From positions 1 to 31,703 of IMG/VR virus record IMGVR_UViG_3300044640_000846: 31,703 nucleotides of DNA; one strand, given 5' to 3'. The notes under the pieces were generated by a model. It did not search any database. It saw nothing but the letters and a program-made list of their open reading frames with translations, and was not told the DNA's origin. Numbering within the stretch: position 1 is the first letter of the stretch; each line of letters begins with the position of its first letter. This document shows positions 1 through 31,703 of this stretch, piece by piece. The DNA comes from a virus. The translations under genes were made by a program, and so were the position numbers.

Positions 1-113
1 GCATTCCATCCGAATGAGTTACGATTGGCTGGGTAAATCTCCTGTGTTGTTGGGTTAGCCCATACGGTAACTTTTACCGTGTTTTTTTTGCTGATTTCAA
101 ATTGAGTTGTCAT
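1..113 (-). CDS. Hypothetical early protein, partial (runs off left edge)
   Basis: Leftward reading frame starting at ATG 113..111 and still open at the window edge, giving 37 residues that begin MTTQFEISKKNTVKVTVWAN. I do not recognise it. The start is supported by the upstream stretch AAAAACGACAAAAA, which resembles the sequence just before the starts at 392 and 1128. It lies about 70 nt downstream of the 69-residue gene and no TAnnTTTG element separates them, so it is probably co-transcribed with it. Because most of the protein is missing, no function can be offered. Confidence 0.6.
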   Translation of the reverse strand, partial: MTTQFEISKKNTVKVTVWANPTTQEIYPANRNSFGWN

Positions 114-182
114 TTTTTGTCGTTTTTGAATGGTTTGAATTTATTTTTGTGCGTGTACGATGCGACCCCGGTTATTTTGAAA

Positions 183-392
183 TTAATATTCGTTAATATA
201 TTCTAAAATATCCTCCCTTGTAACATACGCACCGCCAAAAGATGGTTCTGCGTCAAAAAATGTCAATTTACCGCTAAGGTCGTGAGCAATAAATCCGGCA
301 GTTCTTTTGTAAAAATCCATTTTACAAAGAATATCTTTTAAATCCTGCAATGTTACTTTGTTTGTTTCTTCTGTTTGTGTTGCTGTGTTCAT
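183..392 (-). CDS. Hypothetical small acidic early protein
   Basis: Complete 69-residue leftward ORF beginning MNTATQTEETNKVTLQDLKD and ending in an acidic, aromatic tail (EDILEYINEY). No signal peptide, membrane segment or cysteine pair is visible, so it is probably a soluble cytoplasmic protein. Function unknown. It has its own promoter (TATCTTTG at 416-423, minus strand) and an A-rich initiation region AAAAAAACGAC directly before the ATG, so it can be expressed independently of the genes upstream. It is probably one of the small host-takeover or accessory genes common in phage early regions, but that is inference from position only. Confidence 0.7.
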   Translation of the reverse strand: MNTATQTEETNKVTLQDLKDILCKMDFYKRTAGFIAHDLSGKLTFFDAEPSFGGAYVTREDILEYINEY

Positions 393-499
393 GTCGTTTT
401 TTTAAATTGTTGATACAAAGATATAGCAAGTTTCAACAAAGTCAATACTTTTTTTGCATTATTTTTATAACTCGCTGAAAATCAAACTGCCTATTTTTA
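390..499 (-). repeat. Duplicated intergenic promoter cassette, copy A
   Basis: Read leftward, this block starts with an 18-bp sequence TAAAAATAGGCAGTTTGA (482-499) that includes the stop codon of the gene before it. It continues through a GAGTTAnAAAAA stretch and a TAnnTTTG promoter followed by TATCA, and ends in TTTAAAAA-nn-CGACA before the ATG. The same order of conserved patches occurs at 1126-1245, with divergent filler between them, so the two blocks look like an old duplication. Confidence 0.6.
416..423 (-). promoter_or_regulatory. Bacteroidota-type promoter (TAnnTTTG), copy A
   Basis: On the minus strand the sequence reads TATCTTTG, a match to the Bacteroidota -7 consensus TAnnTTTG. 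A TTGACTT lies about 17 nt upstream as a possible -33 region. The ATG at 392 is about 24 nt downstream. The element sits in an intergenic block that is related to the block upstream of 1128. Confidence 0.65.
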
Positions 500-655
500 T
501 ACAAGCCATTCAGAAAGTTTAGATTTGACCATTTTTTTCAATTCTTCCACCTTCGATTCGGGGCAACGGAATGCGATTGTTTTTGTCGATTCGGAGTATT
601 TTCGTTTCGCACCTGAGCCGATTCGAGTGCCTCCATGTGTTGGTTTAATTTCAAT
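497..655 (-). CDS. Small basic protein, probable ribbon-helix-helix type DNA binder, atypical start
   Basis: The leftward frame encodes a 52-residue basic protein with the order GGTRIGSGAKRKYSESTKTI, then AFRCPESKVEELKKMVKSKL and a short tail ending SEWLV. A glycine/basic N-terminus, a short strand (TIAFRCP) and a helix (SKVEELKKMV) is the pattern of small ribbon-helix-helix regulators seen in many Bacteroidota phages and plasmids; I assign this from resemblance only. No ATG, GTG or TTG is available in frame. The only plausible start is ATT at 655..653, overlapping the TGA of the gene before it. It could use this rare start, be translated by coupling, or be the remnant of a longer gene. Its stop codon lies within the duplicated 18-mer. 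Confidence 0.5.
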   Translation of the reverse strand: MEIKPTHGGTRIGSGAKRKYSESTKTIAFRCPESKVEELKKMVKSKLSEWLV

Positions 656-878
656 CCTTGTAGTCACAACCGCAATAATAACCAGTTACACCATACATAT
701 CACTATCTATATCACGCCAACCAGCATCGGTCATATTTTTTAGCGTATCATCTTGTGTATCACCTACAATTGTTTCTTCATTTCTACACATACAGCATTC
801 TAAGGCAATGTAATATCCTTTTTGAACCAACGCTTTGTTTAATTTATGCGTATCCGAGATTGAATGTATTTTTTCCAT
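651..878 (-). CDS. Hypothetical protein with cysteine pairs
   Basis: Complete 75-residue leftward ORF (MEKIHSISDTHKLNKALVQK...). It carries a CCMC cluster near residues 28-31 and a CGC near the C-terminus, spaced about 40 residues apart, so it could bind a metal as a small zinc-ribbon-like fold. This is inferred from the cysteines alone. The start lies 1 nt after the stop of the 82-residue gene, and its own stop overlaps the ATT of the ribbon-helix-helix-like gene, so the three are almost certainly one translation-coupled operon fed by the promoter at 1151-1158. Confidence 0.65.
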   Translation of the reverse strand: MEKIHSISDTHKLNKALVQKGYYIALECCMCRNEETIVGDTQDDTLKNMTDAGWRDIDSDMYGVTGYYCGCDYKD

Positions 879-879
879 G

Positions 880-1128
880 TTATCTTATTCCAAATGGTCT
901 TAATGCTTGTTCAAAAATCGGATGCAGGTTAGAAGCGGAGGCTTTCGCCTCCATTTTCTTTTTCTTGTCTAAGAACTTTGCCCAAAGTTTCAAGAGTGTT
1001 TTATTGTTTTCTCCGAACTCTGCATCAAGTTTTCTAAGTTCGTCCATTGCATATTCAAGGTCTGCGATGTCTGTGCAGTTACTTACTTTTAAGTAGGCGT
1101 TGCTGTTGATTTTTTCTGTAAGTGTCAT
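880..1128 (-). CDS. Hypothetical helical early protein
   Basis: Complete 82-residue leftward ORF (MTLTEKINSNAYLKVSNCTD...). The sequence is strongly helix-forming, with a charged stretch (KFLDKKKKMEAKA) near residues 52-64, and has no membrane or secretion signal. Function unknown. It is the first gene behind the promoter at 1151-1158 and has the initiation region TTTAAAAACGACAAA directly before its ATG, shared with the starts at 392 and 113. Confidence 0.65.
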   Translation of the reverse strand: MTLTEKINSNAYLKVSNCTDIADLEYAMDELRKLDAEFGENNKTLLKLWAKFLDKKKKMEAKASASNLHPIFEQALRPFGIR

Positions 1129-1245
1129 TTTGTCGTTTTTAAATCTGATACAAATCTACAACGGTTTTTTTGATTCCGCAAACTATTTCATTCTATTTGT
1201 TAAACTTTTTTTGTAACTCATTGATTTTCAAACTGCCTATTTTTA
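1126..1245 (-). repeat. Duplicated intergenic promoter cassette, copy B
   Basis: Second copy of the block described at 390-499. It begins with the identical 18-mer TAAAAATAGGCAGTTTGA (1228-1245), again including the stop codon of the preceding gene, followed by TCAATGAGTTACAAAAA, a TAnnTTTG promoter followed by TATCA, and TTTAAAAACGACA before the ATG. Spacing between the conserved patches differs by a few bases from copy A. Confidence 0.6.
1151..1158 (-). promoter_or_regulatory. Bacteroidota-type promoter (TAnnTTTG), copy B
   Basis: Minus strand reads TAGATTTG, matching TAnnTTTG, with a TTTG about 20 nt further upstream as a candidate -33 element. The ATG at 1128 is about 22 nt downstream. 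It would drive the operon at 1128-497. Confidence 0.65.
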
Positions 1246-1488
1246 CTTCCAGCACGAAAAAATCCAACTTGAACACTCCTGATTCAAAAACTCATACACC
1301 GCAACCGACCCGACTACATGCGTATTATTCGTGCTAATCGACATCATTTGCACCTTGAACACCTCACCCGGCTCTCGTTCGATTATCGCAACCGGCAGCC
1401 CGTTAAGGCTTACCGATGTGCGATTCGATTCTGGATGACGCTGGTAGGTCAAGTTTAGATTTGCGATAACAGCGTTTTCCTGCGACAT
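1243..1488 (-). CDS. Hypothetical protein following the DUF3127 gene
   Basis: Leftward ORF of 81 residues from ATG 1488 (MSQENAVIANLNLTYQRHPE...). An in-frame ATG at 1518 would overlap the preceding gene by 26 nt; I prefer 1488 because it lies 4 nt after that gene's stop. The middle is beta-rich and ends with FLNQECSSWIFSCWK, so the C-terminus is cysteine- and tryptophan-rich. No family recognised. Translational coupling to the DUF3127 gene suggests a role linked to DNA replication or recombination, but nothing in the protein shows it. Confidence 0.55.
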   Translation of the reverse strand: MSQENAVIANLNLTYQRHPESNRTSVSLNGLPVAIIEREPGEVFKVQMMSISTNNTHVVGSVAVYEFLNQECSSWIFSCWK

Positions 1489-1492
1489 AATA

Positions 1493-1828
1493 TCAAAAAG
1501 GAAGCGGATTTGATTCATCCTGATTTGATTGAACTGGTGCTGGCTGGCTTACATTCGCCTTAACTTTAACCGTTACCCTCCAGACCGAAATAGTATTGAA
1601 TACCTTATCGTTGTATTCTCTTCCGTTCAGGTTCGCTTCGATTTCGACAATATCACCATCATTAATACCATCTGCAAGCCCTACCTTCTTTCCTTCGCAT
1701 ACTGCCTCAATCAACTGCGGATACTTACTATCCTGCTCGGTTTCAATCCAGATTCTTCTTTTCTGGAATCCATTTGCCCCAACCGATTCGATTGGATGCA
1801 CTTTCTTAACTTGTCCTGTTATTTGCAT
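1493..1828 (-). CDS. DUF3127 OB-fold protein, probable phage single-stranded DNA-binding protein
   Basis: The 111-residue product matches the DUF3127 pattern of Bacteroidota: MQITGQVKKVHPIES at the N-terminus, KRRIWIETEQDSKYPQ in the first strands, a GDIVEIEANLNGRE segment and VFNTISVWRVT. The family is predicted to form an OB fold. The C-terminus is a flexible Pro/Gln/Ser linker ending DESNPLPF, which resembles the acidic -PF tip by which bacterial SSB recruits partner proteins. I therefore infer that it coats single-stranded DNA during phage replication and recombination. Its neighbours fit: exonuclease, helicase and initiator genes lie upstream in the same leftward operon. ATG at 1828 follows the upstream stop by about 11 nt. 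Confidence 0.75.
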   Translation of the reverse strand: MQITGQVKKVHPIESVGANGFQKRRIWIETEQDSKYPQLIEAVCEGKKVGLADGINDGDIVEIEANLNGREYNDKVFNTISVWRVTVKVKANVSQPAPVQSNQDESNPLPF

Positions 1829-1839
1829 GATTTAAAATG

Positions 1840-2655
1840 TTACTTGGTTTGTGTTTGTGGGAATTTATGTAAAATAGGGTCGTAAGAAAGTGTCTTCAAA
1901 GTTTCGCCTTTTACGAAACAATTCCATGTCTTAATTATCAAAGCCATTTTTACGGTTGGATTTATTTTTCTTACAGACATCCTATCCTGCATTAATCTAT
2001 TCCTCAAAAGTGAAATAGTATTATTTGTAATATCCATTCCAGTTGTCAACTGCTTCATAAAAGATTCAGCATTTTCAGAATTGATTTTATAAAAATGAGC
2101 GTAAAAACCGCCAATAAAAGAAGGTGCTAATATCTTTGCAAATGTCTGATACATTTGATGAGATTGCTTTGCTATATTTTGCCAAAAATCCTCATCACGA
2201 TAATATTGCTCAATCAACATTGCATTTGTTGATTTTTGATTTACACCAACTTTTGCCTTCTTGCCTTCTTCAAGAAGATTATACATTGCAATTATTGAAG
2301 GAATGGTATTGCCATGCTTAATTTCTGAAATCTTAAAAGCATCGGAGGCATTTCGTGAACTTCCAGTATCAATTACATCAAATACTGAATCTTCAATACC
2401 GGATATAATAAGCATTACAATTGCTTTATTTGCCTGTATAATGGCGTGAAGTCTGTGTTGCCCATCAAGTATTAATCCTGTTTCGGATATTTTAATTGAT
2501 TCACCTGTATGTTCTTTCCATCGTCCATTAACAATGTCATTGGCATACATATCAACTCGTCTGCTTTTGACAAGTCTGTTTTTAACATTTGCCTCAAGCA
2601 ATTGTTTTGCTCGTGTCGGAGTAATTAACTCCTCTTTGTAAATTAATTTTCCCAT
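1840..2655 (-). CDS. DGQHR-motif protein of the ParB/sulfiredoxin-like group
   Basis: 271-residue protein. The N-terminal half has the layout of ParB-N/sulfiredoxin-like domains: ITPTRAKQLLEANVKNR, a segment IVNGRWKEHTGESIKIS, and the signature LILDGQHRLHAI near residues 62-73, followed by hydrophobic strands (VMLIISGIEDSVFDVIDTG). The DGQHR motif is also known from Dnd-type and related DNA-modification proteins, so nucleotide or DNA chemistry is possible, but the catalytic activity is not established for phage members. The C-terminal half is helical with no recognised domain. It sits between the YqaJ exonuclease and the SSB-like gene, so a role in DNA metabolism is likely. Start ATG at 2655 follows the exonuclease stop by 13 nt. 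Confidence 0.6.
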   Translation of the reverse strand: MGKLIYKEELITPTRAKQLLEANVKNRLVKSRRVDMYANDIVNGRWKEHTGESIKISETGLILDGQHRLHAIIQANKAIVMLIISGIEDSVFDVIDTGSSRNASDAFKISEIKHGNTIPSIIAMYNLLEEGKKAKVGVNQKSTNAMLIEQYYRDEDFWQNIAKQSHQMYQTFAKILAPSFIGGFYAHFYKINSENAESFMKQLTTGMDITNNTISLLRNRLMQDRMSVRKINPTVKMALIIKTWNCFVKGETLKTLSYDPILHKFPQTQTK

Positions 2656-2668
2656 TTTTTTATACGGA

Positions 2669-3289
2669 TTAAAATGTTACTTGGTTAAAATACTTTTCAA
2701 ATTTAGCCCAAAATTTGACTACCTCAGCCTCGAGAGTGTTGAGTTCGTCGATTATATCGTTCCGCTCAATTCGATGGATGTACAAAGGTCTGGGTGTAAA
2801 GCGAGGGTCATACGAAACGAAATCAAGCCATTGCAATTTTTCATTTACAAGGAAGTATTGATACACTTGATACTTGTGGTCGTTCGGCAAGCCTCCCATG
2901 CGGATAGTCCTGATGTGCGTCTTTGTCGAAGGACATTTGACTTCAATACCACCTGTCCTGTCTGGCGTTAATCTATCCGGTGACATTGCAAGATATTCGA
3001 GTGTGTCATGCGTGCAGAATCCGACCTGCTCTAATTCGTGTCCAGTCTGCTTGGTGTAAATTTCAGACGCCTCACTCTCATGGTCTGTCCCCCATTGCAT
3101 CGCCTCGGACACGAATCCATCGACTTCATCCCAAACTGCCATATCTGGACATACTCGTTCATAAATAAGTTCGTCAACTACTTTCAGGTTGTCCGACTTC
3201 ATGATTCCAGCGACACGACTGCTGGTAATTTTTCCGATACGCAACTTATGCCAATCGGGCGTGCCTTGTTCAACTTTGTGCTCTATCAT
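2669..3289 (-). CDS. YqaJ-family (lambda exonuclease-like) recombination nuclease
   Basis: 206-residue protein of the PD-(D/E)XK YqaJ/lambda exo family, which degrades one strand of duplex DNA 5'-3' to give 3' overhangs for annealing. Visible hallmarks: GTPDWHKLRIGKITSS at residues 9-24 with the conserved W and R, WGTDHESEASEIY at 66-78 with conserved acidic residues, SPDRL with D105, and GGIEVKCP giving E116-x-K118 of the active site; a tyrosine-rich YQVYQYFLV helix follows. The length is normal for the family. The gene is 4 nt from the 164-residue gene upstream. No recognisable RecT, Erf or Sak annealase is adjacent, so its partner is unclear; the 164-residue protein and DUF3127 are the candidates. 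Confidence 0.85.
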   Translation of the reverse strand: MIEHKVEQGTPDWHKLRIGKITSSRVAGIMKSDNLKVVDELIYERVCPDMAVWDEVDGFVSEAMQWGTDHESEASEIYTKQTGHELEQVGFCTHDTLEYLAMSPDRLTPDRTGGIEVKCPSTKTHIRTIRMGGLPNDHKYQVYQYFLVNEKLQWLDFVSYDPRFTPRPLYIHRIERNDIIDELNTLEAEVVKFWAKFEKYFNQVTF

Positions 3290-3292
3290 AAA

Positions 3293-3787
3293 TTATTTGG
3301 TTAATTCGGTTTTCCTTAAATCCTTCGTACTCAAACAAGCCGTTTGACCTTCGCTATCAAGACCCTTCCAAAGCGTCTGCAATGTCGCTAAGTCCGGTGC
3401 GTTCCGGATTGCCTCGATAGTTGCAGTGTAATCCTGTGCTGGCTTTATACTTACCTTCTCGTTCCGTACCCGTAACGCATCCGTTACATCCCCAAACGCC
3501 TTGACCTTGTCTACTCCAATCTTTACTTGTTGTCCTGCCCACTTTTCAATCGCAGGTGTACCGAGCAATCTGGTTATCGTCTTGCAGTTGGTCTTGTTCA
3601 GAATAATCGGCTTCGTTTCTTTCGTAGTTGCAACGATGCAGTCCGACTTCTTTCCATCCGCACCCGGTACGGCTTTCTTCTCAACCGTAACGAGCGTTAC
3701 GATAATTTCCCGATACTGATTGTCCGATTCGAATAGGTCGTGACTTCCAAAGTAGTCAGGATTTGTTAACTGTTTCCAATGTGTCAT
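3293..3787 (-). CDS. Conserved phage protein next to YqaJ; possible recombination partner
   Basis: 164-residue protein starting MTHWKQLTNPDYFGSHDLF. The N-terminal 115 residues look like a compact beta-rich domain (REIIVTLVTVEKKAV, KPIILNKTNCKTITRLLG, GQQVKIGVDKVKAFGDV), followed by a helical tail (ATIEAIRNAPDLATLQTLWK). I have a general memory of this type of protein beside YqaJ exonucleases in other phages, but I cannot name a characterised family. Position between DnaB and the exonuclease, with 4 nt to the latter, suggests it binds single-stranded DNA or assists the exonuclease. That is inference from context. It is preceded by ATAAAAAACGAAAAC, an A-rich initiation region like those of the other early genes. 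Confidence 0.6.
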   Translation of the reverse strand: MTHWKQLTNPDYFGSHDLFESDNQYREIIVTLVTVEKKAVPGADGKKSDCIVATTKETKPIILNKTNCKTITRLLGTPAIEKWAGQQVKIGVDKVKAFGDVTDALRVRNEKVSIKPAQDYTATIEAIRNAPDLATLQTLWKGLDSEGQTACLSTKDLRKTELTK

Positions 3788-3811
3788 AGTGTTTTCGTTT
3801 TTTATAAAAAG

Positions 3812-5305
3812 TTAAAATGGTGCTGATTCATCTGTTTTAACGGAAAATATGTCCGAAGGTTTCAATATTTGCAAAATATTTTTTTCCGGTGCTGGCTGTG
3901 CCTGATGCGAATACATGACATACGGGGCAAATCGGGTGTAAGCCTTTTCAAACTTGGTCATTATAGCCCCGATACGCCCGTTCCGGTGCTTGCTTACATG
4001 AATCTCAGCCATATCGGTTGAGTTTGTAAATCCATCCGACATAAGTTCCTCTTTGTAGTATTCCGGTCTGTGCGGAAATATCACAATATCCGCATCCTGC
4101 TCGATTGCACCGGATTCCCTCAAATCGGATAAGTTCGGAATTGAATTACCCTTACCACGACTTTCGACTGCTCGGTTCAACTGAGATAAGACCATCACAG
4201 GTATATTACATTCCTTTGCAATGGCTTTCAAATTTCGGCTTATCGTACTGATTTCCTGCTCTCGGTTTCCGCTAAAATTACTGCCTGCTGTCATGAGTTG
4301 AAGGTAGTCAATCATGACTATTTTAATCCCAAATTCATGCACCATACGCCTGACTTTTGCCCTGAGTTCAAATACTGATACCTGCGGAGAATCATCTATG
4401 TAAATGGGTAAATCTTTTATACTCAGGGCTGATTCCTGAAACCTATCAAACTCGGATTGAGTGATATTGCCAGACCTTATCTTCTCTCCTTCAACACCTG
4501 ATTCCATTGATTCAAGCCTGAAAGTCAATTCCGATGCACCCATTTCCAAACTGAAAAAAGCAACAGGGAAACCGGATTTTGCGGAACTAACCGCAAAGTA
4601 CAAAGCGAGTGCAGTCTTACCCATACCCGGTCTCGCACCCACCACGATAAGATTTTGATTCTGCCAGCCTGAGAGTAAATTATTCAACTGATGAAACCCC
4701 GTATCAATCCCAGTTAGTCCGGTCTGGCAATTCATTCTCCGCCTCAACTCATCAATATTCGAGTAGGTCAGATTCAGGATGGAAACGGCTTGTTTTTTAT
4801 ACAGCGATTCCATCACCCGAAATACTTCCCCCTGCTGGTAATCCATCGTATCGAAGGCGTCATTAACAGGGTCATAAGCCATTGTAATCGTCTTATGGCT
4901 AATCCGTATCAACTCCCTTTGAATGTAGCACTCATGGATTAATTTACCGTTGTATTCAAAATTGATTTCGCCACTAAACTTCTGCCCGATTTCAATCAAG
5001 CGAATCATTCCCCCGGCTATTTCCAACTTCTCCAATTTTTTCAACTGCGAAATGACCGAAATCGTATCGACAGATTGACCGGATTGAAAAACATCGAAGC
5101 AAGCCTGAAAAATGGCAGAATTAGCCTCACTGTAAAACCAATCTGGCTGAACTGATGCAATTACACCGCTTACTGAGTTACGGTCATACAGAAGGCTGTA
5201 AAGTACCGATTCCTCCGCATCAGTGTTAAACGGTGGTAATTTGCCCTGAAATGCCGATTCGGTCAGGGGCTTAATTTCCTCTTTGTATTTTTTTCTATTG
5301 CTCAA
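3812..5305 (-). CDS. dnaB: Replicative DNA helicase, DnaB family
   Basis: 497-residue hexameric helicase that unwinds the replication fork 5'-3'. The N-terminal domain (LPPFNTDAEESVLYSLLYDR, residues 23-42) is followed by the RecA-like C-terminal domain with Walker A GARPGMGKT (223-231), FSLEM (251-255), Walker B IVMIDYLQL (329-337), SQLNRAVESR (374-383) and the SDLRESGAIEQDAD segment. All expected motifs are intact and the size is normal. The start is TTG at 5305..5303, overlapping the end of the initiator gene by 11 nt. It is supported by GGGAGG about 8 nt upstream, one of the few Shine-Dalgarno-like sites in the window, and by the need to include the LPPFN motif. It is presumably loaded at the origin by the initiator encoded just upstream. 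Confidence 0.93.
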   Translation of the reverse strand: MSNRKKYKEEIKPLTESAFQGKLPPFNTDAEESVLYSLLYDRNSVSGVIASVQPDWFYSEANSAIFQACFDVFQSGQSVDTISVISQLKKLEKLEIAGGMIRLIEIGQKFSGEINFEYNGKLIHECYIQRELIRISHKTITMAYDPVNDAFDTMDYQQGEVFRVMESLYKKQAVSILNLTYSNIDELRRRMNCQTGLTGIDTGFHQLNNLLSGWQNQNLIVVGARPGMGKTALALYFAVSSAKSGFPVAFFSLEMGASELTFRLESMESGVEGEKIRSGNITQSEFDRFQESALSIKDLPIYIDDSPQVSVFELRAKVRRMVHEFGIKIVMIDYLQLMTAGSNFSGNREQEISTISRNLKAIAKECNIPVMVLSQLNRAVESRGKGNSIPNLSDLRESGAIEQDADIVIFPHRPEYYKEELMSDGFTNSTDMAEIHVSKHRNGRIGAIMTKFEKAYTRFAPYVMYSHQAQPAPEKNILQILKPSDIFSVKTDESAPF

Positions 5306-6131
5306 AACTTATTCCTCCCATGTTTTTTTGAATTTCTGCTTTCATTGCTTCTTGTTTACGGATTTTGTCAACCGCAGGGCTTTGGCGGGCTTGTAATACT
5401 TTAACCGCCCTTTCATATGCCCATCCAGTAATTAATCCCCTGTAATCGCTTTTATTAGCCTGAACGCCTTTTGCATGGTTTTGTTTCCAACTATCGTAAA
5501 TCAAAATCATTTCATTGACTATTTGCTTATGGTTGTACCTTTCAAGTAGTTTTTTGTATTCCTTTTCAGTCAGGTATGTATATTCACAATCAATGGCAAG
5601 TAGAGGTTTTTTCCCCTCAGCCAGTCTTTGTTGAATAAACTCTTCGTCATTCAGTTTAATCTTTGCAGGTTTAATCTTTGCAGGTAAACTTTGTTGGCTG
5701 TCAACTTTGTTAACCGGTAAACTTTGTTTACCCAATAAGACAATACTATTACTATCTATATTACTAATACTTTCTTCTAATATATTATTGGGTAAACTTT
5801 GTTTACCCCTAACGGAAACTTTGTTAACCGGTAAACTTAGTTGACCGGTAAACTTAGTTAACCCCTCTGAATTAACTTTTAACCAGCCTTGTTCATTCTT
5901 AATCAGTAAGTTACGCTCAATAAGCCTCTGAATCGCTTTTAATAAACCGACCTTGCTCATTCCGAACTCATCTGCAAGCCTTAATTTGCCTACATAGCAC
6001 CATCTAGAACCGTTTTCGTCGTACTCGCTAAAGTATCTAATCCTTTCGAGTAATCCAGCCTCGACGAAGGAAACATTGAGTTCCTTCATCAAAGCCAGAT
6101 TGACCATTACGAATGATTTAGATTCTATCAT
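5295..6131 (-). CDS. Winged-helix replication initiator-like protein with intragenic iterons
   Basis: 278-residue protein. Residues 1-95 form a winged helix-turn-helix-like domain (FVEAGLLERIRYFSEYDENG, VGKLRLADEFGMSKVGLLKA, IQRLIERNLLIKNEQGWLKV). The middle (about 90-155) is a low-complexity linker with repeats of GKQSLPVNKV. The C-terminal part (YLTEKEYKKLLERYNHKQIV to GLITGWAYERAVKVL) resembles the C-terminal domain of phage replisome organisers that recruit helicase. Directly upstream of dnaB with an 11-nt overlap, it fits the lambda O-like role of binding the origin and loading the helicase. The linker repeats exist because the DNA beneath them is an iteron array (5655-5863), just as the lambda origin lies inside gene O. 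Assignment as initiator rests on fold resemblance, context and iterons together. Confidence 0.75.
   Translation of the reverse strand: MIESKSFVMVNLALMKELNVSFVEAGLLERIRYFSEYDENGSRWCYVGKLRLADEFGMSKVGLLKAIQRLIERNLLIKNEQGWLKVNSEGLTKFTGQLSLPVNKVSVRGKQSLPNNILEESISNIDSNSIVLLGKQSLPVNKVDSQQSLPAKIKPAKIKLNDEEFIQQRLAEGKKPLLAIDCEYTYLTEKEYKKLLERYNHKQIVNEMILIYDSWKQNHAKGVQANKSDYRGLITGWAYERAVKVLQARQSPAVDKIRKQEAMKAEIQKNMGGISFEQ
5655..5863. other. Putative replication origin: iteron array around an AT-rich core
   Basis: Seven related units of about 17 bp, consensus GGTAAACTTTGTTTACC, occur at 5683-5698, 5700-5715, 5716-5732, 5791-5807, 5814-5829, 5830-5846 and 5847-5863. Each unit is itself a hyphenated palindrome (GGTAAAC/GTTTACC arms). 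Between the third and fourth lies an AT-rich segment (5734-5789), and the flanking arms GTTTACCCAATAA (5727-5739) and TTATTGGGTAAAC (5784-5796) form a perfect 13-bp inverted repeat around it. Two tandem 15-bp repeats TTTAATCTTTGCAGG lie at 5655-5684. Iterons plus an AT-rich unwinding region inside an initiator gene is the known layout of lambdoid origins; function here is inferred. Confidence 0.75.
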
Positions 6132-6409
6132 AAAAATAAAGTTTCACGCATTAAGTGATATGACTTTCTTTCAGATGAATCAAGAACAATATTTTCATTA
6201 CTCAACCTACCTAATAATTCATACAACAAAGCCTCGTTTTCTTTATTTTCTACCATAGAAACCTTAAGGGTTGAATAATTATAATCCAAATCCTGATATT
6301 CATACAAACAAAGAATATCCTGAGTTTCACGACCTTTACCAAACTCTTTTACGAGTTTGTCGCATTTTGATTGAACTTCTGTTCTTAATTCATTGGCAAA
6401 ATCTTCCAT
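6128..6409 (-). CDS. Hypothetical acidic early protein, first gene of the replication operon
   Basis: 93-residue protein (MEDFANELRTEVQSKCDKLV...), mostly helical and acidic, with no recognised motif. Its stop overlaps the start of the initiator gene by 4 nt (ATGA), so translation is coupled. It is the first coding sequence behind the promoter at 6551-6558 and the terminator-like hairpin at 6421-6470; its ATG is about 12 nt past the T-run. Expression of this gene, and with it the initiator and helicase, would therefore depend on read-through of that hairpin. Function unknown. Confidence 0.65.
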   Translation of the reverse strand: MEDFANELRTEVQSKCDKLVKEFGKGRETQDILCLYEYQDLDYNYSTLKVSMVENKENEALLYELLGRLSNENIVLDSSERKSYHLMRETLFL

Positions 6410-6420
6410 AACTTACTTTA

Positions 6421-6470
6421 AATTAAAAACCCCCGAAATAATGTGGTGGCAGTCACATTATTCCAAGGGG
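6421..6470 (-). terminator. Intrinsic terminator-like hairpin with T-run
   Basis: Reading leftward: CCCC, an internal loop, a 9-bp stem AATAATGTG/CACATTATT around an 8-nt loop, GGGGG and then TTTTT. On the plus strand no T-run follows, so it acts leftward only. It lies inside the leader of the replication operon rather than at an operon end. Confidence 0.7.
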
Positions 6471-6546
6471 TTCTGTTTGACATAAGTCAAATCGTTGTAT
6501 TCTCTGCCACAAGAATATCCGGTATATATTGTCCCCGGAAAGACTA
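6421..6546 (-). ncRNA. Structured leader RNA or small RNA upstream of the replication operon
   Basis: Between the promoter at 6551-6558 and the 93-residue gene, the leftward transcript contains three hairpins in series and no convincing ORF. In transcript order they are TCCGG/CCGGA (6539-6535 with 6522-6518), TTTGAC/GTCAAA with a 4-nt loop (6491-6476), and a terminator hairpin at 6470-6431 followed by T5. GTGGCAG, immediately after the first hairpin (6510-6504), is perfectly complementary to CTGCCAC in the loop of the terminator hairpin (6452-6446). This permits a pseudoknot or an alternative antiterminator fold. It is either an attenuator of the replication genes or a stand-alone RNA of about 115-125 nt. 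I do not recognise it as a known RNA family. Confidence 0.5.
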
Positions 6547-6550
6547 TACG

Positions 6551-6558
6551 CAAATTTA
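6551..6558 (-). promoter_or_regulatory. Bacteroidota-type promoter (TAnnTTTG) of the leader RNA
   Basis: Minus strand reads TAAATTTG, a match to TAnnTTTG, in the short gap after the lipoprotein gene. A transcript would begin near 6546 and run into the structured leader and then the replication genes. Confidence 0.55.
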
Positions 6559-6563
6559 CAAAA

Positions 6564-6773
6564 TTATTCGCATACTACAACAAATCCGGGCTGTTTGTTG
6601 CTATTCATATTTTTTACAAACTCATCATTTTCTTTTTTGCCCTGACATACCTCAGCCCAAGTTTTCGTTTGCTCTGGGTAGTCTTTGTGCCAACTCGTAC
6701 ACTTTACACATTTTGGTTTGCATCCAGAAAACGCCAAAACCATCAAAACTGAAACAAATACATATTTTCTCAT
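6564..6773 (-). CDS. Small secreted lipoprotein
   Basis: 69-residue protein from ATG 6773: MRKYVFVSVLMVLAFSGCKP. This is a textbook lipoprotein signal: basic start, hydrophobic core, and lipobox FSGC with the modified cysteine at residue 18. The mature part is about 50 residues, with a CVKC pair right after the lipobox and further cysteines near residues 43 and 68. An upstream in-frame ATG at 6875 is rejected because it would bury the signal peptide and overlap the RusA gene. In the phage context an early lipoprotein could act at the envelope, for example in superinfection exclusion, as small phage lipoproteins do elsewhere. This is inference only. Confidence 0.7.
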   Translation of the reverse strand: MRKYVFVSVLMVLAFSGCKPKCVKCTSWHKDYPEQTKTWAEVCQGKKENDEFVKNMNSNKQPGFVVVCE

Positions 6774-6792
6774 AACTTTCAAATTTACATTG

Positions 6793-7155
6793 TTAAAATT
6801 CCAAAATAATTTTGCCCTCATAGCCCCAAATCTTCTGAGCCTGAATCGTATGAACCCCTGAATCATCCTTTCCAAAACAATCCATAAAGCCCTTGACCAT
6901 GTTGTCTATATCGGGCTTGTAACGATGTGGACTGCCTTCTAACTCCCTGCACTGCTTCTGGGTGTAACTTATCGGGAAAGGCATAACGAACACAATCCGA
7001 AACGATTCTGGACACTCACGAACGCCAAAACCTTTCAGGAACATCATTACAGCCGTTTTGTATCGGGCATATTTGTGATAACGCTCATCTGTGTACTTTC
7101 CCCTCTGTGTTGTTCGCACAGCACCCATTGGGTTGATGTCAATTTCGATTCGCAT
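6793..7155 (-). CDS. rusA: RusA-family Holliday junction resolvase
   Basis: 120-residue endonuclease of the RusA family, which resolves four-way junctions during phage recombination and before packaging. The core signature is visible: HRYKPDIDNMVKGFMD (residues 78-92), with the conserved aspartates D82 and D84 and K88, then DDSGV (97-101) with the further acidic residue, and QAQKIW near 105-110. Length is typical. Start ATG 7155 is chosen over an in-frame upstream ATG at 7194 because MRIEIDINPMGAVRTT is the usual RusA N-terminus and because a TACCTTTG promoter lies only 4 nt upstream of 7155. It is the first gene of the leftward early block. Confidence 0.88.
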   Translation of the reverse strand: MRIEIDINPMGAVRTTQRGKYTDERYHKYARYKTAVMMFLKGFGVRECPESFRIVFVMPFPISYTQKQCRELEGSPHRYKPDIDNMVKGFMDCFGKDDSGVHTIQAQKIWGYEGKIILEF

Positions 7156-7159
7156 TGTG

Positions 7160-7167
7160 CAAAGGTA
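7160..7167 (-). promoter_or_regulatory. Promoter for the leftward early genes (TAnnTTTG)
   Basis: Minus strand reads TACCTTTG, ending 4 nt before the rusA ATG. Since Bacteroidota transcripts begin a few bases past this element, the start codon should be at or almost at the 5' end of the mRNA. It is divergent from the element at 7212-7219. Confidence 0.65.
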
Positions 7168-7211
7168 AACGGCATTGGCTTCAAAAGGTTTCAAAATATT
7201 TTACAAAATAC

Positions 7212-7219
7212 TACTTTTG
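7212..7219 (+). promoter_or_regulatory. Promoter for the DUF3310 gene (TAnnTTTG)
   Basis: TACTTTTG ends 4 nt before the ATG at 7224, mirroring the rusA side. The two divergent elements are 44 bp apart and probably share regulation. Confidence 0.65.
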
Positions 7220-7223
7220 CCCC

Positions 7224-7424
7224 ATGAATCATTACAAAAAACAATCAATCGAAACATTCGAAATGATGTTGAAAGTTTACGGAACGGAAAAACTCATTCA
7301 CTTTTGCGAAATAAATGCGTTTAAATATCGGATGCGTGCTGGCTATAAAGATTCTGCCGAGCAAGATATAGCCAAGGCAATCTGGTATGAGAACAAAGCG
7401 AACGAGTTGAAAGAATCAAAGTAA
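7224..7424 (+). CDS. DUF3310-like protein
   Basis: 66-residue protein that follows the DUF3310 (SaV-like) pattern of phages: NHYKKQSIETFEMM at the N-terminus, then INAFKYRMRAGYKDSAEQDI and AKAIWYENKANEL. The H-Y...IE, KY..R.g.K and KA.WY positions are all present. The family is widespread in phages and has no established biochemical role. ATG 7224 is chosen because it directly precedes the family motif and follows the TACTTTTG element; an upstream in-frame ATG at 7155 would cross the promoter region. First rightward gene; the terminase gene follows from its own promoter. Confidence 0.78.
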   Translation: MNHYKKQSIETFEMMLKVYGTEKLIHFCEINAFKYRMRAGYKDSAEQDIAKAIWYENKANELKESK

Positions 7425-7429
7425 TTTCG

Positions 7430-7437
7430 TATATTTG
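7430..7437 (+). promoter_or_regulatory. Promoter for the terminase/late genes (TAnnTTTG)
   Basis: TATATTTG within TTTCGTATATTTGCG, 21 nt before the ATG at 7459. The extended sequence TTCGTATATTTG is repeated exactly at the promoter-like site 20074-20085. Confidence 0.6.
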
Positions 7438-7458
7438 CGAAATTCAGCATTGAATCAA

Positions 7459-7986
7459 ATGGCAAAAAGACAACCAGTTAAGCCAGTAGGGTTGACCGCA
7501 CCCGAAGCGGTAAAAAATAAAGGGGGTAGACCCACAATATTTACTCAAGAATTAGCAGACCGAATCTGTGATGAAATAATGAAATCAGAAAAGGGTATTT
7601 TTGCCTTATCTGAATCACTTGATTGGTTTCCTGCACCCAGTTCTATTTATTTATGGCTTGACCAATACCCAAAGTTTTCGGAGTGTTATACGCGGAGCAA
7701 GCAAGCCCAATCAGACCGAATGGCTGAATCCTGTCTTGTTATTGCAGACGATTCAAGCGGAGATACAATCGAAACCAGCAAGGGCGTAATTGAAAATCGG
7801 GAATTTACAAGCCGTTCAAAACTCAGAGTTGAAACAAGAATGTGGCTAATGGAACGGCTCTCTCCGAAAAAATACGGTAAGTTATCACAGGAGGCAGACC
7901 CAGCAAATAATCAAGCCGAATCCTACCAACCGCCCCAAATAACCGTAACCATCAGCAAGGAAGCAATTGATAAACTAAACAAATAA
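7459..7986 (+). CDS. terS: Terminase small subunit (Sf6-like)
   Basis: 175-residue DNA-recognition subunit of the packaging motor. The sequence follows the Sf6-type small terminase layout: GGRPTIFTQELADRICDEIM, SESLDWFPAPSSIYLWLDQY as a helix-turn-helix, then FSECYTRSKQAQSDRMAESC, the IADDSSGDT motif, and RSKLRVETRMWLMERLSPKK plus YGKL. The Pro/Gln-rich C-terminus (YQPPQITVTISKEAIDKLNK) may contact the large subunit. ATG 7459 is used; a TTG eight codons upstream overlaps the promoter and adds nothing of the family. The large subunit lies 1.1 kb downstream, separated by two small genes and a methyltransferase. Confidence 0.85.
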   Translation: MAKRQPVKPVGLTAPEAVKNKGGRPTIFTQELADRICDEIMKSEKGIFALSESLDWFPAPSSIYLWLDQYPKFSECYTRSKQAQSDRMAESCLVIADDSSGDTIETSKGVIENREFTSRSKLRVETRMWLMERLSPKKYGKLSQEADPANNQAESYQPPQITVTISKEAIDKLNK

Positions 7987-7990
7987 AACC

Positions 7991-8206
7991 ATGGAAACAT
8001 TTACAGCAGATTACGCAAGACAATTAGTCGAACGCTCCAAACTGAAAGAACTTGGATTGATTCTGGCAGACATTCACAGTGTTGCCGAAACCGGAGCAAC
8101 TGAACTTGTATTGAGTTACAAGTTAAAAAACAACACTGAATTTGAGTTGAATAAACTCGGATTTGTGATTGAGAATCACGAACCGCATACCTTTATCCGG
8201 TGGTAA
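7991..8206 (+). CDS. Hypothetical small protein
   Basis: 71 residues (METFTADYARQLVERSKLKE...), an alpha helix followed by beta-strand pattern (GATELVLSYKLKNNTEFELN, LGFVIENHEPHTFIRW). No family recognised and no membrane or secretion signal. It starts 4 nt after the small terminase stop and ends 1 nt before the next gene, so it belongs to the same operon. Some phages keep packaging accessory genes between the terminase subunits; whether this is one cannot be told from the sequence. Confidence 0.65.
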   Translation: METFTADYARQLVERSKLKELGLILADIHSVAETGATELVLSYKLKNNTEFELNKLGFVIENHEPHTFIRW

Positions 8207-8207
8207 A

Positions 8208-8408
8208 ATGACCGAAGCCGAAGCCATCCAATTACATAAGATTTTGGAAACGAAAACAGCCGAATTGATGGAACATTTCGACACAGTTCAAATCGTTGTT
8301 ACACGCCACAACCGACTGGATGAAACAACTGAAATGATGGCAAAAGGTAGGGGTAATCTTTACGCTCGTTTCAGTTCCGTTGATGCGTGGCTTGAATCAA
8401 TCGAATGA
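8208..8408 (+). CDS. Hypothetical small protein
   Basis: 66 residues from ATG 8208: MTEAEAIQLHKILETKTAEL, then a strand-rich part (FDTVQIVVTRHNRLDETTEM) and FSSVDAWLESIE at the end. ATG 8208 follows the previous stop by 1 nt; an upstream in-frame ATG at 8169 would overlap the previous gene by 38 nt and is less likely. Function unknown. It precedes the methyltransferase gene by 35 nt. Confidence 0.65.
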   Translation: MTEAEAIQLHKILETKTAELMEHFDTVQIVVTRHNRLDETTEMMAKGRGNLYARFSSVDAWLESIE

Positions 8409-8443
8409 CCGAACTAAATTGAGGCAATTGCGTATAAGTCAAT

Positions 8444-9079
8444 ATGACATCAGAGGTATATTTAGAAGATTGCGTTTCAGGAATGAAGCGATATGCTGAC
8501 AATTATTTTGACTTGGCTATTGTTGACCCACCGTATGGGATTAAAAGAGATGGACACCACCAAGACAAAAAGCCAACAAACGGAGGAAGAAAGAACTTTG
8601 AATTTAAAGGATGGGATAATGCTATTCCTACTGCTGAATATTGGGGTGAATTATACAGAGTATCTAAAAATCAAATTGTGTGGGGTGCAAATTATATGAC
8701 TGAATTTTTAAAGCCTTCGATGGGGTGGATAGTTTGGAGAAAAAACAGAGGTAACTTTACTTCATCAGATGCCGAACTTGCATACACATCATATAACAAA
8801 GCATTAAGGGAATATACTAAAAACCCATTTGTTTTGATACAAGAAGGCGGAACTATACACCCTACTCAAAAGCCGATTTGCTTATATGATTTTTGTTATC
8901 AGTATGCAAAATTAGAACAAGGTAATTTGATTTTAGACACACATTTAGGCTCAGGAAGCAGTCGAATCGCAGCGTACAAAGGCGGTTTTAATTTTGTTGG
9001 ATTTGAAATAGACCGCGAGTATTTCGATAAACAAAACAGACGCTTCCACGACTTCAAATCTCAACTAAGATTGTTTTGA
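8444..9079 (+). CDS. Orphan DNA methyltransferase, DPPY type
   Basis: 211-residue S-adenosylmethionine-dependent DNA methyltransferase of the N6-adenine/N4-cytosine group. The catalytic motif IV DPPYG is at residues 28-32, near the N-terminus, HPTQKP at 139-144, and the cofactor motif I region DTHLGSGSSRIAA at 165-177. Catalytic motif before cofactor motif is the beta-class order. No restriction endonuclease is nearby, so it is likely a protective (anti-restriction) or regulatory modification enzyme; target site unknown. It lies between the small and large terminase genes, and its TGA overlaps the TTG start of the large subunit. Its codon use does not stand out by eye. Confidence 0.88.
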   Translation: MTSEVYLEDCVSGMKRYADNYFDLAIVDPPYGIKRDGHHQDKKPTNGGRKNFEFKGWDNAIPTAEYWGELYRVSKNQIVWGANYMTEFLKPSMGWIVWRKNRGNFTSSDAELAYTSYNKALREYTKNPFVLIQEGGTIHPTQKPICLYDFCYQYAKLEQGNLILDTHLGSGSSRIAAYKGGFNFVGFEIDREYFDKQNRRFHDFKSQLRLF

Positions 9080-10404
9080 CCGAACTAAACGAAGCCCAAC
9101 AGCAAGCGTATTATTTACTTCACCATTCCGAGGCTAAAGAAGTTCACATGGTTACGGGCGTTGGAGTAGGTAAAACCTTCATGCTTGGTATGGCTTCGAT
9201 ACCATTCCTATCTGTACCGAATAGCCGAGGATTAATCTGTGCTCCAACCGTACCAATGATGAAGACAGCCACCTTGCCCGGAATCGAATCGGCTTGGCAA
9301 CGGGCAGGACTTCAACCGGAACGGGATTATATCGTAAACCGCCAGATGAAGGGCGTTAAACCTTATTCCCGTATCGGTTCGGAGAATGTTATTACCTTTC
9401 GGTGGGGGTCTTATGCTGTATTAACTTCACTCGAAAATTACAACACCGTAAACGGCTCTGAGTGGGATTGGATTGTTGTGGATGAAACTCGTGATGTGCG
9501 GAACTTTGAATTTGCACTCGGTAAACTCCGGGCAAGGATGCGTGGTCAAACCTTCAAAGGATTGAACCTTACCCACAAAATCCTAACGGCTACAACTCCA
9601 CCGGACAATGTCAAGTACTATCTCGAACTCAAAGAAGCCAGTCAGGTTGAATCGAATCGAATTGCAATAGTTCAAGCCGAAAGTTATGTAAACCAACACA
9701 ACTTACCACCGGGCTATATCGAGCAGTTAGAAGCCACTCTTGACCCTCAGACATTCAAGCGTGAAGTATTGGCTCATTTGATTACCGCACAAAGCAGTAT
9801 CTACGCTTATTCATTTACCCGTTCAGTTCATGTCGGTAAGGTTGAGGAAGACCCGAACCTACCCATTTACATTTCATTCGACTTTAATGTGTCGCCAATG
9901 ACCTGTATCTATGCCCAGCACACTCCAGACAGGAAGCGAATCAGAATAATCGGAGAGGAACGGATAATAAATAGCGATGTAACCGAACTATGTCAAAGAA
10001 TAAAAACAAAATACCCTAACCAACACAGGTTGATTTTGACTGGGGACGCATCTGGAAGAAACAGAACGACAATTTCAAAAGGTCTATCCAACTGGAAAAT
10101 AATCAAAGGCGAACTGGGCGTAAGTGATGCACAGATACGACTTTTATCGGCTAATCCCCTAAGTGTTGATTATATCGTATTGCTTAATTCTATGTTGTCA
10201 AAACATGGCAACTTGATAATATCTGATACCTGCAAGTACCTGATTCAAGACATGGAGTTAATGCAACGGGCAGACGATTCGGGCAAAAAAGCACCGGACG
10301 CATTAACCGGACACTTATTCGATTGTGCCGAATATTATCTATGGACATTCCATCGGCAGTTTTTGGATAGATTTGCCAAAAAGGGTAACTTTACATCGAT
10401 ATGA
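9076..10404 (+). CDS. terL: Terminase large subunit
   Basis: 442-residue ATPase-nuclease that cuts the concatemer and pumps DNA into the prohead. ATPase: Walker A GVGVGKT (28-34), Walker B WIVVDET with D136-E137, and coupling motif TATTPP near 170. Nuclease (RNase H-like): D269 in ISFDFNVSP, D324 in LTGDASGR, D408 in PDALTGH with D416 nearby. All key residues are present. The start is TTG at 9076, overlapping the methyltransferase stop (TTGA); the next ATG is 24 codons on, just before Walker A, and would trim the N-terminus too far. The gene ends with an ATGA overlap into the next gene. Confidence 0.92.
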   Translation: MTELNEAQQQAYYLLHHSEAKEVHMVTGVGVGKTFMLGMASIPFLSVPNSRGLICAPTVPMMKTATLPGIESAWQRAGLQPERDYIVNRQMKGVKPYSRIGSENVITFRWGSYAVLTSLENYNTVNGSEWDWIVVDETRDVRNFEFALGKLRARMRGQTFKGLNLTHKILTATTPPDNVKYYLELKEASQVESNRIAIVQAESYVNQHNLPPGYIEQLEATLDPQTFKREVLAHLITAQSSIYAYSFTRSVHVGKVEEDPNLPIYISFDFNVSPMTCIYAQHTPDRKRIRIIGEERIINSDVTELCQRIKTKYPNQHRLILTGDASGRNRTTISKGLSNWKIIKGELGVSDAQIRLLSANPLSVDYIVLLNSMLSKHGNLIISDTCKYLIQDMELMQRADDSGKKAPDALTGHLFDCAEYYLWTFHRQFLDRFAKKGNFTSI

Positions 10405-10646
10405 CACACACATACGACCTCAAGATTTACAACGGCAGAGTTAAGGTTTATGTGGATGGCTTTGTTATGTTCTCGTTCAATCAAATCGACTTCTCAGGTT
10501 ATTATGCATTCAAAGACGATTCCGATTTATACGGCATTACAATCTACATGAATCGAGAAAAAGCAGGGGCACAAGAGATGGATATTTATTTCAAGACCAA
10601 ACAGAATTGGCTTAATATTTTAGAACTACTGGACAATAATTTATGA
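10401..10646 (+). CDS. Hypothetical small protein between terL and the tail chaperone
   Basis: 81 residues (MTHTYDLKIYNGRVKVYVDG...), predicted mostly beta strands with many aromatic residues (FSFNQIDFSGYYAFKDDSDL). Overlaps the large terminase gene by 4 nt and the next gene by 4 nt, so it is tightly coupled to both. No recognised domain, membrane segment or signal peptide. It may be a small virion or assembly protein, but this is a guess from location. Confidence 0.65.
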   Translation: MTHTYDLKIYNGRVKVYVDGFVMFSFNQIDFSGYYAFKDDSDLYGITIYMNREKAGAQEMDIYFKTKQNWLNILELLDNNL

Positions 10647-11185
10647 GCAACCTAAAAAACATTTACACCGACGCAAACGGCATCGAGTGGCGTTCATTTG
10701 AAACATGGGGAGATATTCCAGCCAATCGTGTTATACCTGCTGACCTTGCCGTTCGTAGGGCTTCGATGGGATTGAATCCAGAACGATTAGTTCAGGCATT
10801 TGAAGAAATTAAACAAGACTTAAACGCTGGTAAAATAGTCGATGGATTTGCCAAGTTTGACCAACTTCAAAAGCGAATAAACGACATTCCGGACGAATCG
10901 TTACTGCAAGATTTAGCCTGTGTTTTTGTCATTCATCCCGACGAAGAACCGCTCGACTTCGACCCGAAAATGCAACGAACGAAAATCGAATTGTGGAAGC
11001 AGGATGAAGAAGCAAGGTTTTTTTTTATTCAGTTGGCAGTGCGTTATACAATGGACTTATCGGACATCTCCGACGCTTATATCCGTATGCATATCCTTCA
11101 AAGGAGTTTGATGGAGTCGAGCGACCAAAGCAAGAGTATCTTTCCCTTAGCCGAAACTGGGCTGATGAGTTCTCAACCTGCGTAA
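10643..11185 (+). CDS. Probable tail assembly chaperone (short form)
   Basis: 180-residue protein directly upstream (via two micro-genes) of the tape measure gene, the usual place of the lambda G/GT-type tail assembly chaperones. N-terminus MSNLKNIYTDANGIEWRSFE; the centre IELWKQDEEARFFFIQLAVR is followed by YTMDLSDISDAYIRMHILQ, a layout I associate with this type of chaperone. After about residue 155 the sequence (SLMESSDQSKSIFPLAETGL) looks less protein-like, while the -1 frame becomes clearly coding and stays open to 11334. A run of nine T at 11018-11026 offers a T TTT TTT slippery site in the correct phase. The likely products are this short form and a frameshifted long form. Family membership is from context and layout, not from a firm match. 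Confidence 0.6.
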   Translation: MSNLKNIYTDANGIEWRSFETWGDIPANRVIPADLAVRRASMGLNPERLVQAFEEIKQDLNAGKIVDGFAKFDQLQKRINDIPDESLLQDLACVFVIHPDEEPLDFDPKMQRTKIELWKQDEEARFFFIQLAVRYTMDLSDISDAYIRMHILQRSLMESSDQSKSIFPLAETGLMSSQPA

Positions 11186-11334
11186 CCGAAGTGAACTTAT
11201 TACATCGTATGGCTTGCAACGGTTCGATTACTGAAATTAAAATGCTTGAACGAATGCCAATTGAAGAGTACGCCTCGACGATAAACGCATGGAAATACGA
11301 ATTACACTTAAAACAAAAAAGCGTTAAGGTATGA
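11008..11334 (+). CDS. -1 frame extension of the tail chaperone (long form, GT-like)
   Basis: This frame is open from 11008 to the TGA at 11332-11334. It has no ATG, GTG or TTG before GTG 11191, yet it reads as convincing protein well upstream of that: FDGVERPKQEYLSLSRNWAD from about 11107, then STCVTEVNLLHRMACNGSIT and EIKMLERMPIEEYASTINAW. It is therefore best explained as the second part of a frameshift product. A -1 slip on the T9 run (11018-11026) would give a fusion of about 230 residues; a slip nearer 11095-11112 would fit the coding appearance of both frames better, but no classic slippery heptamer is present there. A sequencing error in the T-run is the main alternative. Confidence 0.55.
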   Translation, partial: RSKVFFYSVGSALYNGLIGHLRRLYPYAYPSKEFDGVERPKQEYLSLSRNWADEFSTCVTEVNLLHRMACNGSITEIKMLERMPIEEYASTINAWKYELHLKQKSVKV

Positions 11335-11405
11335 TGGTACTAATATTTTTAATCGGAGTAATTTGCGGTATAGCACTAACAGCATTTACTTATGGCGAGC
11401 GTTAA
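11331..11405 (+). CDS. 24-residue membrane micro-protein
   Basis: ATG 11331 overlaps the TGA of the preceding frame (ATGATG). The product is MMVLIFLIGVICGIALTAFT followed by YGER: one transmembrane helix with a short polar tail. Such single-pass peptides are often membrane-active, but its size makes function unassignable. It is translationally coupled on both sides, overlapping the next ORF by 14 nt in another frame. Supported only by the start/stop overlaps and the clean hydrophobic pattern. Confidence 0.45.
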   Translation: MMVLIFLIGVICGIALTAFTYGER

Positions 11406-11517
11406 TCGAAAATATCGAAGAGGCTTGATTCGTGCCGTTATTGACGACACAGGCAAGGTAATCGGTCATGTAAAAAAGACGAATCGGGGCAAATGGGTTG
11501 ATGTGAAATTGCCATAA
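11392..11517 (+). CDS. 41-residue basic micro-protein
   Basis: ATG 11392 to TAA 11515-11517, product MASVNRKYRRGLIRAVIDDT then GKVIGHVKKTNRGKWVDVKL and P. It is highly basic, with a plausible small beta fold, and may bind nucleic acid. It overlaps the 24-residue ORF by 14 nt and ends 7 nt before the tape measure promoter. No family recognised; coding status rests on amino-acid composition and gene packing. Confidence 0.45.
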   Translation: MASVNRKYRRGLIRAVIDDTGKVIGHVKKTNRGKWVDVKLP

Positions 11518-11523
11518 TTTTCT

Positions 11524-11531
11524 TACCTTTG
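11524..11531 (+). promoter_or_regulatory. Tape measure gene promoter (TAnnTTTG)
   Basis: TACCTTTG, 59 nt upstream of the tape measure ATG. It follows directly after the stop of the 41-residue gene. Confidence 0.6.
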
Positions 11532-11535
11532 TCTT

Positions 11536-11569
11536 GTCCTCCCCGGACTTAGGCTTTCCAAGCCATATT
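11536..11569 (+). promoter_or_regulatory. Hairpin leader of the tape measure mRNA
   Basis: Two small hairpins in the untranslated leader: GTCC-TCCCC-GGAC (11536-11548) and GGCTT-TCC-AAGCC (11552-11564). The second lies in TAGGC-N6-AGCCATATT (11550-11569), a pattern repeated as TAGGC-N4-AGCCATATT in the major tail protein leader at 20213-20230. Confidence 0.45.
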
Positions 11570-11590
11570 GGGTTAAATTAAGTAAAACCG

Positions 11591-13900
11591 ATGGCTCAAA
11601 ATATAGTATTCCGAGTAGTTGCCGACACCCAGCCAGCAGTGGATGGGATGAATAAGTTGGATAGTGCAACCAAAAACACAAAGAAGGATGTTAATCAATT
11701 AGACCAAGCGTTGGGAAAAATCGGTGGCATGGTTGCAGGTGCGTTTGCCCTTGATAAAGTTATTGAGTTCGGTAAAGCGGTATTAAAAGCAACTTCCGAA
11801 ATGCAGAATTTACAGGTCAGAATGAATGACCTTGCTGGGTCAAATGAAGAAGCGTTAAAAACATTCGAAGATTTAAAGTCAATGGCAAACGATTTAGGTT
11901 TGTCGTACAAAAGCCTTGTAAATAATTATATTCAATTTACGAGTGCTGCCAAAGCATCGGGAATGGAAGTAGGTAAGGCCGAGCGAATATTTAAGTCAAT
12001 GACAATCGCCTTGGCTGGAACGGGCGCAAGTTCAGAGCAAACTAAAAACGCTATGACTGCATTGACCCAAATGATTGGGAAGCAAAAAATATCAGCCGAA
12101 GAATTGCGACAACAACTTGCAGAAGCCATGCCGTCGGCTTTTGGTATAATGGCAAAAGCATTAAATGTCACGACTGCTGAACTTGACAAGATGATGTCAA
12201 CAGGTCAGTTGATGGCGAACGATGTACTTCCAAAGTTTGCAGAAGAAGCAGAGCGTGCATTTGGTGGTAATACAGAAAAGATGTCAGGTAACATTCAAGC
12301 CAATTTAAACAGACTGCAAAACGCTTGGGAAGGTTACATGACAAGCCTTGGTGAGCGATTTTATGGAAGTGGTGGAGGTGCAGAGGTTCTTGCCGATTTA
12401 TTGACATGGTGGACAAATATAAATCAAACGCAAGAGCAATACCTTAGAAATGAACAATCTCGTTTATTGGGCGATTATAAGCAACAGCAAAGTATTAAGA
12501 ATGAGATTTCATTGCTTGAGGAGCAGAAGAAAACCGAGGATGAAATTATTAAAATATTAGAAGATAAGATTAAGCATCAAGAACAAACATTAAAAGGAGT
12601 TGAAGCAAATATACCTTTATCAAATGAATTGTATCAAATTCAAAAATTAGGTGCTAAGCAAACAGCAGAAGAAAAAATTGAAACATTAAAACTCATCAAC
12701 GCTTTGAAGGAAAAAGTGCAGTTGATGAAAGAAGAAATTAAAGAACGAAACAAGCCAAAGCCGATGACTGCTGAAGAGGTTAAAGAAGCAGAAAAAGCAA
12801 GGAAGGCAAGGGAAAAAGAATCGGCTGAAAAGAAAAGATTACAAGAGGAAGAGTGGAAGGAAAAATTAAGAATACTTCAAGGAGAAACAAAAGCGGATAA
12901 AGATGTTCAAGAACAATTAGCCAAATATGAAGAGGATGAGTTAAAAGATAAAGCAAAGAAAGCAGAGCAAGAATTAAAGCAAATGCGTACTTGGCAAGGT
13001 ATATTTGAAAATGAGCAAGGAAGATTATTCGCTAATGAGTTATCTCAGTTAGACCGCAAGCATCGGTTGGGCAAAATTAAAGAAGAGGAATATTTAAAAG
13101 AATTGCTTGAACTACACAAAAAATACGGTCTGGATGTTTCAGGTGTAGAGGATAGAATAACATTATCAGATGCCCAAAAAAAGCAAACACGCAAAGCCTA
13201 TGCACATCAAATGGCAGGAGAAACAGCATCGGCTGTAACTAATACGATATTATCATACAAGCAAAAGGAGATTGATGGCGAGAAGGAAATGGTGGAGAAT
13301 CAACGCCAACAAGGGCTAATTAGTCAGGAACAATACGACCAACAGATTCGAGCGATTAAACGGAAAGAAGCCATTGCGGATAGGATTGCAGCGATTGCCC
13401 AGATTGCAATCAACACAGCCATCGCAATCACTAATCCAACCAACGCAGCATCAGCATTAACACTCACACCGTTATACCTTGCAAACGCTGCGATTCAAAC
13501 AGGTATCGTACTTGCCCAGCCTTTGCCATACAACAAAGGAACGAAGCGAGTACCAATGATGCGAGGTGCAGTTAGGGGTAGAGATTCCGTTCACGCTATA
13601 CTAACTCCAGACGAGCGTGTTGTTCCTGCTGATATTAATACACAGCCGGGTTATTCGGCTTTGTTGGATTTGGCTCAGGATAAAAAGATAAGCGACAAGG
13701 AGGCTGGCTTCTTAGCCGAACTTGCAACATCAGGAATGAGGCGAACGAACACTTCGCAAACAATCGACCCTGATACGATTGGTCGGGCAATTGCAAAATA
13801 CATTCCGCATACCAATGTGGCTATTAACGAGCGAGGCATTGCGGTAATAACAGAACGAAGCCAGACCGAGATACGCAGACTAAGAAGGAGGATATCTTAA
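11591..13900 (+). CDS. Tail tape measure protein
   Basis: 769-residue protein that sets tail length and helps DNA ejection. Residues 1-260 match the tape-measure N-terminal domain (SATKNTKKDVNQLDQALGKI, MQNLQVRMNDLAGSNEEALK, AALAG-type segment ALAGTGASSEQTKNAMTALT, QKISAEELRQQLAEAMPSAF, ANLNRLQNAWEGYMTSLGER). A long charged coiled coil follows (about 285-560, rich in E/K/Q), then an Ala/Ile-rich hydrophobic stretch (about 597-646, IAAIAQIAINTAIAITNPTN) and a C-terminal domain (GAVRGRDSVHAILTPDERVV) typical of siphophage tape measures. By the usual proportion of tape measure length to tail length, a medium siphovirus tail of roughly 100 nm is expected. Its stop overlaps the next ATG by 1 nt (TAATG). 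Confidence 0.92.
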   Translation: MAQNIVFRVVADTQPAVDGMNKLDSATKNTKKDVNQLDQALGKIGGMVAGAFALDKVIEFGKAVLKATSEMQNLQVRMNDLAGSNEEALKTFEDLKSMANDLGLSYKSLVNNYIQFTSAAKASGMEVGKAERIFKSMTIALAGTGASSEQTKNAMTALTQMIGKQKISAEELRQQLAEAMPSAFGIMAKALNVTTAELDKMMSTGQLMANDVLPKFAEEAERAFGGNTEKMSGNIQANLNRLQNAWEGYMTSLGERFYGSGGGAEVLADLLTWWTNINQTQEQYLRNEQSRLLGDYKQQQSIKNEISLLEEQKKTEDEIIKILEDKIKHQEQTLKGVEANIPLSNELYQIQKLGAKQTAEEKIETLKLINALKEKVQLMKEEIKERNKPKPMTAEEVKEAEKARKAREKESAEKKRLQEEEWKEKLRILQGETKADKDVQEQLAKYEEDELKDKAKKAEQELKQMRTWQGIFENEQGRLFANELSQLDRKHRLGKIKEEEYLKELLELHKKYGLDVSGVEDRITLSDAQKKQTRKAYAHQMAGETASAVTNTILSYKQKEIDGEKEMVENQRQQGLISQEQYDQQIRAIKRKEAIADRIAAIAQIAINTAIAITNPTNAASALTLTPLYLANAAIQTGIVLAQPLPYNKGTKRVPMMRGAVRGRDSVHAILTPDERVVPADINTQPGYSALLDLAQDKKISDKEAGFLAELATSGMRRTNTSQTIDPDTIGRAIAKYIPHTNVAINERGIAVITERSQTEIRRLRRRIS

Positions 13901-15627
13901 TGCTACACATAAAGATTAACGGCACACCGATACAGGGCAGGATAGAAGGATTAGAAGATTTTACTCTGAATTATTCGAGAGATTCCGAAACAGGCAGAAC
14001 GCAAAAGTCATACACGAATCAGTTGAAGTTTTACGATGATGGCTTTGCAATAATCTATCCTCTTATGGTTGCTAACCCAAACGGATTAAATCAATCCGCA
14101 ACGGTTGAGGTTTGGGATGACTGCTGTAATGCTCCTGTTTATCGTGACCTCATCATTCGTGGTGATATGGTTGATTTTTGTGCAAATGATTGCTTCGTCA
14201 CTTGCCGATTGACACGACAAGACCCAGATGATTTAATTTATCAGTGTTTGAATAAATATGAGATAAGTTCAAACCGAAACGGATATTTCAACCACCCTCC
14301 AAGCGGACAGCCTAAATTTCCGTTGGTAGTATATTGCAATGAGTTACGCCCGAATTGGTTAATGGCGTCTTTATTGATTGCCATTTTTTTTAATTTATGG
14401 ATAGGTTTATCTTTAATTCCATTTATTATAGCAATAATTGTTTCTATAACATTTTTCCTATATGGAATTTGTCAATTTTTGCGTGGACTGGAAAATATTA
14501 TAAATTCATTTTTACCGGGCAATCCCGTTAATTTAACGCCCACAATTTGCGACCAACTAATTGATGACCCTCTTTTTCTTATAAAAGAGGCAAAGAATTT
14601 TATTGATAGAATTATTGAAAACTTCATCGGATGCGGACGCAAGCACCCTACTCCATTATATCGGCAATACATCGAAAATGCTTGTCAAATATGCGGAATA
14701 AATCAGTTTAATTCATCCATATTAAACGACCCAAATAGTGAGTATTATAATGCCCTATACTTCAATGCCCCAGCCGATGCAGGGGATAGACAAGCAGTCG
14801 GATATATTAGCGAAAATAGACCAACAGCAACGATGTCAAGTTGGCTTGATATAATTGCCAAAGACTTCAATGCACGCTGGTGGATTAGTCAGAACCAATT
14901 ATACTTTGAACGGAAGGATTTCTTCCTCAATCAACCTGTAATTTACGATGCTGTTGTAAATGCATCCACAGGCGATATATTAGAGGGTGTGTGCTTTACT
15001 TATAACGAGGGTAAATTATTTTCCTCTATCAAAGTCGAAGCGGTAATGGATGCCCTTGACGATGTAGGTAACGAGGATAGGAATAGATATACCGTTTATT
15101 TCGATTACGGTTCAAATCCTAATTGGGAAGGTGCAAACAAGAAGGCGTTATCTTATTCACCTGCTCGATTTAGAAACGATGGAATTGAACCTGATATACT
15201 AACTCAATTCGGTTCATTACCTTTGGCTAATCAATTATTTTTAGGCAACTTCTCTCAATTCAGTCGTGCCTTACTTATGTCCAAAGGCACAGCATCTAAC
15301 CCAAAGATGCTTATCTGGGATGGGCAATCTTATACTGACGCTTATGTTAAGTTATACAACGGTGTCCAGAATATGCCTGCAATGGTTAATTCGGGTCAAT
15401 CGGATTTATACGATAAGTTCCACCGTATCGATGACCCCAATCAAAACCCATTCCGATTCTGGAATGCCGAATTTACCGTTCGGGCAAATTGTCAATTAGT
15501 GCAACAACTTGATGTTAATCGCACCGTTCGATTAAGCACTCCATACGGTGCTGTCGTTAATGCCCGAATAAATCAAATCAATGCTAATTTAGGTGAGCGA
15601 ACAATTCAATTTACTTGTGAATTTTAA
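13900..15627 (+). CDS. Tail tip/baseplate protein with a transmembrane-like hairpin insertion
   Basis: 575-residue protein directly after the tape measure, where distal tail and hub proteins lie. The N-terminus (MLHIKINGTPIQGRIEGLED) and C-terminus (RLSTPYGAVVNARINQINAN) have the beta-rich look of baseplate proteins. Unusually, residues about 152-197 are very hydrophobic: WLMASLLIAIFFNLWIGLSL, then IPFIIAIIVSITFFLYGICQ, two potential membrane helices separated by a short turn. Many cysteines occur in the first third. A membrane hairpin in a virion tail component suggests a role in penetrating the inner membrane during DNA ejection; that is inference. Starts by a TAATG overlap with the tape measure. 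Confidence 0.7.
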   Translation: MLHIKINGTPIQGRIEGLEDFTLNYSRDSETGRTQKSYTNQLKFYDDGFAIIYPLMVANPNGLNQSATVEVWDDCCNAPVYRDLIIRGDMVDFCANDCFVTCRLTRQDPDDLIYQCLNKYEISSNRNGYFNHPPSGQPKFPLVVYCNELRPNWLMASLLIAIFFNLWIGLSLIPFIIAIIVSITFFLYGICQFLRGLENIINSFLPGNPVNLTPTICDQLIDDPLFLIKEAKNFIDRIIENFIGCGRKHPTPLYRQYIENACQICGINQFNSSILNDPNSEYYNALYFNAPADAGDRQAVGYISENRPTATMSSWLDIIAKDFNARWWISQNQLYFERKDFFLNQPVIYDAVVNASTGDILEGVCFTYNEGKLFSSIKVEAVMDALDDVGNEDRNRYTVYFDYGSNPNWEGANKKALSYSPARFRNDGIEPDILTQFGSLPLANQLFLGNFSQFSRALLMSKGTASNPKMLIWDGQSYTDAYVKLYNGVQNMPAMVNSGQSDLYDKFHRIDDPNQNPFRFWNAEFTVRANCQLVQQLDVNRTVRLSTPYGAVVNARINQINANLGERTIQFTCEF

Positions 15628-15629
15628 AC

Positions 15630-18600
15630 ATGGCAAATAATCAAATTATATCAGTCGGGATAGACCGGAACTGGAATGTAGATTTCGGCAATTTATGTGA
15701 TGGCGATACGGTAACATTAAGAGTATGTCATAACGATAATACCGGAACGCACACAGGAACAGTTAATATCTGCGGATGCGATGCGTTTACGGTAACGCCT
15801 CCATCATTTACATTGGCTCAATGTGCTTGTACCGATTTAACATTTACGCTAAATGGTAACGGTTATCCCGGTTCAGGCAGTTGTTATATTGAGATTAAAT
15901 TTAACAACAAGGTTAGTTCAATCAATCTTAATTGGAACGAGGTTTATTGTGATATAAAAGAAGTCGATTGGACTTTTGGCGATTTGAATAGTTCAATCAT
16001 ACTTGATTCAAGAACATTCAAAGCCGATTGCGATATAACTGATAATTATGTATTTGCTCAGGCTGTTTACTTGCAACGCCGGCTTTTATTCAACCAGCCA
16101 TTAGTTGCAGGTGATGAGTTATTTTTATCTCAATGGTTATTCGCTCAGATACCCGAATGGACTTATCAGAATTATCCCGTTGCAGGTTGGAGAAGTCGGT
16201 TATGTTTGCAACCAGCAGGAGAGGGTGAAGACCCAAGCGTTGATGGTACTTATCAGATGGAATGGTACGGACAACAACCATCGGAAGAGAATAGCCAAGA
16301 CACGCCTTATGTATTTGCAACGGTATCGAATAACGGAAGCAATGTAACTTACAACATTGAGTTTAATCTGCCAGAGGATGCTTTAAATCCACCGAGTAAC
16401 TTCGAATTATCAAACCATAGGACACTACTTGCCAACTCGATTAGGAACGGAATTGAATTAAACAATCAAAGCGAAAATTCAATCTATCGGAATCTAAAAT
16501 ACATGTCGTGGGCGTTTGTTGTTTATCGCTCAGTTGGTTCGGTTTACCAAGACGATATCTTTTCAATTCGTGGTAAATTTCCATTTGAAAAGGAAAGCCC
16601 GAGTCCGAGTGCCGTTCAGTTGTTCGTGTTGAATGTGGCACTTGCAACGCCACTGAATCAACCTACTATCTACCTATCAACAACGAGACAAACAAAGGTT
16701 CGTGTAGATTTTCAATTCAGCGACAACAACACAACAGGAACGCCACCGACTGATATGTGGGTGTATTTGATTCGTAACGATTCGCAAAACAATCAATTGG
16801 ATTATTATGAGAATTACGAATACGACCAATCCGATTTGACGAATGCTATACCGGGCATTTACATCACGCCTGTAACCATTCCAACTAACATCACATCGAA
16901 TGAGTTCTTTACCGAATTTGATGTATCTCAACTCAGAACAGATTTAAGTGGCGTTGAAAACATATCGAATAATTACCGATTTATATTCGTTGTTACGAGT
17001 GCCTTGGATAGACAGAGCAGGTCTTGGATAACAGAGCCGATTCAGTTAATCAATTACGATGACCAAGACTTGACATTGACTGGTATCGAAGCCAAGTTTA
17101 GAACGGTAGAGCAAGAGTATGCAGGTACGATTGGAACATTGACAGGCACTTGTGTCAATATGAATCTTGAAACGGCATTACAGGCTAATTTGCCATTGTC
17201 GGATTCAGAAGTTCAAGCCAAGACAGGTAATTTAATTATGACTGCCTTCGAAGCGTACAAAGGTGCGAGGCTATCAATTTATGAAGAATCGCCATTGACA
17301 GGCTCGCAGTTGCTTAATACGCAATACTTCCAAGCAAGTGGTCAGTTGATTTGCGATAAAGTAACAGACAACGGCTTAGAGCCAATTATAAACAGAACGC
17401 AAGGAAGTTCAATTGATTTAACTTTTCCGTTTACTATTCCCGATAATGTTTATCGCAAAATAGGCAGGGAGGGTTTATTTCAATCGGATATATCCGAACC
17501 GACTGCTTGGAGTACATTAAGTTTGGCTTCGTTGTCGTGCGTTCAAAATAGAACAAGCGAGCAGTGTGATGTGTTGTTTGCCTTGCCTGATGTAACTGGA
17601 TTCACACAGCCTGAGTACATGACTTATGTGCCCGACACGAACGAGTTATGGGTGGCAAATAATGGAGGTGATGAGATTGCAATAGTCGATGTTACAAATA
17701 TGACTGCAACGGTATTTGTTCCATTAACTGCTGGAGATGCACCGACTGGAATTGTTTATGTTCCGGGCGTTGGCGTTTTTGTTGCTTGTACTGGTTCAAG
17801 TTCTGTTCGTTTGATAAATATATTTACTCGCACCGTTACTTCATCCACTGCCAGCCCTGTTAACCCTCAGCAGATAATATTTGAACCGAGCATAAACAGG
17901 CTATTTGTTATCGGTTCACTTGCAGGTGATTTGTGGGAATTGAATGCAAGTACAGGAGCATTGATAACGGTTATTGCAACAGGATTATCCAGCCCTGAAT
18001 GCGTAACTTACGAACCAAGTATAAATACATTGTTTGTAGCAGGGTTCGGTTCAAATGACTTTTGCATTATTCCACGCTCAACCAATATTCCATCTGCACC
18101 GATTGCAACGGTGACAAGTCCAAAAAGTATTTTATCAAACGGTTCAAATGTTTGGATAGCAGGAATAAATGATATTGAGGTAGTTGATTTTGCAGGCGTA
18201 AGTTTATCCGTAATTAACGAACCCGGATTAGTTGGTAACGGCATCGTTTACAACGCTGGTATAATGTATGTGGTTGATACAAATGATTCTTTGGTACTTA
18301 CATTCGATTCCGTATTATTTACACCTATCAGTACATTCGCAATTGATGCAGGTGCAAAGCGGATAACATTCGGAGGCAATCATTTATGGGTAAGTCAGCA
18401 AACGCCTGCAACCGTTCGCCCCTTCCTACTCGACTGCAACGATTCGCTTCCACCGTTTACGATGGTAAACAGAAATATTAAATTGAATTGGGATTTAGAA
18501 TTTCAATTTTTCGACAATACCGAAATATATACAATCAGTCAAGAATTGAACAGACCAAGCCCAAGTAGGTTAGGTGATTTGGTTAATGATTTTGTTGATA

Positions 18601-18923
18601 TTATTATTGAGGAGTATGTTGGTACACCTACGCCCGTTCCAATCAACAACCTTTGCCCCACAACAGGACAAGTTATCGTTACGGCTAATTTCATCAATCC
18701 GCAACGAGTTATGTCGGTTGGAATTGAACTGCAACCAGTCAGAGGTGGCGTTTATACTTCCGAATCTTCCGCTTCGCCTATATCAATTCCAAGCGATTCC
18801 GAAGCGATATACGACCTTATACCTGCATACGGAACGACAAGTACCGTTCAATTCAGAATTGATACGCCAACGCTGAATTTGACTGGTGATTATGAAATAC
18901 TTTTACACTTCATTACACAATAA
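15630..18923 (+). CDS. Large tail protein with beta-propeller domain, probable receptor-binding protein
   Basis: 1097-residue protein, third gene of the tail-tip block. Residues 1-640 are beta-rich with cysteine-containing Ig-like stretches (LCDGDTVTLRVCHNDNTGTH, VNICGCDAFTVTPPSFTLAQ). About residues 650-935 show a repeating blade pattern such as YVPDTNELWVANNGGDEIAI, FEPSINRLFVIGSLAGDLWE and YEPSINTLFVAGFGSNDFCI: hydrophobic strand, Asn/Gly turn, strand, spaced about 40 residues, as in YVTN/NHL-type beta-propellers. The rest (935-1097) is another beta-rich region. Propellers bind glycans or proteins, so host-surface recognition is likely. Not a carbohydrate enzyme as far as I can see; no catalytic motif noticed. 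Confidence 0.7.
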   Translation: MANNQIISVGIDRNWNVDFGNLCDGDTVTLRVCHNDNTGTHTGTVNICGCDAFTVTPPSFTLAQCACTDLTFTLNGNGYPGSGSCYIEIKFNNKVSSINLNWNEVYCDIKEVDWTFGDLNSSIILDSRTFKADCDITDNYVFAQAVYLQRRLLFNQPLVAGDELFLSQWLFAQIPEWTYQNYPVAGWRSRLCLQPAGEGEDPSVDGTYQMEWYGQQPSEENSQDTPYVFATVSNNGSNVTYNIEFNLPEDALNPPSNFELSNHRTLLANSIRNGIELNNQSENSIYRNLKYMSWAFVVYRSVGSVYQDDIFSIRGKFPFEKESPSPSAVQLFVLNVALATPLNQPTIYLSTTRQTKVRVDFQFSDNNTTGTPPTDMWVYLIRNDSQNNQLDYYENYEYDQSDLTNAIPGIYITPVTIPTNITSNEFFTEFDVSQLRTDLSGVENISNNYRFIFVVTSALDRQSRSWITEPIQLINYDDQDLTLTGIEAKFRTVEQEYAGTIGTLTGTCVNMNLETALQANLPLSDSEVQAKTGNLIMTAFEAYKGARLSIYEESPLTGSQLLNTQYFQASGQLICDKVTDNGLEPIINRTQGSSIDLTFPFTIPDNVYRKIGREGLFQSDISEPTAWSTLSLASLSCVQNRTSEQCDVLFALPDVTGFTQPEYMTYVPDTNELWVANNGGDEIAIVDVTNMTATVFVPLTAGDAPTGIVYVPGVGVFVACTGSSSVRLINIFTRTVTSSTASPVNPQQIIFEPSINRLFVIGSLAGDLWELNASTGALITVIATGLSSPECVTYEPSINTLFVAGFGSNDFCIIPRSTNIPSAPIATVTSPKSILSNGSNVWIAGINDIEVVDFAGVSLSVINEPGLVGNGIVYNAGIMYVVDTNDSLVLTFDSVLFTPISTFAIDAGAKRITFGGNHLWVSQQTPATVRPFLLDCNDSLPPFTMVNRNIKLNWDLEFQFFDNTEIYTISQELNRPSPSRLGDLVNDFVDIIIEEYVGTPTPVPINNLCPTTGQVIVTANFINPQRVMSVGIELQPVRGGVYTSESSASPISIPSDSEAIYDLIPAYGTTSTVQFRIDTPTLNLTGDYEILLHFITQ

Positions 18924-18926
18924 GAA

Positions 18927-20063
18927 ATGGGAATAATTAAATGGGTAGATTCAGGCGTTGGAGTTGGTAACGGCTCGGTCAATGCCGAAGATATAATCTG
19001 GCAAGTTCCAGTCACGCCAAACTGCGGACAATTGTGCGATACGATAATTCAGGACGAGATTATTTGCAACCAAGCCGATGCGTGGAATAATAATCTATGT
19101 CCGAATGATTTTTGTTATTCCGCACCAGTCGTACCGGGTGATTGCTTGCATTTTCAATTTCAATTCCAAGACACACGCAACGCAAAGAATACAATCAGTT
19201 ACTTGCAATTTTTGCAAAGACCGAATCCGAAAATAAGATACAATTGGTATCATCCGACTATCAATCCAACCGACTGGACGATTCGTGTTCGTATGTTCAA
19301 CGCCTGCAACAATCAGGAATACAAAGACCCGATTAATAATTACAACTATGCCGATATATTTATGCGTAATGCTGGTATATTCCTCAGCCAAGACCGTAAC
19401 GCATCGGCTAAGACGCTACCGATAAACTCGTGGTATCGTTGGACGCAGAACATTCAAATCTGCATACCTTCAACTCTACCTGCTAACTTTCCGAATCAAT
19501 TTTATTTCACTTTTGAAGTTCGCAACTTTTCAAATGTCGGTTCGACCGTTTATACTCAACTCTATGAACTCGACACTTGCTCAAATACCGTTTATTTAGA
19601 GGGTGCGTACAACCTCAAAGATTGTTTCGGGTATGATTACTCCATTCCGCTTGAGAACGACCAATACGGGGGAGATATCAAGCCGTTCAATCAAATTATA
19701 TCAAGTAACTTCCTGTATCGTGGCGTGTCAAAAGAATATCGCAACGCACACAGGCTAAGAGGTACGGCATCTTATGTGGGTAGAATGATTGAAAAGGACA
19801 TTCCAGAGCGTCAATGTTTATCGATAAAGACAAGTACAAAGGAGCAGTACAGCGTTAAGTTAAAACCACTGCCTCCGTATGTTGCTGAGATAGTTAATAA
19901 CAATCTATCTGGCAAGGTATCGTATCTATCAGGTGTACCCGGCAAAGGTGCGATTGAAGTACAGCCGAATGGAGGTGCAGAAAAGGCAAACGATATAAGC
20001 AATATGTGGGTAGTTGATTTGACTTTAAACGGTTGCGAATGTTTGGATTTTCATCAGTGTTAA
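18927..20063 (+). CDS. Cysteine-rich tail protein
   Basis: 378-residue protein beginning MGIIKWVDSGVGVGNGSVNA, with 14 cysteines spread along its length and a C-terminal cysteine (GCECLDFHQC). Predicted beta-rich, no signal peptide or membrane helix. It is 3 nt downstream of the propeller protein and ends the tail-tip operon, since a promoter-like element, a terminator and a new promoter follow. A minor tail, fibre or baseplate component is the best guess from position. The regular cysteines could form metal sites or, after release, disulfides that stabilise the particle. Confidence 0.6.
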   Translation: MGIIKWVDSGVGVGNGSVNAEDIIWQVPVTPNCGQLCDTIIQDEIICNQADAWNNNLCPNDFCYSAPVVPGDCLHFQFQFQDTRNAKNTISYLQFLQRPNPKIRYNWYHPTINPTDWTIRVRMFNACNNQEYKDPINNYNYADIFMRNAGIFLSQDRNASAKTLPINSWYRWTQNIQICIPSTLPANFPNQFYFTFEVRNFSNVGSTVYTQLYELDTCSNTVYLEGAYNLKDCFGYDYSIPLENDQYGGDIKPFNQIISSNFLYRGVSKEYRNAHRLRGTASYVGRMIEKDIPERQCLSIKTSTKEQYSVKLKPLPPYVAEIVNNNLSGKVSYLSGVPGKGAIEVQPNGGAEKANDISNMWVVDLTLNGCECLDFHQC

Positions 20064-20077
20064 TAAGATAATATTCG

Positions 20078-20085
20078 TATATTTG
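20078..20085 (+). promoter_or_regulatory. Promoter-like element of a possible small RNA (TAnnTTTG)
   Basis: TATATTTG, 14 nt after the stop of the tail gene. The 12-mer TTCGTATATTTG is identical to that at the terminase promoter (7430-7437 element). What follows is a hairpin and then a terminator, with no ATG ORF between. Confidence 0.5.
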
Positions 20086-20087
20086 TG

Positions 20088-20168
20088 CGTGGTGCAACGC
20101 CACGATTGGTGTTAATTGGTTTTAGGGGTCAGTCTGGGTTAGTCGTTTTTCCCAGACTGATTTTTTTT
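20088..20168 (+). ncRNA. Candidate small noncoding RNA
   Basis: An approximately 80-nt transcript is predicted between the promoter-like element 20078-20085 and the terminator ending at 20168. It starts with a tight hairpin CGTGGTG-CAA-CGCCACG (20088-20104; one G-U pair), has an unpaired GU-rich middle (about 20105-20129), and ends with the 9-bp terminator hairpin. That is the general architecture of a bacterial trans-acting sRNA. There is no start codon inside. It could instead simply be the 3' end of the tail mRNA. Confidence 0.4.
20130..20168 (+). terminator. Intrinsic terminator after the tail-tip genes
   Basis: Perfect 9-bp stem CAGTCTGGG/CCCAGACTG (20130-20138 with 20151-20159), 12-nt loop, then A and eight T. 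A strong rightward terminator that separates the tail-tip operon from the major tail protein promoter. Confidence 0.85.
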
Positions 20169-20185
20169 ATTCAAATTATTTTATT

Positions 20186-20193
20186 TATCTTTG
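20186..20193 (+). promoter_or_regulatory. Major tail protein promoter (TAnnTTTG)
   Basis: TATCTTTG in TTATTTATCTTTG, 18 nt after the terminator T-run and 75 nt before the ATG at 20269. The same TATTTATCTTTG 12-mer occurs at the major capsid promoter (25395-25402 element). Confidence 0.7.
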
Positions 20194-20198
20194 CCTAA

Positions 20199-20240
20199 CC
20201 TCTCCCAGAGGGTAGGCAGTTAGCCATATTTCGGGACGAA
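20199..20240 (+). promoter_or_regulatory. Hairpin leader of the major tail protein mRNA
   Basis: CCTCT-CCC-AGAGG hairpin (20199-20211), optionally lengthened by GCCTA/TAGGC (20193-20197 with 20213-20217), then TAGGC-N4-AGCCATATT (20213-20230) shared with the tape measure leader. A GGAC/GTCC stem (20234-20248 region) lies just downstream. Confidence 0.45.
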
Positions 20241-20268
20241 ATTTGTCCACACTCAAAACAAAACAAAT

Positions 20269-20817
20269 ATGCCATTAACTTGTACCGGATGCTCAGTTAG
20301 CGTTCCTACCCTTTCCGCTTCGTGCGGTAAAAACAAAAAGCCGGGCGGTCTTCCATATCTCGCCATTGTTGCCTGCGATTATACATTTGCAGACATTGAA
20401 GATTTAGCAGAATGGGCAACGGCAATCGCTGCGAATGATGCTCGTGTCGTAAAAGGCTTGTTGGGTTCATTATCTGACCCATCCAACACAACTAAGCGTA
20501 TCGGCTCTTGCGACCCTGAAACGCTATTAGGTCGTGTATGGACATTGAACTTCCAAGATTATAACTTCACCGAAACAGGCTCACCACTTGTATTCGAGAA
20601 AGAAGCATTCTACAACGATGTTCAAGCAGACCCATCTAAATATTATTTAGTTTATGGTTCTTGCGATGGTCGGTCGTGGTTGGTCGAAAACTTCACTCTG
20701 ATGATGAATGTGAATGTACCTGATAACAATCAGGATGCTCGCTTCATGAATGTTCAAGTGATGTACCAAGGGCTAACCATGGGTACTCAATATATTCTTG
20801 ATTTAGGTCTAGTTTAA
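20269..20817 (+). CDS. Probable major tail (tube) protein
   Basis: 182-residue protein: MPLTCTGCSVSVPTLSASCG at the N-terminus, then FADIEDLAEWATAIAANDAR and a beta-rich remainder (SKYYLVYGSCDGRSWLVENF, NVQVMYQGLTMGTQYILDLG). Its size, the private strong-looking promoter with terminator upstream and the hairpin leader suggest a very abundant virion protein. The other such gene is the major capsid protein, so this is most likely the tail tube subunit, consistent with its position at the boundary of tail and head genes. I recognise no specific family motif; a decoration protein is the alternative. Five cysteines are unusual for a tube protein. Confidence 0.5.
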   Translation: MPLTCTGCSVSVPTLSASCGKNKKPGGLPYLAIVACDYTFADIEDLAEWATAIAANDARVVKGLLGSLSDPSNTTKRIGSCDPETLLGRVWTLNFQDYNFTETGSPLVFEKEAFYNDVQADPSKYYLVYGSCDGRSWLVENFTLMMNVNVPDNNQDARFMNVQVMYQGLTMGTQYILDLGLV

Positions 20818-20831
20818 TCCACCCGTAAATC

Positions 20832-22667
20832 ATGGCAATAGAGCCTATTGATACGGGTTTCGGGTTCGACTTCGACCCTGAAGAACGACCAGATGCTTAT
20901 CTGCGTTGGGCAGAGCAGTATTACTCGATGATTGTTCATACACAAGGACATAACCCGGGTAAACTGCTCTACCTGCAACGCCCGAACGAAGCGGACGATA
21001 TCTATCGGTATCGTCTTGCTAATTTCGAGGCGATAACGAAAGGGGCAATCAGTCGGGCAAAGAACGAGGTGTTCAGTCCTATCGGGTCGGCTAAGTTTAG
21101 TTACAAGGTCGATGAAAATACGGAAGAATACATTGAACGCCCTGTCTTTGGTATGTCCGAGGGTTACGGCACTGGATACGACTATTGGCAGTATATTTTC
21201 AAAGTTGCTTGCGAGCGTATAATTGATGACCCAAACGGATACATTACTTGGATGCCATTCGGAGAGGGTACGACAGACCCAACACAAAAGGTAGACTTAT
21301 ATCCATACCAGATTTATTCTGTTTGTATAACTCGACTTACAAAGGACAGAATTACCTTTTATAAGCCAGAAGAACGCTTCTATTTAAATTCCGGTACAAC
21401 AGGTCGGATATTCTATACAATCGACAGGGAGGCTTATTATCGGCACTACGAAATCGAACTGCCAGACAACAAGTCCACATTCGGTACGGAACTAATTTAT
21501 CGGCACAACTTAGGCGAGTTGCCTATTGTGTTAAACGGTGGATTTCGTAAATCTGCAATCGGTCAATACGATTACAAAACACGCAAAGCCGTATGGGGTG
21601 AATCAACTTACATGGGTTGGAGTCCTTACACATTCAATAGTGGGTCAGCCTTGTTGCAGAATACATTCATGCCTCAATTTGTTGACTACATGGAATCGTT
21701 CTTTGTCGGTTTCGTTGGTTATGCGAATGAAGCGTTAAAGACATTTGATGACTGGAAAGGTGCGAGGGTAATGACTTCGAATCCGATTCGGGTTGAGAAG
21801 CAAATGCCCTGTACTGCTGAGGGTTGTCAGAATGGATTAGTGTGGGGTACGGATAGTTTGGGTAACGATACACGCAACAACTGCAATACCTGCAACGGTT
21901 CTGGCGTGTTGGTTCGTAGCCCATTCGGAGTGTATCAAATCAAAGTACCCGATTCAACTACGCTTGAAAATCAAACGCTAATTGATGACCCAGTTTCGTA
22001 TGTATCGCCACCAGTCGAAGGATTGGAGTACATGCAAAAGGCTTGGGAAACATTGATACACAAAGCAGAGTTGGAATTGTATCAATTGTTTACCGATTCG
22101 GCACAATCAGGCGAGGCTAAGAAGGTAGACAGAGAGGGTAAATACGCAATGATTATGGCTATGAGCAATCATATCTATGACCATATCGTTTTCAACCATC
22201 TGAACTACTTGATTAGGTTGCGGAATATCGTCAATCCTGAGCCTCCAATTATTGTCAAGCCGACATCGTTTGCTATTCGTGATGAGGGTATGATAATTGA
22301 GGAGTTGAAGCAACTGAACGAAGCAAACGCACCGATTCCAGTTAAAGTCAAAGCCCAAAAAGACTTGATGAAAAAACGCTTTTCGGGTAAAGCCGAAGCG
22401 AGTGAAGTAATCGAGTTGATGGTTCAGTTTGACCCGTTATACGGTCAATCCATGGAGGACATCGAGCGTATGCAACGGATGGGTGCTATTGATACCAGAA
22501 GCGTTCAGAAGCATGCATATTGCTATTACATTCTCGAACGAGTTATGGAGCGTGATGATGTTTACAAAATGGAAGAGGTCAATGTACTTGAATTGATGGA
22601 AGCCGAGTTCAATGTAATCGTTCCTCCACCTGCTACGACTATAATTGTACCTGAGTTTGCCGAGTAA
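20832..22667 (+). CDS. Portal protein with embedded zinc-ribbon-like insert
   Basis: 611-residue protein following the expected portal pattern: an N-terminal alpha/beta region with YLRWAEQYYSMIVHTQGHNP, a central wing (YGTGYDYWQYIFKVACERII, DPNGYITWMPFGEG), the long helices (MQKAWETLIHKAELELYQLF, KVDREGKYAMIMAMSNHIYD) and a helical C-terminal crown. It sits before the MuF-like and scaffold/capsid genes, as portals do. An odd insert at residues about 325-358 contains C327-x4-C332 and C351-x2-C354 with NGSG after it, like the CxxCxG units of DnaJ-type zinc modules; DnaJ itself is not implied. It would form the 12-subunit ring through which DNA is packaged. Starts 14 nt after the tail protein stop. 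Confidence 0.85.
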   Translation: MAIEPIDTGFGFDFDPEERPDAYLRWAEQYYSMIVHTQGHNPGKLLYLQRPNEADDIYRYRLANFEAITKGAISRAKNEVFSPIGSAKFSYKVDENTEEYIERPVFGMSEGYGTGYDYWQYIFKVACERIIDDPNGYITWMPFGEGTTDPTQKVDLYPYQIYSVCITRLTKDRITFYKPEERFYLNSGTTGRIFYTIDREAYYRHYEIELPDNKSTFGTELIYRHNLGELPIVLNGGFRKSAIGQYDYKTRKAVWGESTYMGWSPYTFNSGSALLQNTFMPQFVDYMESFFVGFVGYANEALKTFDDWKGARVMTSNPIRVEKQMPCTAEGCQNGLVWGTDSLGNDTRNNCNTCNGSGVLVRSPFGVYQIKVPDSTTLENQTLIDDPVSYVSPPVEGLEYMQKAWETLIHKAELELYQLFTDSAQSGEAKKVDREGKYAMIMAMSNHIYDHIVFNHLNYLIRLRNIVNPEPPIIVKPTSFAIRDEGMIIEELKQLNEANAPIPVKVKAQKDLMKKRFSGKAEASEVIELMVQFDPLYGQSMEDIERMQRMGAIDTRSVQKHAYCYYILERVMERDDVYKMEEVNVLELMEAEFNVIVPPPATTIIVPEFAE

Positions 22668-23521
22668 TGAAGCCAGAGGATGAAATCGACATACTCATTG
22701 ATAACTTGGTTGACAACGCCCGCAAAGGTGCAGACAATGCCACTGCGAGAATCATTAAGTTACTGGACAAATACTTGGATGGCTTTCAATTGTCTGATGG
22801 AACTTTCGTACTATCAGAGCAGAACAGCCGACTACTTACCGGATTGGACGCAGAAATTGCCAAAGCAATTAACGCAAGTACCTACCCAGCAAGCGTGTCC
22901 GAAATTGTCCGAAGCCTGCCCGAAATTGAAAAGTTAAGCGAGATGGTACTGCGACAATATAACAGCACCTTCTCGTTTGATTTTGATAAATTAGGTGTAA
23001 GTCAAATTCGTTTGATGCAGACTGAAACAATTGTTCAGAATATGACTGGTACTGGATTGACTGCGGAAATAAGACAACCGATTCGAGATGCTATTAATCG
23101 TAATGTGTTCGCAGGTGCTAAGGTAACGGATACCAAGAATCGTTTAAGAGAGTTCCTTCTTGCATCGGACAAAGACAAGTTTAACCGAATGGCTCGATAT
23201 GCTAATGTGTGGGCTCAGGATGGGATTATGCAGTACGATGGCATGATTTACGACAGGTTCAGAACCGAGTACCAGCCCAACAACATTCGATACATAGGTA
23301 GTTTAATTGGCGATTCCAGACCGCAGTGTGTAAGGTGGGTTGGAAAGTATCAAAGTAATATCCCAATTGATAAACTTCAAAGCGAAATTAATTGGGCATT
23401 TAATAACGGTTCAGGGATGAATCCAGCAACAACAAAAGAATCATTTTGCACATATCGTGGAGGCTTCAATTGCCGACACAAAGCCATTCCAGTATTTATT
23501 TCGCCCGATGAAAATGAGTAA
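22667..23521 (+). CDS. Minor head protein, Mu gpF-like
   Basis: 284-residue protein, TAATG overlap with the portal gene. The C-terminal part fits the MuF/minor head domain: YIGSLIGDSRPQCVRWVGKY and the end FCTYRGGFNCRHKAIPVFIS, with the conserved Cys and the GG-NCRH turn. The N-terminal 120 residues are helical, including LSEMVLRQYNSTFSFDFDKL. MuF-type proteins sit near the portal inside the head and act in assembly or are ejected with DNA. Length is typical. No toxin-like extension is fused to the C-terminus, unlike many MuF polymorphic proteins. Confidence 0.78.
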   Translation: MKPEDEIDILIDNLVDNARKGADNATARIIKLLDKYLDGFQLSDGTFVLSEQNSRLLTGLDAEIAKAINASTYPASVSEIVRSLPEIEKLSEMVLRQYNSTFSFDFDKLGVSQIRLMQTETIVQNMTGTGLTAEIRQPIRDAINRNVFAGAKVTDTKNRLREFLLASDKDKFNRMARYANVWAQDGIMQYDGMIYDRFRTEYQPNNIRYIGSLIGDSRPQCVRWVGKYQSNIPIDKLQSEINWAFNNGSGMNPATTKESFCTYRGGFNCRHKAIPVFISPDENE

Positions 23522-23750
23522 TACCGAAGCCATTCTAATTGATAGAGTGAAAGCCTATGCGTTTCCGATAGCCCTTGCCGTAGTTGCATTTTTTATGATG
23601 CGATTAATTACCGGAATTGATAATATTCAACAAGACCTTGTTGATATTAAGGTTGAGCAAGCCAAGCAACAAGGATTAATCAACGGCAATATTCAATCAA
23701 TCGAAAAGCGTTTGCAGGTGATTGAAAACAAGATAAACGAATGGGAATAA
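23514..23750 (+). CDS. Single-pass membrane, coiled-coil protein (holin-accessory-like)
   Basis: 78 residues from ATG 23514: MSNTEAILIDRVKAYAFPIA, one transmembrane helix (about residues 13-32, AYAFPIALAVVAFFMMRLIT) and then a coiled coil (DIKVEQAKQQGLINGNIQSI, EKRLQVIENKINEW). Helix plus coiled coil is the shape of XhlA-like and Rz-like lysis accessories, so lysis or membrane anchoring is possible. ATG 23508 (two codons upstream) is an equal alternative; both overlap the MuF-like gene, by 8 or 14 nt. A lysis function here, far from the holin candidate at 28332, would be unusual. Confidence 0.6.
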   Translation: MSNTEAILIDRVKAYAFPIALAVVAFFMMRLITGIDNIQQDLVDIKVEQAKQQGLINGNIQSIEKRLQVIENKINEWE

Positions 23751-23758
23751 TTATTTCG

Positions 23759-23766
23759 TAACTTTG
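23759..23766 (+). promoter_or_regulatory. Promoter for the signal-peptide protein (TAnnTTTG)
   Basis: TAACTTTG in TTTCGTAACTTTG, 20 nt before the ATG at 23787. It lies inside the head module, with no terminator before it. Confidence 0.55.
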
Positions 23767-23786
23767 TAAAACAACAATAAATTAAA

Positions 23787-24278
23787 ATGAAACATTTAGT
23801 AACACTTATCTTCCTCTTTGCATTCGCCTTCATCGGCTTGAGTGCCCAAACAAAAGATACGCTTTCCGTATCTCAAAACACATCGACTGGCGTTATTACA
23901 ATTCGCAGTCAGAAGTCTGGTAATCTCGTTATCAATCCATTCGAGTATAATGGATTTGGAAACATTGAAGCCGTTTACAGCACAGCAGGTGCGGACACAA
24001 TGGTTTATTTGCGGAATGTAAAAACCCAGACCGTAATTACTCGTTATCGCAAGACAGGATTCTTCTTTGGATTTCGCCAATTAGGTATTAGTAATGCGAC
24101 TGCACTATGGTTGAATGCCACTTATTTTAATCCAGTTAATTTGCGTCAATTGAATGTAACAACTGCCGTACGGGATAGCCTACTATTATGGGGAACAGTA
24201 CCAGCAGGAACGGTTATATTCAACACGACTTTGGATAGTCTTCAAGTAAGAACAACAAGCACTTGGCGTACATTCTAA
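23787..24278 (+). CDS. Secreted protein, possible moron
   Basis: 163-residue protein with a clear signal peptide, MKHLVTLIFLFAFAFIGLSA, and likely cleavage after SA before QTKDTLSV. The mature part is beta-rich, with SQNTSTGVITIRSQKSGNLV, TMVYLRNVKTQTVITRYRKT and no cysteines. No lipobox. It has its own promoter and lies between the holin-like membrane protein and the scaffold module, so it is most likely a host-envelope or superinfection-exclusion factor expressed independently of virion assembly. A virion surface protein is unlikely because virion proteins are not normally exported. Function unknown. Confidence 0.65.
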   Translation: MKHLVTLIFLFAFAFIGLSAQTKDTLSVSQNTSTGVITIRSQKSGNLVINPFEYNGFGNIEAVYSTAGADTMVYLRNVKTQTVITRYRKTGFFFGFRQLGISNATALWLNATYFNPVNLRQLNVTTAVRDSLLLWGTVPAGTVIFNTTLDSLQVRTTSTWRTF

Positions 24279-24289
24279 TTTAATTTACT

Positions 24290-24481
24290 ATGCAGAAATT
24301 AAACGAAAAGCAGGTATTGGTTCAGGACACCAAGACAGGCAAGCAAGTAGTTCTTTCTAAGCATTTTTTTGAGCGTCAAAAAGCATTAAAGAAAAACGGT
24401 TTTTCTGATTTCGAAATCGTTCCATCTTTAACTGAGGATGAACCAAAAAAGCCAAGGAAGTCAAAAGAAGTAACCGAGTAA
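24290..24481 (+). CDS. Hypothetical small charged protein
   Basis: 63 residues: MQKLNEKQVLVQDTKTGKQV at the start, a central helical part (HFFERQKALKKNGFSDFEIV) and a Lys/Pro tail (EDEPKKPRKSKEVTE). It is 11 nt downstream of the secreted protein gene and 17 nt upstream of the scaffold gene, so it is probably read with both. No recognised domain; a small head-assembly accessory is a reasonable guess from location only. Confidence 0.55.
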   Translation: MQKLNEKQVLVQDTKTGKQVVLSKHFFERQKALKKNGFSDFEIVPSLTEDEPKKPRKSKEVTE

Positions 24482-24498
24482 ATTAATTGTCAGCAACT

Positions 24499-25323
24499 AT
24501 GAGTAAAGCAATCGAATTTTTAAAAACTATTGGCGTTCCTGAGGATGTAGTTACATCAATCGAAACTGCCAATGAGGAAACAGACCTTTCCAGTCTTGTG
24601 GACTTGACCGAAAACCATTTTACAAATTATTATAAAGAGCGTGTCAAGGATGAAATACACAAGGCTGGAAAGGGTTCTGCCTATGCCGAAGCAAAGAACT
24701 TCGTGAAGAAACAATTCGGGTTGACCGAAGCGGAAATTAAAGAACTTGATTTCCAAGGTGTGCTTAAATTAGTCAACGACCGAGTAAGCGAAAAGTCAGG
24801 CAATAAAGATTTATTGGAGCAATTGAACCAAGCCAAACAAACGATTATCGACTATGAAAATCGGGTGAAAGATTTTGAGGAAACCGTTATTCCTTCAATC
24901 AAATCCGAATCTGAATCGGCAATTCGTTCGTTCAAAGTTAATCAGGCAATTCAAGCCGAAGTTAGCAAACACCCTTTGATTGGTGCAAGTCAGTATGTCG
25001 TACCCGGATTTACTCAGGACTTCAACAAAAAATATAAAGTTGAAGTTGACGATTCAGGAACGGCAGTTGTTACCGATTTGAACGGAGCAAAAGTTTACGA
25101 TAAGAATAAAAAAGAATTGACCTTGTCTGAATTGATTGTTATCGAGGGCAAAGAATCCAAGATATTCAAAGAATCGAACGGTGATGCACAGCCACCGAAG
25201 CAGGGCAATGTAGCACCTGCTACCCCACCGCCTGCACCTGCTAAGAATCAAATCAGCAAGTGGCAACAGGAATCCGCACAAAGAGTGGCTGAGATGAAAC
25301 AGCGTGCCGGATTGAACGGATAA
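24499..25323 (+). CDS. Capsid scaffolding protein
   Basis: 274-residue protein from ATG 24499 (MSKAIEFLKTIGVPEDVVTS), immediately upstream of the major capsid gene. It is acidic/charged, with a helical N-terminal part, a coiled coil (about 100-150, EQLNQAKQTIIDYENRVKDF), a small domain and a Pro/Ala/Gln-rich C-terminus ending ISKWQQESAQRVAEMKQRAG. This is the normal shape of a scaffolding protein, which organises capsid subunits and is then removed. No protease motif is seen. A TTG four codons upstream is possible but ATG is preferred. An intrinsic terminator follows. Confidence 0.72.
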   Translation: MSKAIEFLKTIGVPEDVVTSIETANEETDLSSLVDLTENHFTNYYKERVKDEIHKAGKGSAYAEAKNFVKKQFGLTEAEIKELDFQGVLKLVNDRVSEKSGNKDLLEQLNQAKQTIIDYENRVKDFEETVIPSIKSESESAIRSFKVNQAIQAEVSKHPLIGASQYVVPGFTQDFNKKYKVEVDDSGTAVVTDLNGAKVYDKNKKELTLSELIVIEGKESKIFKESNGDAQPPKQGNVAPATPPPAPAKNQISKWQQESAQRVAEMKQRAGLNG

Positions 25324-25349
25324 AATATTACTAATGCTCAAACGCAACT

Positions 25350-25380
25350 AACCCGGCTAATGTCGGGTTTTTTGTTTTTT
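25350..25380 (+). terminator. Intrinsic terminator between scaffold and major capsid genes
   Basis: Stem AACCCGGC/GTCGGGTT (one G-U pair) with TAAT loop at 25350-25369, followed by a T-rich tract to 25380. It separates scaffold transcription from the capsid promoter. Confidence 0.75.
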
Positions 25381-25394
25381 ATCGAAATTATATT

Positions 25395-25402
25395 TATCTT
25401 TG
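25395..25402 (+). promoter_or_regulatory. Major capsid protein promoter (TAnnTTTG)
   Basis: TATCTTTG in TATTTATCTTTG, the same 12-mer as at the major tail protein promoter. It lies 15 nt after the terminator and 110 nt before the ATG at 25513. Confidence 0.7.
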
Positions 25403-25408
25403 TATTGT

Positions 25409-25481
25409 CTGATGCCAATCAGGCTTAGGTGGCGACCATCCGCATTAGGGTTATCCCCTCGAACCCACACACAGACGAGGG
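25409..25481 (+). promoter_or_regulatory. Structured leader of the major capsid mRNA
   Basis: Hairpins CTGAT-GCCA-ATCAG (25409-25422), GGTGG-CGA-CCATC with one G-U (25428-25440), and CCCTCG/CGAGGG with a 14-nt loop (25456-25481). A start at GTG 25429 in the same frame is unlikely because it would lie within the leader. Confidence 0.5.
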
Positions 25482-25512
25482 ATTTCAAACGCAAATAATA
25501 AACTTATTTATC

Positions 25513-26544
25513 ATGTCATTTTCCGCAATTTGCCCGGCTATAAACGAGCAATTACTTAATCTGGCTAACGAGCATACACCTGCAATAAAATCAAGTCAGG
25601 TAGGTACGCTTAGAGCCGTTAGCGACCAATACAATCGCTACAATGTGAACATCGTTCCATTGAATCGCCAGAATGGTCAAATCAAAACCGTTCAGGTGAT
25701 GTACCAAAAGCGTTCAACAATCAACGAGGTAACATCCACGATTGATTCTTGCTTGAACGGTCCTTTTGATGAATCTGATAACTTCGCAGAGAATGTTACA
25801 ATCGGATTTCAAGCATCTCAGCAGTTCAAATACACCGAGGAGAGCATTCGTGAACTTTGCGAAGGTCGCAATTCTTGGGTAACCAAAGACATTGCCAATC
25901 GCCTTGATGCGATGCGTCAATACATCAACAACGACATCATTACCGAGATGCTTGCAAACTCTGGTAATTATGCTGGTGGTACAAACTCAGGAACATCTCC
26001 AATCGCATTGAATCTACTTGAGCCAATCGCAACAGGTGGTATCACCGTAGGTAACTACATTGGTGAGGCTACGATGTTGAACGCTTTGAGCGATGCTCGT
26101 GTATCAGGTCTACCAATGGCTATCGGTAACGGTGACCTTCGTACCTATACCAAGATGCAAAAAATCGGATGCTGTAACAACGGTGGTATCGACATGATGC
26201 AGGCTGGTCAGTTCGCATATTTCGAGGATGACCAATTGACAACAGCACTCGCAAACAACAACTTCTATGTTCTCGAGGCTGGTGCATTGCAATTCATTCC
26301 AGTACCGTTCTACTTGGGCGAATACGAAACATTGACCGAAACAGAAACTCGTTCAACTATTGTTGACCCATTGATTCCCGGATTGGTTTATGACTTCAAA
26401 ATCTACAAGCCACAAGGTTGCGATGAGTGGAATGCTCAGTTGTCATTACACTACGCTATCACTGCACTTTACAACAACAACTACCGCACAGGTGACCCGT
26501 TGTTGGGTGTAAATGGTATCTTCAAATTTAATGCTGCGACCTAA
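25513..26544 (+). CDS. Probable major capsid protein
   Basis: 343-residue protein from ATG 25513 (MSFSAICPAINEQLLNLANE). Position after the scaffold gene, the isolated strong-looking promoter and terminator, and a size of about 38 kDa all point to the capsid subunit of an HK97-fold head. Supporting features: N-terminal helical arm, QFKYTEESIRELCEGRNSWV, a long glycine-rich middle (LANSGNYAGGTNSGTSPIAL) and a C-terminal strand-rich part (AGALQFIPVPFYLGEYETLT). I see no diagnostic motif, so this is a call by context. A decoration protein with separate promoter is the alternative. Confidence 0.72.
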   Translation: MSFSAICPAINEQLLNLANEHTPAIKSSQVGTLRAVSDQYNRYNVNIVPLNRQNGQIKTVQVMYQKRSTINEVTSTIDSCLNGPFDESDNFAENVTIGFQASQQFKYTEESIRELCEGRNSWVTKDIANRLDAMRQYINNDIITEMLANSGNYAGGTNSGTSPIALNLLEPIATGGITVGNYIGEATMLNALSDARVSGLPMAIGNGDLRTYTKMQKIGCCNNGGIDMMQAGQFAYFEDDQLTTALANNNFYVLEAGALQFIPVPFYLGEYETLTETETRSTIVDPLIPGLVYDFKIYKPQGCDEWNAQLSLHYAITALYNNNYRTGDPLLGVNGIFKFNAAT

Positions 26545-26546
26545 TC

Positions 26547-26987
26547 GTGGTTTTAAATTACTCTGACAAAACGGTAAACATCCGGGTGGCGAAAGCCCTC
26601 CGGATGGTTGCTGACACACTCGAAGGGTCGGGGTATCATGTTCGCATGTTACCTCTTCCCAACGAGGTGCAGTTTCTTGCGTTGTGCAAGGCTGGCAAGG
26701 TTTTGAAGCGATACAATACCGCTCGAATCGAATCGGGTTTATGGGAAATTAAGCAGGATAAAAACATTGAGATAGTCGACAAGACTTGGAAAGGTTTGCA
26801 CGATGGTTCTGGTGTTTATTTTACGCTACATTGGAACAACTCAATCCACATTAAAGAGTTTTTGCCAGATGAGTTATTTGATAAAATATTTGAGGTTGCT
26901 TCGAATCAAAACAAGTTGGTTGAAGTGCTACATAACAAAGAGTATAGTGTAATTTATCTTTATGAACCTGATAAACTGCCTTCGTAA
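26547..26987 (+). CDS. Hypothetical head-completion region protein
   Basis: 146-residue protein with a GTG start at 26547, 2 nt after the capsid stop: VLNYSDKTVNIRVAKALRMV. It has an amphipathic N-terminal helix, then HVRMLPLPNEVQFLALCKAG and a strand-rich middle (DGSGVYFTLHWNNSIHIKEF). The end overlaps the next gene by 26 nt. No recognised family. It occupies the place of a head-tail connector, but nothing in the sequence shows that. Confidence 0.55.
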   Translation: MVLNYSDKTVNIRVAKALRMVADTLEGSGYHVRMLPLPNEVQFLALCKAGKVLKRYNTARIESGLWEIKQDKNIEIVDKTWKGLHDGSGVYFTLHWNNSIHIKEFLPDELFDKIFEVASNQNKLVEVLHNKEYSVIYLYEPDKLPS

Positions 26988-27957
26988 TATAATTGGGTCA
27001 AACAATCCTGCTTGGAATGTTCCGAGTGATTTTAACTTGTATGTTGAATCACTGCCGGGCATATCAAGAGCGGATATAATTGCAATGACCGATTCGGACT
27101 GGCAGACAACAGGCGATTTTATTCAAGATAAGGTTAGTTTCAGCATGAATATGGTCGTGGCTGAGTTATCGCAATGGATTATCCAAGACTTCCGACAAAA
27201 CTCAATTATAGACCGTATGAAGGCTGGTAAATATCCAAACAATACGGTAACATACAACACAACAACAAACGCAAACAGGGGCATTAAATTTGTCCGTAAA
27301 AAGAATGATGACTACGGGCTTCTTGTTGTGCCAAATATAAAAGTATTGGTAAACAATAGTGGTTCAGTAACGGTAACAATATCGGACAATATCGGGCAGG
27401 TTAAGACCTATACCGAAACCGTTGTCGCTGGTGTGCCTTATGAGATTAATACCGATTTTATTACCGATGGTGGCGAGGTGTTTTTGACGATGGATAATAC
27501 ATCGCTTGACACTGCTGATTTAAAGGTAGGAGGATGTTGCAATCGACCTTACAATGAATCGAGCGTTGGTGCTTGGCGTGTTTATGGTTGGGATGGTTCG
27601 GTTGCAGTTGATAACACTTTTGGTATAATCGCTGAGGCTCAATATCAGTGCGACCAATCGCAAATAGCCTGTATCTTTCGGAATAGCGTTAGTTTCCAGC
27701 AGGCGTGCATGTATCGCTTAGGTGTTGATTTATTAGACGAGTTAATCAATACAAGTCGTGCCAATTCTAAAACGATTCACAACAAAGAGGAAAAGATTGA
27801 ACTGCGTAATAAGTTCGAATTGGATTACGAACGCAGGATGGAAATATTACGGGTCGAAGCAAGAACGATGCTGTCAAGACCCAGAACGAATTGCATAGCG
27901 TGCAATGGAACAAGGTACGCTGAAACTCAAAGACAATCTAAAGGATATTATCGATGA
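26962..27957 (+). CDS. Hypothetical virion protein with CxxC pairs
   Basis: 331-residue protein starting MNLINCLRNIIGSNNPAWNV inside the end of the preceding gene (26-nt overlap). It has a helical N-terminal region, a beta-rich middle around residues 115-185 (VLVNNSGSVTVTISDNIGQV) and a helical C-terminal third. Cysteines cluster late: VGGCCNRPY, QYQCDQSQIACIF and CIACNGTRYA near the C-terminus, the last resembling a zinc-binding CxxC. Structural role likely from the neighbours; specific identity unknown. Confidence 0.6.
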   Translation: MNLINCLRNIIGSNNPAWNVPSDFNLYVESLPGISRADIIAMTDSDWQTTGDFIQDKVSFSMNMVVAELSQWIIQDFRQNSIIDRMKAGKYPNNTVTYNTTTNANRGIKFVRKKNDDYGLLVVPNIKVLVNNSGSVTVTISDNIGQVKTYTETVVAGVPYEINTDFITDGGEVFLTMDNTSLDTADLKVGGCCNRPYNESSVGAWRVYGWDGSVAVDNTFGIIAEAQYQCDQSQIACIFRNSVSFQQACMYRLGVDLLDELINTSRANSKTIHNKEEKIELRNKFELDYERRMEILRVEARTMLSRPRTNCIACNGTRYAETQRQSKGYYR

Positions 27958-28085
27958 AAAATCAAATGCTTCCAATGTATGCAGGCTGTGCTTCCTGCGG
28001 TGGGTCAAGACCACAACCAAGACCAAGCACAGGTAGACCAGCACCCAGACCGGGAACGGTAAGAATCCCCGGAGTTAAACGATAA
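27954..28085 (+). CDS. 43-residue Pro/Arg-rich micro-protein
   Basis: ATG 27954 overlaps the preceding TGA (ATGA), TAA at 28083-28085. Product: MKNQMLPMYAGCASCGGSRP, then QPRPSTGRPAPRPGTVRIPG and VKR. It is a short basic Pro/Arg-rich peptide with a CASCGG pair, so possibly a nucleic-acid or metal-binding small virion factor. It is coupled to the gene before and ends 1 nt before the next ATG. Coding status is supported by start/stop packing and composition only. Confidence 0.45.
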   Translation: MKNQMLPMYAGCASCGGSRPQPRPSTGRPAPRPGTVRIPGVKR

Positions 28086-28086
28086 G

Positions 28087-28335
28087 ATGGGAACGATTAA
28101 AAGTAGTTCTGCAAAGGGCAAGAAGTGGTCTGTCGAGGTCGGAGGCAAAACATATCACGCTGGCGATGCAAACGCCAAGGTAAGCCCCGGAACGCCTCGA
28201 GGCGATGCCTATTGTGCAAGGTCGGCTAAAATTAAAGGTAGTGGCGTGCCAAATAAATTAGCCCGAAATATGTGGGGCTGTGTTGGTACGAAATCAGTCA
28301 AGTCAAAAGCAAAAAAAATAGGAGATAAATTATGA
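28087..28335 (+). CDS. Small basic protein, possible DNA-associated virion protein
   Basis: 82 residues, highly basic: MGTIKSSSAKGKKWSVEVGG, then DANAKVSPGTPRGDAYCARS and KLARNMWGCVGTKSVKSKAK. Small, Lys-rich with a GDAYCARS segment and two cysteines. No recognised family name. It overlaps the next gene by 4 nt (ATGA). A DNA-binding or internal virion role fits the charge but is inference. Confidence 0.6.
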   Translation: MGTIKSSSAKGKKWSVEVGGKTYHAGDANAKVSPGTPRGDAYCARSAKIKGSGVPNKLARNMWGCVGTKSVKSKAKKIGDKL

Positions 28336-28583
28336 GTAAGATTACATTCGGTACAATGGAAAGCCCTACTCCTAATTGGGCTAAGAAGATTCGCAACACT
28401 GCATTAAAGATAGGTGGTGCATTGGTTGTTGTGGGTGGTGCAATTGCAACGCTTCCACTATCGTTACCTGTTGCTGTTGTTACCGTTGCAACTAATGCAG
28501 TTGTTTACGGTACGGCAATCACAACCCTCGTTAGTGCTGTATCTCAGGCGTTCGGAGTTGAACAAGATAAACCAAATAATTAA
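28332..28583 (+). CDS. Holin-like small membrane protein
   Basis: 83 residues with two hydrophobic segments: about residues 25-46 ([20 protein letters not shown]) and 49-73 ([20 protein letters not shown]), a charged N-terminus and a short polar C-terminus. Size and topology fit a class II holin, and it is followed by the DUF6496 and DUF5675 genes. A holin would make inner-membrane holes to release or trigger the endolysin at the end of infection. This assignment rests on topology and position; many unrelated small membrane proteins look the same. Confidence 0.55.
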
Positions 28584-28584
28584 G

Positions 28585-28728
28585 ATGCCACTGAAAAAAG
28601 GATATTCACAAAAGACTATTTCGTCAAATATCAAGACTGAGATAAAAAGTGGAAAGCCACAAAAGCAAGCAGTTGCAATCGCTTTATCAAAGGCTGGCAA
28701 ATCTAAGCCTAAAACTAAGCGTAAATAA
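28585..28728 (+). CDS. DUF6496-like small basic protein
   Basis: 47 residues from ATG 28585: [20 protein letters not shown], then [20 protein letters not shown]. This pattern (MPLKKG.S..TIS.NIKTE...[11 protein letters not shown]) is one I recognise from small phage and metagenome proteins (DUF6496), function unknown. The start is supported by the conserved N-terminus and by being 1 nt after the holin-like gene. It ends in a basic tail PKTKRK. Confidence 0.65.
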
Positions 28729-28738
28729 TTTGAAAAAA

Positions 28739-29134
28739 ATGGAATTGGTTTTAACTCGTGATGCATTTTTACCGACCAGAACATTGGGTAAGTTATACGC
28801 TGACAATGTATTCGAGTGCTTCACTTGCGAGGATGCTGTCAGGGATAAAAAGATTGCAGGCGAAACGGCTATTCCGAAAGGCAGGTATCGGGTTATAATT
28901 ACTCTTTCAAATCGATTCAAGCGTGAATTACCAATACTTTTGAATGTGCCAAATTATGAGGGTGTTCGCATTCATTCAGGAAATACCGAAGCAGATACGG
29001 AGGGTTGTATCTTATGCGGTTCAACTCGTAACGATAGCGGTGTATTCAGTTCAAGAATTGCAACGAATAACCTGATTTTAAAAATTCGAAACGCCATCAA
29101 TTCGGGCAAAGAAGTCTGGATTACGGTTCGATAA
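28739..29134 (+). CDS. DUF5675 protein, candidate lysis enzyme
   Basis: 131 residues from ATG 28739. The DUF5675 pattern is clear: MELVLTRDAFLPTRTLGKLY, then FECFTCEDAVRDKKIAGETA, IPKGRYRVIITLSNRF, LLNVPNYEGVRIHSGNTEAD and TEGCILCG. The GVRIHSGNTEADTEGCI segment with conserved His and Cys suggests a catalytic role, and the layout recalls L,D-transpeptidase-like folds, but no activity is established for the family. It follows a holin-like gene, so a cell-wall function is a natural guess. No classical lysozyme, amidase or peptidase gene is visible in the window. Confidence 0.75.
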   Translation: MELVLTRDAFLPTRTLGKLYADNVFECFTCEDAVRDKKIAGETAIPKGRYRVIITLSNRFKRELPILLNVPNYEGVRIHSGNTEADTEGCILCGSTRNDSGVFSSRIATNNLILKIRNAINSGKEVWITVR

Positions 29135-29137
29135 ATT

Positions 29138-30034
29138 ATGGCTAATTTAACGCCTGAGCAGTTCGAGAAAGCATTGTCAAACGCTAAGCAGGCGTTGACG
29201 AAAAACATAGGCAAGATATTAATCAATGCGACTAATATCGGGTCTTCCGAAATGCAGGTTAGGGTGTTTAATAGAGGTCAAACAACTGCGGGCAAACAGA
29301 TGCGATACAGGTCTGCACCTTACAAGAAATTGCGAACCGATGCAGGTTTACAAACAAACTGGAAAGACTTGATTTTTACAGGCGATTTGTTCTATTCGCT
29401 TACGATTCTATCAACTGCGGAAAAAGAAGTCACCTACGGCTTTAATAATGCCGATACAGCACAAATAGCCGAGTGGCAACAGACATCGGATGTGCAGGTA
29501 GGCGAACCGATATTCCCTTTGAATCAAAAGGAAATATCAAAGATGGAACGGCAAATTGCGATTGATGTTGCTAAGGTATTTACAGGGGCGTTGGAGAGTT
29601 TTCCGAATATGCCGAGCGTGTCTGGTATCGGTAAATCAGCAACGGAAAAAAGTATTGCAAGGAATAAGGCGAAGAAGAAAAAAGCGAAATCAAAAACTTC
29701 AACCAATGCCAAATTAACCAAGCAAATTCAGAGCAAAGCAAAGACCAAAGACGCTGTAAAAAAGCAAAAAGAATTAATTTCCAAACGAGAGGCAAGTTTA
29801 AAGAAATCTCAAGAACGATTGGCAGATTTAAAGAATAAAAAGAAATTTGAAGAATCTCAATATGATAAAAGAAGAGCAATCGCTGATAAAAAACAAGCCT
29901 CTTTAATTAAATCCAGAAACGCATTAGCCAAGAAGAAAGAAGCCGAGGCGAAGGCAAAAGAACGAGCAAGAATAGCCAGAGCAAAGCAACTAAGAATGGG
30001 AACATACAAACCTAAGAAACGAAAGAAAAAATGA
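29138..30034 (+). CDS. Head-tail connector-like protein with a long lysine-rich tail
   Basis: 298 residues. Residues 1-165 (MANLTPEQFEKALSNAKQAL, TDAGLQTNWKDLIFTGDLFY, ITYGFNN-type segment VTYGFNNADTAQIAEWQQTS) resemble virion morphogenesis/HK97 gp10-like neck proteins, with a GxLxxSL-like segment (TGDLFYSL). From residue about 165 to the end there is a highly basic, helix-forming tail (AKKKKAKSKTSTNAKLTKQI, KKQKELISKREASLKKSQER). Such an extension is not part of the usual fold and could bind DNA or another virion component. ATG 29138 is 3 nt after the DUF5675 stop; the end overlaps the next gene by 4 nt. Confidence 0.55.
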   Translation: MANLTPEQFEKALSNAKQALTKNIGKILINATNIGSSEMQVRVFNRGQTTAGKQMRYRSAPYKKLRTDAGLQTNWKDLIFTGDLFYSLTILSTAEKEVTYGFNNADTAQIAEWQQTSDVQVGEPIFPLNQKEISKMERQIAIDVAKVFTGALESFPNMPSVSGIGKSATEKSIARNKAKKKKAKSKTSTNAKLTKQIQSKAKTKDAVKKQKELISKREASLKKSQERLADLKNKKKFEESQYDKRRAIADKKQASLIKSRNALAKKKEAEAKAKERARIARAKQLRMGTYKPKKRKKK

Positions 30035-30588
30035 CATCAGAAACTATTTATATCATCTCATCCATACGCCAACAGATTGAGCAATACAATGTAATATTCC
30101 CTGTTGGATATGACTTCTGTTTTCGTGAACCCGATACAGGTAATATCTTCCTGCGTAGAATGGATGATAATTCGGAACTTGTTAGATTCCCCAACATAGA
30201 CACTCAAGGCAATTGGTTCTATTTGAGATACGAGGAATTGGAGAAATCCACATTCAGACCAATCGACAGACAAGGGTCTTGTCAGGAACGATTCGAGCAA
30301 TCAATCACGCTCAAAGGTGTGTTTATCTTTACTGCCAATAATCAATACGAGGTTGGCGATTATACGGTAAATACTATCATGGGTACATTCATTCCACCGT
30401 TCGGAACGATTGATACTATCAAGATTGACCCAGCGTCAATTCAGTACGATTACTTTAATTTTAACGAAGCGGATACAGGCAATGAATTACGCTCATACAT
30501 GCCCGAAATTCAATCGTTTGCAATTGATATAAATGTTACCTTTGCCAGAGAGTTTTCCGATTGCCGAAATCCACCTGAACTGATATAA
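30031..30588 (+). CDS. Hypothetical virion protein, head-tail joining region
   Basis: 185 residues (MTSETIYIISSIRQQIEQYN...), beta-rich with many aromatics (YDFCFREPDTGNIFLRRMDD, GVFIFTANNQYEVGDYTVNT). No membrane or signal sequence. Overlaps the previous gene by 4 nt. Position after a neck-like gene and before the small 101-residue gene suggests a tail completion or terminator protein, but I see no motif that decides it. Confidence 0.55.
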   Translation: MTSETIYIISSIRQQIEQYNVIFPVGYDFCFREPDTGNIFLRRMDDNSELVRFPNIDTQGNWFYLRYEELEKSTFRPIDRQGSCQERFEQSITLKGVFIFTANNQYEVGDYTVNTIMGTFIPPFGTIDTIKIDPASIQYDYFNFNEADTGNELRSYMPEIQSFAIDINVTFAREFSDCRNPPELI

Positions 30589-30589
30589 T

Positions 30590-30895
30590 ATGAATACTTT
30601 TAGCACATTGAACTTGGGTAATTTCCCAGCCAGCCAAACGAGCATTCCTATTCCGGGTATGGTTTACCCTGATGCCGATAGTTACACATTTGAAGCACTC
30701 ATAAACGGTGTATTCAGTATTCAAGTAGTTACATCTGTATTGGGCAATCCTATTGTTATACCGAATAACTTTCCAGACGATGCGACCGTAATGGTTCGAA
30801 TAAAAATACCCACAGCCAATCGGACATTGACCAATACATACATCAACGATTCGGCTGGACATATCTGGTTTCAATTCACAAACATTCCAGTATAA
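30590..30895 (+). CDS. Hypothetical beta-rich protein
   Basis: 101 residues (MNTFSTLNLGNFPASQTSIP...), mainly beta strands, ending HIWFQFTNIPV. No cysteines, membrane segment or signal peptide. It starts 1 nt after the previous stop. Its sequence (MVYPDADSYTFEALINGVFS) is compatible with a small structural or decoration protein. Function unknown. Confidence 0.55.
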   Translation: MNTFSTLNLGNFPASQTSIPIPGMVYPDADSYTFEALINGVFSIQVVTSVLGNPIVIPNNFPDDATVMVRIKIPTANRTLTNTYINDSAGHIWFQFTNIPV

Positions 30896-30898
30896 TTT

Positions 30899-31210
30899 AT
30901 GCTTGATTTTGCAATTAATTTATTTGTCCTGCTGTCTTTCAGTTTTGCAGTTTCGTGCGTGTCTTATGCGTTTGAAGTTTGGATACAGCCTAACCACATA
31001 TTTCAGCGATATGGCAGGTGGCTACACAAACATCAAGACAAACACTGGTCAAAGCCATTAGGGCTGTGTATATTGTGTCAGAACGCTTGGCTTGAACTAA
31101 TATGTTTCAATGTGGCGTTAATCGCTCTGGGGCAGTTAGAATCGTGCTGGTGGATGCCAATTCTTGCTCCGTTTGTTGGTAACGCTTGGTTGCGGAAGGT
31201 GTTGAATTAG
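30899..31210 (+). CDS. Membrane protein with CxxC motif, DUF1360-like
   Basis: 103 residues with two or three hydrophobic segments (MLDFAINLFVLLSFSFAVSC; LELICFNVALIALGQLESCW; MPILAPFVGNAWLRKVL) and a central LGLCILCQNAWLEL, which resembles the C-x2-C and tryptophan pattern of DUF1360-type membrane proteins. Last gene of the rightward late operon. Its TAG overlaps the stop of the convergent leftward gene by 4 nt, leaving no room for a terminator between the two operons. Function unknown. Confidence 0.6.
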   Translation: MLDFAINLFVLLSFSFAVSCVSYAFEVWIQPNHIFQRYGRWLHKHQDKHWSKPLGLCILCQNAWLELICFNVALIALGQLESCWWMPILAPFVGNAWLRKVLN

Positions 31211-31347
31211 TTACAATCGTTTAATTCAAATTCAATGATTTTTGAAACTTTGCTGTACATAAAATAATAGAAGTCTGGGTAATATTTACTTCGATTCATT
31301 CTCCTTGCCTCGATTCGGTTGCGGATGTCGGATGGGCGTACTTTCAT
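31207..31347 (-). CDS. Small basic tyrosine-rich protein
   Basis: 46-residue leftward ORF, ATG 31347 to TAA 31209..31207: MKVRPSDIRNRIEARRMNRS, then KYYPDFYYFMYSKVSKIIEF. It overlaps the TGA of the gene before it (ATGA), so translation is coupled. The N-terminal helix is strongly basic (RNRIEARRMNRSK), so nucleic-acid binding is possible. Tail-to-tail with the late operon. Not recognised as a known family. Confidence 0.55.
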   Translation of the reverse strand: MKVRPSDIRNRIEARRMNRSKYYPDFYYFMYSKVSKIIEFELNDCN

Positions 31348-31703
31348 CGTTTTAATCCTATCCAAAACCCATCCCCACTAATCGGGTATCGGTCAACCCG
31401 TTTGAATTCAAGTTTGCCCGGAGAAATGCGATAAATCAGGGCTTCATTATCCCAATCCGTTACATCCCAGACCTGAACGAAATAATGCGAGTGTTTGCCG
31501 TACAATTTGATTATAACGGCACAATCCTCAGCGAGTGTATCTTTATCTGACATAAACCAATCAGGGTAAAGACAGGACAAAGGTATAGCATCGAAGCCTT
31601 CGAATACCTCGTTACGATTCAAGTCGATTAGTACGGTATCTTTGGGAATTTCGTTTCGGGTCAATGTCCATCCGGCATAGTATTTATCGGATTCAAGTGC
31701 CCA
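31344..31703 (-). CDS. Hypothetical protein, partial (runs off right edge)
   Basis: Leftward frame open from the right window edge to the TGA at 31346..31344, giving 119 residues without a start. The visible part begins WALESDKYYAGWTLTRNEIP and continues VLIDLNRNEVFEGFDAIPLS, then VWDVTDWDNEALIYRISPGK and ends SGDGFWIGLKR. A TTG at 31664 could act as start, but the frame reads as protein beyond it, so the gene is more likely truncated by the window. Soluble-looking, aromatic-rich. Function unknown. Confidence 0.6.
   Translation of the reverse strand, partial: WALESDKYYAGWTLTRNEIPKDTVLIDLNRNEVFEGFDAIPLSCLYPDWFMSDKDTLAEDCAVIIKLYGKHSHYFVQVWDVTDWDNEALIYRISPGKLEFKRVDRYPISGDGFWIGLKR

Follow-up and report, generated by a model that had tools for sequence, protein, structure and literature searches.

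What does a structured RNA do between the promoter and the first replication gene of a phage, when one of its hairpin loops is the perfect complement of the loop of its own terminator? The question arises at 6425-6558 on the minus strand of the window, by which we mean the whole stretch of DNA analysed, a 31.7 kb virus record from IMG/VR (31,703 nt). Comparison with relatives suggests that the element is a real, apparently uncatalogued regulatory RNA, which probably meters phage replication.

The leader and its setting in the replication operon

The leader heads an operon running leftward through a 93-aa gene, a replisome organizer, a DnaB helicase, a RecE-like exonuclease and a single-strand binding protein. 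The first of these genes (6128..6409, minus strand; an ORF with its ATG at 6409) matched no family in Pfam or PHROGs and also lies 3' of the element in one relative (L004). It is followed by a replication initiator or replisome organizer (5295..6131, minus strand; weak PHROG matches) and by a DnaB-like replicative helicase (3812..5305, minus strand; PHROG_19 5.7e-106, PF03796 1.9e-92). Upstream of the leader are RusA (6793-7194) and a small lipoprotein-like ORF, and the opposite strand carries terminase, portal and tape-measure genes. A DNA methyltransferase gene (PHROG_67, 8444-9079) lies between the genes for the terminase subunits. The small ORF (6564-6772), situated between leader and RusA and present in relative L008 too, has an N-terminus resembling a lipoprotein signal (MRKYVFVSVLMVLAFSGC...) and could be a candidate superinfection-exclusion lipoprotein.

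An earlier note on this DNA had described a TAnnTTTG promoter box, a terminator hairpin, T5 and the first replication-operon gene at this place, and all of them are present on the minus strand. The promoter -7 box TAAATTTG (6551..6558) is by its sequence of the TAnnTTTG type of Bacteroidota, and a sequence scan found TTG at 6580-6578, 19 nt 5' of it. TAnnTTTG boxes are an established promoter type of Bacteroidota, and on that basis we presume a Bacteroidota host; a host search with the large terminase gave no match in 395 Bacteroidota genomes and returned distant phage relatives only.

The features that follow the promoter are all on the minus strand. P0 (6518..6539, UCCGG/CCGGA) is a variable 5' hairpin predicted by folding. 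P1 (6498..6517) is a 6-bp hairpin, UAUUCU/AGAAUA, with its arms encoded by TATTCT (6517-6512) and AGAATA (6503-6498) and an 8-nt loop of U plus GUGGCAG (6511-6504), the latter being the kissing sequence L1 (6504..6510). P2 (6476..6491, UUUGAC/GUCAAA) leads to P3 (6428..6472), an intrinsic-terminator hairpin of 17 modelled bp with a conserved bulged U, whose loop of A plus CUGCCAC (6453-6446) holds the perfectly complementary kissing sequence L3 (6446..6452). The U5 tract of the terminator is at 6425..6429, and the ATG at 6409 stands 15 nt past it. Two hairpins had been counted before the terminator, which was one too few, P1 being a further one (P0, P1 and P2 precede P3). GTGGCAG had been called a segment complementary to the terminator loop; the perfect complementarity holds, but the sequence belongs to the 8-nt loop of P1, and the interaction is therefore loop-loop (kissing), as covariation confirms.

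The predicted folding energy of the element is -46.8 kcal/mol, with z = -5.0 relative to dinucleotide shuffles, and P3 was the top terminator-like site, with 16 pairs, in a terminator scan of the first 12 kb. Sequence, fold and scan thus bear out a structured leader with an intrinsic terminator 5' of the replication genes. When the upstream stretch was shuffled, a 7-nt perfect complement of the terminator loop arose by chance in 90 of 20,000 trials, so that the pairing by itself is suggestive and the relatives are decisive. Both 7-mers are confined to L1 and L3, with no other copy on either strand of the 31.7 kb.

The presence of this terminator also bears on a put-like element, which would act on the elongating RNA polymerase and suppress downstream termination in the early operon. 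A structured RNA right after the promoter at the head of an early operon is what HK022 put presents (PMC9378689), but here the element's own terminator belongs to the conserved structure and a consensus scan found no further terminator downstream in the operon on this strand, which makes this explanation highly improbable.

Relatives and covariation of the two loops

A protein search gave two relatives, L002 and L003, whose leaders keep the architecture with different kisses, CTGCAAG/CTTGCAG and CGGCAAG/CTTGCCG. The first viral pattern, built on the window's own kiss, had no match. Further relatives came from pattern searches on the terminator base, or on P2 plus the terminator, with loop bases unspecified. 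A final pattern with loop bases specified added no contig, and the kiss is therefore not an ascertainment effect; conservation of the terminator base partly is. Four pattern matches (L043, L044, L047 and L049) scored below 17 bits with the family model described next and were dropped. Altogether the same RNA was found in about 20 environmental phage contigs of IMG/VR, mostly fragmentary records, which provided 15 distinct aligned elements.

In ten relatives, with the window excluded, 97.7% of the cells were paired, the kiss was paired in 100%, and 15 pairs carried double changes (0/500 shuffles). A model of these ten, R1, recovered P1, P2 and P3 of the window with 70.1 bits (E 2.3e-12, R1 E-values being rough). 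The 15-element alignment, window included, was fitted to R1, and the kiss is no part of the R1 structure. It was 97.9% paired, as against 37-51% in slid controls (0/500 shuffles), with double changes in 3/6 pairs of P1, 3/5 modelled pairs of P2 and 8/17 pairs of P3. The 7-bp complementarity of the 8-nt loops of P1 and P3 was present in all 15 aligned elements, being Watson-Crick in 104/104 cells with double changes at 4/7 pairs. Covariation of GTGGCAG with CTGCCAC, proposed earlier as a check on the pairing, was thus looked for and found.

Among the 15 elements there are six loop-pair types. Perfect pairing of all six is achieved by just one of the 720 possible assignments of L3 to L1 types, namely the observed one. 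Matched kiss duplexes have predicted energies of -8.6 to -11.1 kcal/mol, and cross pairs are mostly weaker than -7 kcal/mol, with the exception of the GUGGCAG and CUGGCAG types at about -9.

G-U pairs are conserved in P3, with U-G at one pair in 14 of the 15 elements, and these favour RNA over DNA hairpins. This is relevant to the idea of a recombination junction or DNA hairpin, such as an origin or module linker, in place of a working RNA. The element does lie at mosaic borders (between the window and L008, and between L045 and L051), but mosaicism fits both readings, and the orientation of promoter and U-run, the G-U pairs and the covariation of the kiss indicate RNA, leaving the junction barely credible.

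A TAnnTTTG box is located 4-32 nt upstream of 14/16 copies, and L003 and L004 have GATATTTG with one mismatch. About ten copies including the window have a hairpin at the position of P0; its sequence is unrelated among lineages and its site between promoter and P1 is kept. P0 is absent from L011, L012, L017, L045, L048 and L051, in which the transcript would begin at P1; in these same six the element precedes a helicase gene (ResIII/DEAD type where tested) and not a rep gene. Downstream genes thus vary between rep-operon genes and ResIII/DEAD-type helicases.

The ATG is 11-15 nt past the U-run in the copies counted (L003 by hand, L051 left out), which favours a cis-acting leader; the terminated form is possibly an sRNA as well. 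The short fixed distance and a conserved AT-rich spacer would also suit a 5' UTR element for stability or translation. The kissed fold would then shield the replication mRNA or display its start site, with most transcription continuing past the U-run hairpin. P3, however, bears all the marks of an intrinsic terminator, none in the scanned region being stronger, and every aligned copy except L012 retains the U5 tract, so that we regard such an element as unlikely.

The earlier note knew no family for this RNA, and Rfam 15 likewise had none that matched the element: its covariance models gave no match in the window at gathering score and none up to E 10 in 6300-6700. There was accordingly no Rfam riboswitch match, though a ligand of a novel kind is conceivable. 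Plasmids gave no match, cultured phages just a 35-nt chance match and no family member, and Flavobacterium phage FPSV-S1, which has a related helicase, no match upstream of that gene. A pattern search of a genome collection returned 20 stretches, none a family member (L026 and L030 with at most 20.9 bits, the rest by eye), and a weak model match in Salegentibacter (29.5 bits) was by eye an ordinary terminator. The model search of 395 genomes was empty, a weak result as it had no positive control and scored few candidates per genome.

Loop-pair exchange and possible modes of control

Comparison of closely related contigs showed loop pairs exchanged as matched sets. L045 and L048 are identical at 1375/1376 positions downstream and 95% identical upstream, yet differ at 16/92 positions of the element (element versus downstream divergence, Fisher 2.5e-19). 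The differences are mainly in L1, the closing pair of P1 and P3 (top three pairs, mid stem and L3), and the loops differ between the two contigs while each contig is internally matched. L045 and L051 have identical elements followed by unrelated DNA, and identity between the window and L008 drops from 96% upstream to 52% downstream. Both recombinational cassette exchange and selection for new specificity fit these data. RusA lies 5' of the leader also in L003, L004, L005 and L008, and from the element onward the downstream genes differ, which places the leader at a module border.

The 70 kb phage contig L046 carries two tandem promoter-leader-terminator units (7780-8017) with the kisses GTGGAAG and GTGAGAG before one rep operon, likely a diverged tandem duplication. 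The first copy has no complete gene before the second promoter, an arrangement that suits an sRNA role as well.

Such an sRNA is the basis of a possible, tentatively held alternative, self-specific control in trans. The terminated leader would build up as an sRNA, and pairing of its L3 with L1 of newly made leaders of the same type (or of its L1 with their L3) would lower readthrough. With similar reserve, this control could amount to replication feedback together with exclusion of co-infecting phages that have the same loops, hence the diversification of loop pairs. In its favour are the six loop-pair types with most cross pairs far weaker than the matched duplexes, the near-identical downstream DNA of L045 and L048 beside differing matched loops, the one phage with tandem copies of different loops, and a precedent for RNA-based termination of replication genes in the P4 CI RNA (PMC4825925). 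Pairing of two molecules would also be sterically at least as easy, by a hand estimate, since in cis a kiss of seven full base pairs would form a long coaxial stack that the short P1-P3 linker would have to bridge.

Against this stand several observations. A search of 14 records, most of them fragments, revealed no tyrosine integrase, and no copy of the element turned up in bacterial genomes, as a prophage or otherwise, by exact pattern or in the model search of sampled genomes; lysogenic immunity is therefore doubtful. In 8/9 pairs tested, variability at the kiss positions did not significantly exceed that elsewhere in the element, so that diversifying selection is without support, and the suggestion that the kiss bases change faster than any other part likewise found no support in these eight pairs. 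Two loop types cross-pair at about -9 kcal/mol, and the window has no extra target site. In view of the missing integrase, prophage copy and extra target we keep trans control as a rival. Rather doubtful is a broader form, RNA-only self-recognition among phages, in which the terminated leader RNA would read the loop type of incoming or replicating genomes by kissing and shut the replication operon. Loop types would be swapped as cassettes, in the manner of immunity or incompatibility groups, and no protein repressor would take part.

On the sequence evidence we lean, with some reserve, towards a new family of phage leader RNAs in which readthrough of the terminator is controlled by the kissing loop. 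The TAnnTTTG promoter would give rise to a transcript that folds into P1, P2 and, as the terminator hairpin, P3. Most such transcripts would probably stop at the U-run with a length of 95-125 nt, while some would continue into the replication operon. Because L1 is finished and accessible by the time L3 is synthesised, the two could pair while P3 is half transcribed; this pairing would then set the speed or stability of terminator closing and thereby meter readthrough. Transcription and termination of the leader RNA, as well as control of termination by the kiss, are what we infer from these features. When only the RNA up to the end of L3 was folded, the predicted minimum-free-energy structure included L1:L3 in 13/16 copies.

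A classical antiterminator/terminator switch, which had been considered earlier, lacks a conserved alternative helix capturing the 5' arm of the terminator: such a helix has a probability of 0.00-0.25 in 15/16 copies and reaches 0.72 only in the divergent L046a. We read this as evidence against the classical switch and as favouring a kiss that acts on terminator closing. The conserved loop-loop complementarity ends at the loop borders and is therefore compatible with the terminator stem. The steric demand of the kiss in cis, noted above, weighs against metering by the kiss, as do two further points. With no conserved competing structure, the route to altered termination is not evident from sequence, and a terminator near the ATG could simply insulate the gene from upstream transcription.

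Comparison with known systems

Leader attenuation and RNA kissing are already known. If the kiss controls readthrough, the element would be a protein-free replication switch for Bacteroidota phages, and its natural set of loop pairs, mostly mutually weak partners, would be ready parts for testing kissing control of termination. A terminator loop that is the conserved, covarying partner of an upstream loop and is exchanged with it in matched pairs was not found in Rfam or in the related literature consulted, although an unnamed listing in the tables of a human-microbiome structured-RNA survey (PMC8040213) is possible.

The P4 CI RNA acts by pairing within the leader, which ends transcription of its own replication operon (PMC4825925). 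Both systems belong to the untranslated leader of replication genes in a phage, and both feature a short RNA, short complementary stretches in one leader and output by premature termination. The P4 RNA is described there as processed from the leader and as having two targets, seqA and seqC, whereas here a hairpin loop faces an intrinsic-terminator loop, the window has no extra target like seqA or seqC, and the search for a tyrosine integrase in 14 records gave no sign of lysogeny. In the same account, Gifsy-1 IsrK resembles the element in having a single promoter for both a terminated short RNA and a readthrough mRNA; it differs, by description only, in that IsrK activates translation of an antirepressor and that no kiss with its own terminator loop is described there. 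HK022 put shares the structured RNA in early phage transcripts (PMC9378689), but suppresses termination via RNA polymerase, while the present element contains a terminator.

Attenuators of the pT181 type likewise place an intrinsic terminator in a replication-gene leader and rely on loop-loop kissing, with the loops determining specificity (PMC4878617). They also have a complementary antisense RNA and an antiterminator that captures a terminator arm (PMC4878617); here the corresponding pairing with the terminator 5' arm was not conserved (0.00-0.25 in 15/16 copies). No antisense TAnnTTTG box was found on the plus strand at 2150-6807, other promoter types being possible, and a few relatives have scattered boxes. 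In antisense-controlled plasmids small loop changes switch specificity (PMC10724649). IncK RNAI is a close likeness in this respect, since changes of a few loop bases switch the specificity of its replication-controlling kissing pair (PMC10724649); the IncK partners are a sense and an antisense RNA, whereas here both loops are encoded on one strand and carried by one RNA.
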